Below, in pieces: positions 1-64,000 of a DNA stretch of 64,000 nucleotides. How positions within the stretch are numbered: the first letter of the stretch is position 1; each line of letters opens with the position of its first letter. Below the pieces are notes generated by a model, which saw only the letters and a list, made by a program, of their open reading frames with translations, was not told where the DNA came from and searched no databases. Location of the stretch: assembly GCF_000022545.1 (NCBI RefSeq), contig NC_012883.1:1356276-1420275 (forward strand), written 5' to 3'. Source of the DNA: Thermococcus sibiricus MM 739. Lineage in GTDB: Archaea > Methanobacteriota_B > Thermococci > Thermococcales > Thermococcaceae. Both the position numbers and the translations under genes were made by a program.

Positions 1-834
1 GTTGACGTCTCAGAACCAATCGTTGTCTATAGAGAAAGCATCACAAAACAAAGCCCAATAGTAGAAGGAAAGTCACCAAACAAGCACAACAGATTTTACA
101 TTGTTGTCGAACCAATGCCAGATGAAATTTATCAAGCAATTAGAGAGGGTGAAATCCCTGAGGGAAGACCAAAAGATACGAAGGTCGTTGCAAAGAAGCT
201 TGCCGAGCTAGGAATGGATTATGAAATCGCCAGAGGTATTGTTGACATTTACAACGGAAACATGTTCCTTGACAACACAAAGGGTCTCCAGTATCTCAAC
301 GAGGTCATGGATCTCCTTGTAGACGGTTTCCACCAGGCAATGGATGAGGGACCACTTGCCAGAGAACCAGTAATGAAAGTCATAGTCAGACTTGTAGATG
401 CTAAAATCCACGAGGATAACGTCCACAGAGGTCCAGCCCAAATTTACCCAGCAATTAGAACTGCTATTCACTGTGCAATGATGAAATCCAACCCAGTCCT
501 TTACGAACCATACCAGAAAGTAGTCATAAACGTTCCATATGAATACATGGGTTCAGTCAGCAGAGAAATGAACCAAAGAAGAGGACAGCTCATTGACATG
601 AGACAGGAGGGCGAAGTAATGATCATTATCTCAGAGGCTCCAGTAGCCGAAATGTTTGGATTCGCTGGAGCAATTAGGGGTGCAACCAGCGGTAGGGCCC
701 TATGGAGCACAGAGCATGCTGGCTTCAAGAGAGTCCCAACTGAACTTGCAATAAACATAATAAGGCAGATAAGGCAAAGAAAAGGCCTTAATCCAAATCC
801 ACCAACAGAGAAGGACATCTGCCCACAGCAGTAA
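1..834 (+). CDS. fusA: Elongation factor 2 (aEF-2), C-terminal part
   Basis: Translocase GTPase that moves tRNA and mRNA through the ribosome. The reading frame is open from base 1 and ends at TAA 832-834, giving 277 residues; the gene starts outside the window, so the G domain is missing here. The visible part covers the end of domain III plus domains IV and V: an elongation-factor domain IV segment (VVEPMPDEIY), the region just before the diphthamide loop rich in histidines (IHEDNVHRGPAQ), and the domain V signature (PYEYMGSVSREMNQRRGQL) followed by GATSGRALWSTE. The gene is followed by an oligo-T tract. Identification is very secure; only the 5' truncation by the window edge is unusual. 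Confidence 0.97.
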   Translation, partial: VDVSEPIVVYRESITKQSPIVEGKSPNKHNRFYIVVEPMPDEIYQAIREGEIPEGRPKDTKVVAKKLAELGMDYEIARGIVDIYNGNMFLDNTKGLQYLNEVMDLLVDGFHQAMDEGPLAREPVMKVIVRLVDAKIHEDNVHRGPAQIYPAIRTAIHCAMMKSNPVLYEPYQKVVINVPYEYMGSVSREMNQRRGQLIDMRQEGEVMIIISEAPVAEMFGFAGAIRGATSGRALWSTEHAGFKRVPTELAINIIRQIRQRKGLNPNPPTEKDICPQQ

Positions 835-836
835 AA

Positions 837-845
837 TCTTTTTTC
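837..845 (+). terminator. Oligo-T terminator after aEF-2
   Basis: A run of six T immediately after the aEF-2 stop codon, within a longer T-rich stretch. Archaeal RNA polymerase terminates on such tracts without a hairpin. The 226 bases up to the next gene are AT-rich and show no other gene. Confidence 0.5.
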
Positions 846-1060
846 TGTTCTTCTATTCTCAGTATTTTTTCTAACCTTTCTAATAACATGACCTTCTTCC
901 GTCCTAAAATGTAATACTTGTATAAAGTCAGTTTCATTTATAAACTGCTTGACTATTATCCAAATTAAGTCCTATTTATAGGCATGAACTTACCAATTCT
1001 TCAGAATTTTTTGCATAAAATACATATAGGATTAAGGAAGTTGTCATAATGGTGATGATC

Positions 1061-1966
1061 ATGAACGCTGTTCAACTAATAAGTAGGGATATTGAAAAGA
1101 CAATAAGAGTGCAGACAAAATTGATAGACTACCTGACCGATTTCTTTGTTAAAAAGGGTTTTAAATGGCTTTTACCTGTTATGCTGAGCTCTATAACCGA
1201 TCCTTTATGGCCCGACCCGGCCTCAAGCAAAATGAGAGCTCCGGAAATAGACGCTTATGGGACTAGATTGAAACTTATGCACAGTATGATTCTTCATAAG
1301 CAGTTTGCTATAGCCATGGGGCTTGAGAAAATATTTGTTCTTTCTCCCAACATAAGACTTGAAGAAAGAGATAGGGACGATGGAAGACACGCGTATGAGT
1401 TTACTCAAATTGATTTCGAGATAGCTTATGCAACCATGGACGATGTTATGAGCCTTATAGAAGAACTAATAGTAGGGCTCTTTAAGGAAGCAAGAACTTG
1501 GGAAGAACTTGGTGAGAGAGACTTACCCAAAGTTAAGGTACCATTTAAGCGCTTTACTATGGCCGAGATTGAAGAAGAATTTGGCGACGATGAAGAAGCT
1601 AGCAGAGCCATGGAAGAACCATTCTGGATAACAGACATTTCTAGGGAATTTTACGATAGGGAAGATCCGAAAAGACCCGGGCACTTTAGAAACTACGATC
1701 TAATTCTGCCAGAAGGCTATGGAGAAGTTTCAAGTGGTGGAGAAAGAGAGTGGGAGTATGAAGCAATATTGAGAAAACTAAAAGAGAGTGGATTAAGCTT
1801 GAGAGCATTTAGGCCCTATCTTGAGGTTGCAAAGGCTGGAAAGCTCAAACCTTCTGCTGGAGCTGGCATAGGCATTGAAAGACTCGTTAGATACATAGTT
1901 GGTGCAAAGCACATAGCTGAGGTTCAGCCATTTCCAAGAGTTCCCGGGATTCCTGCAGTCATTTAA
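1061..1966 (+). CDS. Asparagine synthetase A-like protein (AsnRS/AspRS catalytic-core paralog)
   Basis: A 301-residue class II aminoacyl-tRNA-synthetase catalytic core with no N-terminal anticodon-binding OB domain. It matches the archaeal AS-AR family, described in Pyrococcus abyssi as an asparagine synthetase derived from AspRS/AsnRS. Visible motifs are motif 2 (HAYEFTQIDFEI, about residues 110-121) and motif 3 (GAGIGIERLVRYI, about 271-283). The aspartate-ammonia ligase role is inferred from the family. Of two in-frame ATGs, the one at 1061 is preferred because GGTGAT sits 4-5 bases ahead and the protein then begins MNAV as in relatives. Its 3' end overlaps the convergent nitroreductase gene by 8 bases. 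Confidence 0.85.
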   Translation: MNAVQLISRDIEKTIRVQTKLIDYLTDFFVKKGFKWLLPVMLSSITDPLWPDPASSKMRAPEIDAYGTRLKLMHSMILHKQFAIAMGLEKIFVLSPNIRLEERDRDDGRHAYEFTQIDFEIAYATMDDVMSLIEELIVGLFKEARTWEELGERDLPKVKVPFKRFTMAEIEEEFGDDEEASRAMEEPFWITDISREFYDREDPKRPGHFRNYDLILPEGYGEVSSGGEREWEYEAILRKLKESGLSLRAFRPYLEVAKAGKLKPSAGAGIGIERLVRYIVGAKHIAEVQPFPRVPGIPAVI

Positions 1967-2495
1967 AAGCGTTTCCAAATTCATTTAGATGTACTCTTTC
2001 CCACATTATCTCTTTTTCATCGTGTTCAAGCTTTTGTTCTACGGGGTAACCTATTCCAATTACACATAAAATTCTAACATGCTCTGGGATTCCTAAAAGT
2101 TCTCTTACATAGTCCTCGGCACTCTTTTCTTCACTGTGTTGCCTGTCCAATACGTGCCCCCAGCATGCTCCTAGGCCTAAGGCCGTGGCTGCCAGTTGTA
2201 TATGTTCTGCTGCAATACTTGCATCAAAAACCCACGCCGAGCTTATCTTTTCATCCCCGCAAACAACTATTGCCAAAGGCGCTGTTTCAAGGAATCTTAA
2301 CGCTCCTCTCGTATTTGCCAGCTTTTTAATGATCTCTCTACCTTCAACGACCACAAAGTGCCACGGTCTCCTGTTCATTGAGCTCGGGGAATAAAAAGCC
2401 ACCTCAAGAATTTTCTCCACGTATTCTCTTGGCACCTTTCTATCTTGGTACTTTCTAATGCTCCGCCTCTTTTTAACAACTTCAAAGAAATCCAT
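1959..2495 (-). CDS. Nitroreductase-family FMN oxidoreductase
   Basis: A 178-residue flavoprotein of the NfsA/FRP-like nitroreductase family, which uses NAD(P)H to reduce varied electron acceptors; the substrate here is unknown. The N-terminus has the FMN-binding signature RRSIRKYQDR, then SSMNRRPWHFVVV, and the C-terminal half carries GLGACWGHV and the loop IPEHVRILCVIGIGYP. The start at 2495 is chosen because GGTGAT lies four bases upstream and the family begins with this MDFFEVV-type sequence; longer in-frame readings add an unlikely hydrophobic extension. It is convergent with the asparagine-synthetase-like gene and lies 85 bases downstream of the flavoenzyme operon on the same strand. 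Confidence 0.85.
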   Translation of the reverse strand: MDFFEVVKKRRSIRKYQDRKVPREYVEKILEVAFYSPSSMNRRPWHFVVVEGREIIKKLANTRGALRFLETAPLAIVVCGDEKISSAWVFDASIAAEHIQLAATALGLGACWGHVLDRQHSEEKSAEDYVRELLGIPEHVRILCVIGIGYPVEQKLEHDEKEIMWERVHLNEFGNAFK

Positions 2496-2580
2496 AAGAA
2501 TCACCATGGAAAATTTTGAAAACGGCCTTATCAAAATTTCGTGAACAAAAGGTTGGAGAAGGAAAAACAAAAGGCCAAAC

Positions 2581-5448
2581 TTAAAAGTTAAATAGACTCT
2601 TAACATCATAATGTGCTTTTCTCGCCTTTTTTACTTTCAAATCCATTCCAAAGGCGTTTGTGACAGTTCCTTCTTTTTCTGCCCAGAGCCCGCTTGGCAG
2701 TATTAGGTATTCTCCTTTTAGTTTACTTATCGCAGGTGAGTTTCCTATGACAACGTAAGCTTTCGCCTCTGGTATACCCGTAACTCCTGCCTTTATTAAT
2801 CCCGTAGCATTCACTCCATCGTGTAGGATTAAAGTTGGCACGTCCATAGGCTCAGCTGGGCCTTCAATTATTGCCACTTCGTAGCCCTCTTCTACTATTT
2901 CTTTGCCCTTCAGCAGCAGCTTTAGGAGAGGATATTTCTCTATGTTAACTTTTAGGAGGACGCGCTTTGCATTTCTAATGTCTTCAAGAGTTGCGGTTGA
3001 ACCCTCACCATCAATGGTTGAGCCTATTGGAATTCCCTTTCTTTCCGCTAGCTCTTTTAGGAACATTATCTCTTCATTTGTAAGAGAGGGCGTGAGTATT
3101 AGAGCACATTCTTTTTCTTCTAGGAACTTTTCAGCGTCTTCCCAGCTTACTGCATTTCCTTTCAGAATTGGCTGGGCGATGTCTTGGGCCCATGGCCTTT
3201 CAAAGCGACAGTAATCGCAAATGTATCCATTCCACGAGTCTTTTCTGCTTGAGGCCCTAACCAAGATGTCGTTGTAAACCTCTATGTTCATCTCGCATGC
3301 AAATGAACATCCGTTGCACACTGTCTTCACCGGCTGGGTCTTCCAAGGACCGGGTTTAACGAATGGAAGCTTTTCAGTTATTGCCCCAACAGGACAAATG
3401 TCAGTAAGTTCTCCAATGAACACTCCTTTTTGATCTTCCAATCTCTCTCCTAACTGGGGTCCAATATACGTCTTAAAGCCTCTGAACAGATAATCTACGA
3501 TGCCTTCTCTGGCAATCTCATGGGTGAAATTGACACACTGGCCACAAAGAACACACTTGTTGTTATCTAGCACAACGTTGGGATGAGTCTCGTCGATTTC
3601 AAATTTGTTCTGCTCTCCTACAAATGCATCCTGTTTTGCATCATAAAGCGTTGCATATTCTCTGAGCTTACATCTAAAGACCTCCATGCACCCGCAACTC
3701 ATGCACCTCTGAGCTTCTGTAAGAACTGTTTCCTCATCCATTGTTGGTTCAACTTCCTTGAAATTGCTCTTTCTAATTTCCGGGTCAAGGAGCTTTACCT
3801 TTACCCTTGGCTTTCTCTCCACATGTTCATAGTCCTTCTCAGTTACTTTCTTCCAGTGGTTGTAGGGCCTTAAGTCAAAGAGCACTCTGTAGAGGTCTTC
3901 GTCATATATAACTTCCTCAATGTGCTTTGATGGATCTAAAAGCACCTCTCTTGCTTTTTCAAGCTTGCCCTTCAAATAGAGATCTATCATAATTGCGGCT
4001 CTTCTTCCAGTTGCAATACTTTCTATAACCGTGGATGGGCCTAATACTAAATCTCCACCAGCAAAAACTCCTTCCTTATTCGTTTGGAGTGTCACTTCGT
4101 CTACGAGAACTCTCCCACGTTTTGCTTCGATGCCAATGGTTCTCAAGAACTCCTCATCACAGTATTGACCTATAGCAAGGATAACATTATCTACTTTTAC
4201 TCTGAACTCTGAGCCCTCTATTGGCATCGGGCGTCTTCTACCACTTGCGTCTGGTTCGCCTAGCTTCATTTTTATGAGTTCAACTTCTTCCACTTTCTCC
4301 TTACCGATGATTTTTACGGGATTAGTGAGGAACATGAACTTAACCCCTTCCTCTTCCGCCTCTTCCACTTCTCTCGAATTTGCAGGCATTTCACTCTTTG
4401 ATCTTCTATAAACCACCGTGACATCTGCTCCAAGTCTCAGTGCAGTCCTTGCAACATCCATAGCTGTATTTCCACCACCCACTACAATGACCCTCTTTCC
4501 AAGTTCAACCTTCTCCCCCATATTGACCTTTCTGAGAAATTCTGTGCCGTGAATAACACCATCAAGGTCTTCACCTTCTATCCCCATCTTCCTACTCTTC
4601 CATGCACCCACTCCAAGAAATACTGCGTCATATTGCTCTCTAAGCTCTTCCAAGGCAATATCTTTTCCCAGAGCAGTGTTGGTTTTCACCTCTATGCCCG
4701 TATTTATTACCGTCGCTATGTCTTTATCAAGCACGTCTTTCGGGAGTCTGTAAGGGGGTATACCATAACGCATCATTCCTCCGAGATGAGGCATTGCATC
4801 AAAAATTGTCACATCATGCCCCATGGTTCTCAGGTAATAGGCACATGCTAGTCCTGCAGGACCACCTCCGACAACCGCAATCCTTTTGCCGGTTGATGGG
4901 GGGATCTCTGGCATCCATGGGCCGTTTTCGAGATCATAATCAGCAGCAAATCTTTTCAATTGTCTTATAGCTAGAGGCTCCTCTACAAGGTTTCTCCTAC
5001 ATTCTTCCTCACAGAATGCCGGACATACTCTTCCAAGAACTGCCGGGAGGATATATTTTTCTTTCATTAATTTTACAGCTTCGTGGTATCTGCCCATAGC
5101 TATTAACGCGAGGTACCCCTGTACATCACTGTGGGCTGGACAGCCATTTTGACATGGCCCGATACAATCCCCATAGTGATCAGAAAGAATTAATTCCAAA
5201 GCAGTTTTTCTCATTTCTATTATTTCATCACTCAATGTCTCAATTGAAAGCCCTTCCATAGGTTTGAGGGTACATGAGGTTGTAATCCCTCTTGGAGTCT
5301 GTACCAAGCATAGACGACAGGAACCATATGGGTCAAAGGCCTCAGTGTAACAAAAGCCAGGCACGTGAGTTATTTCCCTGAGAAACTCGATAAGGGATTT
5401 ATCTTTGGGAGCTTCAAATTCCTTTCCGTTGACAGTAATCTTGACCAT
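2581..5448 (-). CDS. NuoG/GltD-type fusion subunit of a NAD(P)H:ferredoxin flavoenzyme (Bfu/NfnABC-like A subunit)
   Basis: A 955-residue multidomain redox protein. In order: plant-type [2Fe-2S] domain (C33, C44, C47, C59); a cysteine-rich linker (CIGPCQNGCPAH, about 95-110); a GltD/NfnL-type FAD-NAD(P)H module (about 190-500) with two dinucleotide motifs, VVGGGPAGLACAYYL and VVGGGNTAMDVA, and the NADPH-typical YRRSKSEMPA; iron-sulfur segments (CMSCGC, CVLCGQC, DICPVGAI, about 590-720); and a shrunken NuoG/formate-dehydrogenase-like C-terminus starting with CNGCSFACEMN. It is the last gene of a three-gene operon; its ATG lies one base after the preceding stop behind a GGAGGGTGA site. Family knowledge suggests electron transfer, possibly bifurcation, among NAD(H), NADP(H) and ferredoxin. 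The exact reaction is inferred. Confidence 0.85.
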   Translation of the reverse strand: MVKITVNGKEFEAPKDKSLIEFLREITHVPGFCYTEAFDPYGSCRLCLVQTPRGITTSCTLKPMEGLSIETLSDEIIEMRKTALELILSDHYGDCIGPCQNGCPAHSDVQGYLALIAMGRYHEAVKLMKEKYILPAVLGRVCPAFCEEECRRNLVEEPLAIRQLKRFAADYDLENGPWMPEIPPSTGKRIAVVGGGPAGLACAYYLRTMGHDVTIFDAMPHLGGMMRYGIPPYRLPKDVLDKDIATVINTGIEVKTNTALGKDIALEELREQYDAVFLGVGAWKSRKMGIEGEDLDGVIHGTEFLRKVNMGEKVELGKRVIVVGGGNTAMDVARTALRLGADVTVVYRRSKSEMPANSREVEEAEEEGVKFMFLTNPVKIIGKEKVEEVELIKMKLGEPDASGRRRPMPIEGSEFRVKVDNVILAIGQYCDEEFLRTIGIEAKRGRVLVDEVTLQTNKEGVFAGGDLVLGPSTVIESIATGRRAAIMIDLYLKGKLEKAREVLLDPSKHIEEVIYDEDLYRVLFDLRPYNHWKKVTEKDYEHVERKPRVKVKLLDPEIRKSNFKEVEPTMDEETVLTEAQRCMSCGCMEVFRCKLREYATLYDAKQDAFVGEQNKFEIDETHPNVVLDNNKCVLCGQCVNFTHEIAREGIVDYLFRGFKTYIGPQLGERLEDQKGVFIGELTDICPVGAITEKLPFVKPGPWKTQPVKTVCNGCSFACEMNIEVYNDILVRASSRKDSWNGYICDYCRFERPWAQDIAQPILKGNAVSWEDAEKFLEEKECALILTPSLTNEEIMFLKELAERKGIPIGSTIDGEGSTATLEDIRNAKRVLLKVNIEKYPLLKLLLKGKEIVEEGYEVAIIEGPAEPMDVPTLILHDGVNATGLIKAGVTGIPEAKAYVVIGNSPAISKLKGEYLILPSGLWAEKEGTVTNAFGMDLKVKKARKAHYDVKSLFNF

Positions 5449-5449
5449 C

Positions 5450-7258
5450 TCACTCACCCTCCTTCTTGGCATCGGTTATTTCTATTGCATTAAAGCGACA
5501 CACCTCATAGCAGGTTCCGCACTTTATGCATGCCTCTTGATTTATTAAGTGTGGCTTCCCTCTTTCTCCACTGATGGCCTTCACTGGGCACATTATTGCA
5601 CATGCAGTACAACCTGTGCACTTTTCGGTAATTATAACGTATTTTATGAGAGGTTTACAGACTTTAGCTGGACATCTTCCTTCTATGTGTGCTAAATACT
5701 CATCTTTAAAGTATTTTAAAGTTGTAAGAACTGGATTTGGTGCCGTTTGCCCTAGTCCACAGAGAGAGCCAGTTTTAACTAATGGTGCAAGCTTTTCAAG
5801 TTTCTCAATATCTTCCAAAGCCCCCTCGCCTTTTGTAATTTTATCAAGGAGTTCCCACATCCTCTTAGTTCCTAAACGACAGAAAGTACACTTTCCACAA
5901 GACTCCTTCACAGTGAAGTCTAAGAAGAATTTTGCAACATCAACCATGCACGTGTCTTCGTCCATAACCACCATTCCGCCACTTCCCATTATTGCACCTG
6001 TTGCAGTGACACTCTCGTAATCAACGGGAGTATTAAACAGATAATCAGGAATACATCCTCCTGACGGGCCTCCAAGCTGAACTGCCTTTATTTTCTTACC
6101 CGTTTTAGTTCCCCCTCCAATCTCATAAAGTATCTCCCTCAACGTGATACCCATCGGAACCTCTACGTTTCCACCGTGTTTGATCTTTCCAGAGAGAGCA
6201 AAAACTTTCGTGCCTTTGCTCTTTTCTGTCCCAAGAGCAGCATATGCCTCCCAGCCATGTTTTATTATCCATGGCACATTTGCCCAAGTTTCAACGTTGT
6301 TTATATTGGTTGGTCTTCCCCAAAGCCCCTTCTGAGCAGGATAAGGTGGTCTTGGTCTTGGCATTCCCCTCTTTCCTTCAATAGATGCTATCAGTGCAGT
6401 CTCCTCTCCACAAACAAAAGCACCCGCACCCTCTTTTATTACAATTTCGAAGGAAAAACCGCTTCCTAATATGTTCTCTCCCAAAAACCCTTTTTCTCTT
6501 GCCTGCTTTAATGCTATTCTGAGTCTCTTTATGGCAAGTGGATACTCCGCTCTCACATAGATAAACCCTTTTGTAGCTCCAATAGCATAAGCGCCAATAA
6601 TCATCCCTTCTATAACCCTATGCGGATCTCCTTCCAACACGTTTCTGTCCATGAAAGCACCCGGGTCCCCTTCATCGGCATTGCAAACTATGTATTTTTC
6701 ATCTCCTGGAGCATCTCTGGTGAACTTCCATTTAAGGCCCGTTGGAAATCCGGCCCCTCCTCTTCCCCTGAGTCCGGATTTTGTTATGAAATCTATTATC
6801 TCCTCAGGTTTCATTTTGAAAGCCTTTTTGAGAGCCTCATAACCTCCAGCTGCTATGTATTCTTCTATGTTCTCCGGATCTATGTATCCTGAATTCTCTA
6901 ACACTATTTTTTTCTGCTTTACAAAATATCCATCAAAATCCCAGGTTTTTCTTTGTCCGTTTTCCCACCAGTCCTTTTTGACAACCCAATCTTCTATGGG
7001 TTTTCCGTTTATAACGTGCTCTTCTATTATTCGCGGCACTCTATCGGGTGTAACGTGACCATAGGTAATGATCTCGTTATCGGTAATAATGTCAAGAAGA
7101 GGTTCTCTGTAACACATCCCTACGCAGCCCACTATTTTGAGCTTGATGTCGAGGTTTCTCTTCTCCAGTTCTTCTTTCACAGCTTCATACGTTTCTCTAG
7201 CTCCAGCTGCAATTCCACAGGAGTTCATTCCCACAGCGATAGCCTTAATTTCAGACAT
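5450..7258 (-). CDS. NuoF-like FMN/NADH-binding subunit (BfuB-like)
   Basis: A 602-residue protein that should carry the NADH site and the flavin of the flavoenzyme. It has an N-terminal thioredoxin-like [2Fe-2S] domain (MNSCGI, CVGMCY), the FMN loop GRGGAGFPTGLKW (about 165-178), the NADH-binding GAGAFVCGEETAL, a [4Fe-4S] cluster site (SCGKCTFCRLGT, SLCGLGQ), and a C-terminal ferredoxin domain with two CxxCxxCxxxC motifs (CTGCTACAIMC, CIKCGTCYEVC). This architecture is that of the HydB/BfuB family, where the flavin and neighbouring clusters form the proposed bifurcation site. Its start overlaps the preceding NuoE-like stop by 8 bases and has a GAGGGG ribosome site. Confidence 0.9.
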   Translation of the reverse strand: MSEIKAIAVGMNSCGIAAGARETYEAVKEELEKRNLDIKLKIVGCVGMCYREPLLDIITDNEIITYGHVTPDRVPRIIEEHVINGKPIEDWVVKKDWWENGQRKTWDFDGYFVKQKKIVLENSGYIDPENIEEYIAAGGYEALKKAFKMKPEEIIDFITKSGLRGRGGAGFPTGLKWKFTRDAPGDEKYIVCNADEGDPGAFMDRNVLEGDPHRVIEGMIIGAYAIGATKGFIYVRAEYPLAIKRLRIALKQAREKGFLGENILGSGFSFEIVIKEGAGAFVCGEETALIASIEGKRGMPRPRPPYPAQKGLWGRPTNINNVETWANVPWIIKHGWEAYAALGTEKSKGTKVFALSGKIKHGGNVEVPMGITLREILYEIGGGTKTGKKIKAVQLGGPSGGCIPDYLFNTPVDYESVTATGAIMGSGGMVVMDEDTCMVDVAKFFLDFTVKESCGKCTFCRLGTKRMWELLDKITKGEGALEDIEKLEKLAPLVKTGSLCGLGQTAPNPVLTTLKYFKDEYLAHIEGRCPAKVCKPLIKYVIITEKCTGCTACAIMCPVKAISGERGKPHLINQEACIKCGTCYEVCRFNAIEITDAKKEGE

Positions 7259-7715
7259 TTAGCTTCCCCTCTTTGAGATTTCTAATGATTTTTCTAACCT
7301 TATCAGGCGTTAATTTTCCGTAAACCTTCTCGTTTATCATTATGACCGGAGCTAAGCTACAGCATCCCAAGCAGGCGACTCTCTCTAATGTTATTAGACC
7401 ATCAACGGTTGTTTGACCTTCTTCAATCCCTACTTCTTCTCGTATAGCTTGGGAAATATTCACTGCACCATTGACGTGGCAGGCTGTGCCGTGACATATC
7501 TTTATCACGTACTTACCAAGCGGTTCAAAGCGGAATTGAGCGTAGAAAGTTGCTACTCCATAAACCCTGCTTAGTGGCACCTTTAAATATCTGGAAATCT
7601 CCTCAAGGGCCTCCTTTGGGAGATACCCAAATGTTTCTTGGGTTTTTTGCAACAATGGAATTAGAGAACTGGGATTCGGTTCGTAATGGTAGATATACTC
7701 CAATTGAATATTCAT
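7251..7715 (-). CDS. NuoE-like [2Fe-2S] subunit (BfuC-like)
   Basis: A 154-residue thioredoxin-like ferredoxin of the complex I 24-kDa/HydC family. The four cluster cysteines are visible as CHGTAC and CLGCC, and the N-terminal helical part contains LLQKTQETFGYLP, typical of NuoE. It is the first gene of the three-gene flavoenzyme operon and hands electrons to or from the NuoF-like subunit. The ATG at 7715 is chosen because GGTGAT lies four bases upstream; the ATG at 7721 would sit directly on the ribosome site, and a longer reading (to 7808) runs across the promoter. Confidence 0.9.
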   Translation of the reverse strand: MNIQLEYIYHYEPNPSSLIPLLQKTQETFGYLPKEALEEISRYLKVPLSRVYGVATFYAQFRFEPLGKYVIKICHGTACHVNGAVNISQAIREEVGIEEGQTTVDGLITLERVACLGCCSLAPVIMINEKVYGKLTPDKVRKIIRNLKEGKLNV

Positions 7716-7756
7716 GTCCATCACCTTACATTTCTCATGATATCTTTCACATTGAC

Positions 7757-7766
7757 GTTTATAAAT
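7757..7766 (-). promoter_or_regulatory. TATA box of the NuoE-NuoF-GltD operon
   Basis: On the minus strand the sequence reads ATTTATAAAC, a good archaeal TATA box. It would place the transcript start about 20 bases before the NuoE-like ATG. A SurR-type site lies just upstream of it. Confidence 0.55.
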
Positions 7767-7782
7767 GCACATTAAAGTATAT

Positions 7783-7799
7783 GTTTGTAACGTTTGGTT
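7783..7799 (+). promoter_or_regulatory. SurR-type site GTTn3AACn5GTT between the divergent redox operons
   Basis: The bases read GTT-TGT-AAC-GTTTG-GTT, an exact fit to GTTn3AACn5GTT, the consensus known for SurR of Pyrococcus furiosus, the redox-sensitive regulator that activates hydrogenase genes when elemental sulfur is absent. The site lies upstream of the TATA boxes of both divergent operons (minus strand 7757-7766, plus strand about 7812-7820), the position of an activator site. Confidence 0.7.
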
Positions 7800-7811
7800 A
7801 GTCACCATCTG

Positions 7812-7820
7812 TTTAAAAAA
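7812..7820 (+). promoter_or_regulatory. TATA box of the sulfhydrogenase operon
   Basis: TTTAAAAAA lies 57-65 bases before the shyB start codon, allowing a leader of roughly 30 bases. An alternative TATA-like element (CCTTAAATC) follows a few bases later. Confidence 0.45.
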
Positions 7821-7876
7821 TCCTTAAATCGAGTCTTTACAAACATAAAATTGAATAACGGATTTGGGTGGTTATC

Positions 7877-8881
7877 TTGCGATATGTAAAGCTATCTCAG
7901 GAAAATTTTGAGGAGTTCTTCAACTCCCTAAAAAGATGGGGCAAGTTATATGCTCCGGTGAAAAAAGGAAACATCTACTCCTTTCAGCACGTCGAGAACT
8001 CTTCGGAGATAGCCTTTGATTACACCAGAACGATGCTCCCTCTAAAGAAGTTCTTTGTGAAGCCGAGAGATGAGATGCTAAAACTTAAAGGCGGTAAATG
8101 GGAAGAAAGTAATGGAGCTGAGCCTATAATTCTCTTTGGAGTGCATTCTTGTGATATACATGGATTAGAGATACTTGACAAAGTTTATCTTGCGGAGCCG
8201 GTTGATCCATACTACAAAAGGAGAAGGGAGAACTCAATAATAATTGGCATAAGCTGTATGCCAGATGAATATTGCTTCTGCAAAAGCCTAGGAACGGATT
8301 TTGCTATGCATGGCTTTGACCTGTTTTTACATGAACTCCCGGATGGCTGGCTTGTCAGAGTCGGGAGTGTAAAGGGACATGAAATAGCTTGGGAAAATGA
8401 GGAGCTTTTTGAGAACGTAACCGAAGAAGACTTCCATCACTTTAGAGAATTTGAAGAGAAGAGAGCTAACTCCGTTAAGCGATCTTTAAATAAAGAGGGC
8501 CTAGCCGATATTCTCGATTTAGCATTTGACAGTCCAGTATGGAAGAAATACGAGAGAATTTGCCTCGGATGTGGCAACTGCAATATGGTTTGCCCAACAT
8601 GCAGGTGTTACGAAGTGTGTGACCTCTGGGTAAATGCCTATGAAGCAGTAAGGGTCAGACGTTATGATTCCTGTTTTATGGAGACACATGGACTAGTGGC
8701 TGGAGGACATAACTTTAGAGCCACGCGCTTAGATAGATTCAGGCACCGCTACTACTGCAAGAACTATTTTGACCCTGAGTCCGGATTCAACTGTGTTGGA
8801 TGTGGACGGTGTGATGAATTCTGCCCAGCAAAGATAGAACACGTTAAAGTTCTTGATGAAGTAAGGGAGGGATTACAATGA
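7877..8881 (+). CDS. shyB: Sulfhydrogenase beta subunit, Fe-S protein
   Basis: Electron-transfer subunit (334 residues) of the cytosolic heterotetrameric NiFe sulfhydrogenase, linking the flavin subunit to the hydrogenase module. The C-terminal half holds two [4Fe-4S] ferredoxin motifs, CLGCGNCNMVCPTC (about residues 232-245) and CVGCGRCDEFCPA (about 305-317). The middle contains HSCDIHGLEILD and SCMPDEYCFC, typical of the HydB/AsrA family. The start is the TTG at 7877, six bases after GGTGG; the protein then begins MRYVKL, as in Pyrococcus beta subunits. It overlaps the next gene by four bases (ATGA). First gene of the shyBCDA operon. Confidence 0.9.
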   Translation: MRYVKLSQENFEEFFNSLKRWGKLYAPVKKGNIYSFQHVENSSEIAFDYTRTMLPLKKFFVKPRDEMLKLKGGKWEESNGAEPIILFGVHSCDIHGLEILDKVYLAEPVDPYYKRRRENSIIIGISCMPDEYCFCKSLGTDFAMHGFDLFLHELPDGWLVRVGSVKGHEIAWENEELFENVTEEDFHHFREFEEKRANSVKRSLNKEGLADILDLAFDSPVWKKYERICLGCGNCNMVCPTCRCYEVCDLWVNAYEAVRVRRYDSCFMETHGLVAGGHNFRATRLDRFRHRYYCKNYFDPESGFNCVGCGRCDEFCPAKIEHVKVLDEVREGLQ

Positions 8882-9744
8882 CCTTCCAAACACATGATGC
8901 AAGGATTTTAGAGGTAAAAGAACTAACTCCAAGAGAAAAACTCTTCACTCTTCGCTTCGTTGATCCTGAAATCAACAGAAACTTCAAATACAAACCTGGA
9001 CAGTTTGTCATTGTCGATATTCGTGGCTTTGGAGAATTCCCAATTAGCCTATGCTCCACTCCCACCAGAGAAGGCTATTTCCAGCTCTGTGTTAGAAGGG
9101 TCGGCAGAATGACAAAATATATGCAAGAGCTCAAAGAAGGCGATATAGTTGGCATTAGAGGCCCTTATGGCAACGGCTTTCCAATGGAGAAGATGGAAGG
9201 CTCAACTTTGATTCTGGTTGCAGGCGGATTGGGAATGGCTCCTCTGAGATCTGTCCTCTGGTATGCCTTAGATACGGGGAAATATGAGAATATATACCTC
9301 TTCTACGGCACAAAGGCCTACGAGGATATCCTCTTCAGAGAAGAGGTGATCCACCTCCTTAAGCACGGTGAAGACATGAAATGTCACGTGAAACTTGCCT
9401 ATGAGGTGGAAAGTCCTTCATGTATATATCTAGAGAAGGGCTACTCACCAAGAGTTTGTAAGGGAGTTGTCACGGATCTCTTTAGAGGAGAAAACTTTGA
9501 TGTAGAAAATACATATGCTTTGATATGTGGTCCTCCAGTGATGTATAAGTTTGTCATCAAGGAGCTCTTAGACAGAAAGTTATCTCCAGGGAGAATTTAC
9601 ATGACTCTTGAAAGGAGAATGCGTTGTGGAGTCGGCAAATGCGGGCACTGCATCGTTGGAACGAGCACCTCAATTAAGTACGTGTGCAAAGATGGTCCTG
9701 TCTTCACTTATTGGGATGCACTTTCAACTAGGGGGCTGATATGA
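8878..9744 (+). CDS. shyC: Sulfhydrogenase gamma subunit, FAD/NAD(P)H oxidoreductase
   Basis: A 288-residue ferredoxin-NADP reductase-like subunit that exchanges electrons with NAD(P)H. It shows the FNR-type fold: the beta-barrel with YKPGQFVIVD (about 37-46), the flavin/pyrimidine motif GGLGMAPLRSVL (about 116-127), a CGPPVMYKFV nucleotide-site motif (about 218-227) and a C-terminal [2Fe-2S] motif RRMRCGVGKCGHC (about 242-254). Related to dihydroorotate dehydrogenase electron-transfer subunit PyrK and AsrB. Overlaps both neighbours by four bases, so translation is probably coupled. Confidence 0.92.
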   Translation: MTFQTHDARILEVKELTPREKLFTLRFVDPEINRNFKYKPGQFVIVDIRGFGEFPISLCSTPTREGYFQLCVRRVGRMTKYMQELKEGDIVGIRGPYGNGFPMEKMEGSTLILVAGGLGMAPLRSVLWYALDTGKYENIYLFYGTKAYEDILFREEVIHLLKHGEDMKCHVKLAYEVESPSCIYLEKGYSPRVCKGVVTDLFRGENFDVENTYALICGPPVMYKFVIKELLDRKLSPGRIYMTLERRMRCGVGKCGHCIVGTSTSIKYVCKDGPVFTYWDALSTRGLI

Positions 9745-10481
9745 TGCTTAAGCTTGGTGTTTTTGAGCTGACCGATTGTGGGGGCTGTGCACTTAATATC
9801 CTCTTCCTCTATGAAAAACTCTTTGACTTGCTTGAGTTCTATGAAATAAAAGAGTTCCACATGGCATCGAGCTTTAAAGAACACGACACCTTAGATATTG
9901 CGATAGTAACAGGAAGTGTCTCAACTCAGAGGGATCTTGACTTGCTCCACTATGCGAGGAACCATTCTAACTACCTCATTGCATTGGGAACATGTGCTAC
10001 TCATGGGGATGTTCAAGCAAGTGTCGAGGGGAAAATTAGAGATAAGCTTGAAAAAGTCTACGGCACGAAAGCAAACCCCATGAAAGCTTTGGATTCAACT
10101 CCAATAGTTCAACATGTTGCCGTTGACTATGCTATGCCGGGTTGCCCTTATGATAAGGATGAGATTTATCAGGTTCTCATGAATCTGGCCAAAGGGATTG
10201 AACCACCAACAAAGGACTATCCATTATGTGTAGAGTGCAAACTCAATGAATACGAGTGTGTTCTTGTCAAGAGGGGCATTCCCTGTTTAGGTCCGATAAC
10301 ACTCGGGGGATGCAATGCCATATGCGTAAAATCCCAGCTTGGGTGTATTGGATGCAGAGGGCCCATACCAAAGGAAGCCAACCCTGCGAGTGAGTTCGAA
10401 ATTCTCAAGGAGCTTGGCTACGATGAAGAGTACCTCCGGAGGAAGTTCAAAACTTTTGCACGGGGTGAGCTAAGATGGTGA
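9741..10481 (+). CDS. shyD: Sulfhydrogenase delta subunit, NiFe hydrogenase small subunit
   Basis: The 246-residue small subunit relays electrons through Fe-S clusters next to the NiFe site. The proximal-cluster cysteines begin with FELTDCGGCALN (about 8-19), followed by GTCATHGD (about 93-100) and PGCPYDKDE (about 135-143). A C-terminal cysteine-rich part (CVECKLNEYEC, CLGPITLGGCNAIC, CIGCRGP) binds further clusters. The FELTDCGGC type of N-terminus resembles hydrogenase II of P. furiosus rather than hydrogenase I, from family memory. The start overlaps the shyC stop (ATGA); the next codon is also ATG and could be used. Confidence 0.9.
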   Translation: MMLKLGVFELTDCGGCALNILFLYEKLFDLLEFYEIKEFHMASSFKEHDTLDIAIVTGSVSTQRDLDLLHYARNHSNYLIALGTCATHGDVQASVEGKIRDKLEKVYGTKANPMKALDSTPIVQHVAVDYAMPGCPYDKDEIYQVLMNLAKGIEPPTKDYPLCVECKLNEYECVLVKRGIPCLGPITLGGCNAICVKSQLGCIGCRGPIPKEANPASEFEILKELGYDEEYLRRKFKTFARGELRW

Positions 10482-11725
10482 ACATTGAGATCGAGGCCTT
10501 TACAAGGGTTGAAGGAAATGGTGGAGCAGAAATCCTCATTGAAAACGGAGAAGTGAAGGATGTTAAGGTGAAAATATTCGAAGGTCCCAGATTCTTTGAG
10601 CTTCTAACACTTGGCAGGCACTACTGGGATGTGCCTGACTTAGAGGCGAGAATATGTGCTATATGCTACCTATCCCATAGTGTCGCCTCGGTTCTTGGAA
10701 TAGAGCGGGCCTTAGGCGTTAATGTTCCAGAAGAGATAACACTACTAAGAGAGCTTGGTCTTCTTGGAGAGCTAATCGAGAGTCATGCACTACACCTTTA
10801 TCTCCTCGTTGCCCCAGACCTCTTCGGCTATGCAGATGCTATAAGAATGGCCAGCAAGCATGGAGAAGTCGTCAAAGAAGGAATCACTATCAAAGCATTT
10901 GGTAATTATATCCGTGAACTTCTCGGTGGTAGGGAGATCCACGGCATAAATATCAAACCTGGTGGATTTGGACGATACCCAACAATTGAAGAACTGGAAC
11001 AGATAGAAAGCCAGTGTGAAGCACTTCTGAGACCTGCAAGAAGAGTCGTGAATATATTTGCAGAACAAGAACCATTGGGAGCTACGGTACAGCACTACAT
11101 TGCCACCAACGAATATTTATACGGAGATAAACTGATTGCAGAGGACGGGGAGAAGTTTGATTATCTTGAGCATATCGAAGAGAAAACACTCCCCTACAGC
11201 TTTGCAAAACAAAGCCGATACAAGGGGAATATATTTATGGTCGGGGCCCTTCCCAGAGTAATGCTAAAGCATGACATGCTCACTCCAATGGCAAAGCACT
11301 TTTATGAAGAACACAAAGAGAAACTTGCAAGCGGTTATGTAAGCTTTAACAATCTGGCCCAAGCTATAGAACTTTTATATGCTCTCGAAAAAGCAAAAGA
11401 AGTTGCAAAAACACTATTAGACAAGGGCATTGAAGGAGAAAATGTCCCAATTGAACCCCAAGAGGGGGAGGGGATAGGATATGTAGAAGCTCCGAGAGGA
11501 GTGCTAGTGCACCACTACAGAATAGACGAAAAGGGGAATATAGCGTATTCCAATATAATAACGCCTACAGCCTTCAATCACGGCATTATGGAGCTCAGCC
11601 TTTACGAAGAGGCTAGGAAAAGATATGGAAGCTCAGATGAAACGACATTTCTACAGAAGCTGGAGGAGACCGTGAGGGCATTTGACCCGTGCATCTCCTG
11701 TTCTGTGCACATTGTTAGGCTTTGA
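10475..11725 (+). CDS. shyA: Sulfhydrogenase alpha subunit, NiFe catalytic subunit
   Basis: The 416-residue large subunit carries the NiFe site for reversible H2 oxidation and sulfur reduction. The N-terminal nickel motif reads RICAICYLSH (about 60-69), with Ala instead of the usual Gly between the cysteines. The C-terminal motif is DPCISCSVH, followed by only four residues (IVRL); this short tail is presumably removed by a maturation protease after the histidine, as known for Pyrococcus enzymes. GGGGTGAG precedes the ATG. It is the last gene of the operon, followed by a T-rich tract. Confidence 0.93.
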   Translation: MVNIEIEAFTRVEGNGGAEILIENGEVKDVKVKIFEGPRFFELLTLGRHYWDVPDLEARICAICYLSHSVASVLGIERALGVNVPEEITLLRELGLLGELIESHALHLYLLVAPDLFGYADAIRMASKHGEVVKEGITIKAFGNYIRELLGGREIHGINIKPGGFGRYPTIEELEQIESQCEALLRPARRVVNIFAEQEPLGATVQHYIATNEYLYGDKLIAEDGEKFDYLEHIEEKTLPYSFAKQSRYKGNIFMVGALPRVMLKHDMLTPMAKHFYEEHKEKLASGYVSFNNLAQAIELLYALEKAKEVAKTLLDKGIEGENVPIEPQEGEGIGYVEAPRGVLVHHYRIDEKGNIAYSNIITPTAFNHGIMELSLYEEARKRYGSSDETTFLQKLEETVRAFDPCISCSVHIVRL

Positions 11726-11726
11726 T

Positions 11727-11742
11727 TCTTTTATTTTTTAAT
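11727..11742 (+). terminator. T-rich terminator after the sulfhydrogenase operon
   Basis: The bases after the shyA stop include TTCTTTTATTTTTTAA, a T-rich tract suited to archaeal termination. A TATA-like element (AAGTTATATGTG, about 11749-11760) follows for the next operon. Confidence 0.4.
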
Positions 11743-11792
11743 CCAAAAAAGTTATATGTGTTGAGTTTACTACTGGATTATGGGGTGAGAGT

Positions 11793-12464
11793 GTGGAATC
11801 TCTTGAGGATGTCTTTAAACTCGTTGATAAAATAAAGTTTGGAGAAACTGTTCTTGTTGAGTATTATCACTCATTTATCCCCGAGATTACAACTCTTGGA
11901 CTTTTATATTATGGAAGAACAAGGGGATTGCCCGTTATAATCGATGATAACTTCGATTTTCTCTACATTATCCAGAAGCACCTTGAATTTGTCGGAATTG
12001 ATGAAGACTTTGGAGACGCTCTTGTCGTTAAAACTGGTGGAAAAAGGGACGTTGGAAACGTTGTTGCGAAATTGAAGTTTTCTGGTGAACCAATTATATA
12101 CATGAGAAACTACGAAGAATCTTCAAAAGCAACTTTTTCAAAGGTTGAAAAGTCCATAAACATTGTACTCGGTCTTGAAAGACTATTTTCATTTGTTTCA
12201 TCAATATCGGAATTCTACACCTTTGTTATTGCAATTCAATCTTTTCTTGGAAATGAAAAAAGGAAATCCTTCTATTTGGTCAATAAGGAGATTGCATCTT
12301 CAATTCCCTTTAATCCCCTTCCAGAGCTTGAAAGAATTGCAAGCACTGTAATTGAAGGTGTTCCAACCCCTACAAGCGGTGTTTTTACTTTCAAAAAAAC
12401 CACAAGTTTGAATTTGCTTGGAAAGAAAATTGAAATCCCTATTGGGGTGATAAGATGGAAATGA
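11793..12464 (+). CDS. DUF257 family protein, first copy
   Basis: A 223-residue protein of the Thermococcales-restricted DUF257 family; no biochemical function is known to me. Visible features are an acidic motif VIIDDNFDFLYIIQKHLEFVGI (quoted in part: VIIDDNFDFL, about 49-58), KTGGKRDVGNV (about 80-90) and an alpha/beta pattern suggestive of a RecA/KaiC-like fold without a Walker A motif. It starts with GTG four bases after GGGGTGAG. It is paralogous to the next gene, whose start overlaps its end by ten bases; the pair follows the hydrogenase operon and is separated from it by its own promoter-like sequence. Confidence 0.75.
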   Translation: MESLEDVFKLVDKIKFGETVLVEYYHSFIPEITTLGLLYYGRTRGLPVIIDDNFDFLYIIQKHLEFVGIDEDFGDALVVKTGGKRDVGNVVAKLKFSGEPIIYMRNYEESSKATFSKVEKSINIVLGLERLFSFVSSISEFYTFVIAIQSFLGNEKRKSFYLVNKEIASSIPFNPLPELERIASTVIEGVPTPTSGVFTFKKTTSLNLLGKKIEIPIGVIRWK

Positions 12465-13126
12465 GAAAGGAAATGCTTTTTGATGTGATGGATAAAACTC
12501 CCTTTGGCGATTTGGTCCTCATTGAGGACGAGACCTCTTACGGCTCGGTTTTGGTAGCATACGCTCTTTTGAGATACGCCCGTGAAAGGGGAATGAAAAT
12601 AATGATTGACGACATTTTAGACTCTCTTTTTCTGGTAAAAAAGCATCTTGAATTCTTTGGTATTCGGGAGGATTTTTCCAATGCTATTGTTATCAAAACT
12701 GGAGGAAAGATGGATGTTGGGAATGTGATTAGAAAAATCCCCTTGGAACCAGAGTTGGTGATATATTTAAGCAGGTATGAGAGCTTGATAAACGAAATCT
12801 TTTCTATAGGCGAGTATATTAACATAATTCTCAACCCTGAGAGGCTTTTTGCTTTTGTGGAGAAACCAACCGAGTTATATATGGTAATAAACTTCATTCA
12901 AGGATTCTTAGGGAACAAGAGCAGAAAGGCATTCTACATAATAGACAAAAACATTGCTTCAACTCTCAAGTTTAATCCAATCCCCGAGTTAGAAGGAATA
13001 GCAACAACGGTGGCATATATCAGAGGAGAAAATGGGAAAGGAAAGGTCACTTTCGGGAAAACCCCCTTTATAGAGCTCTTAGACAGGGAGTTTGAAATCT
13101 CCCTTGAAAAGGTGCTCCAGTGGTGA
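12455..13126 (+). CDS. DUF257 family protein, second copy
   Basis: A 223-residue tandem paralog of the preceding gene, sharing IIDDILDSLFLVKKHLEF (about 48-65, compare the first copy), KTGGKMDVGNV and the C-terminal NPIPELEGIAT / NPLPELERIAS segment. The equal length and unbroken motifs suggest that both copies are functional and possibly form a heterodimer; this is inference. The ATG follows GGGGTGATAAG. The next gene begins three bases after its stop, so three genes probably form one transcript. Confidence 0.75.
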   Translation: MEMRKEMLFDVMDKTPFGDLVLIEDETSYGSVLVAYALLRYARERGMKIMIDDILDSLFLVKKHLEFFGIREDFSNAIVIKTGGKMDVGNVIRKIPLEPELVIYLSRYESLINEIFSIGEYINIILNPERLFAFVEKPTELYMVINFIQGFLGNKSRKAFYIIDKNIASTLKFNPIPELEGIATTVAYIRGENGKGKVTFGKTPFIELLDREFEISLEKVLQW

Positions 13127-13128
13127 AC

Positions 13129-13437
13129 ATGGGACTCTTTGATGTTTTCAAAAAGAGAGAAAAGGAAGTTCAGATATTTTCAAGAAAATCTGTGGGAAAG
13201 TTTAAAGTAGAAAAGACTTTTAAGATCTTCGGCAAAGAAGTTCTGGTTGGAGAGGTCATCGAGGGAGTTATCTACCCGGGTTATAAAATAAAGGGAGAAC
13301 GGGCCGCACTTATAAGAGAAATACAGAGAGACAGACAGGAGGTTGATTTTGCCCTCGAATATGATAAAGTTGCTCTTGTTTTAGATGGCAAGCTTAACCC
13401 AAAAGTCGGGGAGATTCTTGAAGTCTACCAATCCTAA
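13129..13437 (+). CDS. Small beta-barrel protein, Pbp11-like putative tRNA-binding
   Basis: A 102-residue basic protein. The core (KFKVEKTFKIFGKEVLVGEVIEGVIYPG, from about residue 25) matches the domain II barrel of translational GTPases such as EF-Tu, with EVIEGVIYPGYKIKG resembling the turn of that fold, followed by IREIQRDRQEVDFALEYDKVAL. Thermococcales proteins of this kind have been called Pbp11 and described as tRNA-binding; I recall the name from annotation and cannot verify it here. The ATG at 13129 follows GGTG by three bases; GTG codons just upstream are less likely. Confidence 0.6.
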   Translation: MGLFDVFKKREKEVQIFSRKSVGKFKVEKTFKIFGKEVLVGEVIEGVIYPGYKIKGERAALIREIQRDRQEVDFALEYDKVALVLDGKLNPKVGEILEVYQS

Positions 13438-13479
13438 GGGCTTTTAAACTATCTGGCTTACACTTTTTTGGTGGTAGCG

Positions 13480-14325
13480 ATGATAATATTCGATAACCAT
13501 TTTCACGTTGATCCATTTAAGGGGCTCTTCTTGGAGGCGGTAAAACAGTTCCACAGGGCTGGGGGGACACATTTAAACATTGTTTATAAAAGTGCCCACG
13601 ATTACGGCTTTAATGGAGCCAGAGCAGAGGACTTCATGAAGGCCATGAATTTTCACATCGAGTTGGTCGAAAAGATAAACAGAGAAACCTCAGTTAAAGC
13701 TTTTGCCGTGATTGGGGTACATCCGGCGGAATTTGCATATCTAGCTGAAAAGAAAGGTGTCGAATATGCAAAAAATGAGGTTATGAAAGCCTTGGATTAT
13801 GCGCAAAAACTATGTTTTGAGAAAAAGGCCATAGCGATTGGGGAAATAGGGAGACCACATTATGAAGTCAGCAAAGAAATATGGAATGAGAGCATAGAAC
13901 TCATGAAATATGGGATGGAATTGGCCAAAGAAGCTGATTGTGCTGTCCAACTCCATACAGAAAGCTTTAATGAGGAAAAGTTTAGAGAACTTGGCGAGAT
14001 AGTCAAAAAGGTGGGAATAAAGCCTTATAAAGTTGTAAAGCACTATTCTCCTCCACTAATAAAAGTAGCAGAGGAAGTTGGCGTGTTTCCCTCAATTCTA
14101 GCAAGTAAAAAGGCCTTAATAGAGGCACTTATGCAGGGTGACAGGTTTCTAATGGAAACCGATTACATAGACGATAAACAAAGGCCCGGAGCAGTTCTTG
14201 GACCCAAAACTGTGCCAAAAAGGACTTTAGCATTTATTCAGCAGGGACTAATGAGTGAAGAAACTGCTCACAAAATCCACGTGGAGAATCCAAAAAATGT
14301 TTATGGGGTGGAGATTGAAGAGTAA
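13480..14325 (+). CDS. TatD-related metal-dependent hydrolase
   Basis: A 281-residue TIM-barrel hydrolase of the TatD/amidohydrolase group. Metal-ligand motifs are visible: DNHFHVD (residues 4-10), AIGEIGRPH (about 121-129, the Glu ligand), QLHTES (about 154-159), VKHYSPP (about 185-191) and METDYIDD (about 224-231). TatD proteins are often 3'-5' exonucleases, but archaeal relatives are diverse, so the substrate is uncertain. The ATG at 13480 lies six bases after GGTGG. A TTTTAAACTAT element around 13442-13452 may be its TATA box. Confidence 0.8.
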   Translation: MIIFDNHFHVDPFKGLFLEAVKQFHRAGGTHLNIVYKSAHDYGFNGARAEDFMKAMNFHIELVEKINRETSVKAFAVIGVHPAEFAYLAEKKGVEYAKNEVMKALDYAQKLCFEKKAIAIGEIGRPHYEVSKEIWNESIELMKYGMELAKEADCAVQLHTESFNEEKFRELGEIVKKVGIKPYKVVKHYSPPLIKVAEEVGVFPSILASKKALIEALMQGDRFLMETDYIDDKQRPGAVLGPKTVPKRTLAFIQQGLMSEETAHKIHVENPKNVYGVEIEE

Positions 14326-14326
14326 C

Positions 14327-16544
<2,218 letters not shown>

Positions 16545-16580
16545 GATATTTCCTAGGGCCTTGTTTCTTATATTCTTTTT

Positions 16581-17093
16581 TTAGATACTCATGAAACCTA
16601 AAGGCTCACCAGTATCAAGATTCACTATTTTTACTTCTCTTTTTCTTGTATCAAGAAGTGCTACACTCTTTACACCGCTTACATACCCGCAGACTTCACC
16701 TGGATTAAGAACTATGCTCCGTCCCCTTTCCCTAATTTCATACTTATGTGTATGGCCTCTGATAACAACATCATAAAGCTGACTCTTAGCAAATGCCTCT
16801 ACTATTTTCTCATTTGTACCGTGAAGAACAACTATTCTGAGGCCATCAACTTCTAATTCCAATATCTCGTCCTCTACTCCTACCGTGTTTTTTAGTCCCT
16901 CTTTCTCCCCGTCGTTGTTACCAAAAACACCTCTCAATGGTGCTTTGAGCTTTGAAAATTCCTTTTTTACAAACGGAGCAACGTAATCGCCTGCATGAAT
17001 CACCAAATCTACATTTTCACTGTTAAAAAACTCAATTGCCTTTGAAATTGCTGGTAGATTGTCGTGAGTGTCGCTCATTATTCCTATCAGCAT
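16581..17093 (-). CDS. MJ0936/YfcE-type metallophosphodiesterase
   Basis: A 170-residue calcineurin-like phosphoesterase. All metal-binding motifs are visible: SDTHDN (8-13), HAGDYV (about 36-41), GNNDGE (about 59-64), VLHGTNE (about 94-100) and RGHTHKYE (about 117-124). Relatives such as MJ0936 hydrolyse phosphodiesters in vitro; the physiological substrate is unknown. It is the first gene of the operon with the AAA+-remnant protein and rtcA, 36 bases upstream of the former, which would fit processing of cyclic phosphates at RNA ends, though this is inference. Confidence 0.85.
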   Translation of the reverse strand: MLIGIMSDTHDNLPAISKAIEFFNSENVDLVIHAGDYVAPFVKKEFSKLKAPLRGVFGNNDGEKEGLKNTVGVEDEILELEVDGLRIVVLHGTNEKIVEAFAKSQLYDVVIRGHTHKYEIRERGRSIVLNPGEVCGYVSGVKSVALLDTRKREVKIVNLDTGEPLGFMSI

Positions 17094-17205
17094 ACTATCA
17101 CCTCTGATATACCCAAGAAGAAGGGGTTTATATTTTTATTCATTGGGCTAAAGCTTAAGAAGTTCACAACTCCAATATTCTATTGCACAGTATGGGTGAG
17201 ATAAC

Positions 17206-17700
17206 ATGTTGATGGGAAGGACTTTCATTCCAGTGAAGGTATTAAGGTCATTCAAAACATGGAAACCCGGAGATATGATATTATTAGAAGATTGGAAGGC
17301 TAAAGAGCTCTGGGAAAGTGGAATAGTGGAAATTATCGATGAAAGTGAAAAAATAATTAGTGAACTTGATCAAGTGATTGCTGAAGAACGGGCCAATGAA
17401 CCAATAATGCCTCTCCCCACAGGCCTTTATTCAAGAGCTGAGTTTTATATATATTACCTGGAGAACTACGTGAGGAAAAAGACGGAGATAGAGATAGACG
17501 TACTCAACGCTAAGATGACAAAACTCTCAAATCTTAAGAAGAAATATGAACACCTAAAGAAGCTCAGGTTCAAAAAGATACTCAACGCGATAATGTTTCG
17601 TCCGGGGAGTCTAGAGATTTTAAACAGACTCGCACCTGAGGAAAAGAAGATTTATCTTCAGATTTCTCAAATAAGGAATGAATGGTTAGGTGAGAGCTAA
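17206..17700 (+). CDS. gins23: GINS23 subunit of the replicative helicase complex
   Basis: A 164-residue archaeal GINS protein in which the small B domain precedes the helical A domain, as in the Psf2/Psf3-type (GINS23) subunits. N-terminal IPVKVLRSFKTWKPGDMILLEDWKAKELW has the B-domain pattern, and MPLPTGLYSRAEFYIYYLENY the A-domain entry (residues about 67-87). GINS binds MCM and stimulates its helicase; the MCM gene follows immediately, with start and stop overlapping by one base, the arrangement also known in Pyrococcus. GGGTGAG lies five bases before the ATG. Confidence 0.85.
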   Translation: MLMGRTFIPVKVLRSFKTWKPGDMILLEDWKAKELWESGIVEIIDESEKIISELDQVIAEERANEPIMPLPTGLYSRAEFYIYYLENYVRKKTEIEIDVLNAKMTKLSNLKKKYEHLKKLRFKKILNAIMFRPGSLEILNRLAPEEKKIYLQISQIRNEWLGES

Positions 17701-20700
17701 TGGATAAACAAGACATGATTGAACGGTTCGTAAAGTTTTTGAAAGATTACACAGACGACGAAGGGAATAGGGTGTATTTGAATAAAATAAGGGATATTCT
17801 TACTGTCACCCCTAAAAGATCTATAACTATTAGCTGGGAGCACCTGAACGCCTTTGATCCAGAGCTAGCTGAAGAACTCACCACAACCCCGGAGGAAGTT
17901 ATTTCAGCTGCCGAAGATGCCATTCAAATAGTTCTTCAAGAGGAATTTTTTAGAAAAGAACTATTTAAAATCCATGCCCGCTTTTTTGAGTTGCCAAAAA
18001 CATACCTTGTAAAAGAACTAGGAAGTGAGCATATAAACAAGCTCATCCAGGTGGAAGGGATAATAACAAGAATCACCGAGGTAAAGCCATTTGTTTCAAG
18101 AGCAGTTTATCTGTGTAAAGACTGTGGTCATGAAATGGTTCGACTCCAAAAACCTTTTGCCAGCCTTATAAAGCCCAATAAATGCGAAAATTGTGGTAGC
18201 AGGAATGTGGAGCTGGATGTAGATAAAAGTACTTTTCTTAATTTCCAAAGTTTTAGACTTCAGGATAGGCCCGAAAGCCTTAGAGGAGGCCAAATGCCAC
18301 GTTTTGTTGATGTTATTCTTTTAGACGATCTTGTTGACATTGCACTCCCTGGAGATAGAGTTATTATCACTGGAGTTCTGAGAGTCGTTCTTGAACAGAA
18401 AGATAAGCGGCCAATATTTAGGAAGATAATTGAGGCCAACTATATAGAACAGTTAAGCAAAGAAATAGAAGAGCTTGAAATAACTCCTGAAGATGAACAA
18501 AAAATCAAGGAACTAGCAAAGAGAAAAGATGTTGTGGATGTTATAGTGGAGTCTATTGCACCCGCAATATATGGAATGAAAAAAGAAAAACTTGGCATTG
18601 CTCTCGCTTTATTTGGGGGAAGGACTCAACAACTCCCTGATGGCACTAGGTTGAGAGGAGAAAGTCATATTTTGCTCGTAGGAGATCCTGGAGTAGCTAA
18701 ATGTGTAGAATATAACACCAATGTATTATTAGCCGATGGAAGTATTGAAAAAATCGGTAAAATAGTGGAAGAAGCCATCAAAAGAGCAGAAGAAAATGGC
18801 ACTCTTGGGAAAGTAGATGATGGATTCTATGCACCAATCAATCTGTCAATTTTCGCTTTAGATACTAGAACTTTAAAGGTTACAAAAGCTAGAGCAAACA
18901 TTGCATGGAAACGAAAAACACCGGGAAAGATGTTTATAGTTAAAACCAAAACAGGAAAAGAAATAAAAGTTACGCCAACTCACCCCTTCTTTACGTTTGA
19001 AAACGGAGAATTCAAAACAAGAAGTGCTAAGGACTTAACCGCTGAAGATCTAATTGCAGTACCAAGAGGGTTTCATCACTTTGGAGAAGAGCAATCTTTG
19101 AATAGTGATGCTTTGCCATCTCTAGGGAATGTTCTGCGAGAGATAAGAGAAGTCTTGGGCCTTTCTCAATTTGAGGTCGGTATAAATCCCTCAACTTATC
19201 TCCATTATGAGAGAAACGAGGAAAGACCCACCAGAGAGCACCTTATGAAAATAGTTGAAACATTTGAAAGAGTAGCGATTAGCGAAAAGATTGATGAAGC
19301 CGTTATAAGAAAAATAGAGCTCTTAAAACTTCTTGCAAACTCAGACATCTTCTGGGATGGGATTGAGGATATCAAAGTTTATACACCAAAGGATGAATGG
19401 GTTTACGACCTTCAAGTTCCAGAGCACCACAACTTCATAGCTAACGATATTTTTGTCCACAACAGCCAGCTGCTCCGCTATGTATCGAATTTAGCACCAA
19501 GAGCCATTTACACAAGTGGTAAGAGCAGCTCGGCCGCAGGTTTGTGTGTTGCACCTGAAAGCATAATTGAAACAAATCTGGGCAGTTTTAGGATCGGAAA
19601 CCTTGTAGAAAAGGTAATTCCTCATAAAGTCGAAGAATATGAGAGTGTAGATGCTGAAAAACTTGGGCTTGCAGTAAAAACTCAGAATGGATATCAAAAA
19701 GTCTTGAAACTTTGGAAATTAAAAGCCCCAGAAAAGCTCGTGCGTATAACCACTTCCAACGGTGCTAGCATTATTGTTACTCCAGAAACAAAACTTTTAA
19801 CCCCCTCAGGATGGGTCCCTGCTGAAAAACTCAAGGGAGAAGTTCTCACAGTTGCTGGCCCACAATCTGTCTCAGTTGAGCTCATTCAAAGTCCCTACGA
19901 ATACGTCTATGATCTTACAGTAGAAAACTCACACAGCTTTATTGCGAATGGTTTTATAGTCCATAATACTGCCGCTGCTGTCCGCGATGAATTAACTGGT
20001 TCTTGGGTTTTAGAGGCGGGAGTTCTTGTCTTAGCCGATATGGGTGTCGCTCTTATTGACGAGATCGACAAAATGAGCGATAGGGATAGGAGCTCTATAC
20101 ATGAGGCACTTGAGCAGCAGACGGTTAGTATCTCCAAAGCGGGAATTACGGCAACTTTAAACGCAAGAACTACCGTTATAGCTGCTGCTAATCCAAAATA
20201 TGGAAGGTTTAATAGAATGAAATCCCTTCCGGAGCAGCTCGACCTCCCTCCAACGCTATTAAGCAGATTCGACCTCATTTTTGTCCTTCTTGATGAACCG
20301 GACGAAAAGTTTGATTCCGAAGTAGCCGAGCATATTTTAAAAGTCAGAAAGGGAGGAACTGAGGAAATCATTCCAAAGGTCCCATATGACCTCCTTAAAA
20401 AGTACATAGCATATGCTAGGAAGAACATTCATCCCACTCTGACTAGAGAGGCCATGGAAGAGATAAAGAGGTACTACATAAGAATGAGAAAAACTATAGG
20501 GAAAGGGGCTGAAAATGAGGGTATTAAGCCCATACCAATCACTCCTAGGCAGTTGGAGGCCCTTATAAGGCTTAGCGAAGCCCACGCGCGCATGAGGCTA
20601 AGTGAGGTAATTACGAGAGAAGATGCAAAGGTAGCCATAGAACTGGTGGAATATACACTAAGGAAAACCGCAATAGATGAAGAAGGGAATATCGACGTTA

Positions 20701-20930
20701 GCATTTTAGAGATCGGAAAATCTTCAAGAAAAATAAACAAAATGGATAGAGTGCTGAATATAATTAAAGAGTTACAAGATCTTGAAGATTATGGAGCTCC
20801 CAGAGATGAAGTGATAAAAGAAGCAAGCAAACAAGGAGTAAGCAAAAGTGAAACTGAAAAGATAATAGAAGAACTAAAGGCCAACTCGATGATATATGAG
20901 CCGAGGAGTGGATACTATAAGATCTTGTGA
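17700..20930 (+). CDS. mcm: Replicative helicase MCM with two inteins
   Basis: A 1076-residue precursor; after removal of two inteins (254 and 141 residues) the mature MCM is 681 residues, normal for the family. The N-terminal domain holds a zinc site (C139, C142, C162, C165). The AAA+ domain has Walker A GDPGVAK-S split exactly between Lys334 and Ser589 by intein 1, and KSSSAAGL-T split by intein 2. Walker B is ALIDEIDKM, followed by the arginine-finger SRFD, then a C-terminal winged-helix region. As the ring helicase of replication it acts with GINS23, encoded directly upstream. Activity depends on both splicing events. Confidence 0.96.
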   Translation: MDKQDMIERFVKFLKDYTDDEGNRVYLNKIRDILTVTPKRSITISWEHLNAFDPELAEELTTTPEEVISAAEDAIQIVLQEEFFRKELFKIHARFFELPKTYLVKELGSEHINKLIQVEGIITRITEVKPFVSRAVYLCKDCGHEMVRLQKPFASLIKPNKCENCGSRNVELDVDKSTFLNFQSFRLQDRPESLRGGQMPRFVDVILLDDLVDIALPGDRVIITGVLRVVLEQKDKRPIFRKIIEANYIEQLSKEIEELEITPEDEQKIKELAKRKDVVDVIVESIAPAIYGMKKEKLGIALALFGGRTQQLPDGTRLRGESHILLVGDPGVAKCVEYNTNVLLADGSIEKIGKIVEEAIKRAEENGTLGKVDDGFYAPINLSIFALDTRTLKVTKARANIAWKRKTPGKMFIVKTKTGKEIKVTPTHPFFTFENGEFKTRSAKDLTAEDLIAVPRGFHHFGEEQSLNSDALPSLGNVLREIREVLGLSQFEVGINPSTYLHYERNEERPTREHLMKIVETFERVAISEKIDEAVIRKIELLKLLANSDIFWDGIEDIKVYTPKDEWVYDLQVPEHHNFIANDIFVHNSQLLRYVSNLAPRAIYTSGKSSSAAGLCVAPESIIETNLGSFRIGNLVEKVIPHKVEEYESVDAEKLGLAVKTQNGYQKVLKLWKLKAPEKLVRITTSNGASIIVTPETKLLTPSGWVPAEKLKGEVLTVAGPQSVSVELIQSPYEYVYDLTVENSHSFIANGFIVHNTAAAVRDELTGSWVLEAGVLVLADMGVALIDEIDKMSDRDRSSIHEALEQQTVSISKAGITATLNARTTVIAAANPKYGRFNRMKSLPEQLDLPPTLLSRFDLIFVLLDEPDEKFDSEVAEHILKVRKGGTEEIIPKVPYDLLKKYIAYARKNIHPTLTREAMEEIKRYYIRMRKTIGKGAENEGIKPIPITPRQLEALIRLSEAHARMRLSEVITREDAKVAIELVEYTLRKTAIDEEGNIDVSILEIGKSSRKINKMDRVLNIIKELQDLEDYGAPRDEVIKEASKQGVSKSETEKIIEELKANSMIYEPRSGYYKIL
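18702..19463 (+). other. Intein 1 in MCM, 254 residues, inserted in Walker A
   Basis: Protein-splicing element covering MCM residues 335-588. It starts with Cys (CVEYNTNVLL, block A), has block B with TPTHPFF (His present), and ends in HHNFIANDIFVHN before Ser589. No LAGLIDADG endonuclease motif is visible. Between blocks B and F, residues about 475-521 form a helix-turn-helix-like segment (LREIREVLGLSQFEV then YLHYERNEERPTREHL), which looks like an XRE-type DNA-binding unit left from, or replacing, a homing module. Splicing motifs look intact, so it should splice but not home by itself. Confidence 0.88.
19545..19967 (+). other. Intein 2 in MCM, 141-residue mini-intein
   Basis: Protein-splicing element covering MCM residues 616-756, inserted after AAGL and before Thr757. 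Block A begins CVAPESIIET; the C-terminal block reads SHSFIANGFIVHN. The length leaves no room for an endonuclease. In block B the usual histidine of TxxH is absent: the sequence reads IIVTPETKLLT, with Thr where His is expected. All other splice-junction residues (Cys1, penultimate His, terminal Asn, Thr+1) are present. Confidence 0.88.
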
Positions 20931-20975
20931 AAAGGTTAATAAAGCACCTTCAGAAAGTATACCGAGGTGAGGAAA

Positions 20976-21398
20976 ATGGAACATGATTATTACGATTATG
21001 AAAAACTTTTAGAGAAAGCTTATGATGAACTCCCCGAAAATGTGAAACATCATGATTCAAGATTTGAGGTCCCAACCGCAGTTGTCACGATAGAGGGTAA
21101 TAAAACACTAATAGAAAACTTCAGAGACATTGCAGAGGCAATGAATAGAGATCCAAATCATCTACTTAAGTTCATCCTGAGAGAAGTTGCTACAGCAGGT
21201 GCTTTAGAGGGAAGAAGAGTGGTTTTGCAGGGCCGTTTTACTCCATATATGATAGCTAACAAACTGAAGAAGTACCTCAAAGAATACGTTATCTGTCCTG
21301 TATGTGGTTCACCAGATACGAAAATCATTAAAAAAGATCGCTTCCATTTCTTAAAGTGTGAAGCATGTGGTGCAGAGACTCCAATAACCCATCTCTGA
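20976..21398 (+). CDS. Translation initiation factor aIF2 beta
   Basis: A 140-residue beta subunit of the GTP-dependent aIF2 that delivers initiator tRNA. The N-terminal helix ([14 protein letters not shown]) binds the gamma subunit; the central alpha/beta domain contains [20 protein letters not shown] (about 47-66), and the C-terminal zinc ribbon is [11 protein letters not shown] ... CEACGAETP (Cys at about 111, 114, 131, 134). The ATG at 20976 follows GAGGTGA by six bases; an upstream GTG at 20967 overlaps that ribosome site. It lies 45 bases after MCM and may be cotranscribed. Confidence 0.93.
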
Positions 21399-21521
21399 AC
21401 TCTTTTTCATGCTTTTATTTGTGTACATGTATTCTTCCGGCCATTTTATGGTTATGAAAATCCTTTTAAAGGGGTTTACAAACTACAAAGTAGTTAACTA
21501 ATAGTTATGGGGGCAACTCTT

Positions 21522-23090
21522 ATGAGTATGGAGGAAAAAGTGAAGGAGCTTTATGAGAAGAAGGAAGAGATTCTCAAAATGGGTGGAGAAGCTGGAGTTC
21601 AAAAGCAGCACGAAAAAGGGAAACTCACAGCAAGAGAAAGAATTGAAAAACTTTTAGATCCCGGAAGTTTCGTTGAACTTGGAGCCTTCGTGAAGCATAG
21701 AAACACCGAATTCGGCCTTGATAAGATGGAACTACCCGCTGATGGCGTTATAACAGGTTACGGAACGATCGATGGAAGATTAGTATTCGTTTTTGCCCAA
21801 GATTTTACAGTAATGGGTGGTTCCCTTGGAGAAATGCACGCAGCAAAAATAAAGCGAGTTATGGAGCTTGCATTAGAAGCCGGAGCTCCAGTAATAGGGC
21901 TCAACGATTCCGGTGGAGCAAGAATCCAAGAGGGAGTTGACGCACTCAAAGGGTACGGTGAGATTTTTAAAATGAACACTGTTTTAAGCGGAGTAGTTCC
22001 ACAAATTACAGCTATAATGGGCCCATGCGCAGGCGGAGCAGTTTACAGTCCAGCAATTGGGGACTTCATTCTAATGGTCGACAATCCAGCCACCTTTATG
22101 TTCATTACCGGCCCACAAGTCGTCAAAGCCGTTACCGGAGTTGAAGTCTCTTCAACTCAACTAGGTGGAGGAATGGTTCACGCCCAAAAAAGCGGGCAGG
22201 CCCATTTAATAGGGAAAAGTGACGAAGAAGTTTTAATGCTCATAAGAAGGCTCATTGGGTACCTCCCACCAAACAACATGGAAAAACCACCAAAATTCCC
22301 AACAACAGACCCCCCATTCAGAAAGAGCGACAAGCTCTATGAAATAGTTCCAGACGATCCAAACAAGGGTTACGATGTTAGGCAGGTTATCTACGAGATA
22401 GTTGATAGAGACGCTAACGGAAACCCTGACTTCCTCGAAATACTCCCATACTTTGCTCCAAACGCCATTGTTGGCTTTGGAAGAATGAATGGTCAAACAG
22501 TTGGTATCATAGCAAACAATCCAATACACTTAGCTGGAGTTCTTGACATAGACAGCTCCGACAAAATAGCGAGATTTGTTAGAACCTGTGACGCCTTTAA
22601 CATTCCAATTGTCACGCTCGTTGACGTTCCAGGTTACCTTCCAGGAGTGCAGCAAGAGTATGGAGGAATTATAAGGCACGGTGCGAAAGTGCTTTACGCT
22701 TACTCAGAAGCAACTGTCCCAATGGTTACAGTTATTTTAAGAAAAGCTTATGGTGGAGCTTACTTAGCAATGGGTTCAAAGCACCTTGGAGCGGACTTCG
22801 TCTTCGCCTGGCCGACTGCAGAGATAGCCGTTATGGGACCTGAGGGAGCGGCAAACATCATCTTTAGGAAGGAGATTGCCAAAGCCGAAAACCCAGAAGA
22901 AGTTAGACAAGAAAAGATAAGAGAGTACAGAGAAAAGTTTGCCAACCCATACGTTGCCGCAAGCAGGGGTTACATTGATGACGTGATTGACCCGGCAGAA
23001 ACGAGGGGCAAGATAATCATGGCATTAGAAGCATTAGAAAGTAAGAGGGTTAAGCTTCCACCAAAGAAGCATGGTAACATTCCACTGTGA
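21522..23090 (+). CDS. mmdA: Methylmalonyl-CoA decarboxylase alpha (carboxyltransferase) subunit
   Basis: A 522-residue carboxyltransferase of the MmdA/PccB family. It moves the carboxyl group of methylmalonyl-CoA to the biotin carrier. Crotonase-fold motifs are visible: KLTARERIEKLLD (N-terminal), FVFAQDFTVMGGSLGEMHAAKI, INDSGGARIQEG-like NDSGGARIQEGVDAL, GPCAGGAVYSPAIGDF and, in the second half, VDVPGYLPGVQQEYGGIIRHGAKVL (partly quoted) and GGAYLAMGS. First gene of a four-gene operon with OadG-like, biotin carrier and MmdB subunits, forming a membrane Na+ pump. The ATG at 21522 is preferred over 21507 because a G-run ends seven bases before it and homologs begin MSMEEKV. Confidence 0.92.
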   Translation: MSMEEKVKELYEKKEEILKMGGEAGVQKQHEKGKLTARERIEKLLDPGSFVELGAFVKHRNTEFGLDKMELPADGVITGYGTIDGRLVFVFAQDFTVMGGSLGEMHAAKIKRVMELALEAGAPVIGLNDSGGARIQEGVDALKGYGEIFKMNTVLSGVVPQITAIMGPCAGGAVYSPAIGDFILMVDNPATFMFITGPQVVKAVTGVEVSSTQLGGGMVHAQKSGQAHLIGKSDEEVLMLIRRLIGYLPPNNMEKPPKFPTTDPPFRKSDKLYEIVPDDPNKGYDVRQVIYEIVDRDANGNPDFLEILPYFAPNAIVGFGRMNGQTVGIIANNPIHLAGVLDIDSSDKIARFVRTCDAFNIPIVTLVDVPGYLPGVQQEYGGIIRHGAKVLYAYSEATVPMVTVILRKAYGGAYLAMGSKHLGADFVFAWPTAEIAVMGPEGAANIIFRKEIAKAENPEEVRQEKIREYREKFANPYVAASRGYIDDVIDPAETRGKIIMALEALESKRVKLPPKKHGNIPL

Positions 23091-23100
23091 GGTGCAAAAA

Positions 23101-23484
23101 ATGGTTACTTGGGAGTTCTTCCTTGAAGGCCTTTACATTACCATTTTAGGCGTTACAGTGGTTTTTCTAGTGTTGAGTATATTGGCACTAGCAATGTACG
23201 GAATCGGTTATCTTGAAAGGGCATTGATCGAGAGGGCAAAGCCTGTTGAAGCTGCTCCTAAACCAAAAGAAGAGAAGGAAAAGTATGTTGAAGAGAAACC
23301 TTCAATTGAACCTAAAAAGCTTGCAGTGATTACTGCTGCAATTTTGGCTTATGTATCAGAGAAGAACGCTCAACTTAGACCCTTACCATTTAGGAAGAAG
23401 CCTTCCGATGCCTGGCGTTTATACGGTGTTCAATCCCAACTTGAAGAAGTTGAGAATTTCAACTATGAAATGGGGGCTTGGTGA
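23101..23484 (+). CDS. Decarboxylase small membrane subunit, OadG-like (delta)
   Basis: A 127-residue protein with one N-terminal transmembrane helix (about residues 8-36, GLYITILGVTVVFLVLSI in part), then a charged proline/lysine/glutamate linker and a soluble helical tail. This is the layout of OadG/MmdD subunits, which anchor and assemble biotin-dependent Na+-pumping decarboxylases. The ATG follows GAGGTG; the gene sits ten bases after mmdA and overlaps the region just before the biotin carrier start. Sequence similarity in this family is weak, so the call rests on topology and operon position. Confidence 0.8.
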   Translation: MVTWEFFLEGLYITILGVTVVFLVLSILALAMYGIGYLERALIERAKPVEAAPKPKEEKEKYVEEKPSIEPKKLAVITAAILAYVSEKNAQLRPLPFRKKPSDAWRLYGVQSQLEEVENFNYEMGAW

Positions 23485-23486
23485 GA

Positions 23487-23960
23487 ATGAAGGGAAAAGT
23501 TAAGGTCATTGTTGATGGAGTTCCTTACGAGGTTGAAGTTGAAGAACTAGGTGTAGGAAAGTTCAAAGTCAGTTTTGATGAAGAAAGTTATGAAGTTGAA
23601 GCAAAGGACCTTGGAATTCCAATGGGAGCCCTTCAAGCTCCTGCTCAAAGTGTAAGCGTACCCTCCACACCTGTAGCAGTGCCTTCGGCTCCAACTCCTT
23701 CAGCGCCGGTTGAAGTTCCCACAGCACCGGCACCAACTGCCGCTGGTGAGAATGTGGTCACTGCTCCGATGCCTGGAAAGATTTTGCGTGTTTTAGTTCG
23801 AGAGGGTGATCAAGTTAAGGTTGGCCAGGGGTTGCTTGTTTTGGAAGCCATGAAAATGGAGAATGAAATCCCCTCACCAAAAGATGGTGTTGTGAAGAAA
23901 ATACTAGTGAAGGAAGGCGACACTGTAGACACTGGACAAGCACTAATAGAACTTGGGTGA
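23487..23960 (+). CDS. mmdC: Biotin carboxyl carrier subunit of methylmalonyl-CoA decarboxylase
   Basis: A 157-residue biotin carrier. The C-terminal biotinyl domain contains the acceptor lysine in EAMKMENE (about residues 121-128) and the second half-barrel GVVKKILVKEGDTVDTGQALIELG. The N-terminal domain (KVKVIVDGVPYEVEVEE) is joined to it by a flexible Ala/Pro/Val-rich linker of about 45 residues, which lets the biotin arm swing between MmdA and MmdB. The start at 23487 lies next to GGTGAGA, three bases after the upstream stop. Confidence 0.93.
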   Translation: MKGKVKVIVDGVPYEVEVEELGVGKFKVSFDEESYEVEAKDLGIPMGALQAPAQSVSVPSTPVAVPSAPTPSAPVEVPTAPAPTAAGENVVTAPMPGKILRVLVREGDQVKVGQGLLVLEAMKMENEIPSPKDGVVKKILVKEGDTVDTGQALIELG

Positions 23961-23966
23961 TGAGGA

Positions 23967-25100
23967 ATGGGAATCGAGCAGGCAATAATTGACTTCTTTA
24001 CTAACATTGGCATTTTCCACTTAACCATCGGGAATATAATAATGATTCTCGTCGGGTTTACTTTGATGTATTTAGCCATAAGGTATGAGATGGAGCCTTT
24101 ATTGTTGCTCCCAATTGGAGTAAGTGCAGTGCTGGTGAATCTCCCGTTGACTGGTATTTTAAGCGCTGATCCACACCACCCAGGATTATTTTACTTAATA
24201 AAGCACTACCTCATTGATACTGAAGTCGTGCCATTGTTAATCTTCTTCGGTCTCGGGGCAATGACGGACTTTGGCCCAATGATTGCCGATCCAAAAACTG
24301 CCTTACTTGGAGCAGCTGCACAGATTGGTGTTTTCATTGCAATGCTTACTGCCGTTGCTTTGGGCTTTAACCTTCAAGAAGCAGCTTCAATTGGTATCAT
24401 TGGTGGTGCTGATGGGCCAACTACGATTTATTTAACAACAAAACTTGCTCCTCACTTACTCGGTGCAACTGCCGTGGCCGCTTACTCTTACATGAGTCTC
24501 GTGCCAATAATTCAGCCTCCAGTCATCAGGGCCTTAACGACTCCAAAAGAGAGGAAAATCAGAATGGAGCAATTAAGACCTGTTTCAAAGAGGGAGAAGG
24601 TCATCTTCCCAATAGCTTCAATGATTATTATTGGCCTTCTTGTACCTTCAGCGGCTCCATTAGTTGGAATGCTCATGATTGGAAATCTCTTTAGAGAGAG
24701 TGGTGTCGTTGAAAGACTCAGTAAAGCTGCTAGGGAGGAGCTTATGAACATTGTTACAATCTTCCTTGGACTCGGTGTTGGGTCAACAATGCAGGCTGAG
24801 AGCTTTTTGACAGTGAAGACCCTCATGATTTTGGGCTTGGGTGTTGTGGCTTTTGCTTCAGCCACAGCTGGTGGAGTGTTATTGGGTAAGCTCATGATGA
24901 AGCTCAGTGGTGGGAAGATTAATCCAATGATTGGAGCAGCTGGAGTTTCAGCTGTACCAATGAGTGCTAGAGTTGTACAAAAGCTTGCCGCAAAAGAGGA
25001 CCCCGGGAATTTCATACTAATGCACGCAATGGGTCCAAACGTTGCGGGAGTGATTGGAACAGCAGTAGCCGCTGGAGTTTTACTTTCAGTACTTGGTTAA
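23967..25100 (+). CDS. mmdB: Methylmalonyl-CoA decarboxylase beta subunit, Na+ pump
   Basis: A 377-residue integral membrane protein of the OadB/MmdB family with about nine to eleven hydrophobic segments. It decarboxylates carboxybiotin and exports Na+. Family motifs are visible: [22 protein letters not shown] (partly, about 70-91) with the conserved Asp in MTDFGP, the [10 protein letters not shown] region (about 144-153), and [13 protein letters not shown] near the C-terminus. The ATG is preceded by GGGTGATGAGGA. Last gene of the operon; a T-rich tract follows. Together the four subunits link propionyl/succinyl-CoA metabolism to a sodium gradient. Confidence 0.94.
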
Positions 25101-25170
25101 TTTTCTTTTTAATTTAAAACTTCATTATTTTCCCGTTTCTAAAGTTAAAAGAAAAGTTAAGAAAATGAAA

Positions 25171-26823
25171 TCACATCATTCCTGGCATTCCACCCATTCC
25201 AGACATTCCAGCGCCTTCTTCACCCCTACCTTCGGATTTTGATAACTTTGCAGCTATAACATCGTCAATCCTGAGTATCATTATTGCAACTTCGCTTGCA
25301 CTCTTGATTGCCTGTCTCTTAACTCTTGCTGGTTCAATCACTCCTCTCTCAAGCATGTCTGCTGGTTCTCCTGCAAACACGTCAACTCCTATGGCCTTTC
25401 CTTTGTTCTTGTGCTCGCTAATAGCCTTCACGAGAACATCAATTGTATCAAGACCAGCGTTTTCCGCAAGGGTCTTTGGAATAACCTTCAAAGCTTCGGC
25501 AAAGGCCTCAACTGCAAGTTGTTCTTTGCCACCAACTTTCTTTGCAAACTCATCAAGTCTGATGCTTAGATCAAGCTCTGTAGCCCCTCCACCTGGTAAG
25601 ATTGCACCGTCTTCCATTACATCCTTGGAAACCTTTATTGCATCTTCAAGAGCCCTTTCAACCTCATCAACCACGTGCTCTGTTCCTCCTCTAATGAGGA
25701 TTGTAACTGCCTTTGGATTCTTGCAACCCTCAACAAAGATCATGTTTTCTCCAGCGACCTTTCTCTCCTCAACAACCTCAGCATAACCAAGGTCTTCACT
25801 TGTCAAGTCTTTAACGTTTGTCACAACTTTTGCACCGGTTGCCTTGGCGAGCTTCTCCATGTCACTCTTTTTAACTCTCCTAACTGCTAAAATACCGTGC
25901 TTTGCTAAGTAGTGCTGGGCTAAATCATCAATACCCTTCTGGCAGAAGAGAACATTTGCACCTGTAGCAGCCACTTGCTCTACCATCTCTTGGAGCATCT
26001 TCTCTTCCTGCTCGAGGAATGCATAGAGTTGGTCGGGACTTGTAATGTTTATCTTTGCATCTGTTTCAGTCTTTTTAACCTCAAGAGCATCGTTTATGAG
26101 GGCTATTTTTGCGTTTATTACTTTCTTTGGCATTCTTGGGTGGACTCTCTCTTTATCGATGACAACACCCTTAATGAGCTGGGTGTCTCTTACGCTTCCA
26201 CCCTCTTTCTTCTCAAGCTTAATGTTGTCAATATCAACAACATATGTACCGTTAACCTTCTCAGCGACTTGCTTAACAGCCTCAACAGCGAGCTTCGCTA
26301 AGAGCTCTTTATGACTCTCTGCATTCTTACCGGTTATTGAAGTTGAGGCTATCTTTGTAAGGGTCTCCTCATTATCAGGCTCAACTGAAATGGCTATGCT
26401 ATCGACTATTTCTTGGGCTTTCTCAGCCGCTAGAGTATAACCCTTAATAACTATGCTTGGATGGATATTTTGATCCAAAAGCTCTTCAGCCTTTGCCAAA
26501 AGTTCACCAGCTATTACAACAGCTGTTGTGGTTCCATCCCCGGCTTCTTTGTCCTGAGTCTTTGCAACTTCAATGATCATTTTAGCCGCTGGATGCTGGA
26601 CATCGATTTGCTCTAAAATTGTTGCACCGTCGTTTGTGATTACTATGTCTCCAAGGCTGTCAACGAGCATTTTGTCCATACCCTTTGGACCAAGAGTAGT
26701 CCTTACAGTCTCTGCAATAACTCTTGCAGCCAAAATGTTGAGTCTTTGGGCATCTCTGCCTACATATCTTTGAGTGCCCTCTGGAAGAATAACAACAGGT
26801 TGTCCACCTTGTCCTACCATCAT
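25171..26823 (-). CDS. ths: Thermosome subunit (group II chaperonin)
   Basis: A 550-residue chaperonin that refolds proteins inside an eight-fold double ring. Typical motifs: [19 protein letters not shown] (about 36-54), the nucleotide site GDGTTTAVV (about 92-100), [10 protein letters not shown] (about 402-411) and the flexible C-terminus of Gly/Met repeats ([12 protein letters not shown]). ATG codons at 26823 and 26820 are both possible; the first is seven bases after GGAGGT and is used here. A TATA box on the minus strand (CCTTTTTATAGAG) precedes the gene at about 26866-26878, a setting expected for heat-shock control, although no repressor site is claimed. Confidence 0.96.
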
Positions 26824-26865
26824 CTCCAATACCTCCTTTGATTAATCATGAACCTTTCGTTAGTG

Positions 26866-26878
26866 CTCTATAAAAAGG
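26866..26878 (-). promoter_or_regulatory. TATA promoter of the thermosome gene
   Basis: Minus-strand CCTTTTTATAGAG lies about 45 bases before the start codon, leaving a leader of about 20-25 bases with GGAGGT. A second AT-rich element (CTTTTAAATAG) lies about 15 bases further upstream. Tight repeats around the TATA box could serve Phr-type heat-shock repression, but I did not match a known operator. Confidence 0.5.
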
Positions 26879-27007
26879 TTTCTATTTAAAAGGCTAGGTT
26901 TCACACATTTTATAGAATAAATGTCAATAAAATTCAGAATAAATTGAATAAATTGCAAAAAACCAGTTGCAAAAGATTCTTAAGGTTGATCTTATTTAAA
27001 ATTTCCT

Positions 27008-27619
27008 ATGGAAGGCTACAAAACAATCAGAGGCTTTGGAAAGGTTGAGAAACTATATGTGGACTCACTTTTCATAGGCTATGCAATGTCAGTAAATTCA
27101 GAAAAAGAGGCCAAAGAGTTCATTAGAAATGTTAAAGGAGCTCATTCAGATGCGACACACAACGTTTCTGCCTATAGAGTGAGGGAAGGAAACACTCTTC
27201 TTGTTTATTATGATGACGATGGTGAGCCGAGAGGAAGTGCAGGAAGGCCAGTTTTTAAAGTTCTTGAATATAAAGGTTTGGAAAATGTTGTGGTTGTTGT
27301 GACGAGGTATTTTGGCGGAACTAAGCTTGGGTATGGAGGATTGGTAAAAGCATACAGTGAAACAGCAAGTGAAGCCCTTGAAAAGGCAGGAATAATGGAA
27401 ATCATTAAAAAAGAGCCTGTGGAAATTGTTTTCCCGTACAACCTATACAGCGTAATCGAAAAAGCCATTGAAAAATTTGAAGCAGAGATACTTGAGAGGA
27501 ATTTTAGCGTCGAAGTCAGGTTTGTTGTGGGCATCATACCAGAACAAAAAGATGAGTTCATAAAATATGTTAATGAAATCACCAAAGGGAGAGCAAAAAT
27601 AAGGGAATTTCTGGACTAG
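27008..27619 (+). CDS. YigZ/IMPACT family protein (UPF0029)
   Basis: A 203-residue protein of the YigZ/IMPACT family. The N-terminal domain has the family signature (DDGEPRGSAGRPVFKVL at about 75-91, and VTRYFGGTKLGYGGLVKAYS at about 97-116, quoted in parts), and the C-terminal domain is the ferredoxin-like DUF1949 fold seen in bacterial YigZ. The role is not firmly known; the fold relates to ribosomal protein S5 domain 2, and family members are linked to translation control. It is a single gene, probably with a short leader, following an AT-rich promoter region. Confidence 0.85.
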   Translation: MEGYKTIRGFGKVEKLYVDSLFIGYAMSVNSEKEAKEFIRNVKGAHSDATHNVSAYRVREGNTLLVYYDDDGEPRGSAGRPVFKVLEYKGLENVVVVVTRYFGGTKLGYGGLVKAYSETASEALEKAGIMEIIKKEPVEIVFPYNLYSVIEKAIEKFEAEILERNFSVEVRFVVGIIPEQKDEFIKYVNEITKGRAKIREFLD

Positions 27620-27649
27620 GAGAAGAGAATTGGCAAGAAAAGAGGTTAA

Positions 27650-28042
27650 TCATCTTTCTAAAACTTTTATCAGCTCTTTCTTATCCGGCCTTTTAATAAT
27701 TCCAAGCTCCAAAGCGTGCTGGAGGATGAATTCCGGGACTTCGTCATTAAAAAATCCCCTTATCCCTTTTTGGGGTATGTAAAATGCGTAAACTCTCGTT
27801 GCTCTATCTCCAAATCTTCCCCTTGCAACCATAAATCCCTTTTCAGCGTTTACTCTAACAATCTCCCACGAAAAGGTCTCGGCTAGCGCAAAAAATGCCT
27901 CAAATAGCTTAGCTTTAGCATCTTTCAAAGCTTTGTTTACAGCTTGTCTTGAAATTCCAAGGCTTTCTGCTATTTCTATTTCTCTCATTTCCTTGGCCCT
28001 CATTGTCCAAATCTTCTCCATACTTTCTGGGAGTCTAATCAT
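27650..28042 (-). CDS. HTH transcriptional regulator of the membrane-protein operon
   Basis: A 130-residue DNA-binding protein with a clear helix-turn-helix at about residues 19-40 (EMREIEIAESLGISRQAVNKAL in part), similar to Tfx-like or sigma-region-4-like regulators. The C-terminal part (SWEIVRVNAEKGFMVARGRFGDR ... FYIPQKGIRGFF) probably binds a ligand or partner. It is the third gene of an operon with two membrane proteins; its start overlaps the upstream stop by 8 bases. The perfect dyad at 29426-29451 in the operon promoter is a likely autoregulatory site. Confidence 0.75.
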   Translation of the reverse strand: MIRLPESMEKIWTMRAKEMREIEIAESLGISRQAVNKALKDAKAKLFEAFFALAETFSWEIVRVNAEKGFMVARGRFGDRATRVYAFYIPQKGIRGFFNDEVPEFILQHALELGIIKRPDKKELIKVLER

Positions 28043-28742
28043 CACTCAGAGCCTCCATGACTGCTTTTATGGCTTTTTCTACTTTATTTCTGGGGGCATT
28101 GGAGGTTAGGAGATACTTTCCTTTTCTTGTTTTTAGAACAATATAGTCTTGGATGTCCATATCGTATACCGTCCAAAGAGCTATCATACCTAAGACCACC
28201 ACTATCGGAATTAAATCAACTGCACGAACCTTAAACCCCAGAAGAAATGCACTAACAACGAATATGAAACCTGCTGTGAGAAGTTTATGGCGTGTTTTTC
28301 CGGGAGGTATTGCTAAAGAAATCAGCACAGAGCTTGAGATGACAATCATTCCGAGGGCTCCAAAGTAATATCCGGGCAGAAGGTTACCTGGGAACGTAAA
28401 ATAACGGCACAAGACATAGATAAGCATGCCCATGTAAGCTGCTCCAATTCCCGGAAAATATCTTAAAAGAACACCCTTTTCCAGTCTGTTTAAAACTAAA
28501 ACCTCTTCAATATCTTCGGCTTTGAGCTTTATGGGTAACAGTCCAAAGCCGTATCTCAGAATTAGGGTATCGTTTTTGATTTCAGCTGATATACCCCCTG
28601 AAGCAAAAATAAGAACCCATCCAATGATCAACATCCACCAAGATAAGAGTTCTGTACCCCCTATCATAAAGACAAAGGCCAGAATGACAATTAACAATGG
28701 GACTCCTCCAAAGTTTGAAGGTCTAATCCCCTTCAGTTTCAT
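28035..28742 (-). CDS. Membrane protein with PH-like domain, second copy
   Basis: A 235-residue protein with several transmembrane helices (about 14-30, 33-51, 103-120, 125-147, 155-170, 178-193). Between them is a soluble strand-rich piece (AEIKNDTLILRYGFGLLPIKLKAEDIEEVLVL, about 53-84, partly) that resembles bacterial-type PH domains of the YdbT/bPH2 kind. Its layout parallels the upstream gene, which it overlaps by 20 bases; GGGGTG precedes the ATG. The function is unknown; the association with an HTH regulator suggests a membrane-stress or signalling system, which is inference. Confidence 0.65.
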   Translation of the reverse strand: MKLKGIRPSNFGGVPLLIVILAFVFMIGGTELLSWWMLIIGWVLIFASGGISAEIKNDTLILRYGFGLLPIKLKAEDIEEVLVLNRLEKGVLLRYFPGIGAAYMGMLIYVLCRYFTFPGNLLPGYYFGALGMIVISSSVLISLAIPPGKTRHKLLTAGFIFVVSAFLLGFKVRAVDLIPIVVVLGMIALWTVYDMDIQDYIVLKTRKGKYLLTSNAPRNKVEKAIKAVMEALSDD

Positions 28743-29406
28743 TTTCAACACCCCTAAACAGCTTTATAGCTTTTTTACCATCCGGATATCCTATTACAAT
28801 AACACCTCTTCTCTCTGTATTGACAATTATATAATCAAATCTCGTGTAAACAATGAGGAACACAAGAAATGTAATCCCAAGAAAAATTCCAACAACGAGA
28901 CTTATACCAACTAATACACAAAATATGGGGAGTAACAGCACAATGCCTAGAAAGATCTTCCCAAAGTTTTCCCAAATTGTATAAAGTGGAATGAAGAAGT
29001 ATAGAAAATAAGCAACATACATAACGAAAATCCAAAGAAAAAAGAGGGGAAATTCCTTCCATGGTGCTTTTATGAGAGCTATAACAAATAGCAATATCAC
29101 AAAGGCTGCGTTCTTCCAAGCGTATCTAAATAATTTAACTCCCTTAAGTTCATTCGCAAGCATTACTTCTCTGATTTCTTCAAAAGGTATTTTAACACTC
29201 CAGAAAGGATACTTTAAGACAAGCATATTTTCTTTAATTTCTACGCTCTTTCCCGTAGATAGTACAAAAAGAGTAATTGCGCTAAAAATGAGCTCTGGAG
29301 TATAATCTCGAAGAATTAACCCTGTGATCATTAAAGAAAAGCCTAATGTGGCAAGAACTATCGAAGGCCCGGAAGGTGTTACAGGCCATGCTCCCTCAAG
29401 CTTCAT
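28723..29406 (-). CDS. Membrane protein with PH-like domain, first copy
   Basis: A 227-residue protein of the same architecture as the following gene: two N-terminal hydrophobic helices, a strand-rich segment (KSVEIKENMLVLKYPFWSVKIPFEEIREVML, about 51-81, partly), then three or four helices and a C-terminal basic strand pair (YIIVNTERRGVIVIGYPDGKKAI). GGTGA lies five bases before the ATG at 29406. The pair looks like an ancient tandem duplication. Its promoter holds a TATA element followed directly by a 9-bp-arm palindrome. Confidence 0.65.
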   Translation of the reverse strand: MKLEGAWPVTPSGPSIVLATLGFSLMITGLILRDYTPELIFSAITLFVLSTGKSVEIKENMLVLKYPFWSVKIPFEEIREVMLANELKGVKLFRYAWKNAAFVILLFVIALIKAPWKEFPLFFLWIFVMYVAYFLYFFIPLYTIWENFGKIFLGIVLLLPIFCVLVGISLVVGIFLGITFLVFLIVYTRFDYIIVNTERRGVIVIGYPDGKKAIKLFRGVENETEGD

Positions 29407-29425
29407 AAATTTCACCATCGTATTT

Positions 29426-29451
29426 TTTGTCAACCTATGTAAGTTGACAAA
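29426..29451 (-). promoter_or_regulatory. Operator palindrome at the start of the PH-domain/HTH operon
   Basis: TTTGTCAAC and GTTGACAAA form perfect 9-base inverted arms separated by 8 bases. On the minus strand a TATA element (TTTTAAATACT, about 29451-29461) ends where the dyad begins, so the dyad covers the expected transcription start. This is the classical position for a repressor, most simply the HTH protein encoded as the third gene. Confidence 0.7.
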
Positions 29452-29529
29452 GTATTTAAAATTTTCGTTGCGATACTCAAGGAAACTTTAATACCTTGCA
29501 AGAACAAAAATGCAAGTGGTGCTGTGAAG

Positions 29530-29844
29530 ATGGAAGGCCCTAGAGTCTATCCCATTAAAGAAGTTGAAAAACTCAAGAAAGTTTTAGAGACAATTTCAAA
29601 CTATGAATTGGTAGATATTGAAATAGAAAACAGGGCATCCTTTCTAGATGATATGCTTGAGAGCAAAGATGAAAAGCTTAAATACGCCATGAAAAAATTT
29701 GAAGAAAATGGAGTGGATGATGCCAAGCTGGTGCTTAAAGGGAATAATGCCGTGTTGGTGTTAAAAATTGAAGATGTTATCTCCATCAGATTTGTGTTTG
29801 AAGATGTCCAGAGTATTGCACAGGCACTTGGAATAAGTGGGTGA
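29530..29844 (+). CDS. Unknown protein upstream of bud32
   Basis: A 104-residue acidic protein that I cannot assign. It has an alpha-beta pattern: helix KEVEKLKKVLETI, strand ELVDIEIENRA, helix, then paired strands DAKLVLKGNNAVLVLKIEDVISIRFVF and a final helix. The nearest ribosome site (GGTG) is about nine bases before the ATG at 29530; a GTG at 29524 is an alternative. Its stop overlaps the ribosome-binding region of bud32, so the two are coupled. A KEOPS-related role is possible from context, but it lacks clear Pcc1 or Cgi121 features. Confidence 0.6.
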   Translation: MEGPRVYPIKEVEKLKKVLETISNYELVDIEIENRASFLDDMLESKDEKLKYAMKKFEENGVDDAKLVLKGNNAVLVLKIEDVISIRFVFEDVQSIAQALGISG

Positions 29845-29849
29845 AGGTT

Positions 29850-30515
29850 ATGAAGCTGATAAAGCAGGGAGCAGAGGCAAAGATATATCTTGCGAGCTTT
29901 GAAGAACTTTACTTCCCCTTTAATGAGGAAAAGGTCATCATAAAGCATCGCATCCCAAAGCGCTACCGCATAAAAGAAATAGACGAAAAGTTGAGAAAAG
30001 AGAGAACCGTGAGGGAAGCGAGAATTCTTCATAGAGCAAAGGAATTTGGTGTTAACGCTCCTTATGTGTACGAGGTTGACCTAAAAGATATGAAAATAGT
30101 CATGGAGTATATCGAGGGCGAGAGACTTAAGGAATACCTCGAGGCAGTCTCCATGGAGGAACGGTTGAAACTCTGCAGGGAAATTGGCAAGCAGATGGGC
30201 AAGCTCCATGAGGCCGGAATAGTGCATGGTGACTTGACAACATCAAATATGATTCTCAGAGGAGGTAAAATCTACTTCATTGACTTTGGTCTTGCTGAAT
30301 TCGACTCATCTCTTGAGGCCCAAGGTGTTGATCTCCATCTCCTCAGAAGGGCTATGGAGAGTACGCATTACAAGTGGTTTGAAAAAGGGTTTGAAGAGGT
30401 TTTAAAGGGCTATGAAGAGATCAGAGGGCCAGAGAAAAGGAAAGAAGTTGAAGCAAAACTAGACGAAATAGAGAGCCGTGGCAGATATAGGGAGAGGAGT
30501 TGGGTTAAGGGTTAG
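29850..30515 (+). CDS. bud32: KEOPS complex kinase Bud32
   Basis: A 221-residue small atypical kinase/ATPase that activates Kae1 for N6-threonylcarbamoyladenosine (t6A) modification of tRNA. Key motifs: IKQGAEAKIYLA (glycine-rich start, about 3-14), IIKHR with the catalytic Lys (about 33-37), the VHGDLTTSNMIL catalytic loop (about 127-138) and YFIDFGLAEFD (about 144-154). The family C-terminus (RGRYRERSWV) that binds Kae1 is present. The ATG at 29850 follows GGTGA. It is a stand-alone Bud32, not fused to Kae1, and converges with the MutS-like gene, overlapping it by four bases. Confidence 0.92.
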   Translation: MKLIKQGAEAKIYLASFEELYFPFNEEKVIIKHRIPKRYRIKEIDEKLRKERTVREARILHRAKEFGVNAPYVYEVDLKDMKIVMEYIEGERLKEYLEAVSMEERLKLCREIGKQMGKLHEAGIVHGDLTTSNMILRGGKIYFIDFGLAEFDSSLEAQGVDLHLLRRAMESTHYKWFEKGFEEVLKGYEEIRGPEKRKEVEAKLDEIESRGRYRERSWVKG

Positions 30516-32209
30516 TCCTTAAAAGCCCTCCAAACTCTCTCAAAAATTTCCTTCTCCTTCCCACGCTTTTTCTTTGTTAGTCTTTCCACAATAAGCTCAG
30601 GAGTGCTTTTTCCTAATACTCCAAATTTGGGCTGCCTATCCACTATTAAGTTAAGATTCTCATTCAATCCCTGAGCCTCAATTCCATCGACCCTCGCGAA
30701 GGGAAGTTCCCTCTTTAAGTCTTCTCCTAAGTGCGAGACAATCACAACATAAAACTCCCTTTCATGTGCTATCTTCAAAAGCTCACCAATGATCTTCACA
30801 GCAGCCCCAGGCTCAGTTATCGCCTCAAATTCATCTATAAGGATGAGCTTTTTACCTTCTTTTGCAAGGGAACGGGCAAATGAACGCAAAGCAGTTTCAA
30901 ATGTTCCTGCTCCATAGGAAGAACGCTTCCTCCTAAAGAAGAACAGCTCGTCTAGAGGTTCTACCCATGCCTTTTCCGCAGGAACTGGGAAACCCATATG
31001 GGTCAAGATCACTATTTGACTTATGAGCTCCAGTAGCGAAGTTTTCCCACCACTATTCGCTCCCGTTAATATTACCACTCTTTCACCATTCAGGCCGTTT
31101 AAATGAACAACCTCTCCCACAGCATAGCTCACTGGTTGGGGATTCCTAATAAACAAATGCCGGCCATTGATAAACCCAATGCCTCCCTCAATCAGCTCCG
31201 GAAAAGCGAAACCTTGAGTAAATTCACTAACGGCCCTCAAAAATTCCAGCTCATAAGCCCTTTTTAGCTCCTCTCTAAGTTGAGGTATTAAAGGCCTTAT
31301 TTTTCTCAAAACCTCACGACTCTTTAAATAAATCTCCATCTTTATTTCTCTCTCAAGCTCACTTCTCATGGCCTCAATTCGCTCAGTAGGGACCTCAACT
31401 GGATAGAGACTCTCCCTTGAGAATATTTCCACATCAATTTCAAGCAAATTGCTCAATCGCTCCTCGCTTTTAACCATTTCTTCAAGAATCTCGTTTTCAA
31501 CTTGGGAAAAATGAGAGAAAATTGACTCATAATCTCCCTCTTTTAACTTCTTTAGAAAATCCAGTAGGTCTTTCCCAGTGAGTGTTAGGCTGAATTCTTT
31601 TAATAGCTCCTCAATACGCTCGTTAAGGCGTTTTTCTTCTTCTCTCACTATTTCATCAAGTTCACTCAATAATTTTCTCTTTTTCATCACCTTCTCTATT
31701 TCCCTTAAATGCACAAGTATTTCATTTGAAACACTATCCTCTCCTAAGAGGGCCTTTATATTTGATAATGCTTTTAAAACATCCTTGTTTTCCCATAATG
31801 GCAATATATAAAGCTCAGGGGCAATTTCAGCAATTGAAAGACCCACATCAACTCCATATCCAATGGTGCTCAGTATAATAGTATAACCATCTAAAGGTTC
31901 AGAAGAGACATCACAAACTTCTAAGGCTCGTGCTTTTTCTAATTCACTATCATCAACGACAAGGAGCCTATCATGTAAATAATCCCTTCTGAACCTAATG
32001 GGTTTTATTTTAGCAAGAAATTCTTTAAGCTCTGGCCTGATTTTTGGAAGGTTTTTCTTCAAATATTCCTGTCTTCTTATAATCTCCTCTTTGTTATTCG
32101 TGGGAAAAAACTTCTCAAGATAAACTAAGCTTTCTTTGAGCTGTATTAGATTTTTTATTTCATCTCTTATGCCTTTATAAATGGCTTTGGCTTCGGGGTT
32201 TAACTTCAT
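30512..32209 (-). CDS. MutS-like ATPase (archaeal MutS-related family)
   Basis: A 565-residue protein with a C-terminal MutS ATPase domain: Walker A TGANSGGKTSLLEL (about 380-393), ABC-type SSYGAGTFETALRSFA (about 427-442), and Walker B LILIDEFEAI (about 455-464), followed by VSHLGEDL. The N-terminal 330 residues are mainly helical with coiled-coil character and contain the lever-like clamp arms. There is no mismatch-binding domain I and no C-terminal Smr nuclease, so it is neither MutS1 nor classical MutS2. Relatives are implicated in recombination or repair, but the precise role is uncertain. Confidence 0.82.
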   Translation of the reverse strand: MKLNPEAKAIYKGIRDEIKNLIQLKESLVYLEKFFPTNNKEEIIRRQEYLKKNLPKIRPELKEFLAKIKPIRFRRDYLHDRLLVVDDSELEKARALEVCDVSSEPLDGYTIILSTIGYGVDVGLSIAEIAPELYILPLWENKDVLKALSNIKALLGEDSVSNEILVHLREIEKVMKKRKLLSELDEIVREEEKRLNERIEELLKEFSLTLTGKDLLDFLKKLKEGDYESIFSHFSQVENEILEEMVKSEERLSNLLEIDVEIFSRESLYPVEVPTERIEAMRSELEREIKMEIYLKSREVLRKIRPLIPQLREELKRAYELEFLRAVSEFTQGFAFPELIEGGIGFINGRHLFIRNPQPVSYAVGEVVHLNGLNGERVVILTGANSGGKTSLLELISQIVILTHMGFPVPAEKAWVEPLDELFFFRRKRSSYGAGTFETALRSFARSLAKEGKKLILIDEFEAITEPGAAVKIIGELLKIAHEREFYVVIVSHLGEDLKRELPFARVDGIEAQGLNENLNLIVDRQPKFGVLGKSTPELIVERLTKKKRGKEKEIFERVWRAFKD

Positions 32210-32263
32210 CTTACTACAACTCTATTTACTACATATATAAAACTATTTTCCAAATCCTTCGGT

Positions 32264-32725
32264 CTATTCTTTTATTTTCTCAACGACTCTAATATCCTCA
32301 ATCCTTGTAAATGGATACTGACCCTTTTCATCTTTTTCCACAGCCTTAACCATATCCCAGATTGTTAATAGGGCTACACTCACACCTGTTAAAGCTTCCA
32401 TTTCCACACCTGTTTTGTAGTAAGCTCTAACTTCACACGTTGCTTCTATGTAATCCTTCCCAAATTCAAATGCTATATCAACGCCAGTTAATGGGATAGG
32501 GTGACATAATGGAATTATCTCCCACGTTCTTTTTACGGCCAAAATACCTGCAATCTGAGCACTAGCTATCACATTCCCTTTCTTAGTTTTTCCTTCCTGA
32601 ATAAGCCGTATGGTTTCTGGTTTTAATTTTATCCTACCTTTTGCAATAGCTTTTCTGAATACTACCTCTTTTTGTCCTACTTCCACCATTTTGACACCTT
32701 TTTCATTAACATGAGTTAGTTCCAT
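32264..32725 (-). CDS. moaC: Cyclic pyranopterin monophosphate synthase MoaC
   Basis: A 153-residue enzyme of molybdopterin/tungstopterin synthesis, converting 3',8-cyclo-7,8-dihydro-GTP to cyclic pyranopterin monophosphate. Family motifs: [18 protein letters not shown] (about 50-67), [12 protein letters not shown] (about 70-81) and [23 protein letters not shown] (partly; about 106-128). The ATG at 32725 follows GGTGAGG. In this organism the pterin would mainly serve tungsten enzymes; a possible aldehyde:ferredoxin oxidoreductase gene starts at the right edge of the window. Confidence 0.95.
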
Positions 32726-32815
32726 TTTCCTCACCATATTTTTCTTTATTCAAGAAAGGTATTTAAGCTTTGAAGAGAAAAGCTATCTTGAAGTTTGAAG
32801 TATGAGGTGAGCAAG

Positions 32816-33145
32816 ATGGAGGAATTTATTATTTCTACAACTGAAAATGTGCCCGGATATAAAGTGGTCAAAGTTCTCGGTCTCGCAAGAGGGGCAACTG
32901 TAAGGGCAAAACACCTTGGAAAGGACATTTTGGCAGGTTTAAGAAATATCGCTGGTGGCGAGGTAAAGGAATACACCGAAATGCTTGCTGAAGCGAGAGA
33001 AGTGGCCCTTGAAAGGATGATCCAAGATGCCAAAAAAAGAGGGGCAAATGGGATTATCGGAGTAAGATTCATGACTTCTGCTGTTGCTTCTGGAGCGGCA
33101 GAAATATTCGCTTATGGAACTGCAGTTATACTGGAGAAAGAATGA
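32816..33145 (+). CDS. YbjQ/UPF0145 family protein
   Basis: A 109-residue protein of the YbjQ family, which forms pentamers and has a possible metal-binding role but no settled function. Typical segments are ISTTENVPGYKV (N-terminal), GLARGATVRAKH, MIQDAKKRGANGIIGVRF and AYGTAVIL at the C-terminus. The ATG at 32816 follows GAGGTGA. It stands alone, divergent from moaC, and is followed by 165 bases of AT-rich sequence without a recognisable gene. Confidence 0.88.
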   Translation: MEEFIISTTENVPGYKVVKVLGLARGATVRAKHLGKDILAGLRNIAGGEVKEYTEMLAEAREVALERMIQDAKKRGANGIIGVRFMTSAVASGAAEIFAYGTAVILEKE

Positions 33146-33310
33146 AGATCTCCACACTATTTTTACATTTCTATTCTACCTTTTGAGTTTGAGCTTCCGA
33201 TTCTTTAGATCTGTTTTACCCTATGATTATCCGTGTGCTGAGGTATTTTATTACAAACTTATATAGTAATATTTAAATACCTTCTAAAAGTCATTTTCTC
33301 GGGTGGTGCT

Positions 33311-34282
33311 ATGGGGGCCATGAAAATAGCACTAAAGGATTTTGAGGTAAGTGTTAGGACAAAAAAGTTCCAAAGTACGGTAGGGCTGTTTATAATAATC
33401 GCTATGGCTTTAATTTATTATTCCAAGATCCTAGGGATATCTGAAGAATCCTACAAAAGTCCTTTTCAGATGGTCTTCCTCTCGAGCTTTTCTAATGCAT
33501 TTACTTACTCAATATCCCTCCTAGGACTACTCTTTGGGGCCACATCAATCAGCAATGAAATTGAAAACGGCACTATGAAGATTTTAGGAACAAAACCCAT
33601 TTACAGGAGCCAGATAATCCTGGGAAAGCTTTTAGGAAGTTCCCTAATTATCTTTGCCGGGTTGGTCATATTTTATACTCTCACAGTAGCATTTGCATTA
33701 ATTATAGGATTCCCGTTTTACCAAGAAGACTTTGTGAGGTTTTTAATCACATTTCCATTCAGCTTCCTCTATGGATTGATTTTTTCAAGTTTTGGCCTAT
33801 TAATCTCAGTTTTCATAAGGAAATCCAAAAATGTGTTGATAATGGCCATCTTCATTTTTATCTTTTTCAACGTGCTCCTTAGTACTATTGCTGGAGTAGT
33901 TGCCTTGGCCATTGCAGGATTACCTCCCGTTCCAGAACTTCCTGAAAATGCTCTAAACCTAACAGAGGAGGAGCTTGAGGATTTAATACTCAAAGATCCC
34001 TCTTACCAAGCATGGCTTACTGAATTAGTGAATACTACAGAGAAAATCCTTTACATCGCACCAAACTACCACTACCAAGAAATCATGAGGCTACTCTTTG
34101 GGGGAAAACCTCAAATTAGTGAAGTGGTTTCAGCTATAACCTATAATGAAATGGTCGTTGAGGACAGAAGTCTCGGAGAAAGCTTGGGATTAATTCTCCA
34201 GAATGTAATTATGTTAATGATTATGTTTCTACTCCCCCTTCCAGTGAGTTATATCAAATTCATAAGGGCTGACTTGAGGTGA
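33311..34282 (+). CDS. ABC-2 type permease, first subunit
   Basis: A 323-residue ABC exporter permease with six or seven transmembrane helices. The N-terminal cytosolic part (MKIALKDFEVSVRTKKF) and the first periplasmic loop precede a motif common in this family, SISNEIENGTMKILGTKPIYRSQIILGKLLG (in parts), which contacts the ATPase. A large outer loop lies between the fifth and last helices. It is the first of four overlapping genes (permease, ATPase, surface protein, permease). A TATA-like element (TATTTAAATACC, about 33269-33280) precedes it. The substrate is unknown. Confidence 0.82.
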   Translation: MGAMKIALKDFEVSVRTKKFQSTVGLFIIIAMALIYYSKILGISEESYKSPFQMVFLSSFSNAFTYSISLLGLLFGATSISNEIENGTMKILGTKPIYRSQIILGKLLGSSLIIFAGLVIFYTLTVAFALIIGFPFYQEDFVRFLITFPFSFLYGLIFSSFGLLISVFIRKSKNVLIMAIFIFIFFNVLLSTIAGVVALAIAGLPPVPELPENALNLTEEELEDLILKDPSYQAWLTELVNTTEKILYIAPNYHYQEIMRLLFGGKPQISEVVSAITYNEMVVEDRSLGESLGLILQNVIMLMIMFLLPLPVSYIKFIRADLR

Positions 34283-34287
34283 TCAAG

Positions 34288-35214
34288 ATGTATGCGATTG
34301 AAATTGAGAATTTAACTAAGAAGTATGGTGAGTTTATAGCCGTAGATAATCTAACATTGAACATTGAGAAGGGGATCATCTTTGGATTTTTAGGCCCAAA
34401 TGGTGCCGGAAAAACAACGACAATACTCAGTATGTTGGGATTAATAATTCCTGATAACGGAAAAATCCAGATTATGGGGCATGATGTTTTAAAAAGCCCA
34501 ATAAAAGCCAAGAACCTCCTTGGGTACCTCCCGGAGAATGCGACATTGTATGAGGAACTTACAGCTTGGCGCAATTTGGAGTTTTTCGCAAGCTTTTACA
34601 GAATTCCTAATCGAGAAAAAGAAAAACGTATAGAAGAGCTACTTAAACTCGTTGGACTCTGGGAGGTTCGTTACAAAAGGGTAAAAAACTTCTCCAAGGG
34701 TATGAAACAAAGGCTCTTACTTGCCAAAGCCTTAGTAAATGACCCTGATGTTCTAATCCTTGACGAACCCACAAGTGGTCTTGACCCAGAGGGGGCCCAT
34801 TTAGTTAAAAGCATAGTAAAAGAAGAGGCAAAGACAGGAAAGACGGTGTTTTTTTCATCCCATATTCTCAGTGAGGTCGAAGAACTCAGTGATAAAGTTG
34901 GTATCATCGTTCGAGGAAGGTTAAGAGCAATAGGGCCTCTCAACCATATAAAAAAGCAATTTATGGAGCTTGAGGGATATGAAATAAAAATCGAAACCAA
35001 ACAGAGAATGCCAGAACTTAATGTTGATGGAATAATCAGAGTAGAACGAATTGACGAAAGGAAATCAATAATATTCACAAAAGAAGACATCAGAGCACAG
35101 ATATCTGACTACCTAACAAACAAGGGGATCACCATAGTGAGTCTTAAAATCGAGGAACCTAGCTTAGAAGACGTTTTCTTGAAGACAGTGTATAAGAGGG
35201 AGGGAAGAGGATGA
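34288..35214 (+). CDS. ABC transporter ATPase
   Basis: A 308-residue ABC ATPase energising the exporter. Walker A GPNGAGKTTTILSM (about 36-49), the Q-loop LPENATLYEEL, the signature NFSKGMKQRLLLAKAL (about 132-147), Walker B VLILDEPTSGLDPEG (about 154-168) and the H-loop SSHILSEVEEL are all intact. The C-terminal extension (about 220-308) is of the kind found in drug, bacteriocin or Nos/Nat-type exporters. The ATG at 34288 follows GAGGTGA. It overlaps the next gene by four bases. Confidence 0.93.
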   Translation: MYAIEIENLTKKYGEFIAVDNLTLNIEKGIIFGFLGPNGAGKTTTILSMLGLIIPDNGKIQIMGHDVLKSPIKAKNLLGYLPENATLYEELTAWRNLEFFASFYRIPNREKEKRIEELLKLVGLWEVRYKRVKNFSKGMKQRLLLAKALVNDPDVLILDEPTSGLDPEGAHLVKSIVKEEAKTGKTVFFSSHILSEVEELSDKVGIIVRGRLRAIGPLNHIKKQFMELEGYEIKIETKQRMPELNVDGIIRVERIDERKSIIFTKEDIRAQISDYLTNKGITIVSLKIEEPSLEDVFLKTVYKREGRG

Positions 35215-37364
35215 AAAGATGGGGATTTCTTTTGAGTCTCCTTCTCCTTTTCTCCACTATCCCAGCAAAAGCTTCTCTCCCATGGATAACAGTTTTTGAA
35301 GGAAGAGTGCAAATAGGAGAAATCCTAATTGTAGGAAATTACCAGATAGAGATAACTCAAGAGAAATACTCGCTAAAACCATACGCACTCATTCGTAAAG
35401 AAGGTAAAATCAGAAAACTAGTAGAACTTAATGGAACCGTTGAAGTTGATTCAATACGGATAATAAGAGGAAGCTTTGACGATAGTGGCCTTTTCATAGT
35501 TATCCAGTACCAACCAACTTTTATTAACGAGCTAAAGCCACAAGAAGGTGATCTATTTAACATTGAGGGTTATGTAATTAAAGTTCTGGAAGTTGATAAA
35601 GCACTTTCCCTGAGTGTGAATGGGGTAGAAGTTTATGTAAAGGAAAACTCCTCAAGAACATACGATAAACTTTTGTTCGTTTATAATGCAGGGGTTTTAA
35701 GGATCTACTCTGCTAATATCTCCGTGCACTATGATAAGAGTAAGGATTACGAACTTTACTATCCCTTCAAGAGCTTGAGAACAAAAAGCGGGGCTGAACT
35801 AACCATTCCAATTACCATAACAAATAATGGCAATGATGATATAATCCTCCCTTTGGACATTATTTCAGCACCAGCTGAGTGGAGAATTGAGTTTCTTGGA
35901 GAAAGTAACAATTATGAGGTCAGTGAGATCACCCTACCTCCTGAAGATTCCGTAACTATATTTCTTCATATAAACACTCCCGAAGGTGCAAAAGGCCCTA
36001 ATAACATCACTTTCTCTGTAGGAGATAAAATAGGAGAAATAACAGTTGATGTTGTTGACAAAGAGGAAATAGAAATAATAACACCGCTGTTAGGAATTGA
36101 AGTTGAGGCAGGAAGTCTGATAAGTCTTCCCGTGTACTTCATAGGGCCTGAAACAAAAAAGGCCGTTTTCCTCGAAATAACAGAGAAACCTCTTAACTGG
36201 GACGTCTATTTCACTTTGAATGGCTTAAGAATAACTTCCTTCCTTTTAAATAGCAATAAAGAAGTGAATCTTATTGTGAAAATACCTCAAAATATCGAAC
36301 TCGGAACATACCCAATAAAATTCACCGCCAATGGGATAGAAAAGGCCATTACTGTGTCTATCTACAAAACACATAGAGGAGAACTCGCAAAACTCCATTT
36401 AAGTGTAATAGATGAAAATGGAACCCCCATCCCAAAGACTAAAGTTCAAATTGGAAACGAGACCTATATTACAAATATTGATGGCTCATTGGAAAAGGAG
36501 ATGCCAAAGGGAAATTATAACATTACAGTAAGTAAAGAGGGATATGAAAACCACCAACTCACTCTAAATCTAGAAGATGGAGAAGAGAGGGATGTGACAA
36601 TTACACTAAAAAAACTCCTACATTATGCCAAAGTAGAATTGGAAAGCGATCACCTAACAACTGGATTCGATTTTCAACCCAGTTACAAAATCCAGCTCGA
36701 AAATTTAGGAAAAGAGGATGATGAATATTTTCTAAGCCTCGAGGGGTTGCCTTCTGAGTGGGCTATACGATTCTTAAAAGACATACAAAGCAATCTAGAG
36801 GTCAAAAGCCTAAAAGTTAGTAGTGAAAGCAGCCAAATCGTACACTTAAAGATTATTCCACCATTAAATGCCAAACCAGGAGTTTATAATGCCACCCTAA
36901 GGGTCAAAGCCTCTTCAGGCGAAGAAATAGCAAAAAATATACAGGTAGAAGTAATCGGAAGATACGAAGCTTCTCTCGAAACTTCAAACTATCTCCTTTC
37001 TCTAAAACCGGGAGAGAAACGAGAAGTTAAACTAACACTAAGGAATTCTGGGAATGCCATAACTAATGTCAACATTGAGGTGAATACTCCAAATGGATGG
37101 GAAGTAGAAGTTGAACCCCAGAAACTCGCTAAATTAGAGAGCAACAGCGCCAAAACTGTGATTTTGCGCATAAAAGTTTCTGAAACAACACCTGCAGGAG
37201 AATACAAAGTAAGCATAAAAGCAAAAGCTGATCAAACAGAGAGCGAAACCCGACTTACAGTTAGAGTCAGACAAAACTCAAACTATGCTTATCTAGGCTT
37301 AACATTGCTTTTTACAACACTTATCGGCCTTGTGCTAATTATACGCCGTGTTGGAAGGAGGTAA
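35211..37364 (+). CDS. Secreted surface protein with NEW3 and carboxypeptidase-regulatory-like domains
   Basis: A 717-residue exported protein. It has an N-terminal signal peptide (residues 1-22, LLSLLLLFSTIPAKA) and a C-terminal transmembrane helix (about 692-712) followed by RRVGRR, which anchors it to the outer face of the membrane. Between them are several beta-sandwich repeats of the NEW3/CARDB type (for example LTIPITITNNGNDDI, PSYKIQLENLGKEDDEY, REVKLTLRNSGNAITNV) and one carboxypeptidase-regulatory-like domain (about 395-470, VIDENGTPIPKTKV). It lies between the ABC ATPase and second permease and overlaps the former by four bases, so it is probably an extracellular component of that exporter. 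Confidence 0.8.
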   Translation: MKRWGFLLSLLLLFSTIPAKASLPWITVFEGRVQIGEILIVGNYQIEITQEKYSLKPYALIRKEGKIRKLVELNGTVEVDSIRIIRGSFDDSGLFIVIQYQPTFINELKPQEGDLFNIEGYVIKVLEVDKALSLSVNGVEVYVKENSSRTYDKLLFVYNAGVLRIYSANISVHYDKSKDYELYYPFKSLRTKSGAELTIPITITNNGNDDIILPLDIISAPAEWRIEFLGESNNYEVSEITLPPEDSVTIFLHINTPEGAKGPNNITFSVGDKIGEITVDVVDKEEIEIITPLLGIEVEAGSLISLPVYFIGPETKKAVFLEITEKPLNWDVYFTLNGLRITSFLLNSNKEVNLIVKIPQNIELGTYPIKFTANGIEKAITVSIYKTHRGELAKLHLSVIDENGTPIPKTKVQIGNETYITNIDGSLEKEMPKGNYNITVSKEGYENHQLTLNLEDGEERDVTITLKKLLHYAKVELESDHLTTGFDFQPSYKIQLENLGKEDDEYFLSLEGLPSEWAIRFLKDIQSNLEVKSLKVSSESSQIVHLKIIPPLNAKPGVYNATLRVKASSGEEIAKNIQVEVIGRYEASLETSNYLLSLKPGEKREVKLTLRNSGNAITNVNIEVNTPNGWEVEVEPQKLAKLESNSAKTVILRIKVSETTPAGEYKVSIKAKADQTESETRLTVRVRQNSNYAYLGLTLLFTTLIGLVLIIRRVGRR

Positions 37365-37368
37365 AGCC

Positions 37369-38328
37369 ATGAAGGCCGAAATCAACATTGCTTTAAGGGA
37401 ATTTCACTCTTCAATCAGAAGTAAAAGATTTGTAATCACGCTTGCATCTTATCTTTTTATGATATTTTTCTTCACCTATTCGATAAGGGATGAACTTATT
37501 CAGAGGGCTGGACAAACAGAAGTAGCATACACCTCCTTACCCTTAACCGGAGTTGATGGAAATATAGTAATAACACCGCTTTCACTATCAACAACCTCAA
37601 ATTTATCCACGATTCTTATTTTCGGCAGCATACTTGGGATTACATTAGGGGCCGATTCCATAAACCGAGAAATAGAAGATGGAACCATTAAAGTATTACT
37701 GAGTCACCCACTGTATAGAGATCACTTAATAACCGGTAAATTTCTTGGAAATGCTCTATCATTGGGTTTAATGATCTCCGTTGGATTTGTGTTTTCTATA
37801 GATTATCTCTTATTGCTTGGAATTCCAATAGATGGGTCCTCCCTTATACGAAGCTTAATAGCTGCTTTTGTAACCTTAGTTTATACTACCATATTTCTAA
37901 GTATGGGGATTGCTTTTTCAAGTCTCCTGAAAAGGTCTGAGATATCTACTCTCGTAGCAATAGTATTTGTGATATTTTTGATCCTAGTATACCCCCTAGT
38001 TTCTCCCACTTTGGCCAGTAAACTTGTTGGAGAAAAACCCTACTGTCCCTCAGAATACAATGAGAACAAAATAGATAGCTGTATAGCAATGAAGGAGTGG
38101 GAAAAAAAGAGATTGTTGTGGAAAAAAAGACTTCTAACGCTCACTCCAACCTACCATTATGGATCTCTTATAACATATGTGTTTTCCGGGGATGAGTTAA
38201 CTCAAGATTATATTCCTCTCGAGGAATCACTTTCATTGGGAGTTACAAGTCTTCTAATATTTTTAAATGAACTAATACTTCCATTAGCGCTAGCATACAT
38301 ACGATTCGCAACTATGGATCTCAACTAG
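37369..38328 (+). CDS. ABC-2 type permease, second subunit
   Basis: A 319-residue ABC exporter permease, paralogous to the first permease of the operon: N-terminal INIALREFHSSIRSKRF, the cytosolic contact motif SINREIEDGTIKVLLSHPLYRDHLITGKFLG (in parts), and six or seven transmembrane helices. An outer loop with two cysteines (YCPSEYNENKIDSC) could form a disulfide. The ATG at 37369 follows GGAGGT, five bases after the surface-protein stop. The two permeases and the ATPase would form a heterodimeric exporter. Confidence 0.83.
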   Translation: MKAEINIALREFHSSIRSKRFVITLASYLFMIFFFTYSIRDELIQRAGQTEVAYTSLPLTGVDGNIVITPLSLSTTSNLSTILIFGSILGITLGADSINREIEDGTIKVLLSHPLYRDHLITGKFLGNALSLGLMISVGFVFSIDYLLLLGIPIDGSSLIRSLIAAFVTLVYTTIFLSMGIAFSSLLKRSEISTLVAIVFVIFLILVYPLVSPTLASKLVGEKPYCPSEYNENKIDSCIAMKEWEKKRLLWKKRLLTLTPTYHYGSLITYVFSGDELTQDYIPLEESLSLGVTSLLIFLNELILPLALAYIRFATMDLN

Positions 38329-38367
38329 GTCCGGAATCAAAACTTTTAAAAAGGGAAATGGAAATCT

Positions 38368-41184
38368 TCATCCCTTAGCAACTCCGATGGGCCTCATTCT
38401 TGCCACTAGATTTGCTATTCCTGCATCATGCACAACTTGAACAACATTATCAACGTTCTTATATGCACCTGGAGCTTCCTCAGCTACAACCCTCATGCTT
38501 GCTGCCTTAATGTATATTCCCCTTTGCATTAGCTCATTCCTAAGTCTGTCTCCTCTAAATTGCCTCGTTGCTGCATGTCTGCTTAAAACTCTTCCAGCAC
38601 CATGGCATGTGCTACCAAAGGTCTCTCTCATTGAACCTTCAGCTCCGGCCAATACGTAACTTGCCGTACCCATTGAACCTGGAATGAGAACAGGTTGTCC
38701 TACATTGCGGTAAGCTCTGGGAACTGCTTCATGACCTGCTGGAAATGCCCTCGTGGCACCTTTCCTGTGGACTACAACCTTGACTTTCCTTCCATCAACC
38801 TCATGCTCCTCAACTTTCGCTATGTTGTGGGCAACGTCATAAACAACGTTCATCTCTAAGTCCTCAGCTTTTTGCTTGAAGACCTCTTCAAAGCTTTCCC
38901 TCACCCAATGGGTAATCATCTGCCTGTTGGCCCAAGCGAAGTTTGCTGCACCTTTCATAGCACTAAAGTATCTTTGACCTTCCTCTGTTTGGAATGGAAC
39001 ACTCACGAGCTCTCTATCGGGCCATGGCACGTTGTACTTTCTGTTAGCTTTTTCCATTATTCTGAGATAATCGCTTGCCACCTGGTGCCCAAGACCTCTC
39101 GAACCTGTATGCACCATAACCACGATCTGCCCTTCAAAAAGGCCGTATACCTTGGCAATTTGTTCATTAAAGATTTCATCGACCACCTGTACCTCTAGGA
39201 AGTGGTTTCCTGATCCTAGAGACCCCAATTGTGGAGCTCCTCTTTGCTTCGCTGTTTGGCTTACTGCATCTGAGTTGGCTCCTTCCATTCTTCCGTTTTC
39301 TTCCAAGTGCTCTAAATCTTCTTTCCAGCCATAGCCGTTGTCAACAGCCCACTTGGCACCGTCTGATAGGACGTCCTCAAGCTGTGTCCAGTGAAGTCTA
39401 ACTCTTCCCTTGCTTCCCAGTCCGCTCGGCACGTTCTTGAAGAGCGTGTCAACGAGCTCCTTTATCCTCGGCCTTACCTCTTTCTCGGTGAGGTTCGTCC
39501 TAATGAGCCTGACGCCGCAGTTATGGACGATGATTCCGTTCGCTATGAAGTTGTGGGCGCTGTGGTAGACGCCGATGTCGTATAGTAGTTTTGAATCACT
39601 TTTCACTTTGCGGACTTCAACTACAGGATCTAAGACAAAACCCCCCTCAAGACCATACACCTTGGCAAATCTTTCGAAATCTGGCAACAGTTTAGCTAGT
39701 CTCTGATTCCTCTTTACAATGCTCTTTTCTTTGATTTTGCTGGCCACTAAGAGTTTCCTACGTAGATATTCGGCAAATATCAGAGCGTAAGGTTTCTTGG
39801 AAGTATACTCGTAGCCGATATGGGAAAGGAACTGGTAAAGCTCTAGAGTGTTTGAATAGATGGTAAGCCTGTACATAACCCTGCCGTCGTACTCTTGCAC
39901 TTTCCAGATGTGGGATGTGACTCCAAACTCCGATAGCATGTTCTTGATTGATTCAAGGTAGTCTCTGAGGTTCTCTTCGAGTTCCTTCGACTTAACTACA
40001 GTCAGGGATATGGAGTTTGGTGTGTATTTGTGTTTCTCTGTAAGGAAAGTTGGCTTGGTTCCATCAGCTCCAAAAAGCCCAGCTAAGAAGTTTCTCTTAA
40101 TCCATAATGGGGCGTTCTTAATCCAGTCTGGAACATCGAATTCAACATCACTCTTCTTGCCTACTGGAGCCCCTAACTTTATTAACAGCAAGGCAAATGC
40201 TTTAGATGTCACTTTTATTGAGTACTCAGTCCCCTCTGTCTTGAATTCGCCCCATGCCGTTTTGACTTTCTGCTTTCTTTTCCGAGAGTATACTCTTGAG
40301 GCTCTGATGTTGAAATAGAATTCTAAGTCATTTCTTAGCGCCTCAAGTCCCTCTCTGTCACCGTAGAACACTGTTACAAGTCTCTTTCTTCCGTTCTTCT
40401 CCTTGTATACGTCGAAGGAGCCATCACCTATAAAGTACCCGAGAATTCTAGCAAGAATTCCTATCCGAAGGTCTCTGAACGAGAGAGACAATAAACCTCT
40501 GTTCTCAAGGTACCTGATAATCTGTCTATCCTCTCCCTCGAAATCCTCATAGGATAGTAATATCTCGTTTGGAGGTTCCTCATACTCCGGCCCTTCGAAT
40601 GGGTAAATTGCCACTAAATCTCCCGGTTTAAGTTCTTCAGTGAGTTTATATCCGTCCTCCGTTAATATGGGATGATCCCCTGATGCTTTGAGAATTCTTC
40701 CACTTGATAAATGTATCTCGTATATCTCCTCTTCGCTGTCCCTCTCTGCAACAAGCATTATCCTTGAGCTATCGTTGTGACCCTCCTCAACGTTGTATAC
40801 CTTAAGAGGGATCCGTTTGAATTTTTTGGGGAGTTCTCTTACTTTAATCCTGAATCCAAGGTCACTTATGACCTCAGTATCCTCATGGAGGCAATTCACA
40901 TCATAACCGACCCCTCCGGGGCTTATGACCCCTTCTTTCACGTCAAAAGCCGCTACACCACCAATTGGGAAGCCGTAGCCCTGGTGGCCGTCTGGCATGA
41001 CGATGGAGTACTTGTAGATGCCCGGGAGCATGGCGACGTTGGCTGCCTGCTCCAAGGTTCTATCCTCTCTCATTTTTTGGATTAATGCATCATCTGCATA
41101 AACTCTCCCCGGAACTCTCATTCTCTTATCGAACTTCGGGATCTCCCACCTAATCTTGTCTATTCTTTTTAACGGGATTTCCAT
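38368..41184 (-). CDS. rtcB: RNA-splicing ligase RtcB with intein
   Basis: A 938-residue precursor of the GTP- and Mn2+-dependent RNA ligase that joins 2',3'-cyclic phosphate or 3'-phosphate ends to 5'-OH ends in tRNA splicing and RNA repair. Residues 1-97 and 556-938 form the ligase (480 residues after splicing). The intein sits between Asn97 and the metal-ligand Cys ([12 protein letters not shown]). Other active-site pieces are [10 protein letters not shown], the HxxxHN-like [10 protein letters not shown] and the guanylated-His segment [13 protein letters not shown]. It is the last gene of an operon with archease, an m5C methyltransferase and a PUA-like protein; GGGGTGAGAGG precedes the ATG. 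Confidence 0.96.
39520..40893 (-). other. Intein in RtcB, 458 residues, LAGLIDADG homing endonuclease
   Basis: Protein-splicing element covering residues 98-555. It starts [10 protein letters not shown], has block B with [11 protein letters not shown], and ends [12 protein letters not shown] before Cys556. Two LAGLIDADG-type motifs, [10 protein letters not shown] (about 243-252) and [10 protein letters not shown] (about 365-374), show an intact-looking endonuclease domain. The insertion is at the active-site cysteine, the same site known in Pyrococcus RtcB. All splice residues are present, so both splicing and homing may be active. Confidence 0.93.
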
Positions 41185-41232
41185 CCTCTCACCCCATAAC
41201 TTAGATATCTCTCAAAACTTTAAAAGATTGCG

Positions 41233-41637
41233 TTATTTGAGGTTTATTCTTCTTTCTTTGGGCACATAATTTTTGATAATACCGTCTTTTGCTCTTCCGC
41301 AACCAAGGTAGTAAAGCCCCCATTTTAATATTACCCACCCTCTCATTTCAGTTGAGGTTTTCAAGTCTTTTCCGCTTAGCCAAAGTTTTGCATCTTCTTC
41401 ACCAACTTCAATAACGTTCTTCGTAGCTTTTGGGCCAACCAAAAAACTCCCTTCTATCGTCAATCTTATTCCATCGCTTTCAATTTTTCCAAAATAAAGA
41501 CCTTTCTCCGTGTATACCCTTGGATTAAATGGACATTCTTTATATGCAAAAATCCTCCGGTTTGCCCTAACCTCGAAGACTAACTCAGGTGCATAACCAT
41601 ATTGCCCTATGAGCATTTCCTTAACTTTTTTGCTCAT
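41233..41637 (-). CDS. PUA/NIP7-like RNA-binding protein next to the m5C methyltransferase
   Basis: A 134-residue protein with a C-terminal PUA-like region: LYFGKIESDGIRLTIEGSFLVG (partly) and NVIEVGEEDAKLWLSGKDL, followed by RGWVILKWGLYYLGCGRAKDG, similar to the NIP7/PUA part found fused to some archaeal and eukaryotic RNA methyltransferases. It probably helps the methyltransferase bind RNA. The start at 41637 overlaps the methyltransferase stop (ATGA). Longer in-frame readings would run far into that gene and are rejected. Confidence 0.7.
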   Translation of the reverse strand: MSKKVKEMLIGQYGYAPELVFEVRANRRIFAYKECPFNPRVYTEKGLYFGKIESDGIRLTIEGSFLVGPKATKNVIEVGEEDAKLWLSGKDLKTSTEMRGWVILKWGLYYLGCGRAKDGIIKNYVPKERRINLK

Positions 41638-42548
41638 GGCTTTCTTATCTTCGCTACAAAGAACGCTTCCGTGTTGTTGTCCTGTGGATGAATGCGAAGA
41701 CATTTTCTCACCTCCTCTGAATATTTCATCCCATCGAACTCCAAAACCGGAGGAGTAGAGTGTAGGGGGAGGTCTATTTTCTCAATTTTCGCGTCAGTTT
41801 TAAGAAGGAGATAATCCACAACTCCTTCGTTTTCAAGGGGATCTATTGTACATGTAGAATACACGAGCACTCCTCTAGGCTTTAAAGCTTTATAAGCTGC
41901 CATTATCAGCTTCTTCTGGATATTAGAATAAGTTATTACTTTTTTCATGCTCCAACTGAAGAGGAACTTAAAGCTTTTCCTTACCATTCCTACACTCGAA
42001 CATGGAGCGTCAAGGAGTATTTTGTCAAAAGTATTTTCAAATCTACCAAAATAGGTCCCATCTTTAACTGTAACTCTGGTATTCAAAACCCCAAAACGAT
42101 TTAAATTTGCTATTAAGACATTAACACGCCATTTTTTCATATCATTTGCTATTATACATCCTTTATTCTCCATGTATTGAGCTATTTGAGTGGTTTTTGC
42201 ACCTGGAGCTGCTGCCATATCAAGAACAAGCTCTCCCGGTTGTGGGTCAAGCACCACCGGTGGTATCATTGAAGAAGCCTCTTGAGGAAAAACAAGACCC
42301 AATGAGTACTCAATCATATCTCCAAATTCTCGAGTATTTATAAAAAAGCCCTCTTTTACCCATGGAATGGGCTCTAACTCATACCTTTCCTCCAATCTCT
42401 CCTTTATATAATCTAAAGGGGCTTTTAAGGTGTTTATGCGTATGCTTTGCTTCATTGGTGCCACCATAAGATTCCAAAATTCCTCACTGTTGTCAAGTTC
42501 AGAATACCTCTCGTAGAATGCTTTGTTCATTTCAAGCACTTTTTCCAT
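41634..42548 (-). CDS. RNA (cytosine-5)-methyltransferase, Trm4/NSUN family
   Basis: A 304-residue S-adenosylmethionine-dependent enzyme forming m5C in RNA, probably tRNA. The SAM-binding motif is DMAAAPGAKTTQIAQ (about 111-125); motif IV DAPCSSVGMVRKS and motif VI YSTCTIDPLENE contain the two cysteines characteristic of the family. The P. abyssi homolog is a tRNA methyltransferase whose specificity is improved by archease, and the archease gene lies ten bases upstream here. RtcB in the same operon is also an archease client. Confidence 0.9.
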   Translation of the reverse strand: MEKVLEMNKAFYERYSELDNSEEFWNLMVAPMKQSIRINTLKAPLDYIKERLEERYELEPIPWVKEGFFINTREFGDMIEYSLGLVFPQEASSMIPPVVLDPQPGELVLDMAAAPGAKTTQIAQYMENKGCIIANDMKKWRVNVLIANLNRFGVLNTRVTVKDGTYFGRFENTFDKILLDAPCSSVGMVRKSFKFLFSWSMKKVITYSNIQKKLIMAAYKALKPRGVLVYSTCTIDPLENEGVVDYLLLKTDAKIEKIDLPLHSTPPVLEFDGMKYSEEVRKCLRIHPQDNNTEAFFVAKIRKP

Positions 42549-42557
42549 GAAACCACC

Positions 42558-42983
42558 TCATATGTCCGGAACAAGTTGAGTCATCCAAGTACCATCTTCA
42601 AATTGTTTTATGTTCATTTCATGATATGTTATTGCCTTTACCTCTTCTTTGGGTTCGTGTTTCTCACTTAAAGGCTCACCATAAGCTTTTGCTTTAAGTT
42701 TATAACCCTCTTTTGTTTTTTCTATCTTAACCTCAAAATCTCCAAATACTAAGCCTTCTGTATCATGAAGGATTAGGAGTTCCTCAAGAAAACTGTAAAG
42801 CAGAGCGTATAAATCCTCCCCCTCTACCTCAATTTCTCGCATCTCTTTTCGATCAACCTTTCTTACATCTACCATAACATCGAAAAGTGCAGTTGCAACC
42901 GCCTCAAAGGCCTCTTCCAGTGTATCCCCATAACCCCTTATTCCAATGTCTGCGGTATGCTCGTAGTGCTCCCATCTCTTCAT
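42558..42983 (-). CDS. Archease
   Basis: A 141-residue small acidic chaperone-like protein. It is known to activate RtcB ligase by promoting its guanylylation and to modulate the tRNA m5C methyltransferase. Conserved pieces are [22 protein letters not shown] (in parts, about 7-28), with the metal-binding Asp in HTADIG, the central [15 protein letters not shown], and the C-terminal [12 protein letters not shown] and LVPDI ending. GGTGGGAG precedes the ATG at 42983. It is first in an operon that also holds both of its known partners, the methyltransferase and rtcB. Confidence 0.95.
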
Positions 42984-43042
42984 TTCTCCCACCCGATAGA
43001 TTAATATTTCCCTAAGTTTATTAGGATTAGGGGCGAATTATC

Positions 43043-43909
43043 ATGAGGGAAATAACCACAAAGAGAATTATGGAAATGAAAGGAAAAGAAAAAATAACAA
43101 TGGTCACGGCTTATGATTATCCATCGGGCCTTATAGCAGATAAAGCAGGAATCGATATTATCTTCGTGGGGGATTCTCTTGGAATGGTTGTTTATGGCGA
43201 TGAAAACACTTTAAACGTAACTATGGACCAGATGGTATATCACACCAGGGCCGTAGCCAAGGCTGTTAAACGAGGTTTAGTGCTTGCCGATATGCCATTT
43301 ATGAGTTATGAAACAAGTGTGGAAGAGGGCATAAAAAATGCTGCCCGATTGGTTCAGGCTGGAGCAGATGCTGTGAAGATTGAGGGTGGCTATGACCATA
43401 AAAAGCTTGTCAAGAAGCTTGTTAGGAGTGGCATACCTGTTATGGGTCATACAGGACTTACTCCTCAGAGATATCTACGTTTAGGTGGTTATCATATAAC
43501 CGGAGAAACTGAAGAAGAAATTGAAGAGATCATTAGAGATGCAAAGGCTCTAGAAAAGGCCGGAGCTTTTGCTGTTGTTTTGGAGTTTGTACTTTCAGAT
43601 GTAGCAAAACTCGTCACAGAAGAGGTTAAAATCCCTACTATAGGAATAGGATCTGGCCCATACTGTGATGGCCAGGTACTAGTCTGGCATGATCTGCTTG
43701 GCTTTTATGAGCATACCCCTCCATTTGTAAAAAAATATGCAGATTTGAGAAATATAATCCAGCTGGCACTTGAGAATTACAAAGAAGAGGTAAAAGATGG
43801 AAAATTCCCCAGCGGGCAGTATTACTGGGAATTCCTAGATAAAGATGATTTTGAAAAGAAGAAAAAGAGAGCTATGGAAAGACTAAGCCAAGAAGAATCC
43901 GAGGATTGA
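43043..43909 (+). CDS. panB: Ketopantoate hydroxymethyltransferase
   Basis: A 288-residue TIM-barrel enzyme that forms ketopantoate from 2-oxoisovalerate and a one-carbon donor, an early step of coenzyme A synthesis. Metal and substrate motifs are visible: TAYDYPSG (about 22-29), [11 protein letters not shown] (about 42-52), DMPFMSYE (about 83-90), KIEGG (about 114-118), MGHTGLTPQ (about 136-144) and [20 protein letters not shown] (in parts, about 202-221). It starts divergently from archease and overlaps the reading frame of the next gene at its 3' end. Confidence 0.94.
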
Positions 43910-43914
43910 TCACT

Positions 43915-44979
43915 TTGAATTGGAGAGAGAAAATTAGAACTGAACTCTTCAATATTACAATCCCCGGAGGCTACGCAGATAAGGTTCCCCATAGAGAAGA
44001 CCTTTTAGACTGCTCCCTTGGAACAAATCCTTTTGGAACCTCCCCAAGGGTAAAACAAAAACTGAAAAATCTAGAAATAGAAATTTCCAAATACCCTGAT
44101 GTCCATTATACTGAGCTTAGAAATGCCTTATCAGACTACTGGGGGATAGACAAGAATAGTATTTTCTTTGGATATGGCTCGATGGGCTGCTTCGAGAAAG
44201 TAAATAAGTTTGCCATAAAAAATGGTGCCAAAGTTCTTGGAATATCCCCCCAATATACAAGATACATAAGCGATGTAATCGTTATGGGTGGAATCTATGA
44301 ATCCGTGCTTCTTAAGGCAGAAAATAACTTTAAAATTGATATTGGAGAGATTATAAACTCAATGACTTCTGAACATACACTGTTTTACCTTGACAACCCC
44401 CATAATCCAACGGGACAACTGGTAACACTCAAAGAAATTGAAGAAATCGTGGAAGAGGCCAAACAAAAAGGTGTTCTAGTGTTGATAGACGAAGCTTATG
44501 GGGATTTTGTTGATAAGAAACAATCAGCCATAAATCTAAACGCAGATAACTTGATTGTGTTACGTTCATTCTCCAAAGGGTTTGGGTTGGCCTCTATGAG
44601 AGTGGGATATGCAGTTATAAGGAACAGAGAACTTAGGGAGCTCTATAAAAAAGTGGATCTTCCATTTCCAATAACAGCAACAGGTGAGGCCTTAGCAGTT
44701 GCAGCCCTTAGAGACCAAGAATTCCTAGAAAAAAGCAGAAAACAGATAGCAACTATAAAGGAAAGGATAATTCATAACCTCAAAAAGATGTTCCAAATAC
44801 CTGAAACTCATCCAAAAACCCCAATAATGCTTGTTGGCGGAGAGGGGGACACTTATGATTATTTTTTGAAACGGGGAGTACTAACAGTAGCTGGATCAGC
44901 ATTCAAACCTTTGGATAACTCTTATGTTAGATTAAGGGTCCCAAAAAATGAAGAAGAACTTCTAAGAAGACTCTTTTAG
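43915..44979 (+). CDS. PLP-dependent aminotransferase, HisC/CobD-like
   Basis: A 354-residue fold-type I enzyme. The PLP lysine lies in RSFSKGFGLASMRVGYA (about 219-235), the asparagine-containing loop in YLDNPHNPTGQLV (about 155-167) and the aspartate in VLIDEAYGDF. It resembles histidinol-phosphate aminotransferase and threonine-phosphate decarboxylase. The start is probably the TTG at 43915, just after GAGGATTGATC; the TTG at 43906, overlapping the panB stop, is an alternative. Coupling to panB hints at a link to CoA or amino-acid synthesis, but the substrate is unknown. Confidence 0.78.
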   Translation: MNWREKIRTELFNITIPGGYADKVPHREDLLDCSLGTNPFGTSPRVKQKLKNLEIEISKYPDVHYTELRNALSDYWGIDKNSIFFGYGSMGCFEKVNKFAIKNGAKVLGISPQYTRYISDVIVMGGIYESVLLKAENNFKIDIGEIINSMTSEHTLFYLDNPHNPTGQLVTLKEIEEIVEEAKQKGVLVLIDEAYGDFVDKKQSAINLNADNLIVLRSFSKGFGLASMRVGYAVIRNRELRELYKKVDLPFPITATGEALAVAALRDQEFLEKSRKQIATIKERIIHNLKKMFQIPETHPKTPIMLVGGEGDTYDYFLKRGVLTVAGSAFKPLDNSYVRLRVPKNEEELLRRLF

Positions 44980-45810
44980 TTCACTTTTTATCCTACTTAC
45001 CACCAATGTGCCCACAGTTATTAAAATAAATCCAATCATATGATAAGACGTGAAGGTCTCTCCCAACACTATAGCAACCCCAATTGCTACTGCTGGGGCG
45101 GGTGTAATTATAGCAGTGGCTTTTGAAAGGTTTATGCGCTTTATTGACAGATACCACACAACTTGGCCTAGAGAAAGAATAAGGGCTTCAGCTATTGCAA
45201 ATTTTGAAAATTCAAGTCCCCGAGGAAGTGCCAAGAGCAATAATAATATTCCTCCGAAGGTATTTCTAAAAGCTGCTATGAGGAATGGATTATATGGGAG
45301 TCTCTTTGCTATCACGTGGCCACTTTGCCAAAATAATGGAACCAGAAGAAGGAGTAAATCGCCTTTTCTAGGAACAATAGCTTTTCCTTGGGTTATCACC
45401 AACGTGAGGCCTAAAAGGATTAAAATAGACCAGAGAATTTGATTCTTTGTTATTTTTTCTCGCAGTATGATATAAGACAACACAAAAGAAAAGAGTACCT
45501 CAGCTCTCGTTATTAATGAAGCATTTATCGCTGTGCTAAGTTGCGCTCCATAGGAATATGCTATGTATGCCAATGCAGTCCCGAATACTCCTACTAGAGC
45601 AGCTTTTGGAATATATTGTGGACTTTCTCTGGCTTCTTTCCAGCTTGAAGTCGAGAATACAATTGGCCACAAGATAAGAGAAGCAATAATTGCGGAAAAT
45701 GCAGCAAAACTCATAGGATTTGTGGGATTTGCTTTTATGACTACTGGTTCTATTCCGTATAGAAACATTCCTAAAAAAGCTAAAAATGTGCCTTCAGTCT
45801 CTCTGTTCAT
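44962..45810 (-). CDS. EamA/DMT-family transporter
   Basis: A 282-residue membrane protein with ten predicted transmembrane helices in two EamA repeats (first about 8-130, second about 145-275). EamA proteins move amino acids, nucleotides or metabolites out of or into the cell; the substrate cannot be read from sequence. It overlaps the end of the upstream PqqD-like gene by 17 bases and converges with the aminotransferase gene, overlapping by 18 bases. The ATG at 45810 follows GGTGG by four or five bases; a second ATG nine bases earlier lies directly on the ribosome site. Confidence 0.83.
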   Translation of the reverse strand: MNRETEGTFLAFLGMFLYGIEPVVIKANPTNPMSFAAFSAIIASLILWPIVFSTSSWKEARESPQYIPKAALVGVFGTALAYIAYSYGAQLSTAINASLITRAEVLFSFVLSYIILREKITKNQILWSILILLGLTLVITQGKAIVPRKGDLLLLLVPLFWQSGHVIAKRLPYNPFLIAAFRNTFGGILLLLLALPRGLEFSKFAIAEALILSLGQVVWYLSIKRINLSKATAIITPAPAVAIGVAIVLGETFTSYHMIGFILITVGTLVVSRIKSELKESS

Positions 45811-46132
45811 CCCATCCACCCAAGAGAATCAAGTTTCTCTTGTATAACTCGAGAATAAATGTTACAAGACGCTCATATAACGGTTCTGCCTCTTCACCAA
45901 ATCTCTCCTTCACTTTCTTTCCAATTTGCTCTATTGTTCTTGTACCATCACAAAGGTCCCATACAAAAGTTCCCAGCTCATCCAGTTCAAGTCGCCTATA
46001 CTCACCATGGAGTTTTCTCGCAAGGAAGTCCAATTTGGATTTCATTGGGATTAGAAGGTAATGTTTACCATTAATTTCTCTCAGCTCAATTTCATCATTT
46101 CTTTTTGGGATAAGTGTGAGATATTCATCCAT
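45794..46132 (-). CDS. PqqD-like (RRE-fold) protein
   Basis: A 112-residue protein of the PqqD-like family. The winged-helix pattern is visible: RLELDELGTFVWDLCDGTRTIEQIGKKVKERF (in parts, about 48-79), then a helix that ends the domain (LYERLVTFILELYKRNLILL). PqqD-like domains bind leader peptides in RiPP pathways, but many archaeal stand-alone copies have no known partner. It sits between tRNA-Ser and the EamA transporter and overlaps the latter, suggesting a shared transcript. A second PqqD-like gene lies 5 kb away in the RiPP cluster; the two are only distantly alike. Confidence 0.7.
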   Translation of the reverse strand: MDEYLTLIPKRNDEIELREINGKHYLLIPMKSKLDFLARKLHGEYRRLELDELGTFVWDLCDGTRTIEQIGKKVKERFGEEAEPLYERLVTFILELYKRNLILLGGWDEQRD

Positions 46133-46178
46133 TGTGCCCCCACCAAGGGAAATGAGAAGAAGAGACTTATAAGAGTGT

Positions 46179-46266
46179 TGGCGCCGGGGCAGGGATTTGA
46201 ACCCTGGCGGGCTTAACGCCCACGGACTCTCCAGGCCCGCGCCTTCCCAGGCTAGGCTACCCCGGC
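46179..46266 (-). tRNA. tRNA-Ser (GGA), CCA encoded
   Basis: The minus strand folds into a class II tRNA: acceptor stem GCCGGGG with CCCCGGC, D stem GCC/GGC, anticodon stem CGGGC/GTCCG with loop CTGGAGA giving anticodon GGA (reads UCC/UCU, serine), a long variable arm, T stem CAGGG/CCCTG with loop TTCAAAT. The discriminator base is G, as required for serine, and the 3' CCA is in the DNA (46179-46181). No intron. It lies just after the S10 gene on the same strand. Confidence 0.95.
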
Positions 46267-46283
46267 GCTAAAAATAATGAGAA

Positions 46284-46592
46284 TCATGAGACAAGCTCAA
46301 TCTCAATAGTCACATCTTCAGGAACACGAATCCTCATAATTTGTCTCATAGCCCTCTCATCAGCCTCAATGTCAATAAGCCTTTTATGAACTCTTAGTTC
46401 AAATTTATCAAAAGTTGCACTTCCCTCTCCATCTGGGCTTTTTCTTGTAGTAATCCTTATTCTCTTTGTGGGCAATGGTATGGGGCCACTCATTCTAACC
46501 CCAGTTCTCTCTGCAATTTGCTTGATTTGATCTGTAACATCATTAAGAGCACTTATGTCCGTGCTCGCCAGTTTAATTCTTGCCTTTTGCAT
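46284..46592 (-). CDS. rpsJ: Ribosomal protein S10 (uS10)
   Basis: A 102-residue small-subunit protein. It has the typical uS10 beginning [12 protein letters not shown], the loop [26 protein letters not shown] (in parts) that reaches into the 30S head, and [15 protein letters not shown] near the end. GAGGTGA lies five bases before the ATG at 46592. Its position directly after EF-1alpha on the same strand is the conserved archaeal tuf-rpsJ arrangement; the serine tRNA follows it. Confidence 0.96.
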
Positions 46593-46659
46593 TTTTGTCA
46601 CCTCTATAAGATCTAATGACAAAATCAATAATTTTAAAGGAAAAGACTAGAGAAGGGCT

Positions 46660-47946
46660 TCACTCGCCCTTCTGGATGGATATGACCATACCAGCTGCGA
46701 CTGTTTGACCCATGTCTCTGATAGCGAATCTACCGAGCTGTGGTAGTTCTTTAACTGGCTCGATGACCATTGGCTTGGTTGGTCTGAGGACAACGATAGC
46801 TGAGTCACCGGTCTTGATGAATTGTGGGTTCTCCTCAACGACGTTACCTGTTCTTGGGTCGAGTTTGGCTAAGAGTTGCTCGAACCTAACTGCAACCTGG
46901 GTTGTGTGAGCGTGGAGGACTGGTGTGTAACCGATTGTAATAGCTGTTGGGTGGTTAAGCACGATAATTTGGGCCTTGAATGTGTCCCTTGGTCTGACAA
47001 CTGTTGGTGGGTTGGTTGTGTGACCAGCAACGTCACCTCTCTTTATGTCGTTCTTACCGACACCTCTGACGTTGAAACCAATGTTGTCACCTGGAAGGGC
47101 CTCGGGCATTGACTCGTGGTGCATTTCAATGCTCTTAACTTCACCTTGTATTGGCTTGTGGAAGATTGTTGATGCAGGCTCAAAGATAATTACATCGCCG
47201 ACCTTAAGTACTCCTGTTTCAACTCTACCAACTGGGACTGTACCAACACCCTTAATTGAGTAAACGTCTTGGATTGGGATTCTAAGTGGCTTGTCAGTTG
47301 GCTTCTCTGGCTCTGGTATCTGGTCAAGGGCCTCTATGAGTGTTGGGCCGTTGTACCAGGGCATCTTGTCGCTCTTCTTAACTACGTTGTCGCCTTCCCA
47401 AGCACTGATTGGGATGACTGGGAAGTTCTTGTAACCGAGCATTTGTAAGAGCTTTGTAACCTGGGTTGCGACTTCCTTGAATCTCTTCTCGTCGTACTTG
47501 ACTGCGTCCATCTTGTTTACACCGACTATAATGTGGTTAATACCAAGGGTTCTTGCAAGGAAAGCGTGCTCCTTGGTCTGTGGCATGACACCATCTGTAG
47601 CTGCAACTATAAGAACGGCAGCGTCAGCTTGGCTTGCACCAGTAATCATGTTTTTAACGAAGTCTCTGTGTCCTGGAGCGTCGATGATGGTGATGTACCT
47701 ATGAGGAGTCTCAAACTTTGTATGGGCAACGTCAATGGTAATACCTCTTTCTCTCTCTTCCTTGAGTCTGTCCATAACCCAAGCGAACTTGAATGACTTA
47801 CCTTTTTCACCCATTTCCTCGAACTTCTTAATGATTTGCTCAGGAATGTTGGCTGTATCAAAGAGCAATCTACCGATTGTTGTACTCTTTCCGTGGTCTA
47901 CGTGTCCGATAAACACTATATTAACGTGTGGCTTCTCCTTTGCCAT
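46660..47946 (-). CDS. tuf: Elongation factor 1-alpha (aEF-Tu)
   Basis: A 428-residue GTPase that delivers aminoacyl-tRNA to the ribosome. G motifs: GHVDHGKST (14-22), DAPGHRDFV (about 91-99), and NKMD (about 147-150). Domains II and III follow, with the tRNA-contact segment [21 protein letters not shown] precedes the ATG by about nine bases, and a strong TATA box lies upstream at 47994-48001. It heads the tuf-rpsJ unit. Confidence 0.97.
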
Positions 47947-47993
47947 CTTAACACACCTCCAAAGTTATACCTAACTCTATTCACCTAAGTGGG

Positions 47994-48002
47994 TTTTTAA
48001 AG
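47994..48002 (-). promoter_or_regulatory. TATA box of the EF-1alpha gene
   Basis: Minus-strand CTTTAAAAA lies about 50 bases before the tuf ATG, giving a leader of about 24 bases with GGAGGT. The upstream context AGAAAG is a reasonable purine-rich BRE. Confidence 0.65.
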
Positions 48003-48017
48003 CTTTCTCTAAACCTC

Positions 48018-48058
48018 GGCTCTCTCAAGCGGGAAACCCGCATCTGTTTGAGAGAGCC
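48018..48058. repeat. Strong bulged hairpin upstream of tuf
   Basis: GGCTCTCTCAA (48018-48028) pairs perfectly with TTGAGAGAGCC (48048-48058). Directly inside, GCGGG (48029-48033) pairs with CCCGC (48037-48041) around an AAA loop; six bases (48042-48047) are bulged. This gives 16 base pairs in a 41-base element, GC-richer than its surroundings. It lies between the tuf TATA box and another minus-strand TATA-like element near 48090-48096, so it may be part of a small RNA or an upstream tuf leader. I cannot assign it to a known RNA family. Confidence 0.6.
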
Positions 48059-48120
48059 TCATGAGTTCATGTTTGGATAAAACCTAGGGTTTAAAAAATT
48101 AACTAAAATTATACGGCTCG

Positions 48121-48170
48121 CTGTTAGAATAAGCTAACGAATAATATCAGAAACTTTATCCTAACAGTAT
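48121..48170 (+). repeat. Left flanking repeat of the RiPP cluster
   Basis: This segment aligns with 51482-51537 on the other side of the cluster, in the same orientation. The first 36 positions align without gaps with about a dozen differences, and all of those differences are transitions; the end (TATCCTAACAGT versus TATTCTAAACAGT) aligns after a short gap. Each copy is also an imperfect palindrome: CTGTTAGAATAA here faces TTATCCTAACAG. Such diverged direct repeats suggest that the cluster was inserted or excised as a unit. Confidence 0.55.
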
Positions 48171-48217
48171 TTGATGGGAACTAGGGTTCATTTACATAAG
48201 CTCTCAATACCCAAAAG

Positions 48218-48796
48218 TTACTTTAATATTTCCACCAAAAACGCAATCTTATCATTGAAAAACGTATGAATGTTATGAGTCAAAAGTAACTTTAATAAGC
48301 TTATGGAGCATGTTTTAAGATTGGATGGATCTAATATTATGACTTCGTTCTCTAAGCATATCTCCTTTTTTTCTAAAAATACTCCACATACAGCATGTGA
48401 AGCCTCAAAAACACTTTCTCCTTTGTGAAGAAGCAAAAATACATATACTTCCCGTTCTGAGAATCCCAGTCCCCTCAATATAGAAGCCTCAAGAATAGAA
48501 ATTTGAAGACAATTCCCGCATCTTTGGCCTATGGTATTTAGAGGATGCAACTCATTATTATCTTTAATTGTTATAGTTGGGATGTAGCATATTTCTTTCA
48601 GTAGGTCTCTATGTAGCTTTTGAAGTCCTTTTTTATCATTCAACTTAATATTAGCAACCAGACGATTTGCAATATCGGGTATAATATACTTTGAAATCGC
48701 CAATGGAGGAACTTTGTAAAGTATTATTCTTTGACCATTATTGCAAAGAATAACCCTACAAACGTCATCATGGAAGCCGCTAATATAGTCAACCAT
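48218..48796 (-). CDS. Transglutaminase-fold cysteine peptidase of the RiPP cluster (putative leader peptidase)
   Basis: A 192-residue protein whose central part fits the transglutaminase-like fold: GNC96 in RCGNCLQISILEASILRGLG, then H134 in ASHAVCGVFL, then D156 in VIILDPSN, the order and spacing of a Cys-His-Asp triad. The helix and strand pattern resembles the McjB-type peptidase that removes leaders in lasso-peptide synthesis, though no lasso cyclase is present. Last gene of the operon. It overlaps the MFS gene by 73 bases; the ATG at 48796 follows GGAGGGTGG, the best ribosome site in the overlap. A TTG start beyond the overlap is possible but would remove a strand-rich N-terminus. Triad assignment is by eye; C93 is a second candidate. 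Confidence 0.65.
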   Translation of the reverse strand: MVDYISGFHDDVCRVILCNNGQRIILYKVPPLAISKYIIPDIANRLVANIKLNDKKGLQKLHRDLLKEICYIPTITIKDNNELHPLNTIGQRCGNCLQISILEASILRGLGFSEREVYVFLLLHKGESVFEASHAVCGVFLEKKEICLENEVIILDPSNLKTCSISLLKLLLTHNIHTFFNDKIAFLVEILK

Positions 48797-49899
48797 GGAT
48801 CCACCCTCCACAGCGCTCCCCATATTACGGGAGCAAAAATCCCAATTAAGCCGGGCAGAGTATTTAATGTGCCATAGGCAGTTGCTAAATACTCTTTTTG
48901 ATGTTTGGAAGTATAAACGCTATATGCAATGTTTGAGAGAGCCTCTCCAAAGAGCCCACTTAAAGCCAAGAATATGAGAGAATACGTGGGTGCATATTTG
49001 CTTAGGAGAGCAAACAGAGTCATCGTTATGCTATCCCCGAGGATATCTACAATAAAGGTCTTTTTGGGGCTGAGATAGTCCACCATAAAGCCCGCTACGA
49101 AGTACGCTACCAATACGAAAAATCTCGAAGCAGAGAAAACATTTACAATTACATCTGAATCGAGTTTCATCCAAGAGTCCAAGTAGGGATAAAGGAAAGT
49201 GTTGAAACACGAGCTGATAAATGCAGACAGACAGAAAAGGAGTGCTAACGGTGCGAGAGGGGTGTTTAACAGTTTTCTGAAGTCAGAATTTTTGATGCTA
49301 CTTATAATGTTCTTCTTTATCTCTGATGTAACTCCATTTAATGGACGCTTTTTAGGAAGAGTTTCCACGAGCATCAATCGAAAGAGAGATAAAATAAATA
49401 ACATCACTAACACGACGTACAAAACATATACAAAACCCAGCTTTTTAATTATCCAGTTCGTTAACATTGGACCAATAATCCATGCAACTGTGCTGGAGAC
49501 ATGAACCAATGAGAATACCCTACCCCGAATTTTTTCTTCTGTAGATTCAGCTATAAGTGCTGTAGTACCCGGACTAAAAAAGATTCCTATTGAGTGGAAG
49601 AGTATTAATGAAAGCATGATGGCGAGGGGATTTTTCATTAAAAGCAGTCCAAGAGTTGGTATCATGCTAAAAACAGACAACACTGCCATGGGTTTTCTCC
49701 CGAGACTATCGGCTATTAGTCCTCCAGAAAAGGAAAAGATTAAAGATAGGGCACCTGCTATAGACATTGAGAGTGCTAATTCAGAACTTCCCGCTTGATT
49801 GTTAACTAGTATAGGTAGGTATATGAAGAAATATGCTCTCACCATATTGATAGGAAAACCTGTTATTAGAATTATTAAGGGATTGTATTTGGGTTTCAT
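48724..49899 (-). CDS. MFS exporter of the RiPP cluster
   Basis: A 391-residue major-facilitator transporter with twelve predicted helices. The loop 2-3 signature reads GGLIADSLGRKPM (about 59-71), and the fifth-helix region (SSTVAWIIGPMLTNWII) carries the GP pair typical of drug-exporting MFS proteins. The second half repeats the pattern with VDYLSPKKTF. In this setting it is the likely exporter of the mature peptide. The ATG is preceded by GGTGATGAA, four bases after the radical SAM stop. AT-rich compared with the neighbouring translation genes. Confidence 0.82.
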   Translation of the reverse strand: MKPKYNPLIILITGFPINMVRAYFFIYLPILVNNQAGSSELALSMSIAGALSLIFSFSGGLIADSLGRKPMAVLSVFSMIPTLGLLLMKNPLAIMLSLILFHSIGIFFSPGTTALIAESTEEKIRGRVFSLVHVSSTVAWIIGPMLTNWIIKKLGFVYVLYVVLVMLFILSLFRLMLVETLPKKRPLNGVTSEIKKNIISSIKNSDFRKLLNTPLAPLALLFCLSAFISSCFNTFLYPYLDSWMKLDSDVIVNVFSASRFFVLVAYFVAGFMVDYLSPKKTFIVDILGDSITMTLFALLSKYAPTYSLIFLALSGLFGEALSNIAYSVYTSKHQKEYLATAYGTLNTLPGLIGIFAPVIWGALWRVDPWLTILAASMMTFVGLFFAIMVKE

Positions 49900-49903
49900 T
49901 TCA

Positions 49904-50971
49904 TCACCGTAACACTGAAGGATCTATAAATTCATGAGGAAACACTCCTTCCTCGAACAACTTTTGACATACTGGAAAGGACGCAGTAAATGATTTGTAC
50001 TCTTCATATGCAAATGCCGGACAAATATTTGCACAGTAGCTCCTTAGAATACATCCGCTGCAAATTCCTTGAAATTCATCAGGTTTTACTCTACGAAGCT
50101 CTCCTAAAAAACCTCTGCCACTATACCATATGTCTCTTAGGCTCTCTTCTTTTATATTTCCTATCACAGTCTCTGGGTATTCAATTCCTATGCCACATAA
50201 CGACACTCCTCCATCGGGTAAAATCCCAAGCATTTTTGTATAGTTGCATGCCATCCTTGAAATGTTTAGGTATCTCCTTCCGTATTTTGCGAGCAGATAA
50301 TGAGGTACCATAGACCATATTTTGCCAGGATATTTATCATATAGCTGGATTAAATACTCTATGAGTGTTTGGTATTGGGAGACAGACAGGGAAATATTAT
50401 TATGCCTAGCTCGGCCTATTGGGAGTATTGGATTAAATTTCACTGCCTTTGCTCCTAAACTCATAATTAAATCCGTTATCTCAAAAATGGAGTGTAAGTT
50501 GCGATTGAATACAGAAACTACAACAACTGGGGGTATACCTAGATCTCTAAGTTTTGGTATTACATCTAAAACCCTTCTGTATACTCTCTTCCCATGCCTG
50601 AACGCATTAAATTCAACTTCTGAGGGAAAATCTAAACTTAAACTTATGTCGATCTCATATTTTGCGAGCTCTTTTAATAGGGGTGGAGTAATTAGGGTTC
50701 CATTGGTTTCCAGCACTGTTTTAACCTTGCTGTTGTTTGCGACTTTTATAAGGGTTATTGCTAGATCACTTCGCAAAAGAGGTTCTCCTCCAGATATAAA
50801 AAGTGTATCAAGACCTAAGTCCAAGGCCTCATTAAAAGCATTAAGAAAATATTTGTCTTCCAGTTCGACCATAGGATATGTTCTACTAGCATTTATCCAA
50901 CAGTGCTCACATTGTAGGTTGCATGAACGTGTTAAATATACATGCAATATCTCTAGGGGTGGAGCATTCAT
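49904..50971 (-). CDS. Radical SAM/SPASM peptide maturase
   Basis: A 355-residue radical S-adenosylmethionine enzyme. The SAM-cluster cysteines are C17, C21 and C24 (CNLQCEHC), followed by the SAM-binding ISGGEPLL (59-66). The C-terminal SPASM domain has a full set of seven cysteines in the canonical spacing: C242 ... C259, then C304-x2-C307-x5-C313-x3-C317, then C335, enough for two auxiliary [4Fe-4S] clusters. Such enzymes install thioether or C-C links in RiPPs (sactipeptides, ranthipeptides, PQQ, mycofactocin). Its ATG overlaps the stop of the PqqD-like gene (ATGA), a fused recognition-maturase arrangement. The substrate is most likely the Cys-rich peptide encoded at 51304-51396. Confidence 0.9.
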   Translation of the reverse strand: MNAPPLEILHVYLTRSCNLQCEHCWINASRTYPMVELEDKYFLNAFNEALDLGLDTLFISGGEPLLRSDLAITLIKVANNSKVKTVLETNGTLITPPLLKELAKYEIDISLSLDFPSEVEFNAFRHGKRVYRRVLDVIPKLRDLGIPPVVVVSVFNRNLHSIFEITDLIMSLGAKAVKFNPILPIGRARHNNISLSVSQYQTLIEYLIQLYDKYPGKIWSMVPHYLLAKYGRRYLNISRMACNYTKMLGILPDGGVSLCGIGIEYPETVIGNIKEESLRDIWYSGRGFLGELRRVKPDEFQGICSGCILRSYCANICPAFAYEEYKSFTASFPVCQKLFEEGVFPHEFIDPSVLR

Positions 50972-51276
50972 TCACATGCCTCCTTATCGTTTTGGAGAAG
51001 GCCTAACTTTGACAAATGTTTAATAAACTCTAAAATGTCTTTGGTTATTATTTCAATGTCAATTTCTTCGTCTATGTCTTTCTTTACGTAATTTGCAATC
51101 TCTTTTATAGTTAAAGAGCCATTACTGTACTTTAGGACTAACTCCCCCATTTTATTAACCGTAAATATCCTTCCTGTAGAGTAATCATAGCATAATGCAT
51201 AATCTGAATAAGAAATTATATGGAGTGGTTTTATTTTGGGCTTATAAAAAGGAGAAAATAGAAGAGACTCTTCCAC
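50968..51276 (-). CDS. PqqD-like RiPP recognition protein
   Basis: A 102-residue stand-alone PqqD-like protein. After an N-terminal strand region (LHIISYSDYALCYDYSTGRIFTVNKMGE, in parts) comes the winged helix-turn-helix LVLKYSNGSLTIKEIANYVKK and a closing helix IITKDILEFIKHLSKLGLL. These RRE domains bind the leader of the precursor and present it to the maturase. It starts with GTG, seven bases after GGAGGT, 27 bases downstream of the precursor peptide stop, and its stop overlaps the radical SAM start. Confidence 0.8.
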   Translation of the reverse strand: MEESLLFSPFYKPKIKPLHIISYSDYALCYDYSTGRIFTVNKMGELVLKYSNGSLTIKEIANYVKKDIDEEIDIEIITKDILEFIKHLSKLGLLQNDKEACE

Positions 51277-51303
51277 AGTTCATACCTCCGCTACTGCTTT
51301 ACT

Positions 51304-51396
51304 TCACGTAACGCTAGGTCCGTTACAACAACCCCCTCCGGAACATGCCCTAACAATTTTGGTAAGTTCTTCTATTTTCGGCTTTTCATACTTCAT
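51304..51396 (-). CDS. Cysteine-rich RiPP precursor peptide, 30 residues
   Basis: A very short gene with a near-perfect ribosome site (GGAGGTGG, four bases before ATG 51396) and TGA stop at 51304-51306. The 30-residue product has a charged leader, MKYEKPKIEELTKIVR (residues 1-16), of the K-Y-x-x-P-x-I/V-E type seen in RiPP leaders, and a core A-C18-S-G-G-G-C23-C24-N-G-P-S-V-T rich in cysteine and glycine. It is the first gene of the operon with PqqD-like, radical SAM/SPASM, MFS and peptidase genes. The core suggests thioether cross-links at C18, C23 and C24. The mature structure and activity are unknown. Confidence 0.85.
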   Translation of the reverse strand: MKYEKPKIEELTKIVRACSGGGCCNGPSVT

Positions 51397-51433
51397 CTAA
51401 CCACCTCCGTTAGTTTTATAATTATTCTATATT

Positions 51434-51446
51434 ATTATATTTATTT
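51434..51446 (-). promoter_or_regulatory. TATA box of the RiPP operon
   Basis: The minus strand reads AAATAAATATAAT here, about 40-50 bases before the precursor ATG, which gives a leader of about 15 bases with GGAGGTGG. The region is extremely AT-rich, so the exact box is uncertain. Confidence 0.45.
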
Positions 51447-51451
51447 TTTTT

Positions 51452-51477
51452 GTTAACTTTTAGTTGTTAACTTTTAG
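51452..51477. repeat. Tandem 12-base repeat in the RiPP promoter
   Basis: GTTAACTTTTAG occurs twice exactly, at 51452-51463 and 51466-51477, separated by TT (14-base period). It lies immediately upstream of the RiPP TATA box. A partial third copy (GTTAAG) begins at 51484. Confidence 0.7.
51455..51471 (-). promoter_or_regulatory. SurR-type GTTn3AACn5GTT site in the RiPP promoter
   Basis: On the minus strand the bases read GTT-AAC-AAC-TAAAA-GTT, an exact fit to the SurR consensus. It overlaps the tandem repeat and lies just upstream of the TATA box, the same activating position as at the hydrogenase operon. Whether SurR or another regulator binds here is not shown by sequence. Confidence 0.45.
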
Positions 51478-51481
51478 AATA

Positions 51482-51537
51482 CTGTTAAGATAAGCTGATG
51501 GGCAATACTAGAAGTCTTGCTTAATATTCTAAACAGT
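51482..51537 (+). repeat. Right flanking repeat of the RiPP cluster
   Basis: Diverged direct copy of 48121-48170. It begins CTGTTAAGATAAGCT and ends TATTCTAAACAGT. The two copies bracket the whole operon including its promoter. The inner face of this copy and the end of the left copy also match as inverted repeats (TTATCTTAACAGTATT versus TTATCCTAACAGTATT). Confidence 0.55.
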
Positions 51538-51620
51538 GAATTCTTAGGCATCAAAGGTAAATTTCCGAACGAATAGTGTCTATTGGGATTACTACACAAA
51601 ATTCACGAAGCCTAGAATTC

Positions 51621-51740
51621 AAAGTTATTTTCTAACCTCAAACCAGCCCTCTCCTCTTAGCGTTTTTTCTTTCCAGCAGGGAAGTGTTATCTTTGAGTAT
51701 TCCAAATTTGGATCGTATACAACTACAACTTTATATACTT
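51621..51740 (-). pseudogene. Possible gene remnant (C-terminal fragment)
   Basis: The minus strand contains an open stretch of about 38 codons that reads like protein (YDPNLEYSKITLPCWKEK, then LRGEGWFEVRK and TAA) but has no usable start and is preceded by stops. It follows the beta-propeller-like gene on the same strand, so it could be the tail of a decayed neighbour. No match to a family was recognised. Confidence 0.35.
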
Positions 51741-51760
51741 AAAATTTTTTAGACTCCAAA

Positions 51761-52603
51761 TTAGAGCAGTGAATAGACTTTGTACGCCCTAATCTGTCCT
51801 GTATAGAAATCTTTCACGTATACCGTTTTGTTTACCACTACTACCTCTCTTGGGGTGTAATTTAACCTCTTGCATGCAAGCTTTATTAAATTCTTAGTAT
51901 AAACGCACAGTCCTCTTTTTTCATTCCCCTGGGGATTCACGAAGGAATACACTACTGCAACATACTTTTCTCCAGCTCCTACTCTAACAAGCATTCTTAA
52001 ATTTTCCCCTTTCCAAGGTTTTGCAGTCCTGATACCTTTTTCGAGTTTGTGCTCCTTTAGTAGATAAACATACCCCTCAGTAGTGGCAACATAGCTTAAA
52101 TCTCCTTTATCCTCAACGTCTGTTATTGATCCGGTTTTTGGGCAGAAATATCTGAAATTTCCATCTTCTACTTCAATCCAATAGACACACCCATCCCCAA
52201 GTATAATTTTCCCTTCATGATAAGACTCAAACCAGAGCCCCCTCCCAAGGTATCTTTCCCACTTTTTGTTCAATGCACTATCAAGAAAGACTATGTCAGT
52301 GCTGGGGGCATGAGGGTCTCCGGGATATCCAGCTATTAGGAGAACTCCCTCATGAAAGCAGAAGTATTCACCAAAGAACCCCTTAAGCGTGTATGTCTTC
52401 CCATTCACAGTAAAATTTACATAATTTTCCAGCCAGTTTCTCACTTCTTTAACCTCAATTTTTGCTGGACATTTCTCTAAATTTTCCTCTCCAAATTTGG
52501 GCATATTTTCGACTCTGGTTTCAATAATAATAGCCCTTGAGAAAAATACTGCATAGATTAGAAGAACAAGAACTGCTCCAAGGAGATACTTTTTAGGTCT
52601 CAT
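51761..52603 (-). CDS. Membrane-anchored beta-propeller-like protein
   Basis: A 280-residue protein with an N-terminal signal anchor (residues 5-25, KYLLGAVLVLLIYAVFFS in part) and an extracellular region with repeated strand patterns (EGVLLIAGYPGD, EGKIILGDGCVYWIEVEDGNFRYF, LSYVATTEGYVYLLKEHKL, EKYVAVVYSF), like a PQQ/WD40-type propeller of few blades. Six cysteines could form disulfides. The family is unknown to me. The ATG at 52603 follows GGGGGTCTGAG; the longer in-frame extension upstream overlaps the divergent promoter and is rejected. Divergent from the ATPase gene that follows. Confidence 0.65.
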   Translation of the reverse strand: MRPKKYLLGAVLVLLIYAVFFSRAIIIETRVENMPKFGEENLEKCPAKIEVKEVRNWLENYVNFTVNGKTYTLKGFFGEYFCFHEGVLLIAGYPGDPHAPSTDIVFLDSALNKKWERYLGRGLWFESYHEGKIILGDGCVYWIEVEDGNFRYFCPKTGSITDVEDKGDLSYVATTEGYVYLLKEHKLEKGIRTAKPWKGENLRMLVRVGAGEKYVAVVYSFVNPQGNEKRGLCVYTKNLIKLACKRLNYTPREVVVVNKTVYVKDFYTGQIRAYKVYSLL

Positions 52604-52678
52604 CTCAGACCCCCACAAAGGCGTTCCAACCATATAGTTAATAACATCAAAACCCAAATATCTTTTGGTGACAAAGAA

Positions 52679-53272
52679 ATGGGCGTCTATATCTTTACCC
52701 CCGAAGATCTTTTGAGGTATGAAACCATAACCAAGGACCAGCTTGAAGTGATTAAAGATGCCATACTAAAGAAGGGAGATATTCTTGTTGTTGGGACAAG
52801 CAGAGCTGGTAAAACAAAGCTTATCGAGGCAATGATTCACCTGATTCCAGACGAATGGGAAATAGTGGTTGTTACTGCCTATGGCGAGTTTAAACCATTC
52901 AAGAAGAACATCCATGTGATAGACACTGAGTTCAATGAGAAGAGCACCAAGCAGAGAACTGAGGAAGTTATAGAGGAAATCAAGAAGCTCAACCCGGACT
53001 ACGTCGTTATAGACACCCTCCATACGGTCGACATTCCCTATCTATTGGACAAAATAATCGATGATTATCCACTTATAATTTCCTCCCTTGTTCTATCGAG
53101 GGACTTACTTGAGGAAATAAAACACTGGCTTAGAATAGACGACAAGACCCTTGCGAGGTTTGAGCTGGTTATTGAGTTGTATAGAGACATAAAGAGCGGC
53201 CTTAGAAGAGTGAACGCAATATACAGAGTTGTTCAAAAAGATGGAAAAATAGAGCTGGAAAAGATCGCTTAA
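52679..53272 (+). CDS. P-loop ATPase related to secretion ATPases (VirB11/PilT-like core)
   Basis: A 197-residue single-domain ATPase. Walker A is VVGTSRAGKTKLIEAM (about 37-52), followed by Asp-box-like strands and Walker B YVVIDTLHTVD (about 104-114). The pattern after Walker A (IPDEWEIVVVTAYGEFKPF) resembles the type II/IV secretion ATPase fold but lacks its N-terminal domain and the usual Asp/His boxes. The partner is not visible nearby. It starts four bases after GGTGA and converges with the aminotransferase gene, overlapping by four bases. Confidence 0.65.
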   Translation: MGVYIFTPEDLLRYETITKDQLEVIKDAILKKGDILVVGTSRAGKTKLIEAMIHLIPDEWEIVVVTAYGEFKPFKKNIHVIDTEFNEKSTKQRTEEVIEEIKKLNPDYVVIDTLHTVDIPYLLDKIIDDYPLIISSLVLSRDLLEEIKHWLRIDDKTLARFELVIELYRDIKSGLRRVNAIYRVVQKDGKIELEKIA

Positions 53273-54414
53273 ACCTTTGCCTTCAATTCTTCTATTACTT
53301 CTTTTAAGTTCTGGAGCATCTCCTCAATGTCCTCAAAGGTCATATAGCCCATGTTTCCAATTCTGAAGGTCTTCTCCTTTATGCCCTCACCGTAGCCCTT
53401 GGCAAGCTCGAATCCTCTCTCACGCATTGCATTGTATACCTGATCACCCTTTATGCCCTCTGGAGTAAGCACAGCTGTTATTGTTGGGCTTTCGTAGCCG
53501 GGTTCTGCCAGAATATCGAGACCAATTTCCCTAACTCCGTTTCTTATCATCTCGCTTCTCTTTCTGTACATTTCGAGCCACTTCTCTTTTCCGCCCATCT
53601 TCTCGATTATTCTAAGCACGACGTTTAGACCAAACTCCTGGGGCATTGCTGGGGTCGAGGGTGGGCCCTGCTTTTCCTTCTGCACTTTTATATATCTTGG
53701 AATGTCAAAATACCATCCTCTCTCTTCCATTTTGTGGGCTATTTCAATAAATTCCTCGCTGAAGGCTCCAACGGCTAATCCCGGAGGCACACCAAAGGCT
53801 TTTTGGGAGCTTCCAAAAACAACATCGATTCCCCACTTGGTGAACTTTATGTCAGCTCCACCCATTGCGCTAACAGCGTCAACGAAAACAAGCTTATCGT
53901 GCTCTTTTGCTACTTTAGCCAACTCTGGCAGTGGGTTAAGAACACCGGTGGAGGTTTCATTATAAGTTATTGTGACGGCTTCAACATCAGGGTTTTTCTT
54001 TAAAGCCTCGTCGAGGTCTTCTGGCTTGACAGCCTTTCCGGGCTCGTATTCTAGGGTTACAGCTTTTCTTCCGTTGGTCTCTACAACCTGCTTGTACCTC
54101 TTTCCAAATGCTCCAATTATTGTTACAAGAACTTTTCCACCTTTGCTGATTCCGTTTCTAATGCTTGCCTCCATAACCCCTGTTCCAGAGCTTGGGAACA
54201 AGAGAACCTCTCCTTTTTCAACTTCAAGAAACTTTTTGAGCCTTTCAACTGTATCAACGTGCATTTGTTTGTATTCCTTCGCCCTGTGACTGAACATTTG
54301 AACCTTCATTATCTCGAGAACTTCTGGAAAACAGGCAACAGGCCCAGCTGTAAAAAGCTTATACTTGGGTTTGACTATCTCGTACACTTCTTTATAAGCA
54401 TCCTCAAACTGCAT
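53269..54414 (-). CDS. Class V aminotransferase (alanine/serine-glyoxylate type)
   Basis: A 381-residue PLP enzyme of fold type I, class V. The N-terminus has LFTAGPVACFPEVLEIM (about 20-36), the phosphate-binding FPSSGTGVMEASIRN (about 73-87), FVDAVSAMGG (about 176-185) and the PLP lysine in FGSSQKAFGVPPGLAV (about 199-214). It is a typical archaeal member of the serine-pyruvate / alanine-glyoxylate group; the exact donor and acceptor cannot be decided. A short palindrome-rich intergenic region separates it from the operon on its left side of transcription. Confidence 0.88.
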   Translation of the reverse strand: MQFEDAYKEVYEIVKPKYKLFTAGPVACFPEVLEIMKVQMFSHRAKEYKQMHVDTVERLKKFLEVEKGEVLLFPSSGTGVMEASIRNGISKGGKVLVTIIGAFGKRYKQVVETNGRKAVTLEYEPGKAVKPEDLDEALKKNPDVEAVTITYNETSTGVLNPLPELAKVAKEHDKLVFVDAVSAMGGADIKFTKWGIDVVFGSSQKAFGVPPGLAVGAFSEEFIEIAHKMEERGWYFDIPRYIKVQKEKQGPPSTPAMPQEFGLNVVLRIIEKMGGKEKWLEMYRKRSEMIRNGVREIGLDILAEPGYESPTITAVLTPEGIKGDQVYNAMRERGFELAKGYGEGIKEKTFRIGNMGYMTFEDIEEMLQNLKEVIEELKAKV

Positions 54415-54538
54415 AGTATCACCCAGTTAGATGATATCTTGTGGATATTAAAAACTTTAGCTTGGTTATTGTGAGCTGCCCACACTAAAGGGGGAGGTTT
54501 GAAAAGAAGAATATCACTCTCATTAATATATATCATAA

Positions 54539-54556
54539 CTGGAAATTTATTTCCAG
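54539..54556 (+). promoter_or_regulatory. GGAAn6TTCC palindrome, NrpR-type operator
   Basis: CTGGAAAT and ATTTCCAG form perfect 8-base arms around TT. The core GGAA-ATTTAT-TTCC fits the operator known for NrpR in Methanococcus. It lies just downstream of a TATA-like element, a repressor position. An NrpR-like regulator is encoded at the end of the downstream operon (59809-60804). Confidence 0.6.
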
Positions 54557-54657
54557 AATACTCAATCAAATAATGGAAAATTTTGACTTTTTAATACATT
54601 TTTAACATTTTTGGGAGATTAAAATTCTGCAAACACATTTTAAAAGTATATTCATCC

Positions 54658-54678
54658 AATTTTTAATATCAAAATTGA
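54658..54678 (+). repeat. Inverted repeat before the proximal TATA element
   Basis: CAATTTT and AAAATTG are 7-base arms with a 7-base spacer, eight bases before a TATA-like element. In such AT-rich DNA it may be chance; it is listed as a weak operator candidate. Confidence 0.3.
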
Positions 54679-54751
54679 CCAAAAGTTTTTTATATTTCAA
54701 AAGCATTCAAAAAAATGGAAATAAACTTCCACAACTTTAGGAGGTCCTACC

Positions 54752-55480
54752 ATGAAACCCATGATTGGGATAACAGGAGCTTGGAGTGTGGAAACTTGGG
54801 GACATTCAGAAGAACATGGAGGATATTTTTATGTGGGAAGCTACTACTCCACTGCAGTGTCAAAAAGTGGGGGTTTACCATTTATAATACCCCTTCCACA
54901 TAAAAATGCAATTTTAAAAGAATTCACTGTAGAAATTGTTTCTAAACTAGATGCTATCTTATTTAGTGGGGGAGGAGATGCCAAAAAGTTCAAAAAAGAA
55001 GAATTACCAACTTTATACGAACAACAGCCGCTTAGATATTCATTTGAAAAAGAACTCCTTCTAGAGGCATGGAAAAGAGATTTACCAATATTGGGTATTT
55101 GTAGAGGCTATCAAATGCTTGTAGAAGTTTTCGATGGAAGATTGATGGATGAAACAATTGATGGTCACAAACAAAATCTTCCAGGATACGAACCTTGGCA
55201 TTCTCTACGAATAAAAGAAAACAGCAAATTTGAAAATCTTGTTGGGACACGAGAGATGAAAGTTAATAGTTTTCACATCCAGGCAGTTGAAAAAGTACCC
55301 AAAGGATTTGAAGCTGTGGGATGGAGTGATGACGGAATCATAGAAGCAATAGAAGCTATTGATAAAGAATTCGTCTTTGGTGTTCAGTTTCACCCAGAAG
55401 AAAGATATGACGTTGATCCACATGCTAAGGCAATATTTGATCATTTTGTTGAAAAGGCCATAGAATACAAGAAAAGGTGA
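54752..55480 (+). CDS. Class I glutamine amidotransferase-like hydrolase (peptidase C26, PuuD-like)
   Basis: A 242-residue hydrolase of the gamma-glutamyl hydrolase family. The nucleophile cysteine is in LGICRGYQMLVE (about 111-122), and the His/Glu pair in VQFHPEERYD (about 211-220). The N-terminus (MIGITGAW) and LFSGGGDAKKF are typical. PuuD-like enzymes cut gamma-glutamyl amide bonds, for example in gamma-glutamyl-GABA. GGAGGT precedes the ATG. It is the first gene of a five- or six-gene operon and overlaps the following ribosome site. Confidence 0.85.
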   Translation: MKPMIGITGAWSVETWGHSEEHGGYFYVGSYYSTAVSKSGGLPFIIPLPHKNAILKEFTVEIVSKLDAILFSGGGDAKKFKKEELPTLYEQQPLRYSFEKELLLEAWKRDLPILGICRGYQMLVEVFDGRLMDETIDGHKQNLPGYEPWHSLRIKENSKFENLVGTREMKVNSFHIQAVEKVPKGFEAVGWSDDGIIEAIEAIDKEFVFGVQFHPEERYDVDPHAKAIFDHFVEKAIEYKKR

Positions 55481-55485
55481 TTAAA

Positions 55486-56850
55486 TTGAAAGAAGTCAAA
55501 ATCTTATCCCCTACTGGCCACTTGGGATTCACCCCTATCGAAGAAGAAAGTTTTTGGAAAGGTGTTAATAAAAAGCCAGATTTTATATGTGCAGATTCCG
55601 GTAGTTGTGACATTGGCCCTTATCCACTAGGAGCCGATGTTGCTGCAAGTCCAGAAGAGTGGCAAAAGCATGATTTGGAACTTATGCTCTTAGCTTCACG
55701 AGAACTTGATGTACCCATGATTATTGGTTCTGCATCAGATACTGGAACAAATAGAGGAGTTAATCAGTTTGCAAGGATTATAAAGAACTTGACAAAAAAA
55801 CATGGACTTAAGCCATTCAAAATGGCCACCATCTACGCTGATGTTCAAAAAGAGACCCTGCTAAAACGCCTTGAAAAAGGAGACGTTATAGAGGGCCTTC
55901 ACGGAAGGCCTCCATTGAATAAGGAAATTTTAAACAGGACAAATCATATCGTGGCAGTTATGGGAGTAGAGCCATATATAAAAGCACTTGAAGAGGGAGC
56001 AGATGTCATAATTGCGGGCAGATCCTCAGACGTTGCAGTTTTTGCTGCCCCTGCACTTTGGAGTGGAATTCCAGAAGATATAGCATTCTACGCAGGAAAA
56101 GTTTTGGAATGTGCCTCCTTCGTCGCAGAACCCTTTGCAGGTAAAGAATCCGTGTTGGGGATATTGAGGGAAGACGAAGTAATAATCGAGCCTATGAGCA
56201 ACTATCAACGGGCCACTCCAGAATCAGTAGCAAGCCATGCAATGTATGAAAGAATTGACCCGTTTATTGAATGGCTTCCCGGCGGATATATTGACATGAG
56301 AGGTTGTGTATATGAAGCGATAGATGAGAAAAGAACCAGGGTCAGAGGTTCAAAGTTCTATCGGACTCCAGAATACAAAATAAAACTTGAAGGATCTGGG
56401 AAGGTCGGCGAACGTTGTTTCATGATAGTTGGAATAAGAGATCCCTACCTAATAGCAAATCTGGATAAAGTAATAGAATGGTCTCGGAAAAAAGTGAAGG
56501 AGAAGTTTGGTGAAAGCGGATATGGCCTTTACTACCACGTTTACGGAATAAATGGGGTTATGGGCGAACTAGAACCTATACAAAACCCAAGGCCCCACGA
56601 AGTTGGAATTATTGTGGAGGGCGTAGCTCCAAATTTAGAGATGGCTAAGGAACTTACATATCTAGCAGGAAGGAACTTTCTATATGCCAGATTGATTGGG
56701 GTAAAGGGAACAGCTGGCGCAGCTGCTTTCATTTCTGATGAGGTTCTTGTGGCTCATCCTGCATATGAATGGACAATAAACCATTTAGTAAAAGTAAATG
56801 ACCCACTTGAACTTTTTGATATTCGGTTTGAGACTGTAGGAGGGGTTTAA
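55486..56850 (+). CDS. AtuA-family protein (DUF1446)
   Basis: A 454-residue protein of the DUF1446/AtuA family, named after acyclic-terpene utilisation in Pseudomonas but found in many other catabolic clusters. Conserved pieces: DFICADSGSCDIGPYPLG (about 29-46), IIGSASDTGTNRGV (about 82-95), VAVMGVEPYIKALEEGADVIIAGRSSDVAVFAAPAL (in parts, about 152-187) and LARLIGVKG-like YARLIGVKGTAGAAAF near the end. The biochemical reaction is unknown. The start is TTG at 55486, four bases after AGGTGATT. The DUF4387 partner gene follows one base after its stop. Confidence 0.85.
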   Translation: MKEVKILSPTGHLGFTPIEEESFWKGVNKKPDFICADSGSCDIGPYPLGADVAASPEEWQKHDLELMLLASRELDVPMIIGSASDTGTNRGVNQFARIIKNLTKKHGLKPFKMATIYADVQKETLLKRLEKGDVIEGLHGRPPLNKEILNRTNHIVAVMGVEPYIKALEEGADVIIAGRSSDVAVFAAPALWSGIPEDIAFYAGKVLECASFVAEPFAGKESVLGILREDEVIIEPMSNYQRATPESVASHAMYERIDPFIEWLPGGYIDMRGCVYEAIDEKRTRVRGSKFYRTPEYKIKLEGSGKVGERCFMIVGIRDPYLIANLDKVIEWSRKKVKEKFGESGYGLYYHVYGINGVMGELEPIQNPRPHEVGIIVEGVAPNLEMAKELTYLAGRNFLYARLIGVKGTAGAAAFISDEVLVAHPAYEWTINHLVKVNDPLELFDIRFETVGGV

Positions 56851-56851
56851 C

Positions 56852-57214
56852 ATGAAAAACGTTCCGCTTGTAGAACTAGCAAAAACAATAAGAAGCAAAA
56901 ATGCTGGTGTTGACCATATAACCTTTGACATTATCTTCAAAGATAGAGCCGTTTATGAGTACATTAAACAGAACCACCTTATAACCAAAGAACTGATAGC
57001 CCAGATTTACCATATGCCTCCAGAGAGAATAGTTCTTTTTGTTTATTTTGACCCTGCTAAAGCAATTAAATTTACAATACGCCGTTTTAAACCAAGTGGA
57101 AGTCCCGGTGAGACCGACGTTATGGGGGCCCAACAATACCCACCATTGTTCGAGATCTCTCTCATATTACCTGAGAGCTTGCTAAAAGAGAAAGGGGGTG
57201 GTAACCAAGGTTGA
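56852..57214 (+). CDS. DUF4387 family protein, AtuA partner
   Basis: A 120-residue protein of the DUF4387 family, commonly encoded next to, or fused to, DUF1446/AtuA proteins. Typical segments are LAKTIRSKNAGVDHITFDIIF (in parts), the central IAQIYHMPPERIVLF and KPSGSPGETDVMGAQQYPPLFEI near the end. It likely forms a complex with the AtuA protein. No catalytic residues are known. A gap of 73 bases with GGAGGATG separates it from the transporter gene. Confidence 0.85.
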   Translation: MKNVPLVELAKTIRSKNAGVDHITFDIIFKDRAVYEYIKQNHLITKELIAQIYHMPPERIVLFVYFDPAKAIKFTIRRFKPSGSPGETDVMGAQQYPPLFEISLILPESLLKEKGGGNQG

Positions 57215-57287
57215 GAAACTTCTTCTACAAGATGCTAAAATCATGTTGCGGGGTAGAATCTGATATTTAAAAAAGGAGGATGTGAAA

Positions 57288-58679
57288 ATGGCGGTTCCAG
57301 ACTGGTTGAAAAATCCACATGGGTATTTTATTATATTCGTCCTAATATTAATTGCCACTCTGGCCACATGGACACTTCCAGCAGGGGAGTATGATCGATT
57401 CAAGGACCCCAATAGTGGAAAAACAATTGTAGATCCGGAGTCATTTCACTATGTAGACCCCAATCCGGTAGATCCATTTGAAATGCTTCAAGCCATTCCA
57501 ACAGGATTTAAACAAGCTGCTGGTATTATAGCCTTTGTTTTCATAATAGCTGGAGCTATTCAAATAATTCGTTCTACTGGTGCACTAGATGCAGGAATTA
57601 TTGCAATGGTAAATAAACTGAAAGGACGGGATACACCTTTACTCTTAGCAATAATGTTCGTATTCGCTCTATTAGGTTCAGTGTTTGGATTTGCCGAGGA
57701 AACTATACCTCTAATTCCATTGGGAGTTGCCATGGCACTAGCACTTGGTTACGATAGAGTTGTAGGTTTCCATATCGTTAGAACAGCGGCATGGGTAGGA
57801 TTCGCAGGAGCGATGCTAAATCCATTTACAATTGGTGTTGCACAAAGCATAGCAGAACTTCCTCTCTACTCTGGATTGTGGTACAGGATAATCTGTTTCC
57901 TGGTGTTCTTTGCAATAGGTGCAGTGTTTATTCTAAAATATGCCAGAGATGTAAGAAAAGATCCTAAGAAGAGCATACTCTATGGTTATGAAGGAGAAGA
58001 TAGAGCAGAATTTAGTTTAAACTATGAGCAACAAGAGTTAACCCCTACAAGAAAATTAATACTTTTGGTTCTGTTTGGAGGCATATTGCTCCAGATATAT
58101 GGAGTTATAGAATACGGATGGTATACCACTGAGATCTCTGCTCTGTTTTTAGGACTTGGAATAATAGCAGGATTAATCGCAAAGATGAACCCAAGTAAGC
58201 TCTTTGGAGAATTCGTAAGCGGAGCAAAGGGGGTTACATATGGAGCACTAATCATTGGATTTGCCAGAGCAATTGTGGTTATACTAAGTGAAGGAAGAGT
58301 ATTAGACACAATAATCCATGGGCTTGCTACGCCCTTAGGAAGTTTGGGACCAGCCACTGCTGGTGTAGCAATGTTCCTAATCCACTCCATCATAAACTTC
58401 TTCATCGGTTCTGGAAGCGGACAAGCGGCAGCAACAATGCCCATTATGACTCCCCTAGCTGATCTCATTGGAGTTACTAGACAAACAGCAGTCTTAGCGT
58501 TCCAGTTCGGTGATGGTATCACCAATATGTTCTATCCAGCAATGATATACTACCTAGTATTCGCGGACATACCATACGACAGGTGGGTAAGACATATCTG
58601 GAAGCTAGTAGTGTACCTAACAATTGCAGGTGCTATCTTGGTTGCGATTGCTGGCTTTATAAACTACGGGCCGTATTAG
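57288..58679 (+). CDS. YfcC/C4-dicarboxylate-type transporter (basic amino-acid or dicarboxylate)
   Basis: A 463-residue membrane protein of the YfcC/DcuC (NhaC-like) group with about twelve transmembrane helices. Near the N-terminus is a long outer loop (AGEYDRFKDPNSGKT). Family motifs are SVFGFAEETIPLIPLGVAMALALGYD (in parts) and, in the second half, FFIGSGSGQAAATMPIMTPLADLIGVTRQT (in parts). YfcC proteins are often annotated as basic amino-acid antiporters; a role in import of the racemase substrate is inferred from context. The ATG at 57288 follows GGAGGATG. Confidence 0.82.
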   Translation: MAVPDWLKNPHGYFIIFVLILIATLATWTLPAGEYDRFKDPNSGKTIVDPESFHYVDPNPVDPFEMLQAIPTGFKQAAGIIAFVFIIAGAIQIIRSTGALDAGIIAMVNKLKGRDTPLLLAIMFVFALLGSVFGFAEETIPLIPLGVAMALALGYDRVVGFHIVRTAAWVGFAGAMLNPFTIGVAQSIAELPLYSGLWYRIICFLVFFAIGAVFILKYARDVRKDPKKSILYGYEGEDRAEFSLNYEQQELTPTRKLILLVLFGGILLQIYGVIEYGWYTTEISALFLGLGIIAGLIAKMNPSKLFGEFVSGAKGVTYGALIIGFARAIVVILSEGRVLDTIIHGLATPLGSLGPATAGVAMFLIHSIINFFIGSGSGQAAATMPIMTPLADLIGVTRQTAVLAFQFGDGITNMFYPAMIYYLVFADIPYDRWVRHIWKLVVYLTIAGAILVAIAGFINYGPY

Positions 58680-58709
58680 GCCCGTCAAATCTCTTTTTGG
58701 AGGGATTAT

Positions 58710-59774
58710 ATGTTCCCTGCACTTGAGATAAACTTGTCTGCTATTGAAGATAATGTTAGAAGAGTTGTAGAGTTTTGTACATCTTATGGCATTAACGTTG
58801 TAGGGATCACTAAAGGCGCATGTGGTGAACCAAAAGTAGCGAAAGCAATATTAAGGGGAGGAGTCCAAATACTGGGTGATTCAAGAATCCAGAACATCAT
58901 AAAAATGAAAGAGAGCAACGTTAAAGCAGAATTCATGCTGATTCGATCCCCTATGATTAGCGAAGTGGAAAGTGTTGTAAAGTATGCAGAATACAGCCTC
59001 AACAGTGAATTGAAAGTCTTGGAACAGTTATCCAAAGCTTCTTTAGAGTATGGAAGACGACACAAAGCGATAATAATGGTTGATGTTGGTGATAGAAGAG
59101 AGGGAATAATGCCCAACGAGTTTGTTCCGTTTCTTAAGGAAGCCAAAAAGCTGAAAGGTGTTGAAATAGTTGGAGTTGGGACAAACCTTGGTTGCTTTGG
59201 TGGAGTTCTGCCAACTCCAAGGAATCATGAAATGCTTAAAAAACTGACCGAGAAGGTAAAATATATCTTGGGTATTGAGAATCCCATAATTTCTTCAGGG
59301 GGCACGGTAGTTTTGAATCTTTTAGAGAGAGAGCAGTCATCATATGGAATTAACCAACTCAGGATTGGCGAAGGGATACTCTTGGGGACTGATTCCACAG
59401 GTAATAGGACTATCCCCTGGCTTAGGCAGGACACATTTACCCTGAAAGCTGAAATAGTTGAAGTTAAGTGGAAACCTTCTTTGCCAGAAGGGCCAGTGGG
59501 TAAAGATGCCTTTGGCAATACTCCTATCTTCGAAGATCTAGGGATTAGAAAGAGAGCAATACTGGCCTTAGGGAAGCAAGATACCGAGATAAGTGGATTA
59601 TTCCCGCTTTATAGTGGTGTTAAGGTTCTGGGGGGTAGCAGCGACCATACAATAATTGATATAACGGAGTCTAAAGTACCTCTTGATGTGGGAGATATAG
59701 TAAAATTCAAATTAAGCTATTCAGCAATGCTTAGAGGAATGACATCACCATATGTACACAAGGCATATATTTAA
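58710..59774 (+). CDS. PLP-dependent amino-acid racemase (ornithine racemase/alanine racemase N-domain type)
   Basis: A 354-residue fold-type III PLP enzyme. The lysine that binds PLP lies in VVGITKGACGEPKVAKAIL (about 30-48), VMVDVGDRREGI (about 122-133) follows, and the phosphate site is in SSGGTVVLNLL. It lacks the C-terminal catalytic-tyrosine domain of classical Alr but has a distinct C-terminal barrel ending in MLRGMTSPYVHKAY. This arrangement fits ornithine racemase (Orr) and YhfX-like proteins. Ornithine, lysine or another amino acid could be the substrate. GGAGG precedes the ATG. Confidence 0.83.
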   Translation: MFPALEINLSAIEDNVRRVVEFCTSYGINVVGITKGACGEPKVAKAILRGGVQILGDSRIQNIIKMKESNVKAEFMLIRSPMISEVESVVKYAEYSLNSELKVLEQLSKASLEYGRRHKAIIMVDVGDRREGIMPNEFVPFLKEAKKLKGVEIVGVGTNLGCFGGVLPTPRNHEMLKKLTEKVKYILGIENPIISSGGTVVLNLLEREQSSYGINQLRIGEGILLGTDSTGNRTIPWLRQDTFTLKAEIVEVKWKPSLPEGPVGKDAFGNTPIFEDLGIRKRAILALGKQDTEISGLFPLYSGVKVLGGSSDHTIIDITESKVPLDVGDIVKFKLSYSAMLRGMTSPYVHKAYI

Positions 59775-59808
59775 AGTAAGAGTTACCAAAATATCATGGG
59801 TGAGTAAG

Positions 59809-60804
59809 TTGAGTGACAACGAGTTTCCAATGACAGTCTTAGAGATTCTCAGAATTCTTTATTTTTCTGAAGGACCAAAAACTTCGATAGAACTGGCAAA
59901 ATTTTTAAAAAATAGAGGTATAGATGTAGATCCAAGAACAGTACGATATCATCTCTTCCACCTAGAAGAGAGAGGATTTATTAAAAGATTGGGTAGAAAA
60001 GGTGCAAAACTCACAGAACGTGGAGTAAATGAAATTCGAAGATTGTTAATTTATGAGAGAATAGGAATACCCTCCATTGAAATTGAGAAGTTAATCACAG
60101 ATAGCGATTATGATATAAACAAAAATAAAGGGAAGATTATGGTAAATGCTATAATGGTGCCAAAAGACAAATATGATGCGGTAGTTCCCCTATTATTGGA
60201 TATCTCAAAAACAAATGTTATAACCTCTCCTCTGCTGGCAATTCTCGATGAGAAAGATAGTATTTGGCATTTTGAAGTTAAAGAAGGGTATGTAGGAATA
60301 TTAGGAATCTCTTCCAGAACATACGACATAATCTTTCAAAAGAGTGGAATTTGCCTCCAATCCACAGCCACGGGATTGTATCATTTAGAAAACAATATCC
60401 CTAAAGGGTTTGTAGAGATAATATCTCATTTGGGAACCACAATAAGTCCAGGAGAACTTTTAATTAGGGGAGGATATACTTCAGTCCACAAAGTAGCAAG
60501 CACTGGAAGTGGATACGTAACGGCAGCAATAAAGACCTTCTCTTCATTTCGCTATGATGATACCCTAAGGATCTTGGAAAAACTGAAAAAGAATAACATA
60601 AGCGGAGTAGCTGAGCACAGTTCCATAATACCCGAAAACAAAAGGGTGAATGTTATGGACAAAAATAAAGGATATCTCGTGGTTTATGGTGGTGCAAATT
60701 ATTTTGCCCCTATTGTGGAAACTGGAATTTCAAAGAAGCTTGAGATTGCCAGAGACCTTTATGAGATTCAAAAAATGAAAGAGCCAGAAAAAGTTTTGAA
60801 GTAA
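59809..60804 (+). CDS. NrpR-like transcriptional regulator (HTH plus DUF128 domain)
   Basis: A 331-residue regulator. The N-terminal winged helix (VLEILRILYFSEGPKTSIELAKFLKNRGIDVDPRTVRYHLFHLEERGF, in parts, about 10-60) is followed by one DUF128/NrpR ligand domain (about 100-325) with GICLQSTATGLYHL and AEHSSIIPENKR. In methanogens NrpR senses 2-oxoglutarate and represses nitrogen genes at GGAAn6TTCC. The start is TTG at 59809, four bases after GGTGAG; an upstream ATG at 59752 overlaps the racemase end and lacks a good ribosome site. Its place after the racemase suggests that it controls this operon. Confidence 0.82.
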   Translation: MSDNEFPMTVLEILRILYFSEGPKTSIELAKFLKNRGIDVDPRTVRYHLFHLEERGFIKRLGRKGAKLTERGVNEIRRLLIYERIGIPSIEIEKLITDSDYDINKNKGKIMVNAIMVPKDKYDAVVPLLLDISKTNVITSPLLAILDEKDSIWHFEVKEGYVGILGISSRTYDIIFQKSGICLQSTATGLYHLENNIPKGFVEIISHLGTTISPGELLIRGGYTSVHKVASTGSGYVTAAIKTFSSFRYDDTLRILEKLKKNNISGVAEHSSIIPENKRVNVMDKNKGYLVVYGGANYFAPIVETGISKKLEIARDLYEIQKMKEPEKVLK

Positions 60805-60883
60805 CATTCTCTAATCCCAACACACTCCCACAAAATCTTTATATACTCACCACCAAAAAGCTTTCAAGTCAAGAATCCAAAAC

Positions 60884-60892
60884 TTTTATAAG
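60884..60892 (+). promoter_or_regulatory. TATA box of rpl10e, with a second TATA upstream
   Basis: TTTTATAAG lies about 50-60 bases before the L10e ATG. Another strong element (TTTATATAC) lies at 60838-60846, 46 bases further upstream, so the gene may have two promoters. Confidence 0.55.
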
Positions 60893-60942
60893 CTGAGAAA
60901 AGTGCTTACCTTTAGATTACGCTCATTTGGGAGGTGAGATGC

Positions 60943-61485
60943 ATGGCTTTGAGACCAGCTAAAATTGATAGATACGTTGACAAGCCCGCTTACACTAGAA
61001 GGGAATACATTAGAGGTGCTCCTGGGCCGAGGATTACCATATTCGATATGGGAAACCCCGCAGGAGATTTTGAGTTTGAGGTTAGCCTTCACACAGCTGA
61101 ACCAGTCCAAATTAGACAGAACGCCCTTGAAGCTGCAAGAACACAGCTCAACAGATACCTTAGCAAGAACGTTGGTAGAAGTAACTTCCACTATAAGATT
61201 AGAGTTTACCCATTCCAGGTGCTTAGAGAAAACCCAATGGCTACCGGAAGGAAGGCCGACCGTTATGGAAATGGTATGAGAAGGCCATTTGGAAAGCCAA
61301 TTGGACTTGCAGCAAGACTTAAGAAAGACCAAAAAATCCTCACAGTCAGAGTTAACAAACAGCACCTCAAATTTGCCCTTGCTGCAATGAAAAGAGCAAG
61401 CATGAAGTTCCCATGCAAATGCTACTACAGAATCTATGACAAAGAAGGAAATGATATTACAACTAAAGTACTATCAACACTCTGA
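60943..61485 (+). CDS. rpl10e: Ribosomal protein L10e (uL16)
   Basis: A 180-residue large-subunit protein at the tRNA corridor of the 50S. It begins [22 protein letters not shown] and carries the conserved [14 protein letters not shown] and [22 protein letters not shown] (in parts) loops. The ATG at 60943 follows GAGGTGA; a GTG just upstream overlaps that site. A T-rich tract follows the stop. Confidence 0.95.
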
Positions 61486-61647
61486 AGCCTTTAGTATTTC
61501 TTTTTCATAACTTAGCTTTGTTCTACAAGTTTTTGTAGGTCTTCTTATTACAATTAAGGTGTTCCACCGTATTCTAAAGAAGATAAGACACTTGATGACT
61601 CTCGCTTTGTTTTTTGAAGGCCTCTACATTCATAGTAGGAAGGAGTT

Positions 61648-61666
61648 TTGTTGGACAAAATATCCA
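61648..61666 (+). promoter_or_regulatory. Metal-type operator, first copy
   Basis: TTGTTGGACAAAATATCCA, exactly repeated 47 bases downstream. The core TTGGAC-AAAA-TATCCA is a dyad (TGGA facing TCCA), similar to sites of DtxR-like metal repressors in Thermococcales. It lies just upstream of the TATA element TTTATATAC (61672-61680). Confidence 0.6.
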
Positions 61667-61671
61667 ATAAA

Positions 61672-61680
61672 TTTATATAC
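61672..61680 (+). promoter_or_regulatory. TATA box of the substrate-binding lipoprotein gene
   Basis: TTTATATAC lies 44-52 bases before the ATG at 61724, bracketed by the two operator copies. The transcript start would fall within or next to the second copy. Confidence 0.65.
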
Positions 61681-61694
61681 CCCCATCACAATTA

Positions 61695-61713
61695 TTGTTG
61701 GACAAAATATCCA
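61695..61713 (+). promoter_or_regulatory. Metal-type operator, second copy
   Basis: Exact 19-base copy of 61648-61666, downstream of the TATA box and immediately before the ribosome site of the lipoprotein gene. Binding here would block initiation. Confidence 0.6.
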
Positions 61714-61723
61714 GGTGAAAATC

Positions 61724-62707
61724 ATGAAGAGGTTAGGAGCCATAGCATTCTTGCTTGTAGTTGTGATCATTGCTGGATGTGTAGGTCAATCTCCAACTAC
61801 CACACAACTCGAAGGGAATTCCACTTTAAAAGAAGAGCAAACAAACACTTACGTTGAAAAATACCCACTCACAGTGAAAGACTTTGCAGGCAGAGAAGTA
61901 AGTATAGAAGGTGAACCAATGCATGTTGTTTCCCTCGCCCCAAGCATTACTGAAACGCTTTATTTCATCGGAGCACTTGATAAAGTTGTCGGAATAACAA
62001 AATGGGACAACTATCCAAATAATGTACAGGAAGGAAGGACAGTCGTAGGAGATATGGAACCCAACATTGAAATAATTGCCTCTCTAAAACCAGATCTTAT
62101 AATTGGACTCAAATATCATCTAAAGTATATAGATCAGCTGGAGAAGATAGCCCCTGTTCTTATAGTAGAGCCTCAGAGTGTAGAAGAGATCTATGAAGCA
62201 CTTGAACTCTTGGGAAATGTTACTAACAGGCCAGAACAAGCCCAGGAAGTGATTATTGGCATGAAAAATAAAATAGAAGACATACAGAAAAAAGTAGAGG
62301 GTAAAAGAAAACCCAAAGTGTTTTACATTGTATGGGGGGACCCTCTGATGACAGCAGGCAATGGAACTTTCATTGGTGAGCTTATAACTCTTGGTGGAGG
62401 AGAGAATATATTTGCTGACACTCAAGGATGGCCCCAGGTTAGTGTTGAGGAAGTCATTGCAAGAAATCCCGAGATAATAATACTCCCTCCAAGTGCAGGT
62501 ATAACAGCAAATGAACTATGTAACAGCCCTCTAGCCAATACAGAGGCAGTCAAAAATGGAAGAGTTTACACCCTAAGCAGTGACGACATTGTCGCAAGAC
62601 AGAGTCCAAGAATAGTAGAGGGCTTAGAAGAGATCGCCATGCTTTTGTACCCAGAAGAGTTCAATTTAGATGTCCAACCTTTAGTTTGTGAGTCTATTGC
62701 AGGTTAA
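61724..62707 (+). CDS. ABC-type iron(III)-siderophore/cobalamin-binding lipoprotein
   Basis: A 327-residue secreted substrate-binding protein of the BtuF/FepB class. The signal peptide ends in a lipobox (VIIAGCVG, with the lipidated Cys at about residue 19), followed by a Thr/Ser/Glu linker. The binding domain contains VVSLAPSITETLYFIGALDKVVGITKWDNYP (in parts), the helical backbone and LITLGGGENIFAD. It normally works with a BtuC/BtuD-type permease and ATPase, not seen in this window. The start at 61724 follows CAGGTGA; longer readings upstream run through the promoter. The paired operators fit control by a metal-dependent repressor. Confidence 0.88.
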   Translation: MKRLGAIAFLLVVVIIAGCVGQSPTTTQLEGNSTLKEEQTNTYVEKYPLTVKDFAGREVSIEGEPMHVVSLAPSITETLYFIGALDKVVGITKWDNYPNNVQEGRTVVGDMEPNIEIIASLKPDLIIGLKYHLKYIDQLEKIAPVLIVEPQSVEEIYEALELLGNVTNRPEQAQEVIIGMKNKIEDIQKKVEGKRKPKVFYIVWGDPLMTAGNGTFIGELITLGGGENIFADTQGWPQVSVEEVIARNPEIIILPPSAGITANELCNSPLANTEAVKNGRVYTLSSDDIVARQSPRIVEGLEEIAMLLYPEEFNLDVQPLVCESIAG

Positions 62708-62778
62708 CACTTTCTCAACATTTTTCTTTATACAAAGGGTTTTAAAAGTAAGTTGAAGAGTACTATCTTGGTGGAAGG

Positions 62779-62946
62779 ATGGAGAGAAAAAGATTATACC
62801 GATTTTTGCTCCCTCTAGTGTTGCTTCTGGCTCTATTGTATACACTTGGCCTTGTGGGAGTAGTCCCTTTCATGGTTAGCTACTACATCACGATTTTTTT
62901 AATATTCCTTTTCATTTTCCTTCGATGGGAGGCGAGATTTAGATAA
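62779..62946 (+). CDS. Small membrane protein, 55 residues
   Basis: A short gene with GGTGGAAGG before the ATG and a TATA-like TTTTAAAAG about 40 bases upstream. The product has a basic N-terminus (MERKRLYRF), two hydrophobic segments (about 9-30 and 33-48) separated by a short turn, and a basic C-terminus (RWEARFR). No family is recognised. It lies between the lipoprotein and the glycosylase-like gene and could be an accessory of either, or a free-standing small membrane protein. Confidence 0.6.
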   Translation: MERKRLYRFLLPLVLLLALLYTLGLVGVVPFMVSYYITIFLIFLFIFLRWEARFR

Positions 62947-63025
62947 CCTTTTTGAATTTTATACTAGAACCTTTCATGTCTATGCTACCATCAGAGTTAT
63001 AAGTGCACTTAACGTTTTATTCCAT

Positions 63026-63838
63026 ATGTTGTTACGGTTTGACACTCTTAAGAAATTGGGAGATGTTTACATAAATCCCAAGAATTTTAAGACAATCCCG
63101 CTTGTTTTGAGGAATTGGAAGGATTTTTTATCATTGGATGAAAGGGTTTATGGACTTTACTCCAAGACTATATACAATCCCTCACAAAGATTCTTGGTTA
63201 TAACCCCCAAGGATGAGAAAAAGGGTATTCGCCTTGTGGGGCTTTATAACAAGTTTATAAAAAACCCTACAAAATTTTGCCGTGAAGAGTACTACCAATA
63301 TCAGGTTGAGGTGAAAAGGTTTGAAGGCTTACCATTTGCTAATGGATGGGTCGGTTCACGAATAGTTCTGGTTGGAGAGGCACCAGGAAGAAAAGGATGC
63401 GGTTTAACTGGGATATGCTTTTATAGGGATGCTTCGGGGATGCTTCTTCGAAAGATGCTTTTTTCTCTTGGGGTGAATCCAGATTTTGTCTACATAACGA
63501 ACGTTGTGAAATGTAATCCTCCTGAAAATAAGTTTAAAGGTTTTAGTAAGAAAGAACTATCTCTCTTAGAGAAAGAACTTAAAATAGTACAGCCAAAGGG
63601 GATTTTTGCTATTGGGAGGACCGCATATAAGGCTCTAAAAAAGCTGGGTGTTGATTCCACGTATCTAAGGCATCCAGCGTGGTATTTGCGTAGGGGGATT
63701 AGGGATCCAAGTGATCAGATGCTTATGGAGTATGAAATTATCAGGAAATTCCTAGATAATTCGGAGAATATGCCTCCGACACAATTCTTGCCTGAAAGAA
63801 CCACTCTCCAGAAGAAAAATAGAATGGATAAAATGTAA
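63026..63838 (+). CDS. Uracil-DNA glycosylase superfamily protein
   Basis: A 270-residue protein of the UDG fold. The active-site motif 1 is VGEAPGRKGCGLTGICF (about 113-129), a family-4/5-like GEAPG loop, and motif 3 is LRHPAWYLRRG (about 213-223). Between them are TNVVKCNPPENKF and IFAIGRTAYKAL. It has an extra N-terminal region of about 100 residues not found in minimal family-4 enzymes, and only part of the Fe-S cysteine set (C105-like CREE, C121, C130, C157) can be matched. It may remove uracil or another damaged base, or have a related nucleic-acid role. Confidence 0.72.
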   Translation: MLLRFDTLKKLGDVYINPKNFKTIPLVLRNWKDFLSLDERVYGLYSKTIYNPSQRFLVITPKDEKKGIRLVGLYNKFIKNPTKFCREEYYQYQVEVKRFEGLPFANGWVGSRIVLVGEAPGRKGCGLTGICFYRDASGMLLRKMLFSLGVNPDFVYITNVVKCNPPENKFKGFSKKELSLLEKELKIVQPKGIFAIGRTAYKALKKLGVDSTYLRHPAWYLRRGIRDPSDQMLMEYEIIRKFLDNSENMPPTQFLPERTTLQKKNRMDKM

Positions 63839-63847
63839 AAGAGAATC

Positions 63848-64000
63848 GTGGGCACTATAGAGGCTGCTGGAGTTGTGAAGATCATAACTCATTGTGGAAA
63901 TCTTTTAACAAATAAACTGCTTATTGTTGATCTGGCAAGAGATTCGTTTGAAACAATAGAACTTAACGAACCTTTACTTTTTTCTTTTGAAAACCTCGCC
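63848..64000 (+). CDS. Start of a possible aldehyde:ferredoxin oxidoreductase
   Basis: A frame that is open from a GTG at 63848 (or a second GTG at 63875) to the window edge, 51 codons. The segment NKLLIVDLARDSFETIELNEPLLFSF resembles the beginning of tungsten aldehyde:ferredoxin oxidoreductases, where a short start is followed by a 'LLRVDL' strand. Only the first part is visible and no cofactor motif is included, so the call is tentative. The partner gene would lie outside the window. Confidence 0.35.
   Translation, partial: MGTIEAAGVVKIITHCGNLLTNKLLIVDLARDSFETIELNEPLLFSFENLA

Follow-up and report, generated by a model that had tools for sequence, protein, structure and literature searches.

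The window analysed here, a stretch of 64 kb, carries five genes in tight order on the minus strand between positions 48218 and 51396. All five had been called by a first-pass annotation and all were found again. From the upstream end these are:

51304-51396, minus strand: precursor peptide of 30 aa, MKYEKPKIEELTKIVRACSGGGCCNGPSVT, identical in four genomes; leader MKYEKPKIEELTKIVRA and Cys-rich tail CSGGGCCNGPSVT, with cysteines at 18, 23 and 24
50968-51276, minus strand: PqqD-type RRE protein of 102 aa with a GTG start (Pfam PqqD 26.9 bits, cut-off 23.4)
49904-50971, minus strand: radical SAM (rSAM)/SPASM maturase of 355 aa (Radical_SAM 80.2 bits, SPASM 30.8 bits; CxxxCxxC and seven further cysteines)
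48724-49899, minus strand: MFS exporter of 391 aa (Pfam MFS_1 114.6 bits)
48218-48796, minus strand: transglutaminase-like cysteine protein of 192 aa (Transglut_core 19.8 bits, below the cut-off of 23; triad C96/H134/D156)

The RRE gene starts 27 bp past the peptide stop. As the first-pass annotation had it, the RRE and rSAM genes overlap by ATGA, the MFS gene starts close behind the rSAM gene (gap of 4 bp) and the peptidase gene overlaps the MFS gene. The latter overlap measures 100 bp from the first ATG (48823) and 73 bp from ATG 48796, which is the likelier real start, judged by the Shine-Dalgarno-like GGAGGGTGG in front of it.

The precursor is the only one of 18 ATG open reading frames of 20-60 aa with a Shine-Dalgarno (SD) sequence in the 64-kb window that holds at least three cysteines, and hence it appears to be more than a chance frame. 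It had no match among the NCBIfam models. The border between leader and tail is our guess. Within the leader, YEKPKI has the YxxPxI form of the lasso YxxPxL leader, and binding by the RRE is predicted from it. Acidic residues are confined to E4, E9 and E10, and the tail after residue 10 has neither Asp nor Glu. A G040 row for the peptide was set aside (E 0.8, within a 382-aa frame). The four intact copies are near-identical, and covariation between peptide and enzyme is not readable from them. The RRE protein has its top NCBIfam score with ScmD and matches a lasso RRE model weakly (E 3e-4, below the cut-off).

In the rSAM enzyme, C17, C21 and C24 form the CxxxCxxC motif, and exactly seven more cysteines, as previously described, lie at 242, 259, 304, 307, 313, 317 and 335, with a CX2CX5CX3C arrangement at 304-317. 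The best NCBIfam family is ScmF (TIGR04251), which covers nearly the whole enzyme with 173.1 bits against a cut-off of 400. The haem-synthesis families AhbD and NirJ2 score 126 bits each, therefore family membership alone is no proof of a peptide substrate. For PqqE the score is 89.5 bits, and for the mycofactocin enzyme it is 74.6 bits. A sequence search of the PDB returned chains of PqqE and SkfB and two cytosylglucuronate decarboxylase chains; a structure model of the enzyme alone was poor (mean pLDDT 46). Among the best 25 of 94 NCBIfam families, none was matched at its cut-off by any island protein. A role against phages was considered and rejected: of four proteins scanned, the rSAM enzyme alone matched, to viperin models at 59 bits at most, as is expected of a member of the rSAM superfamily.

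The last gene encodes a protein that had been called a McjB-like peptidase. It is indeed transglutaminase-like, and C96, H134 and D156 occur in order and are invariant in an alignment with two archaeal proteins that match PF01841. The McjB label is supported in part. PF13471 (Transglut_core3), which we take to be the family of McjB-type proteins, gave no match up to E = 1, and PF01841 (19.6-19.8 versus 23 bits) and DUF553 were matched only below their cut-offs. The gene is under purifying selection; comparison with the G082 copy over 160 codons gives a dN of 0.06 and a dS of 0.25 (dN/dS about 0.25; Fisher p 2.7e-5 on rounded counts). A structure model built on a two-row alignment was poor (mean pLDDT 36), a PDB sequence search returned nothing meaningful and a plasmid search no match. 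Peptidase rows from G063 and G096 were set aside as weak, as were further rows from G063 and G320 in another search; the matched frame in G063 has 81 aa, under the 120-aa listing limit.

The locus has sequence features by which RaS-RiPP clusters are recognised, a short precursor gene near the rSAM gene with the RRE gene between them, an RRE, and the CxxxCxxC and SPASM cysteines. Together with the candidate cysteine peptidase and the exporter, this supports the first-pass reading of a RiPP cluster. We put the probability that the five genes, carried by a mobile island, form a cluster for the biosynthesis of a radical-SAM RiPP at roughly 0.78, and the cluster very probably makes, cross-links, trims and exports a short Cys-rich peptide.

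Several described systems resemble the cluster in part. SynChlorMet (Scm) is the closest by enzyme family, with ScmF and ScmD as best curated families for the rSAM enzyme and the RRE, and a tree places the window enzyme beside a ScmF-like archaeal enzyme (support 96/79; the label is ours, from a paired rSAM gene). However, the rSAM score stays far below the ScmF cut-off, and there is no adjoining second rSAM gene (ScmE); instead, the Cys-rich precursor is accompanied by a transglutaminase-like protein and an MFS gene. SPASM enzyme and Cys-rich tail recall sactipeptides and ranthipeptides, and by analogy thioether chemistry is plausible. Yet AlbA (67.5 bits, cut-off 850), StsB (71.7, cut-off 625) and PapB (62.7, cut-off 340), taken from the best 25 of 94 families, all remain under their cut-offs; in the window the RRE is encoded separately, and the links are putative. 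A separate PqqD RRE that serves an rSAM/SPASM enzyme is described for the PQQ pathway (PMC8326336), and the window has the same pairing. In contrast to PqqA-PqqD-PqqE, the island lacks the partner enzymes of that pathway and has an MFS gene, and its precursor matches no NCBIfam model.

The cluster lies upstream of the sscA-tuf region on an inserted island with IS6-type inverted repeats at both ends:

47969-48069, minus strand: SscA RNA gene, left neighbour outside the cluster (Rfam RF00063, 64.8 bits)
48085-51849, no strand: shared block; G000 and G006 match it exactly, and G003 differs once, at 48776
48121-51536, no strand: inserted island of about 3.4 kb; the site is without it in 7 of 7 congeners fetched
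48121-48167, no strand: left border, 47-bp imperfect palindrome CTGTTAGAATAAGC...TTATCCTAACAG, resembling IS6-type element ends
48176-48187, plus strand: GGGAACTAGGGT, lone copy of the repeat that ends a second type of IS (with at most one mismatch allowed, 19 of 100 shuffles match too)
51482-51536, no strand: right border, 55-bp imperfect palindrome CTGTTAAGATAAGC...GCTTAATATTCTAAACAG

A 14-base border pattern was read from these two sites first and then found in other genomes. Perfect matches number two in the window and occur in 0 of 100 shuffles; with up to two mismatches there are four, a number reached by 18 of 100 shuffles. Better support than these window shuffles comes from the search of other genomes with a reversed-pattern control. 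No target-site duplication of the island was definable. In G002, the IS type to which GGGAACTAGGGT belongs has an insertion upstream of the peptide gene.

Of the 13 genomes available for the genus, four carry the cluster (two of the nine non-carriers are less than 80% complete). The island is 99.97-100% identical in the four congeneric species, while the surrounding DNA, measured for two, is about 77-78% identical. Exact matches to G003 extend over 3073 and 691 bp, against a mean identity of 78.4% where alignable elsewhere in the 64 kb. We conclude that the block was exchanged recently between species together with flanking DNA, and recent spread by homologous recombination is indicated because the identical block extends past the island into its flanks. 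Since it exceeds the island on both sides, independent transposition is not favoured. Assembly contamination as the cause of the identity was rejected in view of the diverged flanks, two single-contig carriers and a right block end that varies by pair. A fifth, broken copy occurs in another genus. In a search of genome contigs, the sole close relative outside the family set was an identical copy in the MAG Thermococcales archaeon 44_46 (LGET01000119.1), and no close relatives were found in viral contigs, plasmid DNA or phage DNA. The rSAM enzyme matched 384 of 72,556 plasmid records, all below 60% identity; among the matches opened, from Rhizobium etli and Caballeronia (unannotated), the Rhizobium stretch carries no transglutaminase-like annotation. 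The near-unchanged passage among species suggests that carriers benefit from the peptide. Island structure, recent interspecies transfer and the further cassettes of Thermococcaceae described below had not been mentioned in the first-pass annotation.

That annotation had also considered such a pathway unfamiliar in Thermococcales, a view that finds no support here: rSAM genes of four further types were found, each with a short frame that, judged by reading, is a candidate precursor. Three Thermococcaceae genomes (G027, G119, G082) hold cassettes in which a short frame with an FExPx[IV] leader and a 'WGK' core rich in Trp lies just upstream of RRE-fused rSAM and MFS genes. The precursors of G027 and G119 were spotted before the motif was used; a loose motif filter served to find that of G082, which lies beside a homologous rSAM gene. 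Among 125 SD-bearing short frames from 35 stretches (22 chosen for rSAM genes, two overlapping by 7 kb), the [YF]ExPx[IV] leader is confined to the precursors of G027 and G119 and to the peptide of the window with its two copies. A core that holds WGK is shared with the streptococcal WGK peptides (WGK chemistry, PMC8326336; tryglysin, PMC8092268), and the enzymes of G027 and G119 score 171 and 180 bits with WgkB. These enzymes differ in staying below the cut-off of 650, and the peptides are archaeal with extra Trp residues. The window peptide itself, unlike tryglysin, lacks WGK. Its enzyme's branch in the rSAM tree (support 98/95) includes that of G255, where a short peptide with two cysteines but no YxxP leader lies upstream of the rSAM gene and an MFS gene downstream; G461, outside the tree, has the same gene set and a matching peptide. 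In another archaeal phylum, 8 of 300 genomes have an rSAM match with E <= 1e-32. Whether homologous rSAM genes are accompanied by a Cys-rich short gene, as the first-pass annotation expected, received a mixed answer. The peptide is present in 4 of 4 intact copies, and at the eight distant loci (L113 included) three have an adjacent short Cys-containing frame that we judge a plausible precursor. No convincing one was seen at the other five, two of which have nearby short frames with at least two cysteines.

We propose that the unit would be transcribed as one from upstream of 51396 and that the RRE would bind the leader via YEKPKI. The rSAM/SPASM enzyme may then introduce at least one cross-link into the Cys-rich tail; thioether or C-C bonds are most likely, and Cys 18, 23 or 24 would be the obvious partners. 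The transglutaminase-like cysteine protein would cut the leader before or near Cys18, and the MFS protein would export the product and possibly protect the producer too. The product would most likely have an extracellular role, as a weapon or a signal aimed at close relatives. A more far-reaching version is tentative, and we hold it to be possible rather than probable: the archaeal Cys-bridged peptide, with RRE, ScmF-branch rSAM enzyme and transglutaminase-like protease without a lasso cyclase, would represent a new RiPP class and act as a killing-plus-immunity cassette that sweeps Thermococcus by homologous recombination after IS6-type mobilisation.

Other explanations have to be weighed against this proposal. 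Transglutaminase folds are involved in bond formation too, and the protein in question might make a second link (isopeptide or ester) or confer immunity in a genuine RiPP cluster, with a host protease cutting the leader. The sub-threshold Pfam match would agree with that, and since G255 and G461 show no peptidase gene between the rSAM and MFS genes, a host protease can suffice. We nevertheless regard this as unlikely. A HExxH protein without Pfam or NCBIfam family occupies the peptidase slot of a related cassette (L099, 9266-10048), and TldD/PmbA-type proteases adjoin the rSAM gene at the more distant loci L097 and L169. In lasso clusters, moreover, a transglutaminase-like protein and an RRE remove the leader (PMC10885120, PMC10368454). 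The YxxPx[LI] leader, the separate PqqD-type RRE with its weak lasso-model match and the transglutaminase-like cysteine protein could even point to a lasso-like peptide whose cyclase gene lies in another part of the genome. However, the cluster has an rSAM enzyme, PF13471 was not matched, and no asparagine-synthetase-like cyclase was detected with Pfam in the five island proteins and three neighbours, in line with the first-pass annotation, which had noted no lasso cyclase. Because no cyclase was found in the island and the tail has no acidic residue for a macrolactam ring, this is not a lasso cluster, and a lasso-like product is extremely improbable.

An intracellular peptide-derived redox cofactor, like PQQ or mycofactocin, would be in line with a PqqD-type RRE and an rSAM enzyme resembling ScmF, PqqE and the mycofactocin enzyme. 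Against this stand the MFS gene next in the same direction, the lack of an oxidoreductase among the five island proteins by Pfam, and the confinement to 4 of 13 genomes as an accessory island, which makes such a cofactor improbable. It is likewise improbable that the 30-aa frame is no gene and that the rSAM enzyme has a different substrate. Chance does yield frames of 30 aa, and the copies of the four species are too alike for a conservation test. Yet GGAGGTGG, a Shine-Dalgarno-like context, stands before the ATG, the frame is unique among the SD-bearing short frames of the window, an RRE partner is present and the leader pattern recurs ahead of other rSAM genes.

Hyperthermophilic archaea seem to have received little study as sources of RiPPs, and among the matches listed in a literature search, with most subscription journals outside its scope, none deals with radical-SAM RiPPs of Thermococcales. 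The cluster reported here offers a compact and presumably heat-stable enzyme set for biochemistry, with separate RRE, rSAM enzyme and candidate leader peptidase. A near-identical cassette in four otherwise diverged species is also a testable case of selection on an archaeal peptide cassette, perhaps through competition among close relatives.

The five genes at 48218-51396, all on the minus strand and in the same direction, are a real and well-formed radical-SAM RiPP (RaS-RiPP) cluster of a known kind, in a variant whose peptidase pairing is unusual.

First gene, minus strand: peptide, 30 aa, MKYEKPKIEELTKIVRACSGGGCCNGPSVT, with GGAGGTGG directly before its ATG
Second gene, minus strand: PqqD-type leader-binding protein (RRE), 102 aa, PqqD above the Pfam cut-off
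Third gene, minus strand: radical SAM/SPASM enzyme (rSAM), 355 aa, Radical_SAM and SPASM above their Pfam cut-offs
Fourth gene, minus strand: MFS protein, 391 aa, MFS_1 above the Pfam cut-off
Fifth gene, minus strand: transglutaminase-like protein, start at ATG 48796, preceded by GGAGGGTGG

The close packing reported in the first-pass annotation, with an ATGA overlap between the RRE and rSAM genes, a 4-bp gap from rSAM to MFS and an overlap of MFS and peptidase, was found as described. The peptidase gene is likewise present, with its start corrected, ATG 48796 being better than ATG 48823. There are exactly ten cysteines in the rSAM enzyme; residues 17, 21 and 24 form CxxxCxxC and the other seven lie in the SPASM region, which carries CX2CX5CX3C at 304-317.

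In the window, 18 ATG ORFs 20-60 aa long carry a Shine-Dalgarno (SD)-like motif, and of these the peptide alone has at least three Cys. Among 93 SD-bearing ATG ORFs of this length in 32 related stretches (445 kb, including one 7-kb overlap), six have at least three Cys in their last 16 residues, in a sample that is not neutral because 20 of the 32 stretches were chosen for holding rSAM genes. Two of the six are copies of the window peptide, three adjoin other rSAM genes (stretches L126, L130 and L137), and the sixth is in L140, where no protein of at least 250 aa has CxxxCxxC. Across 35 stretches, 125 ORFs bear an SD motif, and 5 of them have the leader motif [YF]ExPx[IV] near the start. They encode the window peptide, both of its copies and the L099 and L116 precursors; these last two were spotted by reading the flanks of rSAM matches prior to use of the leader motif. 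Two GTTAAC palindromes (51452-51471, starts 14 bp apart) immediately precede the peptide gene's A+T-rich promoter region and are a possible operator.

The fifth protein reaches 19.8 bits with Transglut_core, under the cut-off of 23, and DUF553 is also weak (Pfam). A two-row profile of it matched nine genomes among 396 relatives: the four that carry the intact cluster, G082 (another genus, with a broken copy) and four weak matches. PF01841 scoring and alignment covered two of these four, L151 and L152; both belong clearly to PF01841 (55 and 42 bits), and in this alignment the window protein's C96, H134 and D156 are invariant; hence we accept it into the transglutaminase-like superfamily. The Pfam scan gave no match to PF13471, the family linked to McjB, and we therefore do not accept it into that family. 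Of the earlier description as a 'McjB-like' peptidase, the superfamily is kept and the family is not. Comparison with the G082 copy gives dN 0.06 and dS 0.25 (p = 2.7e-5), so the peptidase has been under selection.

The best curated family for the rSAM enzyme is ScmF (173 bits, below the cut-off of 400), ahead of two families of haem type, AhbD and NirJ2, at 126 bits each. A tree of 23 enzymes, with long end branches, groups the window enzyme with one ScmF-like archaeal enzyme and one Rhizobium plasmid enzyme (96/90), and a wider group (98/95) adds those of the genomes G255 and G044. Related cassettes with candidate precursors are found in archaea of another phylum.

L113 6635-8997 (G255) and L170 5519-7873 (G461): conserved MSELQ...VICD.G peptide just upstream of rSAM/SPASM and MFS genes
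L169 4078-6727 (G436): Cys-rich 61-aa ORF, then a TldD/PmbA-type protease; rSAM gene adjoining on the opposite strand

The G255 peptide, MSELQRAILNHIQSINPDHVCIIGIVICDVG, sits 4 bp upstream of the rSAM-MFS pair; its G461 counterpart, in the same arrangement, is 58% identical and 14 bp upstream. The match of the G436 rSAM gene to the window enzyme has an E value of 5e-53. Eight of 300 genomes of that phylum have an rSAM match at E <= 1e-32; in the five others of these, no short ORF was found convincing on reading, and the contig of one of them, G459, stops at the rSAM gene. The branch is therefore sometimes, not always, accompanied by small Cys peptides and varied proteases. Upstream of the rSAM gene in L171, a short ORF with two Cys (4803-4895) is a candidate precursor, and a 49-aa ORF with three Cys just downstream of the rSAM gene in L174 (5428-5577, G657), MANTMLKELATTGCELASGVACAGPG...QGC, is a possible one.

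The cluster lies in an island that is missing at the tuf locus in 7/7 congeners fetched (G005, G007-G012); in G007, the sequence continues directly from 48114 to 51530. Two further congeners with incomplete genomes gave no tuf match and no peptide match. Between tuf and the island lies an RNA gene, just upstream of which the island inserted.

47969-48069: SscA RNA (Rfam RF00063)

Two short imperfect palindromes, at 48121-48167 and 51482-51536, form the borders, and each begins with a perfect match to CTGTTARRATAAGC. These are the only two in the window (0/100 shuffles), for a pattern that was derived from the border sites themselves and whose count with up to two mismatches is not unusual. Like sequences terminate an insertion element in several congeners (in G002, 39 matches with at most one mismatch versus 1 for the reversed pattern), and its transposase matches DDE_Tnp_IS240 (54.7 bits), a domain of the IS6 family. 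At 48176-48187 there is a terminal repeat of a second IS; a match with at most one mismatch also turns up in 19/100 shuffles. In G002, this second IS has inserted some 50 bp ahead of the peptide ATG and left an 8-bp duplication, at a site that touches the first GTTAAC palindrome.

The recent spread of the cluster through several species is striking. An rSAM match at E <= 0.001 exists in every one of 61 genomes, among them the window's own; only four have the enzyme full length at a displayed identity of 100%, the next best being 32%, and a search of 396 relatives returned the same four plus fragments in G082. Compared with the window's island, the copy in G006 is 100% identical and those in G003 and G002 are 99.97% identical, with all five reading frames intact in each. 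Outside the island, alignable parts of the 64-kb window average 78.4% (G003) and 77.0% (G002), and tuf is 90-92% identical in the three genomes (partial in G006). The identical block exceeds the island. It begins at 48085 in G003 and G006 and at 48029 in G002, and extends to 51849 in G003, to about 52690 in G006 (with a single mismatch, at 51850) and to about 54000 in G002. Such a pattern is the trace expected of homologous recombination of flanking DNA rather than of separate insertions, which are not favored. The G082 copy is older, about 91% identical and on two contigs, one with an rSAM piece holding a stop and an indel, the other with a peptidase piece adjoining a frame with a TnpB/Cas12f-type TNB domain (54 bits).

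Reports on lasso clusters describe an RRE that binds YxxP leaders and a transglutaminase-like protein that cuts them (PMC12710340, PMC10885120, PMC10368454), and in PQQ synthesis the rSAM enzyme PqqE is served by a separate PqqD (PMC8326336). The window cluster combines these two known parts: a lasso-like set of leader, RRE and candidate peptidase, and a SPASM maturase that stands where lasso clusters have the cyclase. The peptide tail has no Asp or Glu, which excludes a lasso ring; the likeliest product would carry cross-links that involve Cys 18, 23 and 24. The lasso spacing, with Y at -17 (PMC10368454), would put the cut at S19/G20, at the cost of Cys18, which makes another register more likely; the leader may be cut before Cys18. 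The exporter, the patchy distribution (4/13 genomes of the genus) and the recent spread are consistent with a product that acts as a signal or as an exported effector against close relatives. A cofactor is also possible as product, but the island holds no partner enzyme. We found no radical-SAM RiPPs of Thermococcales in the literature among the matches listed, mostly outside subscription journals, and earlier publication is possible.

Further candidate peptide cassettes are present in the compared genomes.

L099 7756-11213 (G027), L116 5931-8763 (G119), L161 3494-6578 (G082): WGK-type; leader FExPx[IV]VPL, Trp-rich core, MFS-type gene
L130 5667-7225 (G018): rSAM gene, upstream peptide MAKIEYVVRRRSSEYKGTKEDVPFVCAACLICISAILRGK and a second, longer one beside it
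L126 5218-6673 (G007): rSAM gene, upstream peptide MAGIIYFKERKYSEYKGNTEELPFVCAFCMVCTQSVIKLT
L137 5355-8527 (G036): rSAM (PapB 161 bits, below cut-off) beside an ABC exporter (Pfam); upstream peptide ends ...GGSGNYCCCNKVNTN
L133 6117-9252 (G006): rSAM beside an ABC exporter (Pfam); upstream peptide ends ...GGVGLACCCDKVGK
L135 4065-7543 (G002): rSAM gene next to an ABC exporter
L128 5464-7057 (G015), L134 5730-7384 (G008): rSAM and two upstream short ORFs without Cys, MSY[LV]PPVGGDVG... and ...PPIGEDLGH...
L121 4832-8347 (G008): broken rSAM, PqqD-type gene (43 bits), intact rSAM-like gene, MFS-like gene

The WGK-type cassettes, in 3/115 genomes of the phylum at E <= 1e-45, combine an RRE-fused rSAM/SPASM gene with an MFS gene, and their peptides (MKTLQFEKPKIVPLKSKKTQWTIWGLWGKLPL in L099 and MKGTPQFEEPQIVPLESEETEWTLWSVWGKDDPF in L116, just upstream of rSAM, and ...QFEEPQVVPLESEETQWALWSVWGKEFPGVS in G082) share WGK in all three cores with the streptococcal WGK peptides (tryglysin), for which WgkB is named. 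They are possibly archaeal relatives of these, the G027 enzyme reaching 171 bits and the G119 enzyme 180 bits against WgkB, whose cut-off is 650. An HExxH protein without family match in Pfam or NCBIfam lies between rSAM and MFS in L099, a slot fit for a leader peptidase. L130 and L126 are another Cys-peptide type, in which the genes after rSAM resemble ABC-transporter components by eye. In L135, no peptide of the L137/L133 kind was seen, and an IS-type frame stands immediately upstream of rSAM. L128 and L134 are a candidate further type, and L121 is a decaying cassette, adjoining frames that resemble transposases of the IS6-type element and of the second IS. A second PqqD-type protein (47.7 bits) is encoded in the window itself at 45794-46132, about 2 kb beyond the left end of the cluster, adjoining an EamA transporter gene and tRNA-Ser, with no rSAM gene directly beside it.

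Follow-up and report, generated by a model that had tools for sequence, protein, structure and literature searches.

A six-gene operon of Thermococcus sibiricus combines a citramalate lyase-related AtuA–DUF4387 pair with an NrpR-like repressor

Introduction

The AtuA protein of the terpene pathway has been named an acetate lyase (PMC4847356). The two-subunit enzyme CmlAB pairs an AtuA (DUF1446) protein, CmlA, with a DUF4387 protein, CmlB. CmlA/CmlB of PDB 9erq/9evf and E. coli O157:H7 ECs_0760 share 92% identity, and the 9evf entry carries the title "Citramalate lyase - ADP - pyruvate complex." The activity of CmlAB is known here solely from this title and from gene context, and the literature searched contained no mention of DUF4387 and no description of CmlAB. 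NrpR is the nitrogen-gene repressor of methanogens, and its effector is 2-oxoglutarate. The consensus of the NrpR operator is GGAAN6TTCC (PMC2723118). Here, we describe an operon in which relatives of CmlAB and of NrpR are encoded together. It lies in a 64,000-nucleotide stretch of the Thermococcus sibiricus MM 739 genome, which was analyzed as a whole and is referred to as the window.

Results

Gene organization and distribution of the operon

The initial annotation had described five genes running in one direction with short gaps. All five ORFs were confirmed on the plus strand of the window, with gaps of -4, +1, +67, and +30 bp in order from the C26 gene to the racemase gene, and Pfam backs each of the family names that had been given. 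The first gene (54752–55480) encodes a Peptidase C26 hydrolase of the class-I amidotransferase type that resembles PuuD (PF07722, 3e-45). It is followed by the AtuA (DUF1446) subunit, a homolog of citramalate lyase subunit A from a "subtype 2" clade (55477–56850; PF07287, 5e-28), the DUF4387 subunit, a homolog of citramalate lyase subunit B (56852–57214; PF14330, 5e-36), a DcuC/YfcC-family carrier (57282–58679; PF03606, 7e-85), and an Orr-like fold-type III PLP racemase (58710–59774; PF01168, 9e-23). Judging by the starts of its orthologs, the carrier more likely begins at the ATG at 57288 than at 57282. The earlier count of five had overlooked both a pair of operators in the promoter and a sixth member of the operon, an NrpR-like repressor gene on the plus strand (59752–60804) with HTH_12 (4.6e-16) and NRD1_2 (1.6e-56) domains. 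Its ORF overlaps that of the racemase, and its true start may lie 3' of 59752, as suggested by the ortholog in locus L071.

The full operon is present in 3 of 94 Thermococcaceae genomes. The six genes have the identical order in G078 (L071), and the same order is found in G083, spread there across two contigs. The three genomes with AtuA/DUF4387 are also those with the racemase and the NRD protein, apart from G044, which has a distant racemase (45%), and a fourth species, G082, whose NRD fragment is a deletion scar of the operon. The gene arrangement is non-random. Moreover, the DNA identity of the operon to G078 (80–86%) is comparable to that of the neighboring aminotransferase (85%) and L10e (87%) genes, and no recent interspecies transfer is therefore needed to explain it. 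Together with the scar in G082, this similarity fits an ancient presence followed by losses, which an older gain of the operon from outside Thermococcaceae may have preceded.

The AtuA–DUF4387 pair is related to citramalate lyase

Both subunits cover their full Pfam domains, AtuA scoring 98.6 bits against a gathering cut-off of 22.8 (PF07287) and DUF4387 scoring 123.9 bits against 27 (PF14330). The reaction of such pairs had been considered unknown in the initial annotation, a view that is now outdated, as the two proteins match CmlA and CmlB of 9erq/9evf, AtuA with 36% identity (E = 3e-83) and DUF4387 with 45% identity (E = 1.5e-21). In addition, the predicted model of AtuA (pLDDT 91.8) has 9evf as its sole structural match (TM 0.86). 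The core residues R14, S15, K16, N17, D26, K73, R78, D89, and Q94, which include the RSKN motif, are retained in DUF4387, and 49 near-invariant AtuA positions are common to the Thermococcus-type clade and the CmlA clade. The chemistry expected from this relationship is the C–C cleavage of a hydroxy acid. However, the Thermococcus AtuA falls in a deep clade apart from CmlA, with 28 fixed differences between the two clades, several of which alter charge. Arg62 and Arg239 of the E. coli protein (E. coli numbering) are replaced by His65 and Gln244, respectively, and D54, D88, E265, and E422 are acidic residues new in the Thermococcus-type clade. To judge from these sequences, AtuA–DUF4387 probably performs the same cleavage as CmlAB, releasing acetate and a keto acid, on a substrate other than citramalate.

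Of 66 related loci, about half have the pair within methylaspartate glutamate-fermentation operons, where its partners are glutamate mutase, methylaspartate ammonia-lyase, and mesaconase. Membership of the Thermococcus pair in this pathway was rejected because neither glutamate mutase E (PF06368) nor an aconitase-family protein (PF00330) was found in G000, G078, or G083, the last of which is just 77% complete. Elsewhere in the Thermococcus-type clade, importers adjoin the pair, often along with an amide hydrolase of the C26, AAT, GLUCM, or hydantoinase family. C26–AtuA–DUF4387 is also the arrangement of a Desulfobacterota-type genome (L114) and of two Firmicutes (L125 and L126), in every case beside a Dpp-type ABC importer, and in alphaproteobacteria an AAT-family hydrolase replaces C26 next to the pair. 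The importer type varies by lineage, and the carboxylate carriers found near clade members are DcuC, TRAP, DctM, and TctC-like. The racemase was also considered as a fixed companion of the lyase clade, which was rejected because six other genomes with an AtuA relative yielded no racemase homolog. C26 is likewise an inconstant companion of the clade.

Racemase, hydrolase, and carrier

The model of the racemase is modest (pLDDT 70), and its best Foldseek matches are VanT serine racemase, alanine racemases, and lysine racemase. A lysine of the protein aligns with the PLP lysine of alanine racemase, and by both fold and PLP lysine the enzyme belongs to the fold-type III PLP racemases of the alanine racemase superfamily. 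Against the NCBIfam Orr model (NF040742), it scores 414.4 bits (E = 3e-124), which is below the cut-off of 480. In one operon-bearing species, a paralog with 63% identity adjoins an arginase/agmatinase-type gene and an NhaC-type transporter, and an ornithine-like substrate would fit this paralog. The earlier ornithine/D-amino-acid reading is supported in part, by the clear racemase fold and the arginase-adjacent paralog, but not by the Orr score. The carrier is a DcuC-family protein by Pfam and reaches 337.7 bits with the YfcC basic amino-acid antiporter model (PRK11588), whose NCBIfam cut-off is 500; its earlier designation as YfcC holds at the level of the DcuC/YfcC family. As the Orr and YfcC scores lie under their cut-offs, the labels "ornithine" and "basic amino acid" are still guesswork. 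The C26 protein scores 155 bits with PF07722 (cut-off 20.5), and its catalytic triad is intact in the alignment, with Cys in GICRG and His/Glu in QFHPE, whereas its score with the PuuD equivalog model (NF008471) is 66.2 bits, below the cut-off of 266.

Operators and the NrpR-like repressor

Operator 1 is the palindrome CTGGAAATTTATTTCCAG (54539–54556, no strand assigned), with its GGAA-N6-TTCC core at 54541–54554, 211 bp 5' of the C26 ATG. Operator 2, TGGAAATAAACTTCCA (54716–54731, likewise without strand), has its core at 54717–54730, 35 bp 5' of the same ATG. Both operator positions are identical in three Thermococcus species, including G078 (L071) and G083 (L002), and 3 of 20,000 shuffles reach two GGAA-N6-TTCC sites in the 337-bp promoter region. 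A TATA-like element, TTATATT (54690–54696, plus strand), was read as the putative promoter, and transcription would be predicted to start about 25 bp 3' of it, within operator 2. The recognition segment follows a conserved pattern, [VI]D[PS]RTVRYH. Four Archaeoglobi genomes have GGAA-N6-TTCC 5' of atuA and NrpR-like genes adjacent, and in Archaeoglobi the motif is also present 5' of the carbon genes glutaryl-CoA dehydrogenase–SucCD. The Thermococcus operon contains no nitrogen gene. The regulator and its operators are the best clue to the signal to which the operon responds.

Discussion

We consider it fairly likely that the operon is a locally repressed catabolic unit built around a CmlAB-family two-subunit C–C lyase, in which an amide conjugate is imported, hydrolyzed, cleaved, and racemized under NrpR-like repression. 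Starting from the computed gene order, families, operators, co-inheritance, CmlAB homology with its fold match, and separate clade, we infer the substrate, the acetate product, the effector, the sequence of steps, and the way in which the flux runs as follows. The DcuC-family carrier would import a carboxylate or amino-acid conjugate, whose gamma-glutamyl-type amide bond would be cleaved by the C26 hydrolase. AtuA–DUF4387 would then split the freed hydroxy acid, yielding acetate together with a 2-oxo (or other keto) acid that could enter pyruvate-type fermentation, while the Orr-like PLP enzyme would convert the released amino acid between its D and L forms. The NrpR-like protein would repress the operon by binding the two GGAA-N6-TTCC operators, one of them located where transcription is predicted to start, and the repression would probably be lifted by a dicarboxylate-like effector. 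The initial annotation had likewise seen a catabolic unit of importer, amide hydrolase, and PLP racemase with the AtuA pair at the key step. That outline is supported for a co-inherited unit; ornithine or a basic amino acid as its substrate is a guess, given the missed Orr and YfcC cut-offs. Staphyloferrin A consists of two citrates on D-ornithine, and a similar substrate, by which the hydrolase, racemase, and lyase could all be accounted for, is an idea only. The loss of two arginines from the lyase disfavors a third carboxylate and hence such a substrate.

A broader proposal is more tentative, and we hold it as possible rather than probable. The clade may represent a second class of AtuA–DUF4387 lyases in archaea, Firmicutes, Desulfobacterota, and Proteobacteria, acting downstream of an importer and an amide hydrolase on a new hydroxy acid that probably carries an amino group. 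As the dedicated switch of this carbon pathway, Thermococcus and Archaeoglobi may have recruited an NrpR-family repressor along with its old operator, and the regulon in Archaeoglobi would also contain glutaryl-CoA dehydrogenase and SucCD.

Other readings of the operon divide the same evidence differently. In the ornithine/lysine or D-amino-acid pathway favored earlier, a basic amino acid would be imported, the racemase would supply its usable enantiomer, and AtuA–DUF4387 would act on an amino-bearing intermediate. The Orr-related racemase, its paralog adjoining the arginase-type gene and NhaC-type carrier, and the YfcC-type carrier all speak for such a route, and the new acidic residues of the lyase could offer a binding site for an amino group. 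However, the Orr and YfcC cut-offs are missed, the operon has no further ornithine- or lysine-degradation gene, and the lyase clade elsewhere pairs with carboxylate carriers and lacks the racemase, so that we regard this pathway as rather unlikely.

An ordinary citramalate lyase, supplied with citramalate by the DcuC-type carrier or with another C5 acid that yields it and producing acetate and pyruvate, would agree with the CmlAB homology, the fold, the conserved core, and the DcuC, TRAP, DctM, and TctC-like carriers near clade members. It appears improbable in view of the separation from CmlA by 28 fixed differences and of a genome without glutamate mutase or aconitase, and it leaves the hydrolase and racemase unexplained. 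We attach a lower probability still to a nitrogen-scavenging operon under true NrpR control, in which C26 and the racemase would tap gamma-glutamyl or D-amino compounds for ammonium or glutamate during nitrogen shortage and the lyase would merely dispose of carbon. While the NrpR family, its exact operator, and an amide hydrolase as first gene are what such an operon would have, the NRD protein is confined to genomes with the operon or its scar and thus is not a general nitrogen regulator of Thermococcaceae, and the Archaeoglobi motif lies 5' of carbon genes.

Read as a lyase-centered catabolic unit, the locus makes a DUF pair whose reaction had been considered unknown into a class of enzymes that can be tested and that has a relative of solved structure. 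Outside the methylaspartate pathway, CmlAB homologs constitute a clade of their own, for which a plain "citramalate lyase" label is unwarranted. Moreover, a carbon regulon with precisely located operators is predicted for an NrpR-family regulator, and genetic tools are available for the genus Thermococcus.

Compared with CmlAB, the Thermococcus enzyme has the same two-subunit AtuA and DUF4387 composition, adjacent genes in identical order, and the same predicted fold, but it lies outside the CmlA clade, lacks the residues specific to that clade, and is encoded without glutamate mutase, methylaspartate ammonia-lyase, and mesaconase partners in a genome devoid of glutamate mutase. With the AtuA of the terpene pathway, which has been proposed to cleave a tertiary hydroxy acid with release of acetate, it shares PF07287; that protein, however, has about 600 residues, uses a CoA thioester, and belongs to the atu operon, whereas the Thermococcus locus has no terpene genes. 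The racemase is homologous to Orr over 351 of 351 model positions and is likewise of fold-type III, although ornithine-fermentation genes are absent nearby. Similarly, C26 shares family and catalytic triad with the PuuD-type gamma-glutamyl-GABA hydrolase while remaining under the curated equivalog cut-off. Finally, the regulator resembles methanogen NrpR in its winged helix and NRD1_2 domain and in a GGAA-N6-TTCC operator present in two upstream copies. Unlike methanogen NrpR, it is missing from Thermococcaceae without the operon, shows no link to nif or glnA, and is encoded inside the very operon that it apparently controls.

Operon layout and inheritance

The genome of Thermococcus sibiricus MM 739 is a single contig of 1,845,800 bases. 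The five genes that the initial annotation described as running in one direction with short gaps are all present, with gaps of −4, +1, +67, and +30 bp, and each family name is backed by Pfam. They encode a C26 hydrolase (54752–55480), AtuA (55477–56850), DUF4387 (56852–57214), a carrier (57282–58679), and a racemase (58710–59774). Overlapping the racemase ORF is a sixth gene (59752–60804); its product has HTH_12 and NRD1_2 domains and is predicted to be an NrpR-like repressor. On one side the operon borders a divergent class-V aminotransferase gene (53269–54414), and on the other a gene at 60934 whose 183-aa product was read as ribosomal protein L10e. The operon would form a dedicated unit under NrpR-like repression. 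Elsewhere in the window, a Radical-SAM/SPASM gene with a small PqqD-like gene (49904–51276) is 100% identical at the DNA level to its counterpart in one other Thermococcus species (L071, 964–2336), whereas the genes around it show 85 to 94% identity; this peptide-modifying cassette is possibly a recent transfer.

Within Thermococcaceae, DUF4387 occurs in three of 94 genomes, and the close racemase and the NRD protein occur in the same three; in addition, a 45% relative of the racemase is found in G044 and a fragment of the NRD protein in G082. The copy in G078 (L071) has the gene order of the window, and the same operon is present in G083, split over two contigs. The operon genes share 80 to 86% DNA identity with those of G078, similar to the neighboring aminotransferase (85%) and L10e (87%) genes, which argues for an old lineage unit that was lost in places. 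On a G082 contig, the aminotransferase promoter is joined directly to the 3′ end of nrpR (~110 codons), followed by L10e. This junction indicates that the six-gene block was deleted in G082 and left a scar. The scar (L142, 8966–9615) contains ~100 bp of foreign-looking sequence, and G083 also diverges at the matching point (L002, ~1240–1690), possibly from an insertion element.

AtuA–DUF4387 and citramalate lyase

The initial annotation held the reaction of the AtuA pair to be unknown. The sequence and fold match to citramalate lyase (CmlAB) suggests that the step most likely breaks a carbon–carbon bond in a hydroxy acid, and that the enzymes of this clade are akin to citramalate lyase but distinct from it. 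Full-length AtuA matches subunit A of citramalate lyase in PDB 9erq/9evf (E = 3e-83), and full-length DUF4387 matches subunit B (E = 1.5e-21). When the AlphaFold2 model of AtuA (mean pLDDT 91.8) was compared with PDB structures, the one significant hit was 9evf ("Citramalate lyase - ADP - pyruvate complex"), at TM 0.86. Of the 66 loci that a search with DUF4387 of Thermococcus recovered, about half have the pair within glutamate mutase/methylaspartate ammonia-lyase/mesaconase operons, the exact place where a citramalate lyase is needed. The namings of the family as citramalate lyase and, in the terpene pathway, as acetate lyase (PMC4847356) both describe acetate release from a tertiary hydroxy acid, which we infer to be the common chemistry of AtuA proteins.

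In Escherichia coli O157:H7, ECs_0760 (92% identical to 9erq chain A) is annotated as 3-methylaspartate ammonia-lyase and its partner ECs_0759 as acyl-CoA synthetase; both lie near a mesaconase/fumarase gene. In the Sakai strain (L115, 46934–48618), ECs_0759/ECs_0760 are orthologs of the 9erq CmlB/CmlA chains despite these annotations. A study from 2015 did not settle what becomes of citramalate in an E. coli O157:H7 strain and drew attention to its DUF1446 gene, of unknown function (PMC4682846).

A separate AtuA clade

In a tree of 64 AtuA proteins, the Thermococcus protein falls in a deep clade apart from CmlA, together with proteins from Haloarchaea, Archaeoglobi, a Firmicute, an alphaproteobacterium, and a deltaproteobacterium. 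Comparing 25 proteins of this clade with 32 of the CmlA clade, we found 49 near-invariant columns common to both, including D40, S43, D45, D66, R182, D185, K208, E211, C212, H254, E258, K303, E305, R313, D322, E375, and H436. There are 28 fixed differences between the clades; among them, the Thermococcus-type clade has lost Ec Arg62 and Arg239 and gained D54, D88, E265, and E422. In DUF4387, three positions alone differ at a similar level. These patterns suggest that the chemistry is likely unchanged and the substrate changed, perhaps to one bearing an amino group. The Thermococcus genome encodes neither glutamate mutase nor an aconitase-family protein, and none of the known routes to citramalate was therefore found there.

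An intermediate clade of AtuA–DUF4387 is present in Atribacterota (L007, L008, L009, L012, L014, L015, L018, and L019), in operons with a GntR-FCD regulator, LeuC/LeuD-like proteins, an isopropylmalate/isocitrate dehydrogenase-like protein, and MmgE/PrpD. These operons might encode a reversed alkylmalate pathway with release of acetate.

Partner enzymes and candidate substrates

We gathered ~25 further loci of the Thermococcus-type clade, in which an importer and an amide- or lactam-acting enzyme recur with the lyase. C26 adjoins the pair in a Desulfobacterota-type genome (L114) and two Firmicutes (L125 and L126), and a Dpp-type ABC importer accompanies it in all three. In alphaproteobacteria, an AAT-family hydrolase (PF03417 in L105 and L108; similar ORFs by eye in L103, L106, and L112) fills the slot between importer and AtuA; this conserved cluster of Dpp-type importer, hydrolase, and AtuA–DUF4387 in the five loci has no known function. 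A D-glutamate-cyclase-like protein (PF14336) is present in L004 and L010, and two hydantoinase-B genes flank AtuA in L107. The importers near the clade differ (Dpp, Liv, Fe-type ABC, TRAP, DctM, and TctC-like). A search of six genomes with AtuA relatives found no racemase homolog; the racemase therefore appears to have been added on the Thermococcus side.

An ornithine or D-amino-acid substrate is a live possibility as one candidate reading of the operon. The racemase is clearly a fold-type III enzyme; a model of modest quality (pLDDT 70) matched VanT serine racemase, alanine racemases, and a lysine racemase. A second racemase copy in G083 (L078, C216; 63% identity over the C-terminal part) adjoins an arginase/agmatinase-type gene, an NhaC-type carrier, and an Lrp-type regulator (families read by eye), a neighborhood that supports, but does not prove, a basic amino acid as substrate. 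The operon racemase scored 414 bits against Orr, short of the cut-off of 480, and the carrier, of the DcuC family, scored below the YfcC cut-off. The C26 enzyme retains its catalytic triad, with a score far below the PuuD cut-off. The G083 copy is itself a candidate for the real ornithine racemase of Thermococcus.

NrpR-like repressor and predicted operators

NrpR of Methanococcus maripaludis binds GGAAN6TTCC (PMC2723118). The 337-bp promoter region contains two such sites, at 54541 and 54717, as predicted operators. Their distances upstream of the C26 ATG, 211 and 35 bp, are identical in all three species. When the region was dinucleotide-shuffled 20,000 times, at least two core sites appeared in 3 of the shuffled sequences, and the longer form TGGAAN6TTCCA occurs in the 64 kb only within it (0.13 expected). 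The second site would overlap the start point predicted from a TATA-like element at 54690.

Four Archaeoglobi genomes carry an NrpR-like gene (42–46% identity) next to AtuA–DUF4387; its product has the same [VI]D[PS]RTVRYH recognition segment as in Thermococcus, and a GGAAN6TTCC site directly precedes atuA. Three of these genomes also have two copies of the motif, spaced 153 to 156 bp, ahead of an operon that encodes an acyl-CoA dehydrogenase and SucCD. The closest relatives of this dehydrogenase are glutaryl-CoA dehydrogenases (448 bits), and by comparison with the human enzyme it retains their characteristic Arg and Glu. The Archaeoglobi loci L100, L101, and L102 thus hold a predicted carbon regulon of the NrpR paralog, comprising AtuA–DUF4387 and glutaryl-CoA dehydrogenase–SucCD. 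The link to a glutaryl-CoA dehydrogenase suggests a C5-dicarboxylate signal, similar to 2-oxoglutarate, which is the molecule sensed by methanogen NrpR according to the title of a reference cited in PMC2723118.
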